A stretch of 46,579 nucleotides of DNA from contig JACRBC010000097.1 of NCBI GenBank assembly GCA_016213245.1, positions 1 through 46,579 of the forward strand, in the 5' to 3' direction. The notes under the pieces are model-generated. The model was not told the origin of the DNA, searched no databases, and worked only from the letters and a program-made list of their open reading frames with translations. This stretch comes from Candidatus Solibacter usitatus (GTDB lineage: Bacteria; Acidobacteriota; Terriglobia; Bryobacterales; Bryobacteraceae). The position numbers were made by a program, and so were the translations under genes. Below are positions 1-46,579 of this stretch, piece after piece; position 1 is the stretch's first letter, and each line of letters begins with the position of its first letter.

Positions 1-2
1 AG

Positions 3-71
3 CACCAGGCGATTCTCCTGCAGCGACTCGGCCTGAAGCTCCCCACCAGCATCGAAAACGCGGACTTGTAG
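3..71 (+). CDS. C-terminal fragment of an unidentified protein (possibly a transposase)
   Basis: An open frame enters from the left edge and stops at TAG 69-71, giving 22 residues that end LGLKLPTSIENADL. The Leu-rich helix followed by a K-L-P turn resembles the tails of some IS4/IS1634-type transposases, but so short a piece cannot prove it. About 50 bp downstream lies a short inverted repeat (CAACT 118-122, AGTTG 128-132) that could belong to an element end. The rest of 72-179 shows no gene and no recognisable site. The reading frame is seen; the transposase identity is a guess. Confidence 0.3.
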   Translation, partial: HQAILLQRLGLKLPTSIENADL

Positions 72-179
72 TGAAGACTTCGCTACCTCCGCGTTGCAGG
101 TAAAGGACTTTTCAGCGCAACTGCGGAAGTTGGGCTAGCGATCAACCGACCCGATGCCGGGAGTGTTGGGAGAGGATTT

Positions 180-1091
180 CTACCTCGCCCACCCCATCTT
201 CTTCAGCGTCCCGGCGGGCTCCTTGTCGTCGAAGAAGGGGAATGCCTCCACCTGGCGGCCGCGGTCGATGGCGACGGCGTAGGGCGGGTCAGTGAACTTG
301 AACCTCTCCCGCAGTGAGGCGGCGTCGGGGGAGAGGCCGGCGCGCAGTCCGGTGTCCCGGAGGAAGCCGGCGCCCCAGTGGGGGTTGACGGTGGGCACGG
401 CCACCAGTTTCACGTCTTTCCAGGCCATTTTCTGCAACGCCTGCGCACCGGCGAAACAGTGCATGCACTCCGGGTCGAAGAAGTAGACCAGGACGCGCCC
501 CTGTTTGAGCGACAACGGCGCGCCATCCACCGTGATGCTCGCCGGAGCCTCGATTCCGGTCTGCCTGGCGGCGGTGACTCCGTACAGCACGCCGGCGAAG
601 ACGGCCAGCGCGCCCAAGCCCATCAGCGCCTGCTTGTAGCTCTCTGACTTGTTGGCCCACAGGCCGGCCAGCAGGGCGGCCAGCAGCATCAATCCATCGC
701 CGATGAAGAAGCCTGGCCCGACGACCCGTTTGAGCCACGGGAAGCAACTGCAGTCCTCGCCGGTGAGCCGGGAATAGTTGACGCCCATGTAGACCATGAA
801 GGCCACCAGCAGCAGCCCGCATAGCCAGGCGCCCCATCTGCGCCAGCGGGGGACCAGGATCAGCAGGCCGGCCCAGGCCTCGGTGACGCCGGTGACCAGT
901 GCTACCGCCATGGCGATTTGGGCGGGGAACAGCATCTGGATCATGCGCTGCTCGGTGGCCAGCGGATCGATCAGCTTCCATAGACCGGAGACGAGAAAGA
1001 GCAGCGCCAGCGCTCCGGCGCATGCCCAGCCGGCCCACCCCTTCCAGACCTGCACCGGCAACGGTGCGGCGGAGTCGCCCCCCTGTGCCAT
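180..1091 (-). CDS. MauE/DoxX-type membrane protein fused to a thioredoxin-like domain
   Basis: About 303 residues. The N-terminal two thirds hold four to five hydrophobic segments in the arrangement of the MauE/DoxX family, with a vicinal C-S-C motif near residues 114-116 in an extracytoplasmic loop. After the last membrane segment comes a thioredoxin-like domain with an FDPECMHC motif (Cys 209 and 212), placing a CxxC redox centre outside the membrane. The pattern suggests a quinone- or VKOR-like disulfide relay, or electron delivery to periplasmic thioredoxin-fold proteins; this is inference. I chose the ATG at 1091 because GGAAGA lies just upstream. An ATG at 1103 is also possible and would overlap the start codon of the divergent amidohydrolase. 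No methylamine dehydrogenase genes are nearby, so MauE should be read as a fold label, not a pathway. Confidence 0.8.
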   Translation of the reverse strand: MAQGGDSAAPLPVQVWKGWAGWACAGALALLFLVSGLWKLIDPLATEQRMIQMLFPAQIAMAVALVTGVTEAWAGLLILVPRWRRWGAWLCGLLLVAFMVYMGVNYSRLTGEDCSCFPWLKRVVGPGFFIGDGLMLLAALLAGLWANKSESYKQALMGLGALAVFAGVLYGVTAARQTGIEAPASITVDGAPLSLKQGRVLVYFFDPECMHCFAGAQALQKMAWKDVKLVAVPTVNPHWGAGFLRDTGLRAGLSPDAASLRERFKFTDPPYAVAIDRGRQVEAFPFFDDKEPAGTLKKMGWAR

Positions 1092-1101
1092 ACTGTCTTC
1101 C

Positions 1102-2744
1102 ATGCAGCCTATTGTAGCCCTGGTAGGGCTCATCCTGGCTATAACTTCTTTCAACCCGGCTCTTGCCCAGACGGCTGATCTGATCGTTGAAAACGCGACT
1201 ATTTACACCGTCAACGGCGCCCGGCCGAAGGCGCGCGCCCTGGCCGTGAAGGACGGCCGGATCCTCGCCGTGGGCGGCGGCCTGTCGGAATACGCCGGTC
1301 CAGCTACCCGCCGCATGGACCTGCGCGGGGCGGCGGTGATCCCGGGCCTGATCGACTCCCACGGCCATATGCGCGGCCTGGGGGCGCTGCTGGAGTCGCG
1401 CGACCTGCGCCGGGCGGCCACGATCGCCGAGATTGCCGGCTACGTCCGCCAGCAAGCGGCATCGCGGCCGGCGGGTGAGTGGATCACCGCCCGCAACTGG
1501 GACCAGGCCAACTGGGGCGATCGCTTCCCCTCTGCGGCCGACCTGGACGCCGCCACCACGGCGCACCCGGTCTACCTGACGCGGGTGGACGGCCACGCCG
1601 GCTGGGTGAATACGCGCGCGCTGGAGCTTACCGGCATCGGGGACGGCACACCGGACCCGCCCGGCGGCCGCATCCTGCGCGACCCGGCCGGCCACGCCAC
1701 CGGCATTCTGATCGACCGCGCGCAGTCGCTGGTGGGGTCGAAGATCCCGCCGCCGTCCGATGCGCAGATCAAGCGGCAGCTCGAGCTCGCGGCCCGCGAG
1801 TGCGCCCGGCTGGGACTCACCGGCGTGCACGACGCCGGCGTCTCGGCGCGGGAATTGCGCGCCTACCGCGAACTGATCGCAGAAGGCAGGCTGCCGGTGC
1901 GCGTGTGGGCCATGATCGGCGGCGACGGCCCGTTGTGGCGCGAGTACCTGGCCAAGGGGCCGGAGACGGGCGGCTATCTCACCGTACGCGCCATCAAGCT
2001 GATGGCTGACGGCGCGCTGGGTTCGCGCGGCGCGGCCATGTGGCAGCCCTACAGCGACGACAAGACCAACAGCGGACTGCTGATCACCTCCCGGGAGACC
2101 ATCGAGCGGGTGGCGCGCGAGGCCGCCGCCAGGGGTTTCCAGGTGTGCACGCACGCCATCGGCGACCGCGCCAATCGCACGGTGCTCGACGCCTATGCGG
2201 CCGCGCTGGGCGGCAAGAACGACAAGCGGTTCCGCGTCGAACACGCCCAGGTCCTCTCTCTACCCGATTTCAAGATGTTCGCCGCCAACTCCGTCATCGC
2301 CGCAATTCAGCCGGCTCATGCCACCTCCGACATGCGCTGGGCCGAGCGGCGGCTGGGACCGGACCGCATCGCCGGCGCCTATGCCTGGCGCCGTTTCCTG
2401 GCGCTCGGCGTGCCGGTGGCGAACGGTTCGGACTTCCCCGTGGAAGAGCCCAACCCGATGCTCGGGCTCTACGCCGCCTCACGCGCCAGGACGCCGCAGG
2501 CCAGCCCCCCGGCGGCTGGACGCCGGACCAGCGCATGAGCCGCGAAGAGGCCCTCTCTTCGTGGACGCTGGCGGGCGCCTACGCCGCCTTCGAAGAGAAG
2601 CTGAAAGGTTCGCTGGAGCCGGGTAAACTGGCGGATTTCCTGGTGCTGGACCGCGATATCATGACGGTGGCCCCGGCCGATATCCTGTCCGCGCGCGTCA
2701 AGATGACCTTTCTCGGCGGCAAACTCGTGCACGAGCTCAAATGA
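1102..2744 (+). CDS. Amidohydrolase family 3 (YtcJ-like) metal-dependent hydrolase, frameshifted
   Basis: A signal peptide (about residues 1-23, ending ALAQ) precedes a YtcJ-type amidohydrolase fold. Visible metal-site and core motifs are IDSHGHM (D85, H87, H89), MADGALGSRGA, THAIGDRAN, RVEHAQ and NGSDFPVEEPNPM. The frame breaks near 2479: the first frame runs on to a stop at 2536-2538, while the correct continuation (LTRQDAAGQPPGGWTPDQRM, then a normal family C-terminus ending at TGA 2742-2744) is in the next frame. One missing base after codon 459 explains it; repaired, the protein would be about 547 residues. No other damage is visible, so a sequencing error or a very recent mutation is likelier than an old pseudogene. 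The enzyme probably hydrolyses an amide- or ester-type substrate outside the cytoplasm; the substrate is unknown. The next gene starts inside its stop codon. Confidence 0.8.
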
Positions 2745-3268
2745 CCGGCCTTGTCCTCGCCCTGCTGCTCCTCACCGCCGCCGCGGAACCGGACTTGCGG
2801 CCGGCGACGGTATTTGACGACGAGGTCGCTGTCGCCCCCTCCCGCTTCCGCACCCTGGACATCGACCTGCCGGTGGAGCCCGGCCGCATCATCTGCACCT
2901 ACGAAGTGCTGGAGGGCGGTTCCGGCGTGCGGCTGGTGTTGTTGAAGCGCGAGGACGCCGCCCGCTGGCTGCGCGGCGAGGCGCACACCATCGAGGCGTC
3001 GACGCCGTTTGCCCGCTCCGGCGCCATCTCCCACCGGCCTGCGGAACCGGACCACTACCAGCTTGTGCTCGACAACCGGCTGGAGGGCCGCGGACCGGCG
3101 CGCGTCCACCTGATCGTGCGCATCGCCTACAACGACGACACCACGGGCCCGGTGCGCCCGGCCGACCCGCGGAAGGGGCAGATCCTGGTCTGGTCGTCGC
3201 TGGGGCTGTTCACCGTCGCCGCCGTGTATGCCGGGGCGCGCCTCAAGCACGCGATCGACCGGGACTGA
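2741..3268 (+). CDS. Secreted or membrane-anchored hypothetical protein
   Basis: 175 residues. The N-terminus is a short hydrophobic signal (residues 1-15) and the C-terminus has one membrane segment (about 149-166) followed by a basic tail, so the middle is predicted to face the periplasm, anchored at its C-terminus. The middle is a beta-rich domain of about 120 residues, loosely reminiscent of GOLD/emp24-type sandwiches; that resemblance is weak. The ATG overlaps the amidohydrolase stop (ATGA, 2741-2744), indicating translational coupling. The 3' end overlaps the convergent toxin gene by 26 bp. No function is assigned. Confidence 0.7.
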   Translation: MTGLVLALLLLTAAAEPDLRPATVFDDEVAVAPSRFRTLDIDLPVEPGRIICTYEVLEGGSGVRLVLLKREDAARWLRGEAHTIEASTPFARSGAISHRPAEPDHYQLVLDNRLEGRGPARVHLIVRIAYNDDTTGPVRPADPRKGQILVWSSLGLFTVAAVYAGARLKHAIDRD

Positions 3269-3707
3269 GGCGGCGGCTCCGCCCGCCGCTCCTGGCTGCC
3301 AGCAGCGCGCAGGCGGCTTCCGCTGTCATCACCGCCACCGGGCCTCCCGGAAAGCCTCGCGGATCCCGCGTCACAATCGCATCACAACGCGCCGCTGCCG
3401 CCGCAGAGGCGGTGACAGCGTCCTCGAAATCCGGCCCGGGGTTGTCCATCGCCGAACGGATCACGTTGCCGTCCACGGGCGCCACCTCGAAGAGACCGAG
3501 CATCGCGCCCAGCACGCGTCTCGCCGATTCTTCACCGGCGTGCTTTCGCAACAGAGAGTGAATGGTCGTGACCGCGTGTGCGGCAAGCATCCCTGCGGCG
3601 GCGCCCCGTTCGACGGCGGCCCAGACTTGCGCGCTCCAACGCAAGTGAGGTTCTCTCTCCAGAAGTACGTCGAAGACGATATTGGTGTCGAACAGGAATC
3701 GCCTCAA
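3243..3707 (-). CDS. PIN-domain toxin (VapC-like, PIN_3 type)
   Basis: 154 residues. The N-terminus FLFDTNIVFDVLLERE carries the first PIN acidic residue (D7). The segment AHAVTTIHSLLRK is typical of the PIN_3 subgroup, and FEDAV (D93, E95, D96) and TRDPRGF (D115) supply the remaining metal-binding acids. Such proteins are Mg-dependent endoribonucleases that cleave RNA when free of their antitoxin. The start is TTG at 3707-3705, overlapping the antitoxin TGA (TTGA), with GGAAG upstream on the minus strand. The last 40 residues are Ala/Arg-rich and probably lie outside the core. The antitoxin-first order matches most VapBC-type modules. Confidence 0.82.
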   Translation of the reverse strand: MRRFLFDTNIVFDVLLEREPHLRWSAQVWAAVERGAAAGMLAAHAVTTIHSLLRKHAGEESARRVLGAMLGLFEVAPVDGNVIRSAMDNPGPDFEDAVTASAAAAARCDAIVTRDPRGFPGGPVAVMTAEAACALLAARSGGRSRRLSPGRSRA

Positions 3708-3937
3708 CGGTACTTCCGTTCCGGGTGTCTCTTGTGCTCTTGCGGCTCTGCCTTGGTCCCCTTCAAGACGCCCATCGCCATTCTTAACACGGGCGGGAGA
3801 TCCTTCGCCTCAGCCGGTTGCGAGACCACACGCAGATACTCCTCAACCAACCGCGAGACGGAGGCGCCCCGCCGCTTCGCGTAGCGCTTGGCACGCAGGA
3901 TCACGGTCTGGTCGATACTGAGCGTGAGCTTCGACAT
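3704..3937 (-). CDS. Antitoxin of the PIN toxin (DUF6364-like, ribbon-helix-helix type)
   Basis: 77 residues beginning MSKLTLSIDQTVILRAKRYA, the signature of the DUF6364-type antitoxins paired with PIN_3 toxins: a short beta strand, then two helices (ribbon-helix-helix DNA binding), with SRLVEEYL at the end of the second helix. The C-terminal 30 residues, Lys/Pro/Glu-rich, would be the toxin-neutralising tail. Autorepression together with the toxin is expected from the family. Two TACGTA palindromes directly upstream are candidate operators. There is no obvious Shine-Dalgarno sequence before ATG 3937-3935. Confidence 0.8.
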   Translation of the reverse strand: MSKLTLSIDQTVILRAKRYAKRRGASVSRLVEEYLRVVSQPAEAKDLPPVLRMAMGVLKGTKAEPQEHKRHPERKYR

Positions 3938-3969
3938 CGTACGTATTGTACATCAGATCTTATACGTAT
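3938..3969 (-). promoter_or_regulatory. Promoter/operator candidate of the toxin-antitoxin operon
   Basis: The 32 bp before the antitoxin ATG contain two TACGTA palindromes (3940-3945 and 3963-3968) with centres 23 bp apart, about two helical turns, as expected for a ribbon-helix-helix repressor binding two sites on one face. On the minus strand TATAAG (one mismatch to TATAAT) and, closer to the gene, TGATGTACAAT (an extended -10 look-alike) lie between or within them. If the second were used, the transcript would be nearly leaderless. No good -35 is visible. The palindromes are seen; their function is inferred. Confidence 0.4.
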
Positions 3970-3974
3970 GGAAG

Positions 3975-5480
3975 CTAGCGGCGCTCGGCCGTCCCCTTCG
4001 GCCGTTTCCGGATCTCCTCGGGGAACTCCGAGGCGGGCGAGCGGTCCGGGCTGCGCAGATTCTGCTGCCCGCCCCGGTCGCGCTGGAGCGGGATGTTCAT
4101 GCCGCCGGTCTCTTCCAGGATGTCGAAGAGGCGCTGGCGCATCTGTTTCACGATGCCGGCATGTTGCTCGCTGAAGATGAGGTTGCGGCTTTCGAGCGGG
4201 TCCTCCCGCAGGTCGTACAGCTCGTCGAGGTCCCACAGCCCCTGGCAGCGGATGAACTTGTAGCGGTCGCCGCGCAGGGCGTGGATGGTCGGCGTCTGCG
4301 GGAAGCTGCGCTCCCAGTAGTATTCGTAGAGCAGCTCCTTGCGCCACTCGGCCTGTTTGCCCTGCGCCAGGGGAAGCCAGCTCCGGCCGTCCAGCCCGCT
4401 GGGCGCCGTCGCGCCGGCGGCGTCGAGCACCGTGGGCATAATGTCGAGGTTGGCCACCACCTGGTTCACCGTGCGTCCGCCGCCGAAGAGCTCCGGGCAG
4501 CGCGCCAGCAAAGGAACGCGCATCGATTCCTCATAGGCCGTGCGCTTGTCGATGAGGCCGTGCTCGCCGAAGGCGAAGCCGTTGTCGCCCATGTAGACGA
4601 CCAGCGTGGAGTCGAGTTCGCCGCGCCTGTTCAGTTCGCCGAGCACGCGCCCGACGCTGTCGTCGACGCCCATCAGCGTCTCGGCGTACTTCTTGTAGTA
4701 GCCGGCGATGTCCAGCTCGGAGTGATACGGGTACTCGACGCCGTGCCAGGAGTTCCTCTGGTTCCGCACCCACATGGGGCGGTGCTGCGCCATCTCGCCG
4801 GTGGCCGCCATGGTGGGCGGATAGACGAAGCGGGCGTCCTTGTAGCGGCCCTTGTGCCGCGCGGCCGGCTCGAATTCGGCGTGCACGGCTTTGTGCGACA
4901 GGTACATGAAGTACGGCTGCTCCTTCGGCAGCATGCGCAGCCAGTCCAGCGCGTAATCGGTCAGCTCGTCGGTGATGTAACCCTTCTGCGGCACCTTTCT
5001 GCCGTTCACGTTGAGCCCGTTCGGATTCGGCAGGTAGGCGCCCTGCCCGCGGAAGCTCACCCAATGATCGAAGCCCGGCTTGGGGTCGTCGCTTTCAGCG
5101 CCCATGTGCCACTTGCCGAAGAAGCCGGTCTTGTACCCGGCCTTCTGGAGGTGGGACGGGAAGAAGACGGTTCCCTGCGGGATGGGCGTGCTGTTGTCCA
5201 CGATGCGGTGCCTGTGGGCGTAGACGCCGGTGAGGATGGACGCCCGGCTGGGGCTGCACAGCGCGGTGGTCACGAAGGCGTTCTTGAAGTGCGCGCCTTC
5301 GCCCGCCAGCCGGTCCAGTTGCGGCGTCTCCAGCCAGGGCTGCGCCTTCAGAAAGCCGAGCGCGTCGTAGCGGTGATCGTCGCTCAGGATGAAGATGACG
5401 TTTCTGCGCTTCTTCGTTTGCGCTCCGGCCAGCGCCGCGGCTCCAGTTAATGACGCCAGAGCTTCTCTCCGGTTGATCAT
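3975..5480 (-). CDS. Type I sulfatase (arylsulfatase/choline-sulfatase family), exported
   Basis: 501 residues, close to the usual size for S1-family sulfatases. After an N-terminal signal (residues 1-20, INRREALASLTGAAALAGA, Tat-like but lacking a perfect twin-Arg motif) comes NVIFILSDDHRYDALG with metal-binding D34 and D35. LCSPSRASILTG follows, whose C75 in C-S-P-S-R is the residue converted to formylglycine. GKWHMG and MGDNGFAFGEHGLIDKRTAYEESMRVP supply the remaining active-site residues. It should hydrolyse sulfate esters, probably on a carbohydrate, in the periplasm. It is the last gene of a minus-strand run, 11 bp behind an enolase-superfamily dehydratase and in the same run as a second sulfatase, which fits a catabolic unit for a sulfated sugar. 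I chose ATG 5480 because the longer frame upstream lies inside the preceding gene. Confidence 0.9.
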   Translation of the reverse strand: MINRREALASLTGAAALAGAQTKKRRNVIFILSDDHRYDALGFLKAQPWLETPQLDRLAGEGAHFKNAFVTTALCSPSRASILTGVYAHRHRIVDNSTPIPQGTVFFPSHLQKAGYKTGFFGKWHMGAESDDPKPGFDHWVSFRGQGAYLPNPNGLNVNGRKVPQKGYITDELTDYALDWLRMLPKEQPYFMYLSHKAVHAEFEPAARHKGRYKDARFVYPPTMAATGEMAQHRPMWVRNQRNSWHGVEYPYHSELDIAGYYKKYAETLMGVDDSVGRVLGELNRRGELDSTLVVYMGDNGFAFGEHGLIDKRTAYEESMRVPLLARCPELFGGGRTVNQVVANLDIMPTVLDAAGATAPSGLDGRSWLPLAQGKQAEWRKELLYEYYWERSFPQTPTIHALRGDRYKFIRCQGLWDLDELYDLREDPLESRNLIFSEQHAGIVKQMRQRLFDILEETGGMNIPLQRDRGGQQNLRSPDRSPASEFPEEIRKRPKGTAERR

Positions 5481-5491
5481 GTCGCCTCTTT

Positions 5492-6778
5492 CTACGGTTT
5501 CACCACGGCGCCGTCCATGGTCCTGTCCAGCGTATACGCTCCGCCGCCCGGGAATGCGCCCAAAGGATGCTTGGCGGCGAGTTTCTCGTCGATATCGATG
5601 CCCAGCCCAGGCTTGCCTGAACCATACAGGTAGCCCTTGCGGATCTCCGCGCACCCCGGCAACATTTCGCGCACCAGCGGAGGGAACCTGTTCTCTTCCT
5701 GGATGCCGAAGGCCGGGCTCGAGATGTCGACATGGTAGGCCGCGAGCTGATTCACCGGATCGTTCTCGCCGCCCTCCTGAAAGGCCGTGCGCACGCCGAA
5801 ATTCTCGCACAGCACGGCCAGCTTCCGCGCCGGCGTGATGCCGCCGATGGCCGACACACGGCAGCGCGCGAAGTCGATCAGGCGCTCCGAGATCAGCGGC
5901 GTGTATTCGAAAGGGTGCGAAAACACCTCGCCCACCGCCTGGGGCGTCGTGCAGTTCTGCCGGATCTGCCGGTACCAGGCCAGTTGCTCCGGCGGCAGGA
6001 CGTCCTCGATGAAGAACATCTGCAGCGGTTGCATGCGGCGGCAGAACTCCACCGCGTTCATGCCCGACAGGTGCGAATGCACGTCGTGCAGCAGCTTGGG
6101 CGCCGCGCCCACCTCGCTGCGCACGCGCTCCATCAGCCGCGGCACCTGGTCGACGTACTGCTCCTCGTCAAACGCTGGTCCATCGCTCCCGCCTTCCGGC
6201 CGGCTTCCCTGCCCCTTCGGGATGAAGCCGCCGCCGCCGTAGGCGCCGAACTGCACGCGGACGTGACGGAAGCCGGCGGCCAGCGACTTCCGCACGCTCT
6301 CCACCGCGGCTTCGGGCGTCGCGCCGCCGGCGTGGTCGTAACAGGGAACGGCATCGCGCACCTTGCCGCCGAGCAGTTCATACACCGGCATACCGGCGCG
6401 CTTGCCCTTGATGTCCCAGAGGGCCATGTCCATGGCGCTGAGCACGCTGTTGTTGATCGGGCCGTTGCGCCAGTAAGTGCGCAGGTGGGCGCTCTGCCAC
6501 AGGTCCTCGATGCGATCCACGTCCCTGCCGATCAGCCAGGGGATGAAGTGTTTTTCCAGCGCGGCGATGACGGCGTGCGGCTGGTAGTGGTTGCCGGCAG
6601 TTCCGAGGCCGTACAGCCCCGGTTCACTGGTAAGAACTTTCAGGAAGGCCCAGCGGTAGTTGCCGCCGCCGTTGGTGCCGATGACTCTGGCGTCCTTCAC
6701 CGTCAGCGGGGGCAATCCATTCAGCCTCCGCGCCAGGGTCGCCGCCGTCAGGCTGCCAAGGAGAGATCTACGTGTCAT
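5492..6778 (-). CDS. Enolase-superfamily sugar-acid dehydratase, mannonate dehydratase (ManD/RspA)-like
   Basis: 428 residues. The N-terminus TRRSLLGSLTAATLARRLNG looks Tat-like, unusual for this normally cytoplasmic family. The barrel carries LLHDVHSHL (D232, H234), MFFIEDVLPPEQ (E258) and AVGEVF (E284); the spacings of 26 and 26 match the three Mg ligands of ManD proteins. R305 and E361 also align with ManD active-site positions as I remember them. However, the position of the second ManD histidine appears to be Gln (Q334 in TAFQEGG), and the C-terminal tryptophan is not evident, so strict D-mannonate specificity is doubtful. It sits between two sulfatases (11 bp to the next, 60 bp from the previous), suggesting that it acts on the desulfated sugar acid. 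Start ATG 6778 was chosen for the signal-like N-terminus. Confidence 0.85.
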   Translation of the reverse strand: MTRRSLLGSLTAATLARRLNGLPPLTVKDARVIGTNGGGNYRWAFLKVLTSEPGLYGLGTAGNHYQPHAVIAALEKHFIPWLIGRDVDRIEDLWQSAHLRTYWRNGPINNSVLSAMDMALWDIKGKRAGMPVYELLGGKVRDAVPCYDHAGGATPEAAVESVRKSLAAGFRHVRVQFGAYGGGGFIPKGQGSRPEGGSDGPAFDEEQYVDQVPRLMERVRSEVGAAPKLLHDVHSHLSGMNAVEFCRRMQPLQMFFIEDVLPPEQLAWYRQIRQNCTTPQAVGEVFSHPFEYTPLISERLIDFARCRVSAIGGITPARKLAVLCENFGVRTAFQEGGENDPVNQLAAYHVDISSPAFGIQEENRFPPLVREMLPGCAEIRKGYLYGSGKPGLGIDIDEKLAAKHPLGAFPGGGAYTLDRTMDGAVVKP

Positions 6779-6838
6779 GCAGGCTACATTACCGAAAGCG
6801 GGGCTCACTTGCCAGCGGGCGGGCTCAATGGCCCATGG

Positions 6839-8428
6839 CTACTCCGGTTTGTGCCGCTCCCGCTCCAGGAACTGCCGCCGCTGCTCCTCCGAGTAGCTGC
6901 GATTGAACGATGCTCCATAGCCCGTCGTCTGCCGGTACACGTACCCCTGCCAGGGATCGCGGCCGTCGATGCGCGGGTCGCCGGTCTGCCGCAGGTACGT
7001 CTCCAGTTGGGAGCGCAGCGCGGCCATCGTGTCGCGGTGAGCCGCCGACTCCGCCAGGTTGTGCGTCTGGCCCGGGTCGGCGGCCACGTCGTACAGCTCC
7101 TCGGCCGGGCGCTTGCCGAAGCAGAGCTGGAACTCGCGGCTGTAGCGCCGCTGGTTCTCCGGCGCCAGCATGAAGTCCTTGGCCGGGCCGCCGTCCACAT
7201 CGCCGTGGAAGGTCTTGTTCGAAGAGACAAAGTCCGGCCCGCCGGTCGGCCAGCGGCCGGGCGCGAAGTTGCGGATGTAGAGATGGCCGGGCGTGCGGAT
7301 GGCGCGCGATGGATAGCCGGCGCCATCGGGGCGGCACATGGTGTGGCGCTCGATGCCGGTGAACACGCGGTCGCGGCGCGGATCGATGGTCCCCGACGCC
7401 GCTGCTTCCAGGACAGGAAGCAGGCTGCGGCCCGTCATGGCTTGCGGAGGACTGATGCCGGCGGCGTCCAGAAACGTGGGAGCAAAATCGACGTGGCTCA
7501 CCATGTCGTCCACCACGCGCCCGGCTTGGACACGAGCGCCCCAGCGCACGGCCAGCGGCATCCGGACGCCCCAGTCATAGAGCGTCGTCTTGGCGCGCGG
7601 AAAGGGCAGGCCGTTGTCGCTGGTGACGACAACCAGCGTGTTCTCCAGTTCGCCGCTGGCCTTCAACACATCCAACATGCGGCCAAGCTGCGTGTCGAAC
7701 CACTCAATCTCATTGGCGTAATCCAGCAGGTCGGAGCGCATCTCGGCCGAGTCCGGCAGGAACGGCGGCGCCGCGACATCCTCCAGCCGCTTCCCTGCCC
7801 TGAGGCCCAACCCGCGCCCATAGGCGCGATGCGGTTCGGTGGAACCAAACCAGAAACAAAACGGCGCGCCGCCGGGCCGCTGTTTCAGAAAATCCTGAAA
7901 GTTGGCGGCGTAGTCGCGCTTGTCGATTCCCTCCGGCACCCCGCCGCCGTGCGTTCTCCCGTTGTATTCGCGCCCGGTGGGATTGCGCGCCAGCCCGCCC
8001 GCTTTCCAATCGCCCGGCCCCCAGCCCTTGCCGCTGTAGCCGGCATGGAAGCCGCTGTCTTCGAGCAGGTGCGTGAAGAGCGGGTACTTGGCTGGAATCG
8101 TCCCATAGAGCACGCCCGCCTCCTCTACCTGCCACATGTGCCGCCCGGTGAGCACCGCGCTACGCGACGGCGTGCACGACGGGGAGGCGCAGAAGGAGTT
8201 GCGGAAGAGGACGCCTTCGCCGGCGACGCGGTCAAAGACAGGCGTACGGGCCAGGCGGTCGCCGTATGCGCCGGCGTGGGCCCAGGACATATCGTCGGCG
8301 ATGGCGAAGAGGATGTTGGGCCGAGTTGGCGGACGCCTGCCGCAACCCGCGGCCCCCAGTACCAGCGGCCCAAGAGACGATTGCAGCGCCTGGCGCCGTG
8401 TGAGAGCAGCACTCATGATGAGCGCCAT
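6839..8428 (-). CDS. Second type I sulfatase, Tat/lipoprotein-type signal
   Basis: 529 residues from ATG 8428 (ATG 8416 is equally possible). The N-terminus has TRRQALQSS followed by a hydrophobic stretch and LGAAGC, a likely lipobox with C29, so the protein is probably anchored to a membrane after Tat export. Sulfatase motifs: NILFAIADDMSWAHAGAYG (metal D45, D46); SCTPSRSAVLTG with C85 as the formylglycine cysteine; VVVTSDNGLPFPRAKTTLYDWGVRMPL. The C-terminal region carries LYDVAADPGQTHNLA, the usual distal motif of heparan- and N-sulfoglucosamine-type sulfatases. It lies 9 bp behind hemL and 60 bp ahead of the dehydratase, and probably removes a different sulfate from the same glycan as its neighbour. 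The two sulfatases are only distantly similar, so they are not a recent duplication. Confidence 0.9.
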   Translation of the reverse strand: MALIMSAALTRRQALQSSLGPLVLGAAGCGRRPPTRPNILFAIADDMSWAHAGAYGDRLARTPVFDRVAGEGVLFRNSFCASPSCTPSRSAVLTGRHMWQVEEAGVLYGTIPAKYPLFTHLLEDSGFHAGYSGKGWGPGDWKAGGLARNPTGREYNGRTHGGGVPEGIDKRDYAANFQDFLKQRPGGAPFCFWFGSTEPHRAYGRGLGLRAGKRLEDVAAPPFLPDSAEMRSDLLDYANEIEWFDTQLGRMLDVLKASGELENTLVVVTSDNGLPFPRAKTTLYDWGVRMPLAVRWGARVQAGRVVDDMVSHVDFAPTFLDAAGISPPQAMTGRSLLPVLEAAASGTIDPRRDRVFTGIERHTMCRPDGAGYPSRAIRTPGHLYIRNFAPGRWPTGGPDFVSSNKTFHGDVDGGPAKDFMLAPENQRRYSREFQLCFGKRPAEELYDVAADPGQTHNLAESAAHRDTMAALRSQLETYLRQTGDPRIDGRDPWQGYVYRQTTGYGASFNRSYSEEQRRQFLERERHKPE

Positions 8429-8437
8429 TATGGCAGA

Positions 8438-9697
8438 TCAGCCTTTGAAATCCCCGATGGCCGCCACCGTCTCCTCCACCGCCGCCTGGTCGTGGGCGGC
8501 GCCCACGAAGGCCGCCTCGAATTGCGAGGGCGGCAGGTAGACGCCGCGCTCCAGCATGTGGTGGAAGAAGGCCTTGAACCTGCCCGTGTCCGCCGTCCTG
8601 GCCGTCTCCCAATCGGTCACCGGCCCCGTGCCGAAGAAGAAGGTGAACATCGACCCCACACGGTTCACGGTGACCCCCTGCGGCGCGGCGGCGCAGATGC
8701 GCGCGGCTGCCTCGGAGATGCGCGCATACACGTCCGGGTGGGTCTTGAGATGCCGCAGCATGGCGAGGCCGGCGGCCACCGCCAGCGGATTGCCCGACAG
8801 CGTCCCGGCCTGATAGACGTTGCCTACCGGCGCCACCTTGTTCATGACGTCGGCGCGGCCGCCATAGGCCGCGATGGGCAGCCCGCCGCCGATCACCTTG
8901 CCGAACGTGGAGAGGTCCGGCCTGATGCCGTACAGCTCCTGCGCCCCGCCGAAGCTCACGCGGAAGCCGGTCATCACCTCATCGAAAATCAGCAGCGCGC
9001 CGTACCGGGTGCACAGAGCGCGCAGAGCCTCGTGGTAGCCGGGAAGCGGCGGCACGCAGCCCATGTTGCCCACCACGGGCTCGATGATCACCGCGGCGAT
9101 GTCGCCGCCATGCGCGGCAAACGCGGCCTCAAGCGCGGCGACGGAGTTGTACGGCAGCGCCAGGGTCGTCTTGGCGATGGCCTCCGGCACGCCCGCGGTA
9201 TCGGCGATGCCGAGCGTGGCCATGCCGCTGCCGGCCTTCACCAGCAGCGAATCGACGTGGCCGTGGTAGCAGCCCTCGAACTTCACAGTCAGCGTGCGGC
9301 CGGTGAAGCCGCGGGCCACGCGCAGGGCGCTCATCGTCGCCTCGGTGCCGGAGTTCACCAGCCGCACCATCTCCATGGACGGCACGGCGGCGCGGATCTC
9401 CTCCACCAGCTCGATCTCGCGCTCGGTGGGCGCTCCAAAGCTCGTCCCCGATTGGAGCACCGCGCCGACGGCCTCCATGACGGGCGGGAAGCAGTGGCCC
9501 AGGATGAGCGGTCCCCACGAGCCGATGTAGTCGATGTAGCCGTTTCCATCGGCGTCGAACATGCGGCAGCCCTCGCCGCGGCTCATGAACCGCGGCGTGC
9601 CGCCGACGCTGCGGAAGGCCCGCACGGGGGAGTTCACGCCCCCGGGAATCACTTTACTGGCGCGCTCGAGCAGCGCCTGGCTCCGGTTGGTAATCAC
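8438..9697 (-). CDS. hemL: Glutamate-1-semialdehyde 2,1-aminomutase
   Basis: 419 residues, near the normal length for HemL. It uses pyridoxal phosphate to convert glutamate-1-semialdehyde to 5-aminolevulinate in the C5 route of tetrapyrrole synthesis, in the cytoplasm. Diagnostic segments: [11 protein letters not shown] at the N-terminus, [30 protein letters not shown] (D239 holds the cofactor nitrogen) and [12 protein letters not shown] with the Schiff-base lysine K267. It starts with GTG 9697, preceded by AAGGAAGG. The gene lies 7 bp behind the flavoprotein gene and 9 bp before the sulfatase, so a housekeeping enzyme shares a transcript with catabolic genes. No other hem gene is in the window. 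Confidence 0.95.
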
Positions 9698-9704
9698 TGC
9701 GTTA

Positions 9705-10880
9705 TCATCCTTCCTTCACCACGCGGCGCCCGAGCATGGCGCCCATGACGAGCTCCAGCAGCGTGCCGTTCAGATTGTCGAGCAGGCGCCGCTTCAAACC
9801 AAGGTAGCCCTGCTTGCCGGCGAACAAATCGTCGACGATCTCCATCATGCGCGGGCTGCGCCGCATCAGCTCGATCATGCGCGCCGGGACGCTGGAGTAA
9901 AGAAACTTCTCCATGAAGAACCTCCTGGCCACGCCGGCGCCGAGCGCCAGGTCCTCGACAAACTCTCCATCGAGCAGAGTCCGGTAGTGCGCAGGCTTAT
10001 GCGCCGGCGCGTGGCGGTCGTCGAGCAGCGTCTGCGCGGCCAGGTCGCCGGAGCGGATGGCGTAGTACAGCCCTTCGCCCGTCACCGGATCCACCAGGCC
10101 GGCTGCGTCTCCGGCCGCCAGCCAGCCCTCACCGCTGACGCGGTTGCGCGCCCACGCCGGGCGCTCCAGCGCCGGGATCGTGTGGCCGAAGAATGTGGCG
10201 TCCTTCACGGGGATGCCTTGCGCGGCCATGTATTGTTCCAGCCGCGCCCGCATCCGGCTGGCCGGCTCGCCCTTCCCGCAGATGCCCACCGACAGGTGGC
10301 CGCAGCGCGGGAACACCCAGATGTAGCCGTGAAAGCCGGGCAGGAAGTGGATGTCGGCGCGGTCGCGCTCCCCCGGCGCCCAATAGCCGAGCGCGCGCAT
10401 GGTGTCTGCGCCGGACCACTCGGTGCCGACGTTGCGAAGGGAGTTGCGCGCACCGGTGGCGACGACGACGAAGTCCGCTTCCAGCGCGCCGCGCGTGGTG
10501 CGCACGGTCCAGCCCGAATCGCGGCGGTCGAGCCCGGTGACGCGCGCTTTTTCGATGCGCGCGCCGGCCGAGGCGGCGCGCTCCAGCAACATGCGGTTCA
10601 ACTCCAGGCGCGAGTAGATCAGCATGGGGTGGCGGAGCCGCATGGTGACCGAGCCGCCGCGCGGCTCGGTCATCCTAGTCTCGGTCACCGTCTTCTTGGC
10701 AGAGGCGTTGTCGAGCAGGAACGGATAACGGCTGTAGGCCCTGTAGGTGACGCCCCCGCCGCACGGTTTCTCCCAGGCGAGTTTCTCGTCCAGAATCACC
10801 GTGTCGAGGCCGGCCGAAGCCAGCCGTTCGGCAGCCATGGATCCCGCCGGCCCTCCGCCGAGGACGGCGACCCGCTTCAC
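9705..10880 (-). CDS. FAD-dependent oxidoreductase, geranylgeranyl-reductase family
   Basis: 391 residues. The N-terminus [20 protein letters not shown] is a Rossmann FAD motif (GGGPAGS), followed by the EKPCGGGV segment typical of geranylgeranyl/digeranylgeranylglycerophospholipid reductase-like flavoproteins. [19 protein letters not shown] is the second FAD motif of this family. In other bacteria relatives saturate isoprenoid double bonds of quinones, chlorophyll or lipids, or act as halogenase/hydroxylase-like enzymes; the substrate here is open. The start is GTG 10880-10878, overlapping the stop of the lipoprotein gene (GTGA), so the two are translationally coupled. A much longer open frame upstream is an out-of-frame reading of the lipoprotein gene and is not used. 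Confidence 0.85.
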
Positions 10881-11368
10881 TTCTTCTCCGGCGCCTTGCT
10901 GGTCCCGACGGGAGGATGATCGGCCGGCAGCGTGCCCTGCGGCGCTCCGCTCTGCGGCATGCCGCTGTTGGGCATCACCATGCCGCCGTGCGGATTGGCC
11001 CCGCCGGCCGGAGGAGTCGCGGCGGGCATTCCACCCGGCATTCCACCCTGCATGCCGCCGGTGTGCGAGCCGGCGTCGGGCTTCTTCTTCACCACCCACT
11101 CGGCGCCCTGCTTTTCCAGCGTGTAGGTCATCTGCATGCCCGCCGCGGCGTCGCCGCCTTTGGGCTTGAAGGAGACCGTGGCCTGGGCTTCATTGTCCTT
11201 GAAGGTCACCGCGGTGACGCTCACGTCCATGGCGGTGACGTTGAGCCCAGCGTTGGTCGACAGGTGCTTGATGACGCCCGCCTTGACGGCGTCGTTGGTC
11301 TGGAGATTCTTCTGGCAGGCGGCCATCAAGAGGGCGGCCAGCGGGAGTGCAAGTTTAAGCAGCTTCAC
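10877..11368 (-). CDS. Hypothetical lipoprotein with Gly/Met/Pro-rich tail
   Basis: 163 residues. A signal peptide with lipobox LMAAC (C18) precedes a compact domain of about 85 residues (CQKNLQTNDAVKAGVIKHL through EWVVKKK) that looks like a small alpha/beta lipoprotein fold. Then come about 60 residues of low complexity with repeated GGMPG, GGM and NPHGGM motifs. Methionine/histidine-rich tails like this can bind copper in some periplasmic proteins; here that is only a suggestion. The gene is 18 bp downstream of the giant secreted protein and overlaps the flavoprotein start, so it links the two in one probable transcript. Confidence 0.75.
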   Translation of the reverse strand: MKLLKLALPLAALLMAACQKNLQTNDAVKAGVIKHLSTNAGLNVTAMDVSVTAVTFKDNEAQATVSFKPKGGDAAAGMQMTYTLEKQGAEWVVKKKPDAGSHTGGMQGGMPGGMPAATPPAGGANPHGGMVMPNSGMPQSGAPQGTLPADHPPVGTSKAPEKK

Positions 11369-11386
11369 TCTTCAATTATAACCGCC

Positions 11387-14300
11387 CTACTTGAGCGATA
11401 CAGTGACCCTCTGCCGGCTCTCCCGGCCGCCGATACGCAGCACCACCGGCACCTCGGACCCTGCGGGCGCATCCTCCGGCACCTTCAGGTTGAGTTCGAG
11501 ATAGCCTGCCGGCTTGCCTGCCGCCGCGCCGCCATAGTAGATCTCGCACGGCACGCCGCCGATGAGCACTTCCATGCTGGCCAGCGGCTTCGGCAGGCTC
11601 TCGGTGGCCAGCCGCCCATCGACACCCGGAGGATCGGTCTGCCCCTCCCCGCAGGCCTGCAACACGATGGGACGCCCGCGTTCGGCCGGATTTTCGGGGC
11701 CGTTCCCCGTTCTGTCTTCGTTCTGCGCTTTGGCCGCCCCCGCTCCCGACGGGTCGTTGGTGAACAACCCCGGCATGGTCTCAAGTACCGGCACTTCGAT
11801 TGCCGCGCTCTTCTGGCCCGCACGTGAGACGACCACCGTGGCCAGTCCGCCCACGGCTGTGCCGAACGGGATCAGCGCCTGAATCTGCCCGCCGGCCACT
11901 CGTTCCAGCGGTGCAGGCAGCCCATTGACCAGGACCTCGACCTGCCCCAAACGCACGGGCAGGACCCCGTCCACGGCCGAGGCGGTAGTGGTCCCTGCCC
12001 CGCCGAAGCCCCCTCCATTCAAGATCACCGGCAGCCCCGGCGACACGCCTCCGCCGAGCCACTCGGCCGCGTGCAGCACCTCGCGCAGAACGGGAGGCGA
12101 GGGCAACCTCACCATCAACGTCACGCTCAGCTTCAAAGGCGCGCCGAGCACCGGCGATGCCACCTCGACCTCAGCCTCGTACTGCCCGGGCTCCATCCCC
12201 AGCGCGTCGGCTGTCAGAATCAGTTTCCCGGCGTTGTCCGGATCCGGCTTCACGCTGAGCCACTTGCCTGGAGGCGTCACCCGCAGAACCACCGGCAGCA
12301 CGCCGGCGCTGCTCGACATCTCCACGAACTGTCGCCGGACTGGCTCCGACCCGTTCAGTTCGACCTCGAACGTCACCTTCCCCGGCTTCAGCGCCAGGCT
12401 CGCCTCCAGGCCGGTGAGACGCGCCAGAAAAGCGTCGGACTCGCCGCCGCCGTAGCCCTTGTTCATCCCGGCCAGAGTGCCGCCCAGCCCGATCGAATCC
12501 GTCGTCCCGGCCAGCCAGATGCCATCCGAGCCAACCACCATCCCGCCCGGCATCTCGATCCCGCTTCCACCGATTCTGGTGGTCAGAATGTAGCCCGGCG
12601 GAATTGTGCCCACCTTGGCCACAATCAAATCGCTGGCGCCGCCCGGAAGGTCCGCGCTCTGCCCCCCGGTCACCGGAAAATCCGCCGACGCTGTCAGGCC
12701 CGCCACGGTGGCGAACCCGTCTCCAGCAACCAGGTACCGCGCTGAGTCGACGCGCGTTCCCCCCAGAAACGTAGAAAACGCCAGGGTCCAGTCTGCCGCG
12801 TTGAACCGCGCGACAAACGCGTCGTAGTCGCCGGCGTTTTCACGTTGCGGGGCGCCCGGCGTGGTCGGAAAGTCCTTCGACTCGCTCGTGCCGGCCACAG
12901 TCAAGCCGCCCGCGGCGTCGAGCCCCATCGCATAGATGATTTCGTCCCGCTCCCCTCCGAGATAGGTGGACCGCAGCAGGGACCTGCCGTCCCTGTCCAA
13001 CTGCATCAGGAACCCGTCGCTCAGCAAATCCCCGCCCGCGTGGAGCACGCCCCTCTGCTGAGGATCGGCGCACAGGGCCAGAATCGTGACGCCCGTCAGG
13101 TCCTCGGAGAACTGCGCCCACGACTCGCCGCCGTTGGTCGAGCGGTACACGCCGTCGTCGGTGGCCGCATACATCACGCTCGTCTCCTTCGGGCTCGCCA
13201 GGAACTGGTAGACGATGACGTTGGACAGGCCTTTCACACTCGACCAGGAAACGCCCTTCGACGTGCTTCTGTAAGAGCCGCCGTACAGCGACGACGTGAA
13301 CAGCATCTGCGGGTCGCGCGGGTCCACGTAAACCGCATAGTAAATGTCGTCCGACGGCAGATTCAACGGCGTCCAATTCATCCCGCTGTCGGTACTGCGA
13401 AACACTCCGCCGTAACCGGCCACGTAGGTCGCCGAGGGCTTCACTGTGACGTCGAAGTCAATCCCGATCATGTATGGGAATGGCAGGCCTTTGTTGCTCT
13501 GGGTCCAGTTCTCGCCGCCGTCCCAGCTCCGGAAAACGCCCACCGAACCGGTGGTGGCGATCATCCGGCTGGGATCGGCCGGGTCCACCGCCAGCGCCCA
13601 CGGGTACTTGCCGAGTCCCGCTCCGCCCGACGTCCACGATGCGGCCGCGTTCGTGCTCTTGAGAACGCTGCCGCCCACGGTGAGCGCGAACACGGTGGAC
13701 GGGTTCTTCGGATCGATGGCCATGCTCTGCACCTGCGAGTTCGACATGCCGGCGTTGGCAGGCGACCAGTTCGCCCCGCCGTCGGTGGTCTTGAAGACTC
13801 CTCGCATGGTTCCCGCATAGAGAACCAGCGGATTCGAGGGGTCGATGACCATCGCCTCAACCGGCACGCCCCGCATCCCGTTCGACCTCGGACTCCACAC
13901 CACCCCGCCGTCGGTGCTCCGCCACATTCCCGCCCCACGATGCGACGCCTGCCACGACTTGGCCATCGGCAGGTCGTAGGCGGTGGCGGCCCCAGCCAGA
14001 ACCAGCGTCCCGTCGGCCAGTTGCAGAATCGCCCGCCCCTCCACGACGCCATCCCCGGAGAGCACCGTGCTCGACACAAACTTCGAGCCCGCGGCGTCGA
14101 TCCGCGTCACAATTGCCCCCGGTCCCGATCCGAACGCCGCGCGCGCCTGATAATCGGCGGTAGGGAAGGCGTCTGACGCCGTGTAGCCAGTCACGGCGGC
14201 CACGCCGGCGGCATCGACTGAAATCGATTTCAGCATGTCGCTATACTGGCCGCCCAGGTACGTGCAGTAGATCAACGTCGCGCCATCGGAACTCAGCTTC

Positions 14301-15391
14301 GCCACGAAGCCATCCGAATTGCCGCCCCCATAGAACCTCTGCGCCGCCGAATCGGTGGTGGGCAGATTGGCCGACGAGGTCGTTCCCGCAACGTAGATTG
14401 CGCCCTGCGAGTCCACAGTCACCGCCTCGATCACGTCCAGCTTGCTTCCGCCCAAAAAGGCCGTCCAAAGCACTTTCGAGCCGTCCGGAGAGACCTTCTG
14501 CACGAATGCGTCGCCGCGCTCCTGCGAGACTGCGCCGGCCGTGGCCTTGAAATCAGGCGAGGTGGAGCGCCCCGCGAGAATCAGGTTCCCCGACTTGTCG
14601 CGTGCCAGTGCCCTGGCCTCGTCCACCCCCGTGCCGCCTGCATAACCTGAAAGAACGATCAGCGGATCCACCACCACCGTGCGCCCGCGGTCATACGCCC
14701 CCGTCTCAAAGCCCGCCGTCCCATCCTCGTTGATGCGGAACCGGACGTCCACCGATTCCCTCCGGCCGTCACTCGCCACCTGATACGCCAGCGGGCGGCT
14801 TTGCCACACGCCCCCGTTCCCCAGCAAACGCCCATCGCCGCCGATTCGCCAGCCTCCCGCCGCCATCATTCTCACCCGGCCAAGATCGGCGCCGGGAGCC
14901 ACAATCACGTCATATTCCAGCAAACCACCGCGCCCATAATACCGAACGTCGATGCCTTCATAGATGGCTCTTTCCCACACTTCATCGAATGCAGGACCAC
15001 CCCAGGCTGGTAGCCCCGCGGCGTCCACTGTGAAGCGATAGCGCCTTCCGCCCGAATTGCCGGCGCTCAGAACACTATTTGGCGACCTCCCGGCAAACTC
15101 CACGCGAGCCGCCGGTCCCGCCGCCAATTCCACGCCGCCGGGCCGCAGGTGGATCCGCATGTCCCCCGCATAGCCCGCATAGCCGCCGTCCACTGGCTCG
15201 AAGCTAAACCGCCGTGCCTCGCGCCCCAGCCGTTGCGCACCCCCCGAACGCACCGCGAACACCTCAGCCCGGTGTTGGCGGAGCAGCGCGCGAATGTCTC
15301 CGGAATGAGCGGCTCGCTCCAGTTCGACACTCTTTTGGGCGAATGCCGGAGAGCAGAGAAGCGCAAACAGGCCGATTATGAAGTGTCGCAT
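11387..15391 (-). CDS. Giant secreted beta-propeller protein: SBBP repeats, Asp-box repeats and Solibacter-type C-terminal domain
   Basis: 1334 residues with a signal peptide (1-18, cleaved after AFA). Region 20-245 is a conserved N-terminal domain often found before SBBP repeats. SBBP-type blades (LGG...D...V.G.T.S..FPTT) occupy about 245-480 and 790-930. Between them, about 488-765, are seven Asp-box units of the form R-S-T-D-G-G-x-x-W (for example WRSTDGGVVWS, FKTTDGGANWS, FRSWDGGENWT, YRSTNGGESWA), as in VPS10/sialidase-type propellers. The C-terminal 220 residues, with SPGLPVILNGGGFGG and VLVNGLPAPL, match my recollection of the TIGR03437 domain, which is strongly associated with Solibacter relatives. 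It has no visible catalytic site; a surface adhesion or glycan-binding role is inferred. It is preceded by a promoter-like element and may lead the operon that follows. Confidence 0.88.
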   Translation of the reverse strand: MRHFIIGLFALLCSPAFAQKSVELERAAHSGDIRALLRQHRAEVFAVRSGGAQRLGREARRFSFEPVDGGYAGYAGDMRIHLRPGGVELAAGPAARVEFAGRSPNSVLSAGNSGGRRYRFTVDAAGLPAWGGPAFDEVWERAIYEGIDVRYYGRGGLLEYDVIVAPGADLGRVRMMAAGGWRIGGDGRLLGNGGVWQSRPLAYQVASDGRRESVDVRFRINEDGTAGFETGAYDRGRTVVVDPLIVLSGYAGGTGVDEARALARDKSGNLILAGRSTSPDFKATAGAVSQERGDAFVQKVSPDGSKVLWTAFLGGSKLDVIEAVTVDSQGAIYVAGTTSSANLPTTDSAAQRFYGGGNSDGFVAKLSSDGATLIYCTYLGGQYSDMLKSISVDAAGVAAVTGYTASDAFPTADYQARAAFGSGPGAIVTRIDAAGSKFVSSTVLSGDGVVEGRAILQLADGTLVLAGAATAYDLPMAKSWQASHRGAGMWRSTDGGVVWSPRSNGMRGVPVEAMVIDPSNPLVLYAGTMRGVFKTTDGGANWSPANAGMSNSQVQSMAIDPKNPSTVFALTVGGSVLKSTNAAASWTSGGAGLGKYPWALAVDPADPSRMIATTGSVGVFRSWDGGENWTQSNKGLPFPYMIGIDFDVTVKPSATYVAGYGGVFRSTDSGMNWTPLNLPSDDIYYAVYVDPRDPQMLFTSSLYGGSYRSTSKGVSWSSVKGLSNVIVYQFLASPKETSVMYAATDDGVYRSTNGGESWAQFSEDLTGVTILALCADPQQRGVLHAGGDLLSDGFLMQLDRDGRSLLRSTYLGGERDEIIYAMGLDAAGGLTVAGTSESKDFPTTPGAPQRENAGDYDAFVARFNAADWTLAFSTFLGGTRVDSARYLVAGDGFATVAGLTASADFPVTGGQSADLPGGASDLIVAKVGTIPPGYILTTRIGGSGIEMPGGMVVGSDGIWLAGTTDSIGLGGTLAGMNKGYGGGESDAFLARLTGLEASLALKPGKVTFEVELNGSEPVRRQFVEMSSSAGVLPVVLRVTPPGKWLSVKPDPDNAGKLILTADALGMEPGQYEAEVEVASPVLGAPLKLSVTLMVRLPSPPVLREVLHAAEWLGGGVSPGLPVILNGGGFGGAGTTTASAVDGVLPVRLGQVEVLVNGLPAPLERVAGGQIQALIPFGTAVGGLATVVVSRAGQKSAAIEVPVLETMPGLFTNDPSGAGAAKAQNEDRTGNGPENPAERGRPIVLQACGEGQTDPPGVDGRLATESLPKPLASMEVLIGGVPCEIYYGGAAAGKPAGYLELNLKVPEDAPAGSEVPVVLRIGGRESRQRVTVSLK

Positions 15392-15430
15392 GAGGACCTC
15401 CGCCCTGGACCACTTCCGAGAGCTGCCGCT

Positions 15431-15458
15431 TATTATGCCACATGTTGGGCCGAGTCAA
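15431..15458 (-). promoter_or_regulatory. Sigma-70-like promoter of the giant secreted protein gene
   Basis: On the minus strand TTGACT (15458-15453) and ATAATA/CATAAT (15436-15431 or 15437-15432) are separated by 15-16 bp, one mismatch each from consensus but slightly closer than the usual 17. The predicted transcript would start near 15425, giving a leader of about 33 nt before ATG 15391. It is one of the few AT-rich patches in the window, which supports a real signal. Confidence 0.5.
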
Positions 15459-15491
15459 GCAGAGATTTTTGTGTATTTGAAGAAAATGAGG

Positions 15492-16313
15492 CTAAGGCAT
15501 GGCGGCCGCCAGCCGCTTGCCCTGCTCCGCCGGATCCTGGCCCTGCGGTACGTTCGTCCACCCCGCCACGCGCGCGCCCTTGCGGAAGATGCACATCCGG
15601 CCCATGTAGCGGTCCTCGGTGACGAAGCCGTCTTCCAACCCTGCCGCTGCTCCCGCCGGAATGAACCGCTCCTTCAACTTCGCCATCAGCGCTTTGGCCG
15701 CCTCTTCGGACTCCTCCGTCACAATGAACGCCTTGCCCTGCTCATACAACGCCAGGTAGCCGCGTTGCAGCATCCGCAGGCCCAGCACGCTCTGCGGCAC
15801 CAGCCGCGGCGAGCCCGCCTGCAACTTCTCCTTCGGAAACCAGCCCAGCGCCGCCGGCGGCTCCACCGTACCCGGCAGGCCGCGGGCCAGCGCCAGCGCG
15901 CCGGCTCTCAGCGCCGCGCTGTGATCCCCGTCCGGCTCGGCCGCGATCTCCCCAAAGTACTGCCCCTTTACGAAGATCGCCTTGCGCGGCGTCACCTGCC
16001 CGCCGGCGGCGATCTTCTCCGCCGGCAGCCGCGGATCGATGTTGCCCGTGAACATCCCGTAGGCCAGTTCCGCCGACTGGAATTCGCTGACATCGACGAT
16101 GAAACTGGCGGCGCCCAGCTTGCAGGTCACCCCGCGCATCTTCGAAAACCCATACAGGAAATACCCCTCCGAGTTCCCGTTCATGTACTCGTACAGCGTC
16201 TCGCTGTCGTATTCCCTCGCCTTGCCTTCCTGAACAGAGCCTTGCACGGTGGAGCAGTCCGGAGACTGCCCCGCCGCCATCACAGTCACGAGAAAGACCA
16301 GGGCCGCTTTCAA
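15492..16313 (-). CDS. DUF6599-like exported protein
   Basis: 273 residues. The start is TTG 16313-16311, overlapping the stop of the aldo/keto reductase (TTGA), with AGGAG eight bases upstream in that gene. The N-terminus KAALVFLVTVMAAGQS is a signal peptide. The motif ETLYEYMNGNSEGYFLYGF is the hallmark of the DUF6599 family known mainly from acidobacteria and other environmental bacteria; function unknown. The remainder alternates beta strands and helices, with a single pair of cysteines (in SPDCSTV and GVTCKLG) that could form a disulfide in the periplasm. Coupling to an exported Fe-S oxidoreductase suggests a partner or accessory role; this is inference. Confidence 0.75.
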   Translation of the reverse strand: MKAALVFLVTVMAAGQSPDCSTVQGSVQEGKAREYDSETLYEYMNGNSEGYFLYGFSKMRGVTCKLGAASFIVDVSEFQSAELAYGMFTGNIDPRLPAEKIAAGGQVTPRKAIFVKGQYFGEIAAEPDGDHSAALRAGALALARGLPGTVEPPAALGWFPKEKLQAGSPRLVPQSVLGLRMLQRGYLALYEQGKAFIVTEESEEAAKALMAKLKERFIPAGAAAGLEDGFVTEDRYMGRMCIFRKGARVAGWTNVPQGQDPAEQGKRLAAAMP

Positions 16314-17443
16314 GCGAACAACTCCTGCGCCCGCGCCACGCGCTCGGCCACGCGCACGCCGTTCGGGCAGTGAACGGCGCAGCGGCTGCAATCCGAGCAG
16401 TTCGCGCTTTGCAGCTTCTCCGGCAGCGCCAGGTAGTTTTCACGCCCCAGGGCGAACTCGCCGTAGCCCTCGGCATAGCTGACGTAGCGGATCAGGTCGC
16501 TCACCGGGAGCCCCTGGGAGCACTTGCCGGAGCACGAGCCGCAGAACCGGCAGTAGAGCGGCGAGATGAACTTCAACTGCGCCGCCAGGACCTTGTCGTC
16601 CAGCTCCTTCTTGTAGCCGGCGCACACCGCCTTGAAGTTCTCGTCCAACTGATCCAGGTCCATGATGCCTGGTATGGACGTGTGGATCGACGGCCGCCGC
16701 ACCGCCCACTTCAGCATCGCGGCGGGCGCGCCCTGCCGGCTCATCTTCTCGTGCATCGGCGTGCCCGGCTTGGCCGTGCGGAAACCGCCGGCCATCACCT
16801 TCATGGCCACCATGCCGATGCCGGCCGCCGATGCCTTGTCAATCAGCGCGTCCAGCTCCGGATCCATGGTGAAGTTGTAGCTCAGCAGGATGACGTCGGT
16901 CCGTCCCTTCTCCATCAGGAACGGAATCATCTCCTTGTGCCCGCTGTGGAAGCTGACGCCCTTGAAGCGCACCTTGCCGGCCTTCACCGCCTCGTCCTGC
17001 GCGTCGAACAGCTCGTCGGGACACGCCGCGGGGTTCGATCGCGAGTGCAGGTACCAGACGTCGATGTGGTCGGTCTGCAGCTCGCCGAGCGTCTTGTCGA
17101 GGTTCGCCACCGCGTCGGCTTTCGTCTTGGCCGGCGTCTTGCTCGTGATGTGCAGCTTGTCGCGGCGGCTCTTCAGCGCCGCGCCCACCATCCGCTCGTT
17201 GTTCCCGTTCTGGTAGCCGCGCGCCGTGTCGAACCAGTTGATACCGGCGTCGGCCGCCTGCTCGATCACCGTCGGGTCGGAGGTCGTCATGCAACCGAAG
17301 CCCAACACCGTCGGCGTCAACCCGGTCTTGCCCAGCTTCCGCTTGGGCATCTCCAGCTTGTCCGGCGCGGCCCCGGCCGTTCCCGCCCCCAGCAATCCGA
17401 TACCGGCGCCGAGGAAGCCACGCCGTGAAGCTTGATTGAACAT
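16310..17443 (-). CDS. Tat-exported aldo/keto reductase with C-terminal 2x[4Fe-4S] ferredoxin-like domain
   Basis: 377 residues. The N-terminus NQASRRGFLGAGIGLLGAGTAGA is a clear Tat signal. The aldo/keto-reductase barrel follows, with the catalytic tetrad visible as D72, Y77 (DTARGY), K102 (TSKT) and H133 (YLHS). The C-terminal 80 residues hold two clusters of the form CxxCxxCxxxC: C298, C301, C304, C308 and C349, C352, C355, C359, the last ending in CP as in ferredoxins. The enzyme thus probably passes electrons through Fe-S clusters rather than only from NAD(P)H. Export of a folded cofactor protein fits the Tat route. ATG 17443 is preceded by AAAGGAG. It is co-transcribed with the DUF6599 gene and divergent from a DUF362 protein, another Tat substrate. 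Confidence 0.9.
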   Translation of the reverse strand: MFNQASRRGFLGAGIGLLGAGTAGAAPDKLEMPKRKLGKTGLTPTVLGFGCMTTSDPTVIEQAADAGINWFDTARGYQNGNNERMVGAALKSRRDKLHITSKTPAKTKADAVANLDKTLGELQTDHIDVWYLHSRSNPAACPDELFDAQDEAVKAGKVRFKGVSFHSGHKEMIPFLMEKGRTDVILLSYNFTMDPELDALIDKASAAGIGMVAMKVMAGGFRTAKPGTPMHEKMSRQGAPAAMLKWAVRRPSIHTSIPGIMDLDQLDENFKAVCAGYKKELDDKVLAAQLKFISPLYCRFCGSCSGKCSQGLPVSDLIRYVSYAEGYGEFALGRENYLALPEKLQSANCSDCSRCAVHCPNGVRVAERVARAQELFA

Positions 17444-17455
17444 ACAAGTTTCTCC

Positions 17456-17485
17456 TTTACAGAGTTCCCGCTCCTTAAATACTAT
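17456..17485 (+). promoter_or_regulatory. Sigma-70-like promoter of the DUF362 operon
   Basis: TTTACA (17456-17461) and TACTAT (17480-17485) are separated by 18 bp. Transcription would start near 17492, leaving a 13-nt leader containing GAGG before ATG 17505. On the opposite strand TATAGT (17486-17481) could serve the aldo/keto reductase, but no matching -35 is seen. The 61-bp divergent region is therefore very compact. Confidence 0.45.
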
Positions 17486-17504
17486 ATGGACTGAGGTGTT
17501 TGCA

Positions 17505-18539
17505 ATGCCCCAGTTGGTTACACGCCGCGGCCTGTTCGGCGCATCGGCCGGTCTCATCCTCGCGTCACGCACGCTTCGAGGCTCCAGCGGCTCGGCCGCG
17601 GGGCTGATTCAGGGCGCCAGCCGCCGCGCCAACATCACCGAGGCTCTGCGCCTCGTCGACAAGGAAATCGCCGCCGGGCTGAAGGGGAAGAAGTCCGTCG
17701 TCATCAAGCCCAACATCGTCAACACCCAGCGCCAGCTCGCCTCCACTCATGTCGACGCATTGCAGGGCATCCTCGACTATCTCGCCCCTCGCTGGAAGGG
17801 GCCCGTCTTCATCGCCGAGTCCTCGGCCGGCTTCACCACCGAGGGCTACGACAACTTCAAGTACCAGCTCGCCGCCGACGACCACAAGCGGCTCAACGTC
17901 AAGCTCGTGGACCTCAACGAAGAGGCTCTTTTCGAGACCATCTATCTCCTCAACGGCGACCTCCACATCCAGCCCGCGCGCCTGGCCAAGCGCCTCTGCG
18001 ACCCCGGCGCGTTCGTCATCTCCAGCAGCATGCTGAAGACCCACAACACCGTCATCGCCACCATGAGCATCAAGAACATGGCGCTCGGCTCGCCTCTGCA
18101 CTACAAGCGCGGCGAGACCAAGCGCTGGAACGACAAGCGGATCTACCACGGCGGCGTCCGCCAGACCCACTACGACATCATGCGCACCGCCGAGCGCCTG
18201 CGCAAGAACTGGGGCGTGGCCGTCATCGACGGCTGGGAGGGCATGGAAGGCAACGGGCCCAATTCCGGCACGCCCGTCGACCACCGCGTCGCCATCGCCT
18301 CCACCGACTTTCTCGCCGCCGACCGCATTGGCGCCGACGTCATGGGCATCAATCCCGAGTGGCTCGGCTACCTCGACTGGTGCGGCAAGGTGGGCGTCGG
18401 CGCCTGGGACCGCGCTCAGATCGAGGTCCGCGGAGAAACGCCGGAGAAGGTCGCCAAAAAGTACCGCCTCCACACCGATATCGATCGCGAGCTGCAGTGG
18501 ATGGGCCCGCTCACGGAGTTGCCGCCGAAACTCGGCTGA
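17505..18539 (+). CDS. DUF362-family protein, Tat-exported
   Basis: 344 residues. The N-terminus VTRRGLFGASAGLILASRTLRG is a Tat signal. The body matches DUF362: KKSVVIKPNIVN, FIAESSAGF, ISSSMLKTHNTVIATMSIKNMALG and GWEGMEGNGPNSGTPVDH. DUF362 proteins often accompany ferredoxin-like domains, but this one has no CxxC clusters of its own, and the divergent aldo/keto reductase carries such clusters instead. Function is not established for the family. I chose ATG 17505 because it begins the signal and has GAGG upstream; an earlier ATG at 17436 lies inside the divergent gene. It heads a three-gene plus-strand unit. Confidence 0.85.
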   Translation: MPQLVTRRGLFGASAGLILASRTLRGSSGSAAGLIQGASRRANITEALRLVDKEIAAGLKGKKSVVIKPNIVNTQRQLASTHVDALQGILDYLAPRWKGPVFIAESSAGFTTEGYDNFKYQLAADDHKRLNVKLVDLNEEALFETIYLLNGDLHIQPARLAKRLCDPGAFVISSSMLKTHNTVIATMSIKNMALGSPLHYKRGETKRWNDKRIYHGGVRQTHYDIMRTAERLRKNWGVAVIDGWEGMEGNGPNSGTPVDHRVAIASTDFLAADRIGADVMGINPEWLGYLDWCGKVGVGAWDRAQIEVRGETPEKVAKKYRLHTDIDRELQWMGPLTELPPKLG

Positions 18540-18560
18540 CGCCGCATCATTCAAACTCCG

Positions 18561-19220
18561 ATGAAACGCTGGCAGGACTGGCTCCAGTTCGCCAACCTCT
18601 TCCTCCTCGCCGCGATGGCCTGGGTGCTGTTCGACGGCATGCCGGCGTTGCTGCGCTGGCGGCAGGGCCACACCGCCCCGCCCAAGCGTCCCGAGTTCTA
18701 TGACTGGGTGGACCCCGCCAAAGGCTTGCAGATCATCATGTTCTACGCCTCGCCAGGCGTAGTCGCTGAAGGCCAGTCCATCTCCATCTGCTATGGCGTC
18801 GCCAACGCCCGTAAAGTCCGCATCGATCCCCCCGTCGATACCCTCACGCCGTCGCTCAATACCTGCCTCGACGTCACACCCGTCAAGGACACCCGCTATA
18901 CGCTCACCGCCGAGGACGGCCAGGGCAAGTCCGCCACCGCCAGCTTCGACGTCAAGGTGAAGCCCGACCCGCAACGCGCGCCGCGCATCGAATACTTCAC
19001 CGTGCGCAGTACGCAGGTCAACCGCGAGGGTACGGCGCACCTGCTGTGCTTCTCCACCTGGAACGCGGAACTCGTCGAAATCGACCCGCCCGCCTTCCCC
19101 GCCTGGAAGCTTCTCCAAGGCTGCTTCTACGTCATGCCCAAGGAACCGGCCACCTACACCCTCACCGCCCACGGCGCCATGGGCCGCAAGGCTGTCAGGC
19201 GGCTCCGGGTTCAGCCATAA
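18561..19220 (+). CDS. Membrane-anchored protein with two Ig-like domains
   Basis: 219 residues. One membrane segment near the N-terminus (FANLFLLAAMAWVLFDGMPALL) is followed by two similar beta-sandwich units (about 55-130 and 140-217), each with a cysteine pair and the ending YTLTAEDGQGKS or YTLTAHGAMGRK. The repeat points to tandem Ig-like folds exposed in the periplasm. No catalytic motif is visible. Its stop overlaps the next start (TAATG at 19218-19222), so it is coupled to the DUF2264 protein, and it begins 21 bp after the DUF362 gene. Confidence 0.7.
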   Translation: MKRWQDWLQFANLFLLAAMAWVLFDGMPALLRWRQGHTAPPKRPEFYDWVDPAKGLQIIMFYASPGVVAEGQSISICYGVANARKVRIDPPVDTLTPSLNTCLDVTPVKDTRYTLTAEDGQGKSATASFDVKVKPDPQRAPRIEYFTVRSTQVNREGTAHLLCFSTWNAELVEIDPPAFPAWKLLQGCFYVMPKEPATYTLTAHGAMGRKAVRRLRVQP

Positions 19221-21100
19221 TGCTCCTCAGAATGACCCGCATCCCCCGCCGTCACCTGCTCGGCATGATCCCCGCCGCCGCCGCTGCCCAGCGCGGGAAA
19301 AAACAGCCGGCCGTCGCGCCTCCGCCTACGCCTGCCGAACAGGTCAGGAGCCTGTTTGTCTCCATCGTCGAAGGCTACCGGCGCAATGCGCTGAAGACGT
19401 CGCCAAGCCTCGCCGTGGTCGAATACCCCAACGCGACCATCACCAAGAACTTTCTCACCAGTTCCGGCCTCAGCGCCACCGGCGTCACCCGCATGTTGCC
19501 CGCCCTGGCCTCCTGGGTCGCCGGCGGCCACGGCTCGGATGAAGACCTGCGCCTGGTCCGCGACGCATTGGTGAACGGCTGCAACCCGGATCACGCCGAC
19601 TTCTGGCAACTCTCCCGCCCGGCCGCGAGCGACCAGCGGCAGGTGGAGTCCTCCATCGTCGCCTGGAGCCTCTGGCTTCTCCGCGACAGACTTCTGCCCG
19701 CTATGAGCGCGGCCGATCGTGCCAACATCGCCGCCTGGCTCGCCTCCTGCACCCGCGTGCCCGTGCGCAACAACAACTGGGCCTGGTTCACCGCCGTCAA
19801 TTCAGCGGTGCGTCTCCGCCTGGCCGAACGCTGGCCCGAGTTCTCAGCCGATCAAGCCCCCATGATCGAAGACCTCACGGTGCTCGACTCCATGGCCACC
19901 GGCGACAGCGGCTGGTACAACGACGGCTTCAAAGGCGCTGCCTACGACTACTACAACAGTTGGGTCTTCGCCTCCCATTTCCTTTACTGGAACGCCGTCA
20001 TCGGCGAGTGCCTTCCCGGCTGGCGCTCGCGTTTCGCGGCACGACTGGGACGCTATCTCGAAACCGCGCCCTACTTCTTCGCCGGCCACGGCGGCCATGT
20101 CCTCTACGGCCGCTCGCTGATCTATCGCTGGGGGGTCCTCACCCCGCTGATTCTCGCCTACCAGCAGGGACTCTGGCCCCACTCGCCCGGCCTGCTGCGC
20201 CACATCGTCGAGCGCAACATCCTCTGGCACGCCTCCATCGGCGCCTTCGATCAGGCGGCCGGCAAACTCCGCGAGACCTTCACGCCCGACGGCTCGCCCG
20301 CCATCAAGGAGAGCTACATCGACGGCGGCCATCCCTATTGGGGGATGCAGGCCTTCGCCTTCTTCACCATTCCCGCAACCGATCCTTTCTGGACTGCGCC
20401 GGCCGAGCCCCTGCCGGTGGAAAAGAGCGACTACGCCATTGCGCTGCCCGAGCCCGGACTGCTGCTGGCCGGCACACGCTCGTCCGGCCAGGTCCGCCTC
20501 TTCAACGCCCGCTCCTACCGCGCCGACCTGCACTACCGCGACAAGTACAACAAGCTGGTCTACTCCTCCCATTTCCCCTTCGCCGTCTCCCACGAGAAAG
20601 GCAAAGACACCATCGACAACACGCTCGCCCTGCGCAACCCCGCAACCGGCGTCACCGCCACGCGCGGCGAGATTACCGCCTCATCGGTGGAAGCGGAGAA
20701 GATCGAAATCGAGTACGCCATCGAGTTGGGCGCGGTTCGGGTCAAGGTCCATACCGAAGTGCAGTTCGTGGGCGAATTCGAGTCCCGCATGCACAGTCTG
20801 GAGGCCGCAGGCGGGCCGCTGGAAGGGCTCGAAGTGGTGGAAGGCGGCGCGCCTTACTCCCCCGCCGCTGCAACGAAGGACACGCACCTGAAGACCTGGA
20901 ACCTCCGCGGCTGGAAGGAGTCCCGCACCGAGGACGCGACGGGAAGCGTGTTCTACGCCAGCCACAAGGTGCAGACCCTGGTCGCGCCCCTGGAGCAGAA
21001 GTTGGCCTTGGCTTCGCTCCGTTACCAGAGCCCCAAAGCCATGCCCAAGGACAAGGTGGACGAACAGGCCAAGACGCTATTGGCCCGGCTGCGCATCTGA
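19220..21100 (+). CDS. DUF2264-family protein, probable exported glycan-processing enzyme
   Basis: 626 residues. The N-terminus TRIPRRHLLGMIPAAAAAQRG is Tat-like. The body matches DUF2264: NNNWAWFTAVNSAVRLRL, GDSGWYNDGFKGAAYDYYNSWVFASHF, RLGRYLETAPYFFAGHGGHVLYGRSLIYRW and KESYIDGGHPYWGMQAFAFF. The helical N-terminal half resembles the (alpha/alpha)6 toroids of unsaturated glycoside hydrolases and polysaccharide lyases, and the second half is beta-rich. Activity on sugars is therefore likely but unproven. The start ATG 19220 overlaps the previous stop; ATG 19232 is an alternative. The last 24 bp overlap the convergent Ig-domain gene. Confidence 0.82.
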   Translation: MLLRMTRIPRRHLLGMIPAAAAAQRGKKQPAVAPPPTPAEQVRSLFVSIVEGYRRNALKTSPSLAVVEYPNATITKNFLTSSGLSATGVTRMLPALASWVAGGHGSDEDLRLVRDALVNGCNPDHADFWQLSRPAASDQRQVESSIVAWSLWLLRDRLLPAMSAADRANIAAWLASCTRVPVRNNNWAWFTAVNSAVRLRLAERWPEFSADQAPMIEDLTVLDSMATGDSGWYNDGFKGAAYDYYNSWVFASHFLYWNAVIGECLPGWRSRFAARLGRYLETAPYFFAGHGGHVLYGRSLIYRWGVLTPLILAYQQGLWPHSPGLLRHIVERNILWHASIGAFDQAAGKLRETFTPDGSPAIKESYIDGGHPYWGMQAFAFFTIPATDPFWTAPAEPLPVEKSDYAIALPEPGLLLAGTRSSGQVRLFNARSYRADLHYRDKYNKLVYSSHFPFAVSHEKGKDTIDNTLALRNPATGVTATRGEITASSVEAEKIEIEYAIELGAVRVKVHTEVQFVGEFESRMHSLEAAGGPLEGLEVVEGGAPYSPAAATKDTHLKTWNLRGWKESRTEDATGSVFYASHKVQTLVAPLEQKLALASLRYQSPKAMPKDKVDEQAKTLLARLRI

Positions 21101-21862
21101 GCCGCACGGCGGGGGCTTCACCACGTAGACCGCCCGCGCCCGCTCGCCGCTTTCGCCGTGCGTCACCACGACTTCCACCTCGTCGCTGCCGGCCCATTCA
21201 ACCAGAATCCCCTCCGGTACCGGCGTCCATTCCACCACCGTCTTGCAGCCCTCGACGCGAAATCGTACCGCCACCGGCGGCAGCGTCGATTCAACCCCGT
21301 ACACCGACACCGTCAGCGTCGTGCGCAACGTGTTACCGCCGGAGTCGGCGACCTGCACGGGAATCTCGTAAGAGCCTGGGATCACTGGCGCACCCCGCAG
21401 CACGCCGTCCTCCCCCATCGTCAGCCCCAACGGCAGGTACGCCTCCGGAGCGGCGCTCACCCTGTAAGGCGGCGCGCACTCCGTCGGCTCCACCAGCCAT
21501 TCCAGGGCCTGCCCGGCGGGCGCAACCATGTGCGCCTGCCGCAGACCCAGCGGCGACACCCCGATCTCCATGGATTTTTCCGCCACCGCCCCGTCAGCAT
21601 CGGTGACCCGGACACGAACAGGCCACCGCCCTGCCTCGGCCGCGGCGCCAAACAGACCGGCCCGTGACGCCGAACCCATCATCACCGTCGCCAGGTCCAC
21701 CAGATGCACGCCCGGAGGAAGCGCGCCCTCGATCACCTCCCATTGGTACGGCCCTGCGCCACCCTCCACGTCCAGGGGCAGCGACCAGGGCCTCCCAACC
21801 GTCGCCTGGCGCCACTCCGGCGCCGGCGTGAGGATGACAAACACGATTGCCAGGCTGAGCAT
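21077..21862 (-). CDS. Secreted protein with putative Ig-like (He_PIG-type) domains
   Basis: 261 residues with an N-terminal hydrophobic signal (about 1-14). Residues 17-105 and 110-190 form two putative Ig domains of the kind with the phrase WEVIEGALPPGVHL and LPLGLTMGEDGVLRGAPVIPGSYEIPVQVAD, which is the He_PIG signature (L-P-x-G-L...G...G-x-P...G-x-Y). A third beta-rich part follows. Such repeats mediate surface attachment or sugar binding. GAGGT lies upstream of ATG 21862. It follows the lyase-like gene by 67 bp and is probably co-transcribed; its 3' end overlaps the DUF2264 gene on the other strand. Confidence 0.72.
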   Translation of the reverse strand: MLSLAIVFVILTPAPEWRQATVGRPWSLPLDVEGGAGPYQWEVIEGALPPGVHLVDLATVMMGSASRAGLFGAAAEAGRWPVRVRVTDADGAVAEKSMEIGVSPLGLRQAHMVAPAGQALEWLVEPTECAPPYRVSAAPEAYLPLGLTMGEDGVLRGAPVIPGSYEIPVQVADSGGNTLRTTLTVSVYGVESTLPPVAVRFRVEGCKTVVEWTPVPEGILVEWAGSDEVEVVVTHGESGERARAVYVVKPPPCGSDAQPGQ

Positions 21863-21929
21863 CCGGGTGACCTCAGTCCCCAGATCGGGAAGAACGGCCG
21901 GAACTTGAGAGAATCTTCAGCCCGGCGCT

Positions 21930-24494
21930 TCACTCCTTCCGGGCGCGCTCAAACTCCCTCACGCCCTCCGCCGTCACCCGGAATGTATCCCGGAACGCGG
22001 CCGTCTCCACCACGAACCGGCCCTCACCGTCCCGCTCAAACACCGTCACCGCCGGTTGCCGCTCGAACGGTTCCAGTAGCGTCACAAACTGCGTGCCCGC
22101 GGCTTTTCTGCGCGCCATCACAAACGGCGCCGTGTTCGGCAGCACCGGCCCCAATCCCCGCCCCGTCACCACGGTCGTGCCCGGCGCGCCCAGCATCCAC
22201 AGCCGGATCTTCCTGAGCGGCGGATCGAAGCTGGAAGCCAGCGTCTCCGGCCAGCCGTCGTACAGGAACCTAACATCGTCGGCATACAGAGCCCCGCTCT
22301 TGGGCGTCTCCGGGCCGGCGTTGGTGATCTCAAACGAGATCTGCTTCACCGGCAGATCCAGCACGCCGTCGTTGTTGCCCAGGTAGTGGCTCCAGCTCTG
22401 CGGCGAGGCGAACTCAAACTCCTTCCACCCCGTCCAGTTCACCACCACCTGCGGCGCGACGAAGCGCTCGTCGGTCGAATCGTACAGTCGAAAAGCCAGC
22501 TTGTGCCCCGAGTTGTCTCCATACACCCACAGCTTCACCGCCGACGGTACGGCCTCCGGCTGCGCCGCCAGCCGCGTGGCCGAGAGCAGCACATATCCCG
22601 AGCCGTTGAAGTTGTAGGAGAGTTTCACCGAGTTCGGCGGGCTCACCGCCTGCTCGGCCGACGGCGTAATCGTCCCCGACACGCTCGTGTTCGACGCATA
22701 CGCCGAGCCGCTGAACGGGGCCGCCACGCCAGCGTCGATCACCGCCTGCCACGCCTCGGCCGTCGCCGCCGCTTTGGCCTCGGTCAGGTGCTGGTATCCG
22801 CCGGTCTTGGGGAAAGCTGTGTAAGGCGCTGGATCGGCGCCGGCGGCGATACCGGCCAGGAGACCCTCGTTGTGATAGCTCCAGTCCACCTGGTGCCCGG
22901 CGCCGTCCCTGGATTCCACGTCGAACACGTCCAGCGCATACTCGCCCGTCAACACCAGCGTTCGCGCCAGCAGGGCCTGCTTGTATGCCCCCGTGCCGGC
23001 CGAGGCGCGAACCGCCCGATAGACCGGGTGCTCCAACTCCGCCCAAACCAGCGATCCCGTCGACTCGCCCTGCGCCGCCTCGTCCACCGTCACCGTGTTG
23101 TGCGCCACGGTGACCTTGTCCCACGTGGCGTGCGTCGGCGCCGCGTAGGACTGCGTGCCCGGGTCCAGTCCCAGCGTTGCCCCCAGCGCGTAGGAGATGA
23201 AGTTCAGCTTGTCGTAGTGCCCATGCCCGCCGCCGTGCGGGCCGAACTTCATGGCGATGGTGTGGTCGCCCTCCGGCGCCCGCAGCACCGCGTAGCCCGA
23301 TTCGGGAAATACCGACGAAGCCAGCGACGTCAACTCCACCTTGGGAATCTCCACGTTGCCCCACAGCAGCGCGTCCAGGCTGCGCGACCGCCGCCCCAGC
23401 ACCGCGGCGTAGGACGGATCGCCGTACATCGCCCAGGCGTACTCGTACAACCGGTCGTAGCCGTACAGGTTCACCTCCTTGCTGTCGTTGAACGCCGGCA
23501 GGTTCCCGCTAGGCAGCACAAGCTGCAACGGCGCGTCGAACATCCGCCGCAGCGGCGCCTCTCCGAACAGGTCAATGCCGTTGCGCGAAGCCATCGTGGC
23601 CAGCTTCAAATGCGCGTCGAAGGCATAGAAATGGTAGCTCCATGCGCCTTCGTACCAGAAGCCGTCCGGCGTCACTGAATTCAGCATCTGAAACCGGAAG
23701 CCCGACTTGCCGTCGATCGCCGCCGCGATCAGCTCGCTGTCGCCCAGCGTAAACCCCACCGCGGCGATGCCCGCGTTGTGCCACGACTGCCAGTTCGAAA
23801 TCCCCGCATCGTAGCGCTGGATGGTCTCCACCGCCGCCCGCAGCAGGTTCTTTTCGATGGCCGCGCGGTCGGCGCTTGTCAGCACGTCCGACCCGGCCAG
23901 CAGGTCGTAGGCCCAGGCCACGTTGATCAGCCAGATGGACTCGTCCAGAGTCTGCGCGTGTACTCGCGCCCCGCTGCGCGTGTTCTTGTTGTCCTTGTCG
24001 TGCAGCGGGTAGGAGAGGTACTTCGCGGCGAACTCAGTCAGAATCCACGCCGACTGCTCGGCGTACTTGCGCTCCCCCGTGAAGCGGAACGCCAGCCCCA
24101 GCTCCCGCGCCGCCCCGGCCAGGTCGTCCAGCCGGCGGTCGTAGGTCACCTGGTCGTACGGCCAGCCCGAGTAGCGCTTGTTGTCGATCGGGCACGTCTT
24201 CACGTCCGGCGGCGTGTATCTCAGGCTCACCCCGTGCACCGGACACACATCCCACAGCGTCCACTGCCCCGCTTCCGGCGGCAGCGCCAGTTCCGTCAAC
24301 CCGTACTTGGCCAGGTGCGACTGCGGCCACGCCTTCGCCGTGTTCACCGTCTGATCCATCACCGCCCGCGCCCACGGCTCCGCTTCCGCCCGCGCCACCG
24401 CCAAGGCCAGGTCCGCCGGCGTCGCCATCATCCGCGGCCCGTCCTGCGCGGGCAGGGCGAAGCAAAAGAGAAGCGTCAACAGTGAAATGCGCAT
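21930..24494 (-). CDS. Heparinase II/III- and alginate-lyase-like polysaccharide lyase with inserted carbohydrate-binding-like domain
   Basis: 854 residues with a signal peptide (1-17, LPAQ). The N-terminal 380 residues form an alpha/alpha toroid with NWQSWHNAG (N234, H239) and GAWSYHFYAFDAH (Y287, H288). The heparinase II/III beta-sandwich contains FGPHGGGHGHYDKLNF (H424, H426, Y427), the usual metal/catalytic patch, and TVAHNTVTVD. Residues about 605-747 look like an independent jelly-roll binding module (KLSYNFNGSGYV through SGALYADDVRFLYDGW), placed inside the C-terminal sandwich, which resumes to residue 854. CPVHG and CPID (C84, C101) form a possible small metal or disulfide site. It should cleave uronate-containing polysaccharide by beta-elimination. 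I chose ATG 24494 because GAGGGGG precedes it and it starts the signal. Confidence 0.86.
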   Translation of the reverse strand: MRISLLTLLFCFALPAQDGPRMMATPADLALAVARAEAEPWARAVMDQTVNTAKAWPQSHLAKYGLTELALPPEAGQWTLWDVCPVHGVSLRYTPPDVKTCPIDNKRYSGWPYDQVTYDRRLDDLAGAARELGLAFRFTGERKYAEQSAWILTEFAAKYLSYPLHDKDNKNTRSGARVHAQTLDESIWLINVAWAYDLLAGSDVLTSADRAAIEKNLLRAAVETIQRYDAGISNWQSWHNAGIAAVGFTLGDSELIAAAIDGKSGFRFQMLNSVTPDGFWYEGAWSYHFYAFDAHLKLATMASRNGIDLFGEAPLRRMFDAPLQLVLPSGNLPAFNDSKEVNLYGYDRLYEYAWAMYGDPSYAAVLGRRSRSLDALLWGNVEIPKVELTSLASSVFPESGYAVLRAPEGDHTIAMKFGPHGGGHGHYDKLNFISYALGATLGLDPGTQSYAAPTHATWDKVTVAHNTVTVDEAAQGESTGSLVWAELEHPVYRAVRASAGTGAYKQALLARTLVLTGEYALDVFDVESRDGAGHQVDWSYHNEGLLAGIAAGADPAPYTAFPKTGGYQHLTEAKAAATAEAWQAVIDAGVAAPFSGSAYASNTSVSGTITPSAEQAVSPPNSVKLSYNFNGSGYVLLSATRLAAQPEAVPSAVKLWVYGDNSGHKLAFRLYDSTDERFVAPQVVVNWTGWKEFEFASPQSWSHYLGNNDGVLDLPVKQISFEITNAGPETPKSGALYADDVRFLYDGWPETLASSFDPPLRKIRLWMLGAPGTTVVTGRGLGPVLPNTAPFVMARRKAAGTQFVTLLEPFERQPAVTVFERDGEGRFVVETAAFRDTFRVTAEGVREFERARKE

Positions 24495-24561
24495 GGGGTC
24501 TGCCCCCTCAAATCTATCACCCGGCCCCCAAGCGGCAGCCGATGGTGCTACAAGTGTTGGC

Positions 24562-25575
24562 ATGGAACATGAGGCCCCCTGGATGAACGGCATGACGGAG
24601 CTTGAGCCCGTCGACGACCCCGGCCTCGACCGCCGTGACCTCTTCCGCGGCGCCGGCACCATCGCCGCCTGGCTGGCCGCCGCCAACGCCCAGGCCGCCC
24701 CCGCTGATCCCCCCGACGGCCGCGTCCCCGAGGCCAAGGCCGGCCCCCTCCTCCCCACCGTTCCCTTCGGCAAATACAAACTCACCCGCCTGATCGCCGG
24801 CGCCAACACCATCTACGGCTATTCGCACTTCAACTATCTCTTCTCCGCCCACATGGGCGAATACCACACCACCGCCCGCGTCATCGCCTTCCTCAAGGAG
24901 CTGGAACACGCCGGCCTGAACACCTGGCAGGCAAGCTGGAGCGAGCGTTTGGAAACCGACTGGCTCCAGTACAAGGAGCAGGGCGGCAAACTCCAGCTCC
25001 TCGTCCTCTCCCGCCCCGACTTCAACAACACCCCTGAAATCCTGCCCCGCGTCGCCAAACTGAAACCGATGGGCATCGCCCAGCACGGCGCCGCCACCAA
25101 CCGCTTCTGGGACATGGGCCAGCTCGACAAGTCGCTCGACTACCTCAAACGCATCCGCGACTTGGGTGTCATGGCCGGCTTCTCCTGCCACAACCCGCTG
25201 GAGGTCGAGTACGCCGAAGAGAAAGGCTGGGACATCGACTACTTCATGACCAGCCTCTATTACATGAACCGCCCCCGCAAGGAGTTCGAGAAGATCCTCG
25301 GCCAGGTCCCCCTCGGCGAGATCTACCTCCCCTCCGACCCGCCCCGCATGATGACCACCATCCGCAAGGCCACCAAGCCCTGCCTCACTTACAAGGTCCT
25401 CGCCGCCGGCCGCTCGGTCAACTCACCCAAAGAGGTGAAGGAGCGCATGACCGTCGCCCTCAACGGCATCAAGCCCACCGACCCCGTCATCATCGGGCTG
25501 TATCAGCGCTTCAACGACCAAATCGGCCAGACCGCGCAGTTTGTGCGCGAGATCGCCGGAGCGCCGGCTGGCTGA
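24562..25575 (+). CDS. Tat-exported putative TIM-barrel protein, function unknown
   Basis: About 337 residues. DRRDLFRGAGTIAAWLAAANAQA is a Tat-type signal. The rest alternates strands and helices with LIAGANTIYGYSHFNY, HAGLNTWQASW, VMAGFSCHNPLEVEYAEEKGWDIDYFM and IIGLYQRFNDQIGQTAQFVREI; the order suggests an eight-fold barrel related to aldo/keto reductases or sugar isomerases. No clear catalytic tetrad is visible, so no activity is assigned. The start could also be ATG 24583, which has GAGG nine bases upstream. It is divergent from the lyase gene with a gap of 67 bp. Confidence 0.68.
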   Translation: MEHEAPWMNGMTELEPVDDPGLDRRDLFRGAGTIAAWLAAANAQAAPADPPDGRVPEAKAGPLLPTVPFGKYKLTRLIAGANTIYGYSHFNYLFSAHMGEYHTTARVIAFLKELEHAGLNTWQASWSERLETDWLQYKEQGGKLQLLVLSRPDFNNTPEILPRVAKLKPMGIAQHGAATNRFWDMGQLDKSLDYLKRIRDLGVMAGFSCHNPLEVEYAEEKGWDIDYFMTSLYYMNRPRKEFEKILGQVPLGEIYLPSDPPRMMTTIRKATKPCLTYKVLAAGRSVNSPKEVKERMTVALNGIKPTDPVIIGLYQRFNDQIGQTAQFVREIAGAPAG

Positions 25576-25885
25576 AGGCCGCCATCGCCGATCGGCTGAC
25601 GCCCCAGGAGAAACGCCATCACGCGATCCGGCTGGCCGCACCCCGTTGAGTCACCACGGGGGGGCCGGCTGAGAGATCGCCGGACCACCGCCCAAGGCTT
25701 TCGGGCCCGGTTCTTCGATCAGCAGTCGAACTGAGAGATCATCGATTCGCTCCCGCAAAAGCGATTCTGTTTCCGGGTTGGGTACGGCAACACCTGGATG
25801 GGCGGACTGGCGGCCGGAGTAGAACGGAGCACACATGGAGCCCGGGACGGGCCTATTCTGCGGGCCCGTCCCGGTGAAGGAGCCA
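25576..25885. other. Intergenic region with strong hairpin, no convincing gene
   Basis: 310 bp between two convergent genes. A minus-strand frame of about 61 codons (25651-25836) includes a plausible-looking peptide segment (NPETESLLRERIDDLS) but has no clear ribosome site and no known relative; I do not call it. The only solid element is the hairpin listed separately. Confidence 0.4.
25842..25874 (-). terminator. Strong GC hairpin at the end of the porin-cheW-cheW-receptor unit
   Basis: A perfect 12-bp inverted repeat (25842-25853 and 25863-25874) surrounds a 9-base loop, starting 12 bp beyond the chemoreceptor stop. No T-run follows on the minus strand, so it is either a Rho-assisted terminator or an mRNA 3'-end stabiliser. 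It could also serve the convergent gene. Confidence 0.6.
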
Positions 25886-27529
25886 TCAAAAGTCCTTGAA
25901 CTGCTCTTCCAGCGGGAAGACCTCCTTGCTTGCCCCGTGGGCGGCATGCGCCAGCGCCGGGTGTTCCGCGGATTTCTTCTGGTGCGACACAGCCTGGCGC
26001 AGAGCCGTGAGGCCGGTGGCGCGTTCGCCCGCCCGGTGCGAAGCCCCGGCCTTGCCGTCGGCCGCCCCGCCCCGCCGCTGCGCGGAACGGGCGTGGCGGT
26101 TGGACGCTTCGCCCCCGCCCACCATGGCCGTCAGCCGCTCCACGATGTCCTTCAAGCCTTCCGACTGCGCGGTCAGCTCCTCGGCCGCCGAGGCGCTCTC
26201 CTCGGCATTGGCCGCCGTCTTCTGCGTCACCTGCTCCATTTGCGTGATCGCCTTGCCGACCTGCTCGATGCCCCGCGTCTGCTCCTGGCTGCCGAGGTTC
26301 ACCTCGTCCACCAGCGTCTTCACCTTGGCCGCCTCCTCGGTGACGGCCCGGATCGCCGTGGCCACCTGGTCCACCTTCACCTTGCCGTCGTTGGACTTGG
26401 CGATCGACTCCTCGATCAGGGTGGCTGTATCCTTGGCCGCCTGGGCGCAACGCTGCGCCAGGTTGCGCACCTCGTCGGCCACCACCGCGAAGCCCATGCC
26501 GGCCTCGCCCGCGCGGGCCGCTTCCACCGCCGCGTTCAACGCCAGAATGTTGGTCTGGAAGGCGATCTCGTCGATCACCTTGATGATCTTGGCGATCTTG
26601 TCGCTCTGCGTGTTGATCTCGCCCATGGCCACCACCGACTGGTCCAGCGACTGGTTGGCCTGGACGAACTTCTGCTGCGACTGGGTCATCAGGTCGGCCG
26701 CCATGCGCGAGTTCTCGCTGTTCTTGCGGGCCATGGAGTTGATCTCCTCGCTCGAGGCGGAGGTCTCTTCGAGCGACGCCGCCTGCTCGGAAGAGCCCTG
26801 CGCCAGCGACTGGCTGGAGCTGGAAACCTGGGTGGCTGCGCTGGAGACCTGCTCGGCGCCTTCGGACAACTCGCTCACCACCTGGACCAGCGTGCGGCTG
26901 ATGCCGCGCACCACGAAAACGGCTACCGCGCCGATGGCGAGCAGGAAACAACTCAGCAGGATGCTCACGAAGCTACTCTGCGAACGGAGAGAATCCGCGC
27001 GGACGGCAGACTCCTTCAGCAACTTCAATTGCAGGCTCCGGAAATCGCGCCCGTTGGTGTCGAACAAGGCGCTGAAGGCGTACACTTTGGCGACGAAGGG
27101 AGAGATCTGATCGAACTTGCTCTCCTTGCTGAGCCGCAGGTATTCGCGGGCCGCCGGCTCGAATTCGTTCATGCCCGTTTCGAGCTTCACCAGGATCGCC
27201 TTGCCCTCTTCAGTAGTCAGCAGGGGACGGAGTTCGCCGAACAACTCGCGCGTCCGGCTTCGAGCCACCTCCCACTGTGCCATGTTCTGCTCCACTTTCT
27301 GTGCGTCCTTCAGGGTCGCGAACATGAAAGTCCCCCGCATGGCCGCGATCATTTCCCAGGCCCTGGCACGAATGGAGTCAACCTTGTCAATCTTGACCGC
27401 CGTGAGGTTGATGGCCTCGTCCAGCTCTCCGCCAAGCGTCCGCAGATACCACGTGCCGAGTCCGGCCACGAGCATCCCCACAACCAGCAATGCTCCGACG
27501 CTGGCGTATAGCTTTGTCGATACCTTCAT
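25886..27529 (-). CDS. Methyl-accepting chemotaxis protein with C-terminal CheR-docking-like peptide
   Basis: 547 residues. TM1 is about 8-28, a helical periplasmic sensor (30-183, four-helix-bundle type) follows, and TM2 is about 186-208. No clear HAMP domain lies after TM2; the signalling coiled coil begins almost at once ([20 protein letters not shown]). The hairpin tip [19 protein letters not shown] at about 320-338 binds CheA/CheW. After about residue 455 a flexible Arg/Ala-rich linker leads to the terminus EEQFKDF, whose F-K-D-F fits the aromatic-x-x-aromatic pattern of CheR/CheB tethering peptides such as NWETF. It senses an unknown ligand. RBS-like AAAGGGGA precedes ATG 27529. It follows two cheW genes and a porin gene on the same strand. 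Confidence 0.92.
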
Positions 27530-27559
27530 CTTTTTTCCCCTTTGTTTTCCGGAACGTTC

Positions 27560-28078
27560 TTATTGCACGAGCGCGTTCAGCGCGTGTAGATCCTGGCTGG
27601 TCAGCACCTGTTCGATCTCCAGCAGGATTTTTACTTTGCCCTTCACCTTGGCCATGCCCAGCAGATAGGGCGTGGCCGTCCCGTCACCGAAGTCCGGCGT
27701 GTCCTCGATGTCCGCAACGGCCAGGTTGAGCACCTCGGCCACGCCGTCCACCACGATGCCCGTCAACATGGGCCCACTCTCGCCCTTCACCTGCACCACG
27801 ATGATGCAGGTGCGCTGGGTGTACTCCATCTCCGGCAGGCCGAACTTGAGCCGCAGGTCCACCACCGGGATCACCTTCCCGCGCAGGTTGATCACCCCCT
27901 TGACGTGGGCCGGCATTTGCGGTACCGCCGTGATCTCCTGAATGCCCATGATCTCCCGGACCTTCAGCACGCGGATCCCGAATTCCTCGTGACCGAGCTG
28001 AAAGACCAGATACTTGCCGCCGCGATCGTCGCTCCTGATCGCCGTTGTGTGTTCGCTTTCCAAAACTGCCGATTGCAT
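27560..28078 (-). CDS. cheW: CheW coupling protein (copy 1)
   Basis: 172 residues made of a single CheW domain: KYLVFQLGHEEFGIRVLKVREIMG, VKGVINLRGKVIPVVDLR and GIVVDGVAEVLNL. It links chemoreceptors to CheA in the membrane array. The first 20 residues form a short variable tail. AAAGGAG lies before ATG 28078. It is 30 bp upstream of the receptor gene. Copy 2 next door is very similar over the whole domain, including the C-terminal KVKGKVKILLEI, which indicates an old tandem duplication; the tails differ. Confidence 0.95.
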   Translation of the reverse strand: MQSAVLESEHTTAIRSDDRGGKYLVFQLGHEEFGIRVLKVREIMGIQEITAVPQMPAHVKGVINLRGKVIPVVDLRLKFGLPEMEYTQRTCIIVVQVKGESGPMLTGIVVDGVAEVLNLAVADIEDTPDFGDGTATPYLLGMAKVKGKVKILLEIEQVLTSQDLHALNALVQ

Positions 28079-28271
28079 GCCACTCCTTTCCGGCGCCCGG
28101 CCTCCTTGCGGTCCTTCCGACGACCACCGATGACCACCGGACTGCCCTGAGCGCGGCTCGACGGTCCGCCCAGTGCGCCGAGGCGGCGCCCCCCTTCTTA
28201 TCGGGAGATCCGGTCACACTTTATGTATTCCTTTGTTTTTCTTGGGAATAGCCCGCTTTTGCGCGCCTGCT

Positions 28272-28826
28272 TCAATTCCCGCCGCCACCGCCCGCCTCGA
28301 CGGCCAGTTTGGGCAACGCGGCCAGGCCGGCGCTGGCCAGCACCTGCTGGATCTCCAGCAGAATTTTCACCTTGCCCTTCACCTTGGCCATGCCCAGCAG
28401 GTAGGGCGTGGCCGCTCCATGGCCGAAGTCCGGCGTGTCCTCGATGTCGGCGGCGGCCAGATTGAGCACCTCGGCCACGCCGTCCACCACGATGCCCATC
28501 AACATCGTTGAAGCTGGGGACCCGGCCTCGCCCTGCACCTGGACCACGATGATGCAGGTGCGCTGTGTGTACTCCTGTTCCGGCAGGCCGAACTTGAGCC
28601 GCAGATCCACCACCGGGATCACCTTGCCGCGCAGGTTGATCACGCCCCTGACATAGGGCGGCGTGTGCGGCACGGCGGTGATCTCCTGGACGCCCATGAT
28701 CTCGCGCACTTTCAGGACGCGGATCCCGAACTCCTCGGCGCCCAGTTGAAACGTCAGATACTTCCCGGCCCGCTCAGCGGCGGCCGGCGCCTTCCGCTCT
28801 TGGAGCGGCACTGTCAGTGTTGCCAT
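28272..28826 (-). CDS. cheW: CheW coupling protein (copy 2)
   Basis: 184 residues, one CheW domain (KYLTFQLGAEEFGIRVLKVREIMGVQEITAV, RGVINLRGKVIPVVDLR, GIVVDGVAEVLNLAAAD). Relative to copy 1 it has a small insertion (GEAGSPAST) in a loop and a Gly-rich C-terminal tail. It is expected to compete with or complement copy 1 in receptor arrays. The 193-bp gap to copy 1 contains an AT-rich patch (about 28220-28260), so copy 1 and the receptor may have an extra promoter; I cannot define one. GAGG precedes ATG 28826, and the porin gene ends 31 bp upstream. Confidence 0.95.
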   Translation of the reverse strand: MATLTVPLQERKAPAAAERAGKYLTFQLGAEEFGIRVLKVREIMGVQEITAVPHTPPYVRGVINLRGKVIPVVDLRLKFGLPEQEYTQRTCIIVVQVQGEAGSPASTMLMGIVVDGVAEVLNLAAADIEDTPDFGHGAATPYLLGMAKVKGKVKILLEIQQVLASAGLAALPKLAVEAGGGGGN

Positions 28827-28857
28827 AGTCTGTTCCTCTTCTCCGAATCGTTCATCC

Positions 28858-30198
28858 TCAAAACCGGTATGTCAGAAAAACGTAGGGCTGCGTCGCGCCG
28901 CCCCGCCCCGACTCGCGCAGGAACGCACCGCGAAACAGGTGGGCATAGCCCGCGCCCAGGCTCAGCGTGCGGCTGAGCGCGTAGTCGGCCGTACCGGACA
29001 GCTCGAAGCCTACGTGGCCGCTCGAGGCGCGCGCGTTGCGGACCAGCGCCGCGCCGCCCGGCCCATACAGGGCGTCCTGGGTGGTGGCCAGACGGAAGTC
29101 ATGCGCGCCGGCGCTCACCTTCAGCTTGCGCGACGGCTTCCAGTCGCTCTGGAGGAGCACGTCGTGGATGTTGGCCCAGCCGATCCGGTCGGTGGCGCCG
29201 TTGCGCAGGTGGGTGGTGGGATAGAGCGTGTCGAAGGTGCCCTTGCGCCCGTCGCGCGGATCGCCGTCGCCGGAAGCGTAGGTGTAGGAGGCCGACAGGC
29301 GGGGCTGCCACCGCCGCGCGCCGCTCTGCCAGCCCAGCACCCACACGCCGCCGAAGGCGCGCACCGGGCGGGCGGTCAGGCGGCCGGCCTGAAAGACCAT
29401 TTCGGCTTCCCAGTCGACGCTCCCGCTCAACAGCCCGGCGCCGCGAAACCCCGGCGAATACAGATCGAGCGCGCCGGCGCCGCCAAGTTCGTTGCGGGCG
29501 ATGGCATTGCTCTTGACGAACAGATAGGGTTCGATCCGCAACCGCTTTCCCCAACGCTCCAGCGACCCGTACGCGCCGTAGAGCATGTTGCTCGTGTCCG
29601 AACGGTCAAAACGCCGGTCCTGGGGCGCCAGCACGGAAGCGGCGAACACGTCCAGGCGCGCGCCGCGCCCCGCCGCGGTCAGCCGCACCGCGTCGAAGGT
29701 CCGCCCGAAGTTGGCCCAATCGGGGTCCCACACCAGGCGGCCCTTGCCATACTTGAGCGCCTGGCGCCCCACGCGCAATCCCAAGCCTGCCCCTTCGGCG
29801 GCCCCGGCTTCGACGTAGGCCTGCCGCAGATCCATGCGGTTGGCCACCGTCCCGGGGACCGGCGGGTTGTATCCGAACGCCCGCACGTCCTGCCACTCGC
29901 CGAAGAACCTCAGCCACGGGCGAGGTGTCACCAGCGCGTTCAGACGCAGGCGCGTCAATACGTCGGCGTCGTCGCGGCTTTCCATGAAGTTCAACGCCGT
30001 GGGCGTCTCCGCCCGCGAGCGCAACTCTCCGGCCACGCGCAGCCACTTCCATTGGTCGTGCGTCTTTTCAGAGAGCGCCGCGGGCGTCCACGGCGCTCGC
30101 GCTCCGGCGGGAGGCGCTCCACTCCCCGCCTGGGCCTGCGCCAGCTCCGCCGACAGCGTCAGGCACGCAGCCAGCACTGCACTTTGATAAGTCCGCAT
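28858..30198 (-). CDS. Outer-membrane porin, alginate-export (AlgE-like) family
   Basis: 446 residues with a signal peptide (1-23, AQAQ). The body is a chain of amphipathic beta strands ending in FLTYRF, the aromatic C-terminus used by the outer-membrane assembly machinery. KWLRVAGELRSRAE, RLRLNALVTPRPWLRFFGEWQD, RQAYVEAG and RVGRQALKYGKGRLVWDPDWANFGRTFDAVRL are typical of the alginate-export family, beta-barrels that pass anionic polysaccharides or oligosaccharides. Given the lyase and sulfatases upstream, uptake of acidic oligosaccharide is as likely as export. GGAGG lies nine bases before ATG 30198. The gene heads a minus-strand unit with two cheW genes and a chemoreceptor. Confidence 0.85.
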   Translation of the reverse strand: MRTYQSAVLAACLTLSAELAQAQAGSGAPPAGARAPWTPAALSEKTHDQWKWLRVAGELRSRAETPTALNFMESRDDADVLTRLRLNALVTPRPWLRFFGEWQDVRAFGYNPPVPGTVANRMDLRQAYVEAGAAEGAGLGLRVGRQALKYGKGRLVWDPDWANFGRTFDAVRLTAAGRGARLDVFAASVLAPQDRRFDRSDTSNMLYGAYGSLERWGKRLRIEPYLFVKSNAIARNELGGAGALDLYSPGFRGAGLLSGSVDWEAEMVFQAGRLTARPVRAFGGVWVLGWQSGARRWQPRLSASYTYASGDGDPRDGRKGTFDTLYPTTHLRNGATDRIGWANIHDVLLQSDWKPSRKLKVSAGAHDFRLATTQDALYGPGGAALVRNARASSGHVGFELSGTADYALSRTLSLGAGYAHLFRGAFLRESGRGGATQPYVFLTYRF

Positions 30199-30355
30199 CG
30201 GTCGATACCTCCACACAGAGAAGCTCATCGGACCGCGAGCCGGCTTCTTGACAGGATCGCTGCGCGGCAAACCGGCCACAGAAACTGGCCTGTGATTCCG
30301 CCCTCACTCACCGATAAGGACAGCGTGGCCGGCCATGGCCGCCAGGAGTCTCACA

Positions 30356-31243
30356 ATGGCCCGAGATTTGATCCCCATGAAGCAACTTGCCTGGTTGGCC
30401 GGCTTCCTGTGTTCGCTGGCGGCGCTCCGCGCCCAGGATTCCGTGGCCGCCGGCAAGCCCGCCGTTCCGTTGCAAAAGGACGAAAGGAGCGTGGGGGCCA
30501 TCCTGGAGCCTCTGACGCCGGACCGCCCGGGCTTCAGCGACGGCGTGAATATTCTCTCCGCCGGCGTGCTGCAACTGGAGAGCGGGTTCAGCCTGAGCGG
30601 CCGGACTGAGAGGATTCTGATGGACCGGACGTTCATCGGCGGCAGTCCCCTGCTGCGGCTGGGCATCGGCCATCGGACCGAGTTGCGCTTCGGCGGGGAT
30701 GGTTTTCGCCTGTCTTCGCACCGCGCCGCCGGCGCGCGCGAGCGGGCCGGCGGCGCGTCGGACTTCTCCCTGGGCGCCAAGTTCGGGTTGGTCCCGGAAA
30801 AGGGACTGCGGCCGGCATTCACTTTGATTCCCGTGTTATCCCTGCCGGTCGGCCACCGGGTGTTTACCAGCGCCGGGATCGATCCCACAGTGAAGCTGGC
30901 TTGGTCCAAGACGCTCGGCGAGAGTGCCGCTGCCGGAGGCAACGTCAGCGTCTCATCACTCTCCGACTCCGGCGGCAGGTTCACGCAGCGCGCGGTCAGT
31001 TTTCAATTGTCCCGCGGCGTTTGGCGGAACTGGGGAGGTTTCTGGGAGGCCTACCTGGTCGCGCCGTCCGTCCGTGGCGGGGATCGCGTCTGGACATTTG
31101 ATACCGGTCTGTCTTACCCGATCGGGCGCAACGCCCAGTTCGATGTCTCCGTGGGACAGCAAATCGTGCCGCTGGCCCGCTGCTGGTTCGTGGCCGCGGG
31201 CCTGGTGGTGCGGCGGCCGCTTTGGCTCGCCGGGCGCAAATGA
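30356..31243 (+). CDS. Probable outer-membrane beta-barrel (MetA-pathway phenol-degradation/transporter-like)
   Basis: 295 residues; signal peptide about 8-27 (MKQLAWLAGFLCSLAALRAQ). The motif ILEPLTPDRPGFSDG followed by VLQLESGFSLSG is typical of the PF13557 type of putative outer-membrane proteins. Strands continue to the end (VWTFDTGLSYPIGRNAQFDVSVGQQI). Substrate unknown. ATG 30356 was chosen because GGAG is eight bases upstream; ATG 30377 would also begin the signal. It is divergent from the porin gene over 157 bp. Confidence 0.75.
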   Translation: MARDLIPMKQLAWLAGFLCSLAALRAQDSVAAGKPAVPLQKDERSVGAILEPLTPDRPGFSDGVNILSAGVLQLESGFSLSGRTERILMDRTFIGGSPLLRLGIGHRTELRFGGDGFRLSSHRAAGARERAGGASDFSLGAKFGLVPEKGLRPAFTLIPVLSLPVGHRVFTSAGIDPTVKLAWSKTLGESAAAGGNVSVSSLSDSGGRFTQRAVSFQLSRGVWRNWGGFWEAYLVAPSVRGGDRVWTFDTGLSYPIGRNAQFDVSVGQQIVPLARCWFVAAGLVVRRPLWLAGRK

Positions 31244-31648
31244 CGCGCCCCTCCGCGCAAGCTGAAACTCACCCGCTGAACCGTGTGCGCAAGGCCGCCG
31301 GAATACCGCCGCCCCCGTTCAAAATGTTCGTCCGGCTTCCGAAACCCCTCTCGGCGCTTCCCCCCGTCCGTGATCCGTCCGTAGCCGCGCGCGACCAGGC
31401 CGGCGGTTTCTCGCGTAACTTACAGACACTTCGTCCATGCCGCAGAATAGCGGATCCGCCAACTTCTGACCCCTGTTCGGTTTGGCGGCGAAAGCCCACG
31501 CCGGGCTCGGCAGCAGGTTCCACGCCTCCGCCCCGGTTCTCGGGCCTCCCGCCTCGACTCTGCATTCCCTTACGGACGGATCACGGGCGCGTGCCTCCTC
31601 AAATCGCCTCGGCCGCCAGAGCCCTCGGCCGCGCTAATATGGGCGGTT
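31244..31648. other. Intergenic region with long inverted repeat, no gene seen
   Basis: 405 bp between an outer-membrane protein gene and the FMN oxidase gene, both plus strand. Open frames here (for example minus 31269-31565) are Gly/Arg-rich and have no ribosome site, so I call none. The region contains the 16-bp inverted repeat listed next. The short stretch just before ATG 31649 shows only a weak ribosome site (GGGCGG). Confidence 0.45.
31368..31586. repeat. Perfect 16-bp inverted repeat pair, 187 bp apart
   Basis: CCGTGATCCGTCCGTA at 31368-31383 recurs as its exact reverse complement at 31571-31586. The match ends sharply on both sides. The 187 bp between them carries no open gene. This layout fits a small non-autonomous mobile element, a pair of regulator sites, or a long RNA stem; the sequence alone cannot decide. 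Confidence 0.6.
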
Positions 31649-32827
31649 ATGATCGGGGCCACGGGATCAGCCGCATCGCGCAGACGTTTCCTCCAACTTC
31701 TCGCCGGCAGCCCGCTGCTCGCCTCAGGCGGCGCGGACGAAGCTGTGCTGGCCGACCTCAAGGACGCTCTCAACGTCCTGGAGTTCGAGGCCGCCGCCCG
31801 CAAGGCGATCCCGCCCGCCCACTTCGGCTACCTCGCCACCGGCGTCGACGCCACCGTGCGCGCCAACCGCGAGGCGCTGGCCCGCATCCAGCTCCGCCCC
31901 CGCCGCCTCATCGACGTCAGCAAGGTGGACATGAGCGTCGAACTCCTCGGCACAAAGTGGGAAACGCCCATCCTTCTGGCCCCCGTCGCCAACCAGCGAG
32001 CGTTCCACAGCGAGGGCGAGGCCGGCGTCGCCCGCGCCGCCAAACAAAAACGCACACTGCAAGTCCTCTCCACTTTCTCCTCGTACAGCGTGGAAGAGGT
32101 CAACCGCGAAGGCGGCCGCCCGGTCTGGTTCCAGCTCTACCCCACCAGTTCACTCGCCGTCGCCGAGCGCGTCGTCAAGCGCGCCGAAGCCGCCGGCTGC
32201 CCCGTGCTCGTCCTCACCACCGATATCCCCGCAGGCCGCAATCCCGAAACTCAGAAACGGTTCGAGCGTCTCGACAAGCGCCAGTGCTCCTCCTGCCACG
32301 GCCCGTCCATGCCCGCGTCCTCCTTCCGCCGTCCCATTTTTGAAGGCCTCGACGTCGCCGGGCTAGTCCCCTACAACGCCACCCTCACCTGGGACTACGT
32401 CGACCGCCTCCGCCGCATGACCCGCATGAAGCTGGTGCTCAAAGGCATCGTCACCCGCGAGGACGCCCGCCTCTGCCGCGAGCACGGTGCCGACGCCATT
32501 GTCGTTTCCAACCACGGCGGCCGCGCCGAGGAGACCGGCCGCGCCACCATTGAGAGTCTCCCCGAGGTTCTCGACGGCGCCGGCCCCGCGCTGCCCGTGT
32601 TGATCGACGGCGGCTTCCGCCGCGGCGCCGACATCTTCAAGGCCCTCGCCTTTGGCGCCCGCGCCGTCGCCATCGGCCGCCCCTACGTCTGGGGCCTCGG
32701 CGCATTCGGCCAGGCCGGCGTTGAAAAGGTGATCGACCTGCTCCAGGCCGAGCTCCGCCTCATCATGCAGCAGTGCGGCGCACGCTCCCTGGCGCAGATC
32801 GCCCGGCAATCGGTGACGGGCCTGTAA
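31649..32827 (+). CDS. FMN-dependent alpha-hydroxyacid oxidase/dehydrogenase, Tat-type signal, with CxxCH motif
   Basis: 392 residues. SRRRFLQLLAGSPLLASGG is a Tat-type signal, so the enzyme is probably exported with its FMN. The barrel carries FQLYPT, LVLTTDIPAGRN, LVLKGIV (K265), VSNHGGR with catalytic H289 and R292, and LIDGGFRRGADIFKALAFGARAVAIGRP (FMN phosphate site), as in lactate and glycolate oxidases and mandelate dehydrogenase. In the variable loop before the active-site strands sits RQCSSCHGPS (C213, C216, H217), a perfect c-type heme-binding motif that this family normally lacks. If a heme were attached there it could pass electrons onward in the periplasm; the motif may also be chance or bind a metal. 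The substrate is unknown. The start is ATG 31649. Confidence 0.88.
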   Translation: MIGATGSAASRRRFLQLLAGSPLLASGGADEAVLADLKDALNVLEFEAAARKAIPPAHFGYLATGVDATVRANREALARIQLRPRRLIDVSKVDMSVELLGTKWETPILLAPVANQRAFHSEGEAGVARAAKQKRTLQVLSTFSSYSVEEVNREGGRPVWFQLYPTSSLAVAERVVKRAEAAGCPVLVLTTDIPAGRNPETQKRFERLDKRQCSSCHGPSMPASSFRRPIFEGLDVAGLVPYNATLTWDYVDRLRRMTRMKLVLKGIVTREDARLCREHGADAIVVSNHGGRAEETGRATIESLPEVLDGAGPALPVLIDGGFRRGADIFKALAFGARAVAIGRPYVWGLGAFGQAGVEKVIDLLQAELRLIMQQCGARSLAQIARQSVTGL

Positions 32828-32842
32828 GCCTGGCTTGGAGTC

Positions 32843-33622
32843 CTAATCGCCTTCCACATCGCGGTCCAGGGCGCCGGGCTCGCCCGCCTTGCGGGCGAAA
32901 TCCTCGGTGAGGATGATCGCCTCGGCCAGGTCGCGCATGGGGCGGCGCAGGCGGCGGCTTTCGTTTCTCAGCCGCAGATAGGCCTCTTCCTCGGTCAGGT
33001 GGTACTTGTACTGCAGGATCCCCTTGGCGCGCTCCACCACCTTGCGCGTCTCAAGCTGGCGCCTCATCTCCTGCGTCTCTTCCACCAGCCGGGCGTTTTC
33101 GTCCTGCAGCCTCGCCTTGGACAGCGCGCCGCCCATCTGCTCGCCGACGAAGGTCAGCAGCGACAACTCCTCCGGCGCGTGGTCGTGCCGCTCCTTGTGG
33201 TGCACGTTGATCACGCCGATCACCTGGCCGGCGGCGACGATCGGCACCGCGCAGAACGCCTCGTAGGTGTCCTCAATTAATCCCGGCAGACGGATGAACC
33301 GCTGGTCCGATTGCGCATTGGCCGCCAGCGCCACCACGCTCTTGTTCTCGAACACCCAGCCCGTGATGCCCTCGCCCACCTTGACGCTGAGATGGCCGAT
33401 CTCGGCGGCGTGCGGCACCTGCGAGGCGCGCAGCACAATCTCGCTGCTCTCGGCCTCGAACATGTACACCAGACACGCGTCGCAGCCGGTCACCTGAACC
33501 GTCATCCCCACGATCTCGCCCAGCATCTCGTCCACTGAGCGGTTCGAGCTCACGATGCTGCTGATCCGGTGTAGTAGCGATACCTGGCTAGTGTTCGGTT
33601 CCATGAACGTCAAAGAGGCCAT
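32843..33622 (-). CDS. GAF-ANTAR regulator
   Basis: About 259 residues from ATG 33622 (ATG 33604 and 33661 are alternatives; none has a strong ribosome site). A GAF sensor domain occupies about 15-165 (DEMLGEIVGMTVQVTGCDACLVYMF, VGEGITGWVFENKSVVALA, FCAVPIVAAGQVIGVINVHH). A coiled coil (KARLQDENARLVEETQEMRRQLETRK) leads into an ANTAR domain at about 190-250 (VVERAKGILQYKYHLTEEEAYLRLRNESRRLRRPMRDLAEAII). ANTAR proteins bind paired RNA hairpins to block transcription termination. No two-hairpin target is obvious beside it. It ends 15 bp from the convergent oxidase gene. Confidence 0.9.
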   Translation of the reverse strand: MASLTFMEPNTSQVSLLHRISSIVSSNRSVDEMLGEIVGMTVQVTGCDACLVYMFEAESSEIVLRASQVPHAAEIGHLSVKVGEGITGWVFENKSVVALAANAQSDQRFIRLPGLIEDTYEAFCAVPIVAAGQVIGVINVHHKERHDHAPEELSLLTFVGEQMGGALSKARLQDENARLVEETQEMRRQLETRKVVERAKGILQYKYHLTEEEAYLRLRNESRRLRRPMRDLAEAIILTEDFARKAGEPGALDRDVEGD

Positions 33623-33690
33623 GCTGACTGTAGGATAAGAACTGGGCCCCGCATGGTCCAATCGAAACTTTCTATCAGACTCATTCTATC

Positions 33691-35565
33691 GTGCCCCACT
33701 CCCGCAAACTCCTCGCCGCACTCGCATTTCTGTCCATCTCACAGGCGCAGGCCGAGCCTCGCTGGCAGAAGCTCGCGTCCGGTCGCTGGGAACTGCTCAC
33801 CGATGGCGGCCCCACGGCCGGCGCCGCGGTGCTGGCGCGCCTGCTGGAGATGGACGCGGCGTTTCGCGCCACCGGCTGGCAACGGCCCGACGCCGCGCCC
33901 GCCGTGCGCGTCATCCTCTTCCGCCGCGCCCAGGACTTCGCCGCCTTCCGCTCCGCTCCGAACAACCGCGGGTTGTTTCAGCCCGGCCCGGGCCGTGACC
34001 TGATCCTGCTCGCCGGCTCGGGCGAGGATACCCTCCGCGCCGCTCGCCACGAATACGTCCACCTGGCTCTCCACCACTCCACCGGACCTCTGCCCCAGTG
34101 GCTGGAGGAAGGCCTCGCCGAGTACTTCTCCACGCTGGTCCCAGGCTCTCCGCGCGCCGCGGGCCGGGCCATCGCCGGCAAACCCGTGCAGGCTCATCTG
34201 GAGCTTCTCGATCGCGAATCCTGGATGGATTCGTCGCAACTCGCCTCGGTCGCAAACCGTGATCCAGTGTATACCGATTCGCGGGCGTCCACTCTGTTCT
34301 ATGCCCAGAGTTGGGCCTTGACGCACCTTCTCATGCAGGCTCCCGCCGCGCACCGGCGTATCGCTGCCTTCCAGCAGGCCATGCGGGCGGGCAAGCCGCA
34401 GCAGGCCGCCTTCGCCGAGGCTTTCAACCTCGACTTCCCCGGCGCCATGGCCGCTGCCCGGGCCGCCGTCTCCGCCCGGCAACTGCCCGAGCGTGAGGTC
34501 GCCTTGGGCCTGGTTCCCCCGTCATCCGCATTCAGCGTTACCGGCCTCTCCGGCCTCGACTCGCGGCTGGCCCGCGCCGAAGCCCTGCTGGCCTGCGGCC
34601 AGACCGCCGAGGCCGAAGCGGCCTTCCAGGACTCGGCCAGGAAGTGGCCGGAGAGTCCCGCCGCCGTCGCCGGGCTCGGCTACGCCGCGCTGCGCCGATC
34701 CGATTACGACGCCGCCCGCGCGCAACTGGAACGCGCCATCGCCTTGGGCGATAAGAGCGCCTCCACCCAGTTTGAGTACGCCATGCTCGTCAGAGACACC
34801 CGGGGCCCGCAGGCGCTCGTCATGCAGAGCCTGGAGCGCGCCGTCGAGTCCAACCCGTCCTTCGCCGAGGCGTGGTTCTTCCTCGGCGCCGGACAGTTGC
34901 GGCAGGGCCGGGCTCAGGAGGCCGCCGCCGCTCTTGAGCGCGCCGTCGAGATCCTGCCCCGGCAGTCCATGTTCTGGGAGGCCCTCGCCCGCGCCCGGCA
35001 GGCCACCGGCGACAACGTCGCCGCCCGCGCTTCCGCTCTCCGCGCCGTCGAGGCGGCATCCACTCCCCAGCAGTCGGAGATGGCCCGCGGCGCGTTGCGC
35101 GAAATCGAATCCAACTCCTCCCCCCGGCCCCCTGCCAAGCCTCCTGTCACCACGCCCGGCACGTGGGCGCCCCCCCAGGGCGACTCCTCCGTCACCGGCA
35201 AACTGGTCTTGCTCGATTGTGGCGCCGCCTCCGTGACGTTCCACGTCGAAACCCGCCCCGCCGCCGGCAAGACGCCCGCCGAACGCGTCATTCTGTTCAC
35301 CGAAAAGCTGAACCAGGTCATGCTCAAAGGCGCTTCTTCGGCCCGCCGGGAGTTCGTCTGCGGGCCGCAGAAGCCGGCTCCGCTGGTGGAGGCCGGCTAT
35401 CTGGCCGGCCGCGCGCCCACTCCCCCGCCCCCGCCAGCGTCGGCCAGACCGCCAGCCAAGGCTCCCCCCAAATCCGCACCCAAGGCCAGTGCAAAGGCCG
35501 CCGCCCGGCCCAGGCCCGCGCCGCCGCCCATCGCCGGCGAGCTGGTCACCCTGGAGTTCAAGTAA
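33691..35565 (+). CDS. Secreted HExxH metallopeptidase-like protein with TPR repeats
   Basis: 624 residues, GTG start at 33691. A signal peptide (1-21, ISQAQA) precedes a peptidase-MA-like gluzincin domain: HEYVHLALHH gives H120, E121 and H124, and WLEEGLAEYFS gives the third zinc ligand E140. From about 285 to 470 there are tetratricopeptide-type helices (AEALLACGQTAEAEAAFQ, AAVAGLGYAALRRSDYDAAR, AEAWFFLGAGQLRQGRAQEA). After a proline-rich linker comes a small domain (ITGKLVLLDCGAASVTFHVE-like) and a Pro/Lys/Ala tail. The architecture suggests a periplasmic peptidase with a protein-binding scaffold. The substrate is not known. Confidence 0.85.
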   Translation: MPHSRKLLAALAFLSISQAQAEPRWQKLASGRWELLTDGGPTAGAAVLARLLEMDAAFRATGWQRPDAAPAVRVILFRRAQDFAAFRSAPNNRGLFQPGPGRDLILLAGSGEDTLRAARHEYVHLALHHSTGPLPQWLEEGLAEYFSTLVPGSPRAAGRAIAGKPVQAHLELLDRESWMDSSQLASVANRDPVYTDSRASTLFYAQSWALTHLLMQAPAAHRRIAAFQQAMRAGKPQQAAFAEAFNLDFPGAMAAARAAVSARQLPEREVALGLVPPSSAFSVTGLSGLDSRLARAEALLACGQTAEAEAAFQDSARKWPESPAAVAGLGYAALRRSDYDAARAQLERAIALGDKSASTQFEYAMLVRDTRGPQALVMQSLERAVESNPSFAEAWFFLGAGQLRQGRAQEAAAALERAVEILPRQSMFWEALARARQATGDNVAARASALRAVEAASTPQQSEMARGALREIESNSSPRPPAKPPVTTPGTWAPPQGDSSVTGKLVLLDCGAASVTFHVETRPAAGKTPAERVILFTEKLNQVMLKGASSARREFVCGPQKPAPLVEAGYLAGRAPTPPPPPASARPPAKAPPKSAPKASAKAAARPRPAPPPIAGELVTLEFK

Positions 35566-35597
35566 CTCCCCGCCCGGCGTGGTAGCGTAGCTGGGAT

Positions 35598-36854
35598 ATG
35601 CAGATCACGCGCGTCTCCACCGCCGTCATCGAGTCCAACTTCGACTGGGTCCTGGTGCGCCTGGAGACCGACGCCGGCCTCGCCGGCTTCGGCGAGGCCT
35701 TCCTCGGCCCCGGCGTCAGCGGCGTCATCCGCTCCTTCAACGAGGTCCTGGTAGGCGAGGATCCCATCCACATCGACCGCCTCATCCGCCGCATGCGCGC
35801 CTGCACCGTCTACGCCGCGCCCGGACTGGTCTTCCACGCCATCGGCGGCATTGAAACCGCCATCCTGGATCTGCTCGGCAAGGCCTACCACATGCCCGTC
35901 TGGCAGATCCTGGGCGGCAAGTACCGCGACGATGTGACCATCTACGCCGATTGCCACGGCGGCGATGCCCTGGAGTCCATCACCCCGCTGCTCAAGCCGC
36001 GTACGCCATCCTGGATGGAGCAGCCCGGCGCCGGCGCCGAGTCGCGCGTCAGCATCAAGCATCACGGCTGGGACGCCTCGCAAACCCTCGATCTCGCCCC
36101 CGCGCAGTATGCCCAACGAGCCGCCGCCATGGCCGCCCGCGGTTTCCGCATCCTCAAGTTCGACGTCGATGTGCCCACGCCCTACGAAACCGACGAATAC
36201 AACCGCTCGTTGAGCCCCCAGGAGGTCGACTTCGCCGCCTCGCTCGCCTCGGCCGTGCGCCAGGCCGTCGGGCCTGAGGTCGGCTTGGCCATCGACTGCC
36301 ATTGGAACTACGGCGTTGCCGCCGCCATCGACCTGGCCCGCGCCCTGGAGCCGCTCCGCCTGCTCTGGCTCGAAGACGTCTGCCCGCCGGAAAACATCGG
36401 CGCCCTGGCGCAGGTGCAGCGGGCCACAAGGACGCCCCTGGCCACCGGCGAAAACCACTTCTTCCGGCTCGACTTCGAGCGCCTCATCACCGAGGCGGGA
36501 CTGCGCGTGCTGGCGCCCGACGTCCAGAAGATCGGCCTCTGGGAAGGCAGGAAACTGGCCGACCTGGCCGACCTCCACTACGTCAACCTCACCTGGCACA
36601 ACATCAGCTCGCCGCTCGGCACCATGGCCGGAGTCCACCTCTGCGCCGCCACGCCCAACGTCCTTGCCCTCGAATGGCACGCCGCCAGCGTGCCCTTCTT
36701 CGACGACCTGATCAAAACAGGCGACCGCCCCATGATCGACGGCGGCAAGGTGCGCGTCCCCGATGCCCCCGGCCTGGGAGTGGAGATCGACCTCGACGTC
36801 GCCTGGAAGTACAGAAAGCCAGGCGAGCCGTTCTTCGACGCTCCTGGCTCCTGA
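35598..36854 (+). CDS. Enolase-superfamily sugar-acid dehydratase or racemase (mandelate racemase subgroup)
   Basis: 418 residues without a signal peptide, so cytoplasmic. The capping domain (1-120) holds IGGIETAILDLLGKAYHMPVWQILGGK. The barrel holds LKFDVD (K187, D189), AIDCHWNY (D233, H235), LWLEDV (E259) and ATGENHF (E285); the metal ligands are again 26 and 26 apart. APDVQKIG (D308) and LTWHNISSPLG (H334) give the Asp-His dyad of the mandelate-racemase subgroup, which is not clearly seen in the ManD-like enzyme at 5492. The last motif ALEWHAASVPFFDDL is typical of galactonate/galactarate-type members. It starts 32 bp after the peptidase gene and ends 14 bp from the convergent peroxiredoxin gene. 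Confidence 0.88.
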   Translation: MQITRVSTAVIESNFDWVLVRLETDAGLAGFGEAFLGPGVSGVIRSFNEVLVGEDPIHIDRLIRRMRACTVYAAPGLVFHAIGGIETAILDLLGKAYHMPVWQILGGKYRDDVTIYADCHGGDALESITPLLKPRTPSWMEQPGAGAESRVSIKHHGWDASQTLDLAPAQYAQRAAAMAARGFRILKFDVDVPTPYETDEYNRSLSPQEVDFAASLASAVRQAVGPEVGLAIDCHWNYGVAAAIDLARALEPLRLLWLEDVCPPENIGALAQVQRATRTPLATGENHFFRLDFERLITEAGLRVLAPDVQKIGLWEGRKLADLADLHYVNLTWHNISSPLGTMAGVHLCAATPNVLALEWHAASVPFFDDLIKTGDRPMIDGGKVRVPDAPGLGVEIDLDVAWKYRKPGEPFFDAPGS

Positions 36855-36868
36855 CTCCTGTCTTCTGA

Positions 36869-37414
36869 CTACTTCTTCTTCACCCGCGCGCAGGCCGTCG
36901 CCGCACCGTCCGGGTTCACCGCCGCCGAGCCCTCCTCAATGTGCTGGATCTTGCCGTCGGCATCCACCACGAACGTGGCGCGGTTGGCGTAGCCGGCGTC
37001 TTTGTTCAACACGCCGTAGGCTTCAGACACCTTGCGCTGGCTGAAATCGGAGGCCAGCGGAAAGGACAACTTCAACTCTTCCTTCGACCAGTGACTCAGC
37101 GCCGGCAGGTTGTCGGTGCTGATGCCGATGACCACCGCGCCCGCTTCTTCAAATTTGGCGAGACCAGCCTGGTACGCCGTGAGTTCCTTCGTTCAACCAC
37201 CGGTAAAGGCGGCCGGGAAGAAGGCGACCACCACGGTCTTCCCCTTCTGCTCAGAGAGCTTGAACGAACCGCCCGTGGTCGTCCGCAGGCTGAAATCAGG
37301 CGCCGTCTCGCCTACTTTGAGGTGTGTCTTCGGCGGAGCCGGCGCCTGCCCCGGCAGCATGCCGGCGGCCAGTACCGTTCCTACCGCCAATCCCAGAAAT
37401 GAAGTGATCCTCAT
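36869..37414 (-). CDS. Predicted exported selenoprotein peroxiredoxin (in-frame UGA as selenocysteine 74)
   Basis: 181 codons read through one in-frame TGA (37195-37193). A signal peptide (1-23) precedes LKVGETAPDFSLRTTTGGSFKLSEQKGKTVVVAFFPAAFTGG, then TGA, then TKELTAYQAGLAKFEEAGAVVIGISTDN and a normal peroxiredoxin C-terminus ending in CARVKKK (C175). In peroxiredoxins the position after FTGG is the peroxidatic cysteine (FTPGCTKE/FTGGCTKE), so the stop falls exactly on the catalytic residue; read as Sec, the whole fold is intact for 107 further residues. A stem-loop fit for a SECIS lies 22 nt downstream. AAGGGAG precedes ATG 37414. Selenocysteine would make a fast peroxidase in the periplasm. 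Sec-peroxiredoxins are known, but this one would usually be annotated as two pieces (37193-37414 and 36869-37135). A TGC-to-TGA nonsense mutation is the alternative. Confidence 0.85.
37157..37178 (-). promoter_or_regulatory. Candidate bacterial SECIS stem-loop
   Basis: On the minus-strand RNA, GGCG (37178-37175) pairs with CGCC (37160-37157), and ACC (37173-37171) pairs with GGU (37165-37163), leaving an apical loop AGGCU; a fourth A-U pair would shrink the loop to GGC. Exactly 22 nt separate the UGA from the loop, inside the 16-37 nt range for bacterial SECIS elements, and the loop begins with A-G-G, supplying the early G that SelB recognises. It is inside the coding region, as in Escherichia coli fdhF. 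The pairing is seen; SelB binding is inferred. Confidence 0.65.
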
Positions 37415-37644
37415 CGACTCTCCCTTCCTCCGGCCGTCCCGGCCTTCCCCGGAACGCGCGCGCTTGTCTTCTTGGGGTTGAGCATAGCAGAGCCGCCGGC
37501 CCGGCGGCATCGCCTTCCGGGCCGCATTTCTCTCTCGCCCGCCACCGCCCGCTCCGATAAGGCTACGTGAGCCGCCGTCGCGAACCCGGCGCCGGCAAGC
37601 CGTGCCACCGTCGGGAGGCCAGGCGCCAATCAGGAGGCAGAACA

Positions 37645-38202
37645 GTGCAAGCAGCGGCAGTGCTGGAAAACGTCGCGGCCAAAGCGCGGCAGGGCAAGTA
37701 CCTCGTCTTTCACCTCGGCCGGGAAGAGTTCGGCGTCCATGTGCTGAAGGTGCGCGAGATCATGGGCCTCCAGGAGATCACCAGCGTCCCTCAGACGCCC
37801 GAGTTCGTCCGCGGCGTCATCAACCTGCGCGGCAAGGTGATCCCGGTCATCGACTTGCGGCGCAAGTTCCGCATGGAGGACGTCGAATACACCCAGCGCA
37901 CTTGCATCATCGTCCTGCAGGTGGCCATGGAGAGCGGAGCGTTGCTGATGGGGGCCGTCGTGGACGGCGTCTCGGAGGTGCTCACCATCCAGGAAAACGA
38001 GATCGAAGATACTCCGCAGTTCGGCGAGGAGATGACCACTCCCTACATCCTCGGCATGGCCAAGGTGAAGGGCAAGGTGAAGATCCTGCTCGACATCGAT
38101 GAAGTACTGTCCCACCAGGAGGTGCGCGGGCTGGAACACCTTCCGCATGCCGGCGCGGGAGCGGCCTCTGGAAGCGCCTGCGCGGGAGGCGCCCGGTCAT
38201 GA
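37645..38202 (+). CDS. cheW: CheW coupling protein (copy 3), first gene of the main che operon
   Basis: 185 residues, GTG start at 37645 with AGGAGG eight bases upstream. It carries the CheW core KYLVFHLGREEFGVHVLKVREIMGLQEITSV, RGVINLRGKVIPVIDLRRKF and GAVVDGVSEVLTIQ, then a Gly/Ala-rich tail of about 25 residues. It differs from the two copies at 27560 and 28272 chiefly in the tail and in RMEDVEYTQRT, so each copy may serve a different array. It is divergent from the selenoprotein gene over 230 bp. Its stop overlaps the next ATG. Confidence 0.95.
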   Translation: MQAAAVLENVAAKARQGKYLVFHLGREEFGVHVLKVREIMGLQEITSVPQTPEFVRGVINLRGKVIPVIDLRRKFRMEDVEYTQRTCIIVLQVAMESGALLMGAVVDGVSEVLTIQENEIEDTPQFGEEMTTPYILGMAKVKGKVKILLDIDEVLSHQEVRGLEHLPHAGAGAASGSACAGGARS

Positions 38203-38441
38203 CCGGCCGTACCGCTGATTTGAACCAGCCGGGCCTCGTCAAGTGGGATGCCCATATCAAGGGCCGGCGTTTCGAAGCAGTCTCCAAGGAGCAGCCGGAG
38301 ATCTTCCGGCCGCTCTTCGAACGGATGCTGAACAACGCCGCTGAGATGTCCCCGGCCGCCAGTGCCGCCGGGGACCGGAACGTCGAGACGGCGGCCCCGG
38401 CGCGCACCGTTATCCCCTTGGACGACTTCAGGGATTCCTAG
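38199..38441 (+). CDS. Small unknown protein between cheW and cheA
   Basis: 80 residues. The ATG overlaps the cheW stop (ATGA), with GGGAGG upstream, and the gene ends 28 bp before cheA. The N-terminal half (HIKGRRFEAVSKEQPEIFRPLFERMLNN) is probably helical and charged, and the C-terminal half is flexible. I know no family for it. Translational coupling on one side and position inside the operon argue for a chemotaxis-related role, perhaps a coupling or regulatory peptide; this is inference. Confidence 0.6.
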   Translation: MTGRTADLNQPGLVKWDAHIKGRRFEAVSKEQPEIFRPLFERMLNNAAEMSPAASAAGDRNVETAAPARTVIPLDDFRDS

Positions 38442-38469
38442 CAGCAGGCCGCCCCCAAAGGAGCCATCC

Positions 38470-40305
38470 ATGGCAACACGCAAGTCCAACATCCTGGCCG
38501 GCGGCGCGGTGAAACACCCCGCCGAACCGCAGCCGGAACGGCCGCTGACCGCCCCTCCGGACGTAATCGAAGCCATGCAGGCGCTCGATCAATCCATGGT
38601 TTCATCGCCGGAACCCTTGACCAGCCTGAACCAGGACCCGCAGTTGGTGCAGGATTTCCTGGTCGAGGCGCGCGAGCACCTGAGCAACATCGAGGCGCGC
38701 ATGCTGGAGCTCGAGCAGGGCACCCAGACCGAGGAGACGCTGCACGCCGCCTTCCGCAGCTTCCATACCATCAAGGGCCTGGCGGGCTTCCTGGATTTCA
38801 GCGTCATGCAGGACGTTTCGCACGAGGTCGAATCGCTCCTGGACCTGGCGCGCACGGGCCAACTGGCTCTCGACCCGGCCCGCGTCGACGTCATTCTCCA
38901 GTCCGGCGACTACCTTTCCGGCTGGCTCAACCATATCGAGCAGGCCCAGCAGGGCCGTCCGTCCAGCACCCCGCATCCGCCGGCCGATCTGATCAGCAAG
39001 GTGCGCGCCACGGCTTCGTCCGACCAGCCGCCCCCATCGCCGGGGGCCGCCGACGCCCCTCCCCAGCCGGCCGCCGACGCCCCTCCCCAGCCGGCCGCCG
39101 ATGAACCCGGCGCCACCAGTCAGGGGCCGCGCGGCGAAACCTCGCTGCTCAAGGTGGAAACGGCCAAGCTCGAGTATCTGGTCGACATGGTCGGCGAACT
39201 GGTCATCAGCCAGTCGATACTGCGCCATACTCCGGAGCTGAGCGAGGTGAAGTCCCCGCGCCTGCAGCGCAATATCGCGCAACTGACGCGCGTCACCGCC
39301 GAGATCCAGAAGACGGCCATGTCGATGCGCATGGTGCCCATCGGCCAGCTCTTCCGCCGCATGTCACGGCTGGTGCGCGACCTGTCGCGCAAGTCCGGCA
39401 AGCTGGCCGAGCTGGAGATGTGTGGTGAAGACGTCGAACTGGACCGCACCATCGTCGAGGAGTTGTCCGATCCGCTGGTCCATATGCTGCGCAACTCCAT
39501 GGACCACGGACTGGAAAGCCCCGCCGAACGCGAAGCCGCCGGCAAGCCGGCCTCGGGCCGCATCCGCCTCACCGCCGCCCATCAGGCCGGCCAGATCGTG
39601 GTCGGCGTCAGCGATGACGGCCGGGGACTGGACCGCCACAAGATCCTGCGCAAAGCCGTTGAGCGCGGCTTGCTCCAGCCGGACTCCACGCTTACCGATA
39701 ACGAGGTCTATCACCTGATCTTCGAGCCCGGCTTTTCCACCGCCGAAAAGGTGACCGACGTCAGCGGCCGCGGAGTGGGCATGGACGTGGTGCGCAAGAA
39801 GGTCAACCGGCTGCGCGGGCGTATTAATATCACCTCACAACTCGGCGCCGGGACAACTTTTCATCTCGAGGTGCCGCTGACGCTGGCCATCATCGACGGC
39901 CTGGTGGCGTTGGTGGGGGGCGAGCGCTACATTGTTCCCATCTTCGCCGTGCGCGAGATGTTCCGCCCCACCGCCGGCCAGTTGTTCACCGTCGAGAACC
40001 GCGGCGAGATGGCCCTGGTGCGCGAGCGCCTGCTGCCGGTGCTCAGGCTGGGACGGCGCCTGGGCGTAAAACCCAAGTCGGAGGACCCTTGCCAGGGCCT
40101 GATGATCGTCGGCGAGAGCGGCGACCGTACCTTCTGCCTGCTGGTCGACGAGTTGGTCGGCAAGCAGGAGGTGGTCATCAAGAGCCTCGGCGAGACGTTT
40201 CAGGGCGTGGCGGGAATCGCCGGCGGAGCCATCCTCGGCGACGGCCGCGTCGGCTTGATTCTGGACCTCTCCACTCTGGCCTCCGGAGTCAGCCATGCCG
40301 CCTGA
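38470..40305 (+). CDS. cheA: Chemotaxis histidine kinase CheA (no P2 domain visible)
   Basis: 611 residues. The P1/Hpt domain at about 55-165 has FRSFHTIKGLAGF with the phosphorylated H99. A Pro/Ala/Gln-rich linker (165-225), with short DNA repeats, stands where many CheA proteins have the CheY-binding P2 domain. P3 dimerisation (KLEYLVDMVGELVISQS) follows, then the HATPase P4 (HMLRNSMDHGLE, GVSDDGRGLD, STAEKVTDVSGRGVGMDVV) and the CheW-like P5 to the end (VGGERYIVPIFAVREMF). It phosphorylates CheY and CheB in response to receptor arrays. AAAGGAG lies before ATG 38470. Its last 11 bp overlap cheR. Confidence 0.95.
   Translation: MATRKSNILAGGAVKHPAEPQPERPLTAPPDVIEAMQALDQSMVSSPEPLTSLNQDPQLVQDFLVEAREHLSNIEARMLELEQGTQTEETLHAAFRSFHTIKGLAGFLDFSVMQDVSHEVESLLDLARTGQLALDPARVDVILQSGDYLSGWLNHIEQAQQGRPSSTPHPPADLISKVRATASSDQPPPSPGAADAPPQPAADAPPQPAADEPGATSQGPRGETSLLKVETAKLEYLVDMVGELVISQSILRHTPELSEVKSPRLQRNIAQLTRVTAEIQKTAMSMRMVPIGQLFRRMSRLVRDLSRKSGKLAELEMCGEDVELDRTIVEELSDPLVHMLRNSMDHGLESPAEREAAGKPASGRIRLTAAHQAGQIVVGVSDDGRGLDRHKILRKAVERGLLQPDSTLTDNEVYHLIFEPGFSTAEKVTDVSGRGVGMDVVRKKVNRLRGRINITSQLGAGTTFHLEVPLTLAIIDGLVALVGGERYIVPIFAVREMFRPTAGQLFTVENRGEMALVRERLLPVLRLGRRLGVKPKSEDPCQGLMIVGESGDRTFCLLVDELVGKQEVVIKSLGETFQGVAGIAGGAILGDGRVGLILDLSTLASGVSHAA
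39046..39103 (+). repeat. 24-bp tandem repeat in the cheA linker
   Basis: GCCGCCGACGCCCCTCCCCAGCCG occurs twice in direct succession (39046-39069 and 39070-39093), with the start of a third unit after it, encoding repeated ADAPPQPA. Copy number may vary between strains because the unit is in frame (8 codons) and falls in a flexible linker. Confidence 0.8.
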
Positions 40306-41188
40306 GTCCCCAACGCTCGCGTCCTTCATGGCCGGCCTGCCCGCTTCGGCGCGCCTCAGCCGGAGCGCGTTTGAGGAGATCCGGACCCTGGCCCGCCAAG
40401 TCTTCGGACTCGACCTGAAGCAGGGCAAGGAGAGCCTGGTCAGCGCCAGGCTGGGCAAACGCGTGCGGGACCTGGGACTGCAGGACATCCCGGCCTATCT
40501 GGACTACGTGCGCGCCGACCGCTCGGGCGCCGAGCTGTCGGCCCTGATCGACGCCCTCACCACCAACTTCACCAGCTTCATGCGCGAGGCCCAGCACTTC
40601 ACCCATCTGCGAGAACGAATCCTCCCTGCTTTGGAGGCCCGGCCGGCCGCCTTCACCATCTGGAGCGCCGGCTGCTCCACCGGCGAGGAGCCCTATAGCA
40701 TCCTGTTCCAGTGCGCCGAAGCCCTCGGCCTTCCGCGGCTTGATTCGCTTCGCCTGTTGGCCACCGACATCTCCACCCGCGTTCTGGCCGCGGCGCAGTC
40801 CGGCGTGTTCACCGCCGAAAGGCTGAAGGACCTGCCCCAGGCCTGGCACCGCCGCTACTTCCGGCGCGGCGAGGGAGCCAGCGCGGGCATGATGCGCGTG
40901 CGGCCGGAGTGGCGCCAGCGTGTCAGCTTCGCCCGCCTCAACCTCATGCAGGACTTCTCCCGGCTGCCGCAGTGCGCCGTCATCTTCTGCCGCAACGTCA
41001 TGATCTACTTCGACAGGCCCACCCAGGAGCAGCTCGTGCGCCGCTTCGCCGCGCAACTGGAGCCCGGCGGCTGGCTGCTCGTCGGCCACTCCGAGGGGCT
41101 CATGGGCTTCCAGCACGGCCTGGACTGCATTCTGCCCGCCATCTATCGCAAGCCGGGCCGGGCGCCGGCCAAACGGAGCGCCTCATGA
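40295..41188 (+). CDS. cheR: CheR methyltransferase
   Basis: 297 residues. An all-helical N-terminal part (to about 95) with LTTNFTSFMREAQHF precedes a Rossmann S-adenosylmethionine domain (WSAGCSTGEEPYSI, LLATDIS, VIFCRNVMIYFD, LVGHSEGL). It methylates receptor glutamates for adaptation. It starts 11 bp inside cheA and ends overlapping cheD (ATGA at 41185-41188). The C-terminal peptide of the upstream chemoreceptor at 25886 is a candidate docking partner, but the two genes are 13 kb apart. Confidence 0.95.
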   Translation: MPPESPTLASFMAGLPASARLSRSAFEEIRTLARQVFGLDLKQGKESLVSARLGKRVRDLGLQDIPAYLDYVRADRSGAELSALIDALTTNFTSFMREAQHFTHLRERILPALEARPAAFTIWSAGCSTGEEPYSILFQCAEALGLPRLDSLRLLATDISTRVLAAAQSGVFTAERLKDLPQAWHRRYFRRGEGASAGMMRVRPEWRQRVSFARLNLMQDFSRLPQCAVIFCRNVMIYFDRPTQEQLVRRFAAQLEPGGWLLVGHSEGLMGFQHGLDCILPAIYRKPGRAPAKRSAS

Positions 41189-41721
41189 ACGCCCTGGTGG
41201 TCGGAGTGGGCGACTGCCGGGTGACCGGCGATCCGGACGCCGAACTGGTCACCTACGCCCTGGGCTCCTGTATCGCCGTCGCCATCTGGGATCCGCTGTC
41301 GAAGGTCAGCGGCATGCTCCATTTCATGCTGCCCGATAGCGGCGTCGACCGCCAGACCAACGGGCGCAACCACCCCTACCGCTACGCCGACACCGGCACG
41401 CCGCTGCTGTTCCAGGCCGCCTACCGCCAGGGCGCCGACAAGCGCCGCCTCGTCGTCCGGCTGGCCGGCGGCGCGGCGGTGGTCAACGATAACGGCGTGT
41501 TCAGCATCGGCAAGCGCAACTACGCCGCCCTGCGCAAAATCCTGTGGAAAGCCGGCGTGCTCATCCATGGCGAGGACATCGGCGGCTCTGTCTCGCGCAC
41601 CATCCGCCTGGAGGCCTCCAGCGGCCGCCTCCTGGTTCGCGCCCCAGGCCAGCCCGAACGCGAACTGGCGGCGCACCCCGGCGCGGCCCGCAGCGCCGCC
41701 CTCAACGGAGGTGTGCAATGA
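41185..41721 (+). CDS. cheD: CheD receptor deamidase
   Basis: 178 residues. TYALGSCIAVAIWDP carries C29 and GMLHFMLPDS carries H46; the 17-residue spacing equals that of the catalytic Cys-His pair in characterised CheD proteins, which deamidate receptor glutamines. Family members also bind CheC-type phosphatases, and a CheX gene lies two genes downstream. The start overlaps cheR and the stop overlaps cheY (ATGA both times). The C-terminal 30 residues are an Arg/Ala-rich tail. Confidence 0.92.
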   Translation: MNALVVGVGDCRVTGDPDAELVTYALGSCIAVAIWDPLSKVSGMLHFMLPDSGVDRQTNGRNHPYRYADTGTPLLFQAAYRQGADKRRLVVRLAGGAAVVNDNGVFSIGKRNYAALRKILWKAGVLIHGEDIGGSVSRTIRLEASSGRLLVRAPGQPERELAAHPGAARSAALNGGVQ

Positions 41722-42122
41722 CAAAAAGCGTGATGATCGTCGACGACTCCCCCGTGATGCGCTCGTTCGTGAAACGGACCATCGCCGTGGCCGGCCTGGA
41801 AATCTCCTCCTGCATCGAGGCCTGCAACGGCCGCGAAGCCCTCGAACGCCTCCGCTCCGCCGCCCAATCCGGCACCCGCATCGACCTCATCCTCACCGAC
41901 ATCAATATGCCCGTGCTCGACGGCGAAGGCCTCCTCCAGGAGCTGCGCCGCGATCCCGACCTCGGCCGCATCCCCGTCGTGGTCGTCTCCACCGACTCCA
42001 CGGATCAGCGCGTCCACACCCTCATGCGCCTCGGCGCGTCGGACTACGTCCGTAAACCCTTCCCGCCCGAAAAACTCTTCGAGGTCCTCTCGGGCCTCTT
42101 CCCGGAATGGAGCGGTCCGTGA
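41718..42122 (+). CDS. cheY: CheY response regulator
   Basis: 134 residues, a single receiver domain: MIVDDSPVMR (acidic pocket D9, D10), LILTDINMPVLDGE with phosphorylation site D61, VVVSTDST, and YVRKPF (conserved Lys). It relays CheA phosphorylation to the motor or pilus system. ATG 41718 overlaps the cheD stop, with CGGAGG seven bases upstream. It is short and lacks any output domain. Confidence 0.93.
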   Translation: MTKSVMIVDDSPVMRSFVKRTIAVAGLEISSCIEACNGREALERLRSAAQSGTRIDLILTDINMPVLDGEGLLQELRRDPDLGRIPVVVVSTDSTDQRVHTLMRLGASDYVRKPFPPEKLFEVLSGLFPEWSGP

Positions 42123-42150
42123 CACCAAACGCCTCACATGGGAGTCTCAC

Positions 42151-42600
42151 ATGAAAGACCTGTCCCACCCCGAACTTCACAACGCCTGCCAGTCGGCCGT
42201 CGTGGAAGTGCTCGAGTTGATGTTCTTCGAGCTTCCCATCGCCGCCGCCCAGCTTTCATCCTCCTTCCAGCCGGACCCCATCGCCGCCCGAGCCCGCTTC
42301 GACGGCAGCCTCCGCGGCGCGCTCACCTTGGCCGTCTCCACCGCTTCCTGCACCCGCCTCGCCGCCAGCCTGCTCGGCATCGAACCCGATGAAATCGACG
42401 ACCTCAACCGCCTCAGCACCGTCACCGAACTCGCCAACATGCTCTGCGGCGCCACCATGAGCCGCCTCGAACCCGAAGGCCGCCTGCACATCGAACAGCC
42501 CCTCTCCATCCCCGCCGCCGAGGCCCCGGCCGGCCCCTGGCTCGTCTTCCCCCTCGAAGACGGCCTCCTCTCGGTCTTCATCCAATTCCAGGAACAGTGA
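42151..42600 (+). CDS. cheX: CheX/CheC-type CheY-P phosphatase
   Basis: 149 residues. The motif VTELANMLCGATMSRLE holds the E-x-x-N pair (E93, N96) used by CheX to remove phosphate from CheY; only one such motif is present, as in CheX rather than CheC. Central strands ARARFDGSLRGALTLAVS complete the fold. GGGAG precedes ATG 42151. The stop TGA overlaps the cheB ATG (42598-42602). Confidence 0.85.
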   Translation: MKDLSHPELHNACQSAVVEVLELMFFELPIAAAQLSSSFQPDPIAARARFDGSLRGALTLAVSTASCTRLAASLLGIEPDEIDDLNRLSTVTELANMLCGATMSRLEPEGRLHIEQPLSIPAAEAPAGPWLVFPLEDGLLSVFIQFQEQ

Positions 42601-43646
42601 TGCTCGCCACCAACAAAATCCGCGTGCTCGTCGTCGATGACTCGGCCATCGTTCGCAAAGTCCTCAGCGATATCCTCAGCGCCCAGCCAGACCTCGAGGT
42701 CGTCGGCACCGCCCCCGATCCCTACATCGCCCGCGACAAAATCCTGGCCTTCGCCCCCGATGTCCTCACGCTCGATATCGAGATGCCGCGCATGGACGGC
42801 CTCACCTTCCTCGACAAGCTGATGCACCACCACCCCCTCCCCGTCATCGTCATCAGCTCCCTCACCCAAAGCTCCACCGGCAAAGCCATGGAGGCCCTCA
42901 GCCTCGGCGCCGTCGATGTGCTCGCCAAACCCGGCGGCCCTTACTCGGTCGGCGACCTGCGCGAGGACCTCCCCCGCCGCGTCCGCGCTGCCGCCCGCTC
43001 CCGTCCCGCGCGCCACCAGCCGGCCGCTCCCGCCGCCGCCCCGCCGGTCAAAGCTCAGCCCGGAGGCATCACGCCCCAGCACCTCATCGCCATCGGCGCC
43101 TCCACCGGCGGCACCCAGGCCATCGAACAGATCCTCCGGTCCCTCCCCGGCGGTATCCCTCCCATCGTCATCGCCCAGCATATCCCCGCCGGCTTCTCGG
43201 CCGCCTTCGCCGAACGCCTCAACCGCGTCTGCTCCATCGAGGTCCGCGAAGCCCGCGGCGGCGAGATCCTCTTGAATGGCCTCGCCCTCATCGCCCCCGG
43301 TAATCGCCACATGCTCGTCGAAAAGTCCCCCACGGGCTGGCGGACCCTCCTCGACGACGGTCCCAAGGTCTGCTACCAGCGGCCTTCAGTCGACGTCCTG
43401 TTCCGCTCAGTGGCCGAGGCCGCGGGCTCCAGGGCGGCCGGCGCCCTGCTCACCGGCATGGGTAGCGACGGCGCCGAGGGCCTGCTCGCCATGCTGCGCG
43501 CCGGCGCCTATACCGTCGCCCAGGATGAGAACTCCTCGGTCGTCTTCGGCATGCCCCGCGAGGCCATCCGCCTCGGCGCCGCGCAGGTCGTCGCCCCACT
43601 GGATCGCGTCGCCGCCCTGCTCTTCAGCCGGACTCGCGCCGCCTAA
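42600..43646 (+). CDS. cheB: CheB methylesterase/response regulator
   Basis: 348 residues. A receiver domain (1-120) with VVDDS and TLDIEMPRMDG (D59) precedes a Pro/Ala-rich linker and a methylesterase domain: AIGASTGGTQAIEQIL (S168), IAQHIPAGFS (H194) and LTGMGSDGAEGL (catalytic Asp). It removes receptor methyl groups after activation by CheA. A GTG three bases earlier would add one residue. It closes the che operon; its stop shares four bases with the convergent glycosyltransferase gene. Confidence 0.95.
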   Translation: MLATNKIRVLVVDDSAIVRKVLSDILSAQPDLEVVGTAPDPYIARDKILAFAPDVLTLDIEMPRMDGLTFLDKLMHHHPLPVIVISSLTQSSTGKAMEALSLGAVDVLAKPGGPYSVGDLREDLPRRVRAAARSRPARHQPAAPAAAPPVKAQPGGITPQHLIAIGASTGGTQAIEQILRSLPGGIPPIVIAQHIPAGFSAAFAERLNRVCSIEVREARGGEILLNGLALIAPGNRHMLVEKSPTGWRTLLDDGPKVCYQRPSVDVLFRSVAEAAGSRAAGALLTGMGSDGAEGLLAMLRAGAYTVAQDENSSVVFGMPREAIRLGAAQVVAPLDRVAALLFSRTRAA

Positions 43647-44878
43647 CCCAATAGCAGCTCCGCCAGCCGCGCCGCACTCGCTCTGAACGGCCGCGCCGCG
43701 GCGAATTCTACCGCCGCCCGCCCCATCCCCGCTCGCCGCTCCTCGTCCTCCAGCAGTCCGGCGATCGCCGGCCACAACGGCTCGCCCGCCTGCACCGTCA
43801 CCCCCAACTCCGGCGTCATGATCTCCCGCGAACCCGCATTCTCCACGCACACCGCCGGCAGCCCCGCGTTCAGCGCCTCCATCAGCGTCAGCCCATAACT
43901 CTCGTGCCGCGACGGGAAAACGTACAGGTCCGCCATCGCGAAAAAGGCCCGCTTCCGCCCGCCCGCCACGTAGCCCGGAAACACCACCCGGATGCGTTTC
44001 AACCGCGCCGCCAGCGCCTGCAACTTCTCCATGTGCTTCCGGCCGTTCATAAAGGCCGCTTCCCCGCAGATGAACAGCCACACCGGCCGCTCCGGCATCC
44101 GTCCCGACTCCTCCCAGGCCAGCAGCGATTCGAGCAACCGGTCCTGCCCCTTCTCCGGCGAAATCCGGCTCAGGCACAGCAGTACCCGCGCCTCGTCCGG
44201 CGCCCCATACTCGCGCCGCGGGTCGATCGCCGGGTCCGCCTCAGCCGCCGGCGGCGCTCCCCACCCCACCACGTGAATCCGCTCCGCCCGCGCGCCCCGG
44301 TAGCCGGCCAGCAGAATCTCCTTCATCCCCACCGAGGGTACAACCACCGCGTTGGAGTACTCCAGGCTCGCCCGCTGCTGCTCGAAGATCAGCCGCAGGA
44401 TTCGCGGCGCGATTCGCGCCGCTCCCATCGCCCGCAAACCCTCCCAGGTGCGCGCCAGCGCGGCCGGCCCCACGACCCCCCGCAGGTAGATCGCCGCGAT
44501 GTAGGCCACCACGTCCACGTGATAGATCGTCACCACCCGGAATCCCGCCGCCCGCAGCCGCGCGAAGTCCGGCCCCTCGCTGATGTCGTTCACCAGGATC
44601 GACGTCGTCGCCGGATCGTGCCGCAGCGCCTCCTCGGTCGACGCTTCCCGGAACGCGTCGCAAAACGCCGCGTACTGCCGCTCGTTGTACTCCACCAATT
44701 CCCGCCCGCCCGGCGCCCCGCCGCCCAGCACAGCCGGCGAGATCAATTTCACCTCCAGCCCGCGCCGCCCCCACTCCTCCAGCAGCAGCTCCGACACCGC
44801 CGCCCCGCCGCCCAGTGGCAGGTTCTCCCCCGCGAAACCGCCGTGCGCGGCCAGGTACAGGATCCGCCGCGCGCTCAC
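43643..44878 (-). CDS. GT4-type glycosyltransferase
   Basis: 411 residues. The start GTG 44878-44876 overlaps the stop of the preceding gene (GTGA). The N-terminus ARRILYLAAHGGFAGENLPLGGGAAVSELLLEEW is the donor-side Gly-rich loop. The C-terminal half has LLCLSRISPEKGQDRLLESL, YVFPSRHESYGLTLMEALNAGLPAVCVENAGSREIM, the E-x7-E retaining GT4 motif. It transfers a sugar from a nucleotide donor to an unknown acceptor. Neighbours give no pathway. Confidence 0.86.
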   Translation of the reverse strand: MSARRILYLAAHGGFAGENLPLGGGAAVSELLLEEWGRRGLEVKLISPAVLGGGAPGGRELVEYNERQYAAFCDAFREASTEEALRHDPATTSILVNDISEGPDFARLRAAGFRVVTIYHVDVVAYIAAIYLRGVVGPAALARTWEGLRAMGAARIAPRILRLIFEQQRASLEYSNAVVVPSVGMKEILLAGYRGARAERIHVVGWGAPPAAEADPAIDPRREYGAPDEARVLLCLSRISPEKGQDRLLESLLAWEESGRMPERPVWLFICGEAAFMNGRKHMEKLQALAARLKRIRVVFPGYVAGGRKRAFFAMADLYVFPSRHESYGLTLMEALNAGLPAVCVENAGSREIMTPELGVTVQAGEPLWPAIAGLLEDEERRAGMGRAAVEFAAARPFRASAARLAELLLG

Positions 44879-45408
44879 GAAGTCATTACCACCGGCGTCA
44901 TCACGGTGGAATCCTCCATGTGCAGCACCAGGATGTACCACGCCAGCGTCAGCAGCAGCTCCAGGTCCTGCCGGCCGCGTGCCGCCTCCCCCACCTCGAC
45001 GTCGGCCCCATGATGGACCAGCCCCTTGTTGTGGAAACGCAACAAGTGCTCCCCGCCCGCGCCCGTCAGGGCCCACTCCGAACCCCAGAATCCCAATGCA
45101 TGTAGCTCCAGCGCCTCTCCGCCCGCCAGGCGCAGGGCGCCTTTTTGGCCGGAGAAACTCGGCCTGTAGATGGCGATGTCGGCCTCCTCGCCGCGTACCC
45201 GCGCCGACACCACCGGTGATAGGAATCCGGTGCGCTTGAAGCTCCACTTGCCCTGCGCCGTCTCGGCTTCGGCCAGAGTGCCGAGCGTCTTCTTGAACTC
45301 CAGCCGGGCCAGCAGCGAGTCGCCCGCCCGCAGCTCAAACGTTCGCGCGAATGCCCCCGGCTGCCGCCACTCAAGGCCGGCGAGTTGATTGCGCTGGATC
45401 AGAATCAT
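44875..45408 (-). CDS. Hypothetical protein, possibly tubby-like/LURP-one fold
   Basis: 177 residues, ATG 45408 with AAAGGA upstream. The sequence alternates short strands (EWRQPGAFARTFELRAGDSLLARLEFKK, GKWSFKRTGFLSPVVSARV, LELHALGFWGSEWALTGAGGEHLLRF) and ends with a hydrophobic helix (LELLLTLAWYILVLHM). This pattern recalls tubby C-terminal-like barrels, in which a hydrophobic helix runs through a 12-strand barrel; the assignment is tentative. It overlaps the MscS gene by 38 bp at its start and the glycosyltransferase at its end, so the three are probably co-transcribed. Confidence 0.65.
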   Translation of the reverse strand: MILIQRNQLAGLEWRQPGAFARTFELRAGDSLLARLEFKKTLGTLAEAETAQGKWSFKRTGFLSPVVSARVRGEEADIAIYRPSFSGQKGALRLAGGEALELHALGFWGSEWALTGAGGEHLLRFHNKGLVHHGADVEVGEAARGRQDLELLLTLAWYILVLHMEDSTVMTPVVMTS

Positions 45409-46279
45409 GGTCGAATCCTTTCTCGAAGATCTGCACCGCCCGCTGCGCGGTGGCGATGGTGATGCCTCGTTCGGCGCACTTGAGCCGCACCCGGCGGTTC
45501 ACCTCGCGCGCCACCTTCCACTGCTGGCTGGGCCGCGTCCGGATGCGCGCCTTCACCACCACCCCCTGCTCGGTGAAGCGGTCCACCCCCGCCACCTCCA
45601 TCCCGTCCAAAACCAGCGGCCCGAATTCGGCGTCCGCCCGTAGCTCATCCCCCGCCTCCCGCAAGGCCCCCGACAATAGTTCCGGATCCTCCCCGTAGCC
45701 GGCCGCCAGATCGAACACAGCGTAGGAATGGCCGAGCGTCAGGTTCGAAAAGCTCTGCACCGAACCGTTGGCGAAGACATGCACGTTGCCGTCGTAGCCG
45801 CGCAACACCGTGGTCCGCAGCGAGAGCTGCTCCACCGTCCCGGCCAGGTCGCCGATCTTGATCACGTCGCCGATCCGGATCTGCCCCTCGGTCAGCAGGA
45901 ACAATCCGCCGATCCAGTCCTTCAGCACGCTCTGCGCCGCAAATCCCACCGCCAGCCCCACCACCCCCGCGCCCGCCAGCACCGGCCCCACGTCGAACTT
46001 GTACTCCCGCAGCGCCAGCACCACCGCCAGGATCCAGATCAGCGAAAACAGCACCCGCCGCGAAATGCTGGCGATCGTGTCGGTCTGCTTCTCCACCTCG
46101 GCGTCCGCCCCGCCCCGTTCGCGGATCAGCTCCGCCGACAGCCGCCGGATGCGCCGGAAGAGCTTTCCCAGCAGGAACGTCAACAGCGCCGCCCCCGCCA
46201 GATAAACCGATGCTTTCAGGCTCATCACCAGCCATGCGTCGATCCGGTCCAACCTGAGCGCGGTGAGAAACGACGGCAT
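45371..46279 (-). CDS. MscS-family mechanosensitive ion channel
   Basis: 302 residues. Three hydrophobic segments occupy about 18-38, 72-90 and 100-130. The third contains VGPVLAGAGVVGLAVGFAAQSVLKDWIGG, the pore helix with small-residue packing typical of MscS. A beta domain follows (GQIRIGDVIKIGDLAGTVEQLSLRTTVLRGYDGNVHVFANGSVQ), then the cytoplasmic alpha/beta part. It releases solutes under hypoosmotic shock. GGAG is six bases before ATG 46279. It lies behind a terminator that separates it from rpsU. Confidence 0.92.
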   Translation of the reverse strand: MPSFLTALRLDRIDAWLVMSLKASVYLAGAALLTFLLGKLFRRIRRLSAELIRERGGADAEVEKQTDTIASISRRVLFSLIWILAVVLALREYKFDVGPVLAGAGVVGLAVGFAAQSVLKDWIGGLFLLTEGQIRIGDVIKIGDLAGTVEQLSLRTTVLRGYDGNVHVFANGSVQSFSNLTLGHSYAVFDLAAGYGEDPELLSGALREAGDELRADAEFGPLVLDGMEVAGVDRFTEQGVVVKARIRTRPSQQWKVAREVNRRVRLKCAERGITIATAQRAVQIFEKGFDHDSDPAQSTRRP

Positions 46280-46309
46280 ATAGCTCCATGGTAGATCTTC
46301 GAACGCAAA

Positions 46310-46342
46310 CGCAAAACAGGCCACCCCGAAAGATGGCCTGCC
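46310..46342 (-). terminator. Rho-independent terminator after rpsU
   Basis: CAGGCCA (46317-46323) and TGGCCTG (46334-46340) form a 7-bp stem with a 10-base loop, followed on the minus strand by TTTTGCGTTTGCG. It begins about 30 bp beyond the rpsU stop and ends upstream of the MscS start, so it should end the rpsU transcript. Confidence 0.75.
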
Positions 46343-46368
46343 TCGAAAACCCAACGCTGAACGTGGAC

Positions 46369-46566
46369 CTACTCCACGTCCCTCGGCCGCTTCTTGCGGT
46401 TGCGCTTCCGCGCCAAAGCCGCCTTCACGCGCTTCTTCTCGCCGGGCTTCATGTAGTAGGAGTGTTTCTTGATCTCCTTGATGATGTCCTCCTGCTGCAC
46501 TTTCCGCTTGAAGCGGCGTAATGCGGATTCAAGAGTCTCACCGTCCTGAATGTATACTTCTGCCAT
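46369..46566 (-). CDS. rpsU: 30S ribosomal protein S21
   Basis: 65 residues, the normal size of S21. Sequence features: EVYIQDGETLESALRRFKRK, IIKEIKKHSYYMKPGEKKR and a basic tail (ARKRNRKKRP). It binds the 30S platform near the 3' end of 16S RNA. GAGGTGAGTAGGA precedes ATG 46566, and the gene ends at a clear terminator. The promoter is beyond the right edge of the window. Confidence 0.97.
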   Translation of the reverse strand: MAEVYIQDGETLESALRRFKRKVQQEDIIKEIKKHSYYMKPGEKKRVKAALARKRNRKKRPRDVE

Positions 46567-46579
46567 TCCTACTCACCTC

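Follow-up and report, generated by a model that had tools for sequence, protein, structure and literature searches.

PrxU of Eubacterium acidaminophilum was reportedly described as a selenocysteine (Sec)-containing peroxiredoxin in 2001. Among the Cys-containing families, peroxiredoxins of the PrxQ/Bcp type are defined by having another Cys five positions C-terminal to the peroxidatic Cys. In the parts of the literature accessible to us, Sec-peroxiredoxins with a TxxU motif are an established bacterial family within PF00578 (PMC13188914), of which 12 members were counted in 2006 (PMC1794560) and 91 selenoproteins from 78 organisms in 2016 (PMC5029168). The same accessible text names the Prx-SUH thiol peroxidase as another peroxiredoxin selenoprotein (PMC13188914), and reports three Sec-peroxiredoxins in Anaeromyxobacter dehalogenans and, for the Acidobacteria in 2006, four selenoproteins from three families (PMC1794560). 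A 2025 tool paper, as far as its available text goes, tested one acidobacterium with three known selenoprotein genes (PMC12013277). A description of an exported Sec-peroxiredoxin with a C-terminal Cys was not found in the literature searched, which included the available text of PMC13188914, PMC5029168, PMC9312934, PMC1794560 and PMC1914089.

The gene described here lies at 36869..37414 on the minus strand of a 46,579-nt stretch of Candidatus Solibacter usitatus DNA (contig JACRBC010000097.1), hereafter called the window. From the ATG (37414-37412) to the TAG stop (36871-36869) it spans 181 residues, with an in-frame TGA (37195-37193) at codon 74 that we read as Sec. A purine-rich stretch before the ATG, GGAGGAAGGGAGAG (37418..37431, minus strand), is a probable ribosome-binding site. 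Translation table 11 yields two broken ORFs in the peroxiredoxin frame (37193-37510 and 36869-37135); the original prediction had supposed that gene callers would split or discard the gene. The read-through protein matches the full Pfam AhpC-TSA profile (PF00578, positions 1-124 of 124) with 127.9 bits (E 2.7e-37; cut-off 26). The TGA had been predicted to fall exactly at the peroxidatic Cys, and alignment with Cys homologues places the codon (37193..37195, minus strand) on the peroxidatic-Cys column, which is invariant in our 40-row alignment A1; the coordinates were likewise right, and the strand, which had been left unstated, is minus. Sec74 is found in the context PAAFTGG-U-TKELTAYQ. The active-site motif thus reads P67-AAF-T71-GG-U74, i.e., PxxxTxxU, in which the T and the Sec/Cys site are invariant and the P nearly invariant in A1. 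The codon of Thr71 (alignment column T47) is located at 37202..37204 and that of Arg145, also invariant (column R121), at 36980..36982, both on the minus strand; we take Arg145 to be the probable Arg of the peroxidatic pocket. Although seemingly broken by a stop codon, the gene is very probably intact, coding for an exported enzyme that removes peroxides and carries Sec in its active site. It is highly probable that the product is a peroxiredoxin-type peroxidase. As a whole, the best explanation is very likely an exported peroxiredoxin with a peroxidatic Sec74 and a probable C-terminal resolving residue, Cys175.

The protein shares the PF00578 domain, the PxxxTxxU motif, a peroxidatic Sec and the occurrence of Cys homologues with Sec-peroxiredoxins of the TxxU type such as PrxU, as these are described in the available parts of PMC13188914 and PMC1794560. 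It differs from them in having a predicted signal peptide and a Cys about 100 residues after the Sec, neither of which appears in the Sec-peroxiredoxin accounts that we found, in so far as their text was available. Against the PrxU model (NF040737) it scores 80 bits, where the cut-off is 270; against Prx-SUH (NF045827) 54.6 bits, where the cut-off is 298; and against the typical 2-Cys AhpC (TIGR03137) 69.8 bits, where the cut-off is 272. Altogether, 14 NCBIfam models were matched at E<=0.001 and none of them at its cut-off. With the frame broken in two and no NCBIfam cut-off reached, annotations of these bacteria may well lack this exported antioxidant enzyme. The PrxQ-type Cys at +5 is absent from all 49 homologues carrying TGA at the site (hereafter TGA rows), and in this protein Sec74 is followed by TKELT. 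We therefore class the product as a selenoperoxiredoxin of the TxxU type, predicted to be exported, that has an AhpE/Bcp fold and probably a resolving Cys near its C-terminus; Sec-peroxiredoxins themselves are already known.

Residues 1–24, MRITSFLGLAVGTVLAAGMLPGQA (37343..37414, minus strand), are predicted from hydropathy to form a signal peptide, with an approximate cleavage site read by eye. The mean hydropathy of the N-terminal core is 2.29 for the gene itself and reaches at least 1.6 over 10 residues in 102 of 104 family rows, a lenient measure as the start codon was picked for the highest value; the other two rows, L057 and L141, are just below 1.6. Export of the protein is therefore predicted, and we consider it likely. 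Exported selenoenzymes are known, for example FdnG of E. coli and the periplasmic NiFeSe hydrogenase, so there is nothing novel in the export of a Sec protein as such.

Leaving aside the Sec position, the read-through protein has a single Cys, Cys175 (36890..36892, minus strand), which lies six residues from the C-terminus and is probably the resolving residue. In 48 of the 49 TGA rows, exactly one Cys follows the Sec, at +98 to +105 and near the C-terminus; the sole exception is a planctomycete locus, L115. A single C-terminal Cys is also present in all 25 parsed loci from a wider draw of the phylum (29 given, of which the motif missed four; offsets 97 to 105) and in every one of 25 Myxococcota loci (5 Sec, 20 Cys; offsets 97 to 100). 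As it accompanies Sec and Cys forms alike across the phylum and the Myxococcota loci, the C-terminal Cys seems to predate the present state, Sec or Cys, of the site. An exported Sec-peroxiredoxin with a C-terminal Cys had been expected to be unusual. This expectation did not hold up, since the architecture recurs in Acidobacteriota and, with Sec as well as with Cys, in the Myxococcota loci examined. Because Sec forms of this architecture occur in Myxococcota, the Sec-peroxiredoxins of Anaeromyxobacter dehalogenans may belong to the same family.

The AlphaFold2 model, built with the 40-row alignment, has a pLDDT of 92.0 and a pTM of 0.89. In the 157-residue construct that was modeled, the Sec position is residue 50, at the start of helix 49–59, and the Cys is residue 151, inside the C-terminal helix 145–156. 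The best PDB neighbors in Foldseek are Sulfolobus Bcp4 and Mycobacterium AhpE (TM ∼0.88), and phmmer matches to the PDB begin at E 1.4e-24, those to AhpE at 9.4e-23. The protein is thus close to AhpE and Bcp/PrxQ in sequence and fold, but carries Sec where those have Cys. The structure of AhpE is titled a 1-Cys peroxiredoxin, and its place among the nearest structures by both sequence and fold favors a 1-Sec peroxidase of the AhpE type, in which Cys175 would not resolve the Sec and would serve in structure, dimerization or a substrate adduct instead. We regard this as possible but on balance doubtful, as the family, unlike AhpE as titled, has a conserved C-terminal Cys, the only one after the Sec and at a near-fixed distance from it in all three sets of loci counted above. 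Cys175 is therefore somewhat more probably the resolving residue, and by analogy with the 2-Cys peroxiredoxins we favor a selenenylsulfide between Sec74 and Cys175. In the proposed catalytic cycle, the protein would cross the inner membrane before acting. The selenolate of Sec74, at the helix start of the AhpE/Bcp-type fold, would then reduce H2O2 or organic hydroperoxides, and the resulting selenenic acid would be resolved by Cys175 of the C-terminal helix to give the selenenylsulfide, formed either inside a single subunit or across two subunits, which a thioredoxin-like or Dsb-type reductant of the periplasm would reopen.

According to the available text of PMC13188914, some selenoproteins that have this Pfam domain are thiol:disulfide oxidoreductases with a UxxC motif, and the shared domain would allow the protein to be an envelope Sec oxidoreductase instead of a peroxidase. 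Such a role is improbable, as the read-through protein contains neither a UxxC nor a CxxU motif, its own motif is PxxxTxxU with the T and a later Arg invariant, and its fold matches peroxiredoxins. The TGA is present in all nine genomes of the host genus, the host included. In a set comprising the host and 60 relatives, tallied by hand, 50 of 61 genomes hold a TGA-bearing match at E<=1e-28; five of the remaining 11 hold a stop-free form only and six have no match at this threshold, and two of the 50 (G021 and G044) hold both forms. Of 396 genomes drawn from the phylum, the host among them, 53 were matched at E<=1e-28; the TGA is present in each of the 54 matches listed.

Of 130 homologous loci, 120 of them distinct, 49 carry TGA at the site and 71 encode Cys there by TGC or TGT. 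FTGGCTKE was one of six patterns used in scanning the contig collection, which biases the sample toward Cys forms, and 49 versus 71 is thus not a frequency. The Cys homologues from Bryobacterales and Myxococcota share the hydrophobic N-terminus, the FT[GSPR]G[U/C]T motif and the single C-terminal Cys, but differ in the site codon and mostly lack the RNA stem described below. Downstream of the TGA, dN/dS is 0.085–0.296 against 11 relatives, and the changes are mostly at third positions; this half of the gene is live coding sequence under purifying selection. The two broken ORFs of table 11 and the incompleteness of the host assembly (3.83 Mb in 153 contigs, 78.6% complete) could point to a nonsense mutation, pseudogene or sequencing error in an ordinary Cys peroxiredoxin, a reading that we reject as scarcely credible because the TGA and the downstream frame are conserved across genera, the downstream dN/dS values are low and the codons after the TGA are tied to an RNA stem.

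Conservation of the frame does not name the residue that is inserted. The original prediction had proposed to search the host for the Sec machinery, to look for Cys/Sec alternation at codon 74 and to see whether the downstream half has decayed. All three bear out Sec: the homologues alternate between TGA and Cys codons at codon 74, no decay is seen, and the machinery is present. The host genome contains one match above the family cut-off for each of tRNA-Sec (78.8 bits; ARAGORN likewise calls it tRNA-SeC, anticodon tca, i.e., UCA), selA (487.9 bits), selB (354.6 bits) and selD (362.2 bits). The host selD (L017, C129:54283-55188) itself bears a TGA, in the context KAAG-TGA-ASK, read KAAGUASK. 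Across the 61 genomes, in counts tallied by hand, selA was found in 49 of the 50 TGA genomes versus 8 of the 11 others when contig-edge fragments were counted (Fisher p 0.016), and in 47 of the 50 when they were not (p 0.066), which is only suggestive of a dependence of the TGA form on selA. The one TGA genome in which no selA above the cut-off was found, G025, is an assembly of 1030 contigs with 7% contamination.

Downstream of the TGA a stem-loop, GGCGUACCAGGCUGGUCUCGCC (37157..37178, minus strand), is located within the codons of the TAYQAG stretch. It has a GGC tri-loop (37169-37167), four upper pairs, an interruption and four lower pairs. According to the available text of PMC13188914, a bacterial SECIS element (bSECIS) has an apical loop of 3–9 nt with a G in its first two positions, an upper stem of 4–16 bp, a distance of 16–37 nt from the UGA and an MFE of -7.5 or lower. 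The stem-loop of the gene agrees with these rules, with a 3-nt loop, a 23-nt spacer from the TGA and -10.1 kcal/mol in a 54-nt fold. Across the family the stem has the consensus GCG-UACC-A-GGC-U-GGUA-U-CGC or a variant of it, ∼18 to 38 nt past the first base of the TGA. Insertion of another residue such as Trp, by read-through or reassignment, would explain the conserved frame equally, and we consider it highly implausible and reject it given the tRNA-Sec with SelA, SelB and SelD, the occurrence of Cys and not Trp in homologues, the bSECIS, and the several family genes that end in TGA, which imply that these lineages have not reassigned TGA in general. With the machinery, the Sec/Cys alternation, the undecayed downstream half and the conserved bSECIS, which the original prediction had not looked for, all in its support, we regard the recoding of codon 74 as Sec, as originally proposed, as almost certain.

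The two sides of the stem co-vary (UACC/GGUA, UAUC/GAUA, UUCC/GGAA). With L115 set aside, all five upper pairs are formed in 33 and four of the five in 15 of 48 TGA rows. By comparison, at least four are formed in only two (L043 with five, L135 with four) of 31 Cys rows, the subset of the 71 in which the C-terminal Cys motif is present. An 8-pair structure was scored for covariation on 41 of the 48 TGA rows, the same sequences from which it was drawn. It has 89.6% paired cells, 26 cells in which both sides have changed, and a covariation score of 0.245. These three values were not reached in any of 500 shuffles, and slid versions of the structure were also lower in them; the number of extra pair types was unexceptional, being as high in 354 of 500 shuffles. 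RNAalifold, unaided, recovered only the four innermost of the eight pairs. The stem also forces rare synonymous codons. At codon 9 of the stretch after the TGA, Ala is encoded by GCT in 36/36 TGA rows versus 12% elsewhere in the same genes, and at codon 10 Gly is encoded by GGT in 35/37 versus 18.7%; the Cys rows have mixed Ala and Gly codons at these positions. Under a synonymous-codon null, 45 of 48 TGA rows reached p<0.05 versus one of 31 Cys rows. The rows are related by descent, and these pair and codon counts are therefore not independent events.

Folding energy was of little use as evidence for the element, which is why we relied on pair counts and the synonymous-codon null. The 61-nt fold of the gene has a z of 0.47. 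Of three windows at the element, one favored the TGA rows (mean z -0.92 versus -0.50, p 0.049) and two gave slightly lower energies for the Cys rows (p 0.73 and 0.085), as did, more clearly, a control window 60 nt further on (p 0.004). A covariance model of the stem gave a single convincing hit among the 150 scored candidates of the host genome, namely the bSECIS site (E 4e-15; next 3.06). On the phylum loci it scored 25 of 29 at E<=2.6e-8, including L155, which is identical in the stem stretch to a training row, and the other four weakly (E 0.0098 to 0.18). In these four loci and in the five TGA rows from Myxococcota, the hairpins differ or few of the stem pairs form (two or three of five upper pairs in the Myxococcota rows). 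Over 45 nt, four phylum rows have folding energies (-6.7 kcal/mol in three, -6.9 in one) above the published limit of -7.5. This particular stem is thus not universal across the peroxiredoxin family. The five Myxococcota loci (L187, L192, L199, L201, L203) combine TGA and the same protein architecture with different hairpins, e.g., GCGUACCGGGACCGGUAUGC in L192, so that in this group the protein may have been retained and its RNA signal built anew.

A quick tree was computed from 74 rows (48 Sec, 26 Cys) after the columns of the site and the SECIS had been left out. The two site states require at least 11 changes on this tree, and the topologies with all Cys rows (p-AU 1.3e-4) or all Sec rows (p-AU 4.1e-5) in one clade were both rejected. 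A wider quick tree of 140 rows, with few columns and 50 of its 137 inner branches open, requires 12 changes, at least four of them forced by strong branches; change counts give no direction. Several Sec/Cys switches have thus occurred in the family. One locus, L043, which encodes the same protein as L071, has TGC at the site and keeps the full stem (5/5 upper and 3/3 lower pairs, CAGGCTG; synonymous null p 0.004 to 0.006), and its genome contains selA. This suggests a recent Sec-to-Cys reversal with a possible SECIS fossil, but no other of the 31 Cys rows tested does as well, and one such p in that many rows would arise by chance in about 1 case in 6. A second locus, L032, forms 3/5 upper pairs and uses GCC and GGC instead of GCT and GGT (synonymous null p 1.0), in a genome that is 62% complete and in which no selA above the cut-off was found; as evidence of reversal it proves nothing. 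The 2006 survey, in its available text, counted five Cys-to-Sec and no Sec-to-Cys conversions among peroxiredoxins and described such replacements as mostly unidirectional (PMC1794560), whereas the present family hints at reversals. It offers a natural Sec/Cys series of one extracytoplasmic enzyme in which the RNA signal is kept, partly kept or gone, which makes it directly testable why Sec is kept or lost.

The planctomycete locus L115 (Planctomycetaceae NAT155, match 4001-4453) is a related gene for an exported peroxiredoxin whose TGA occupies the equivalent position; it has Cys at +4 and +48 and lacks the C-terminal one. Its sister L098 has Cys at the site, and selA in the L115 genome scores 549.7 bits; L115 is perhaps a separate gain of Sec. 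An apparent second, decayed tandem copy of the peroxiredoxin gene was seen upstream of L145 (G012 C8 ∼143256-143519).

It is quite possible, if a little doubtful, that these loci form an envelope selenoperoxidase family, widespread in Acidobacteriota and Myxococcota, with one Sec, one C-terminal Cys, many exchanges and at least one Sec-to-Cys conversion leaving a SECIS fossil (L043), and that the peroxidase, together with SelD, may be a main reason why the host genus keeps its Sec machinery. For formate dehydrogenase (TIGR01591), the matches listed, down to about E 1e-39 and nearly all below that family's cut-off, carry no TGA in the nine genomes of the host genus, and carry one in at least 30 of the other 52 genomes. 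At least one genome of the host genus, G004, contains a more distant TGA-bearing peroxiredoxin-like match, and the exported peroxiredoxin as the main user of Sec is therefore only a possibility. Distant peroxiredoxin-like matches with an in-frame TGA were also seen in G011, G017, G019, G031, G033, G057, G058, G059 and G060; judging from these matches, further selenoproteins may be encoded in all ten genomes. When the window was scanned for additional genes split by TGA, the sole candidate, at 18537, was rejected as an ordinary gene end; the scan missed the peroxiredoxin itself and so carries no weight as a negative result.

No conserved redox-partner neighbor was seen around the gene and 34 related loci, and a promoter scan found no promoter. 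Apart from the peroxiredoxin and antisense frames, the only neighbor clusters of at least four loci were those of the gene itself with its near relatives (L050-L054), and one long ORF occurs near the peroxiredoxin in five loci at a changing distance. In the window, the gene is flanked by a convergent mandelate racemase/enolase-type gene (35598-36854) and, beginning divergently beside it, by the chemotaxis genes cheW, cheA, cheR and cheD (37645-41718).
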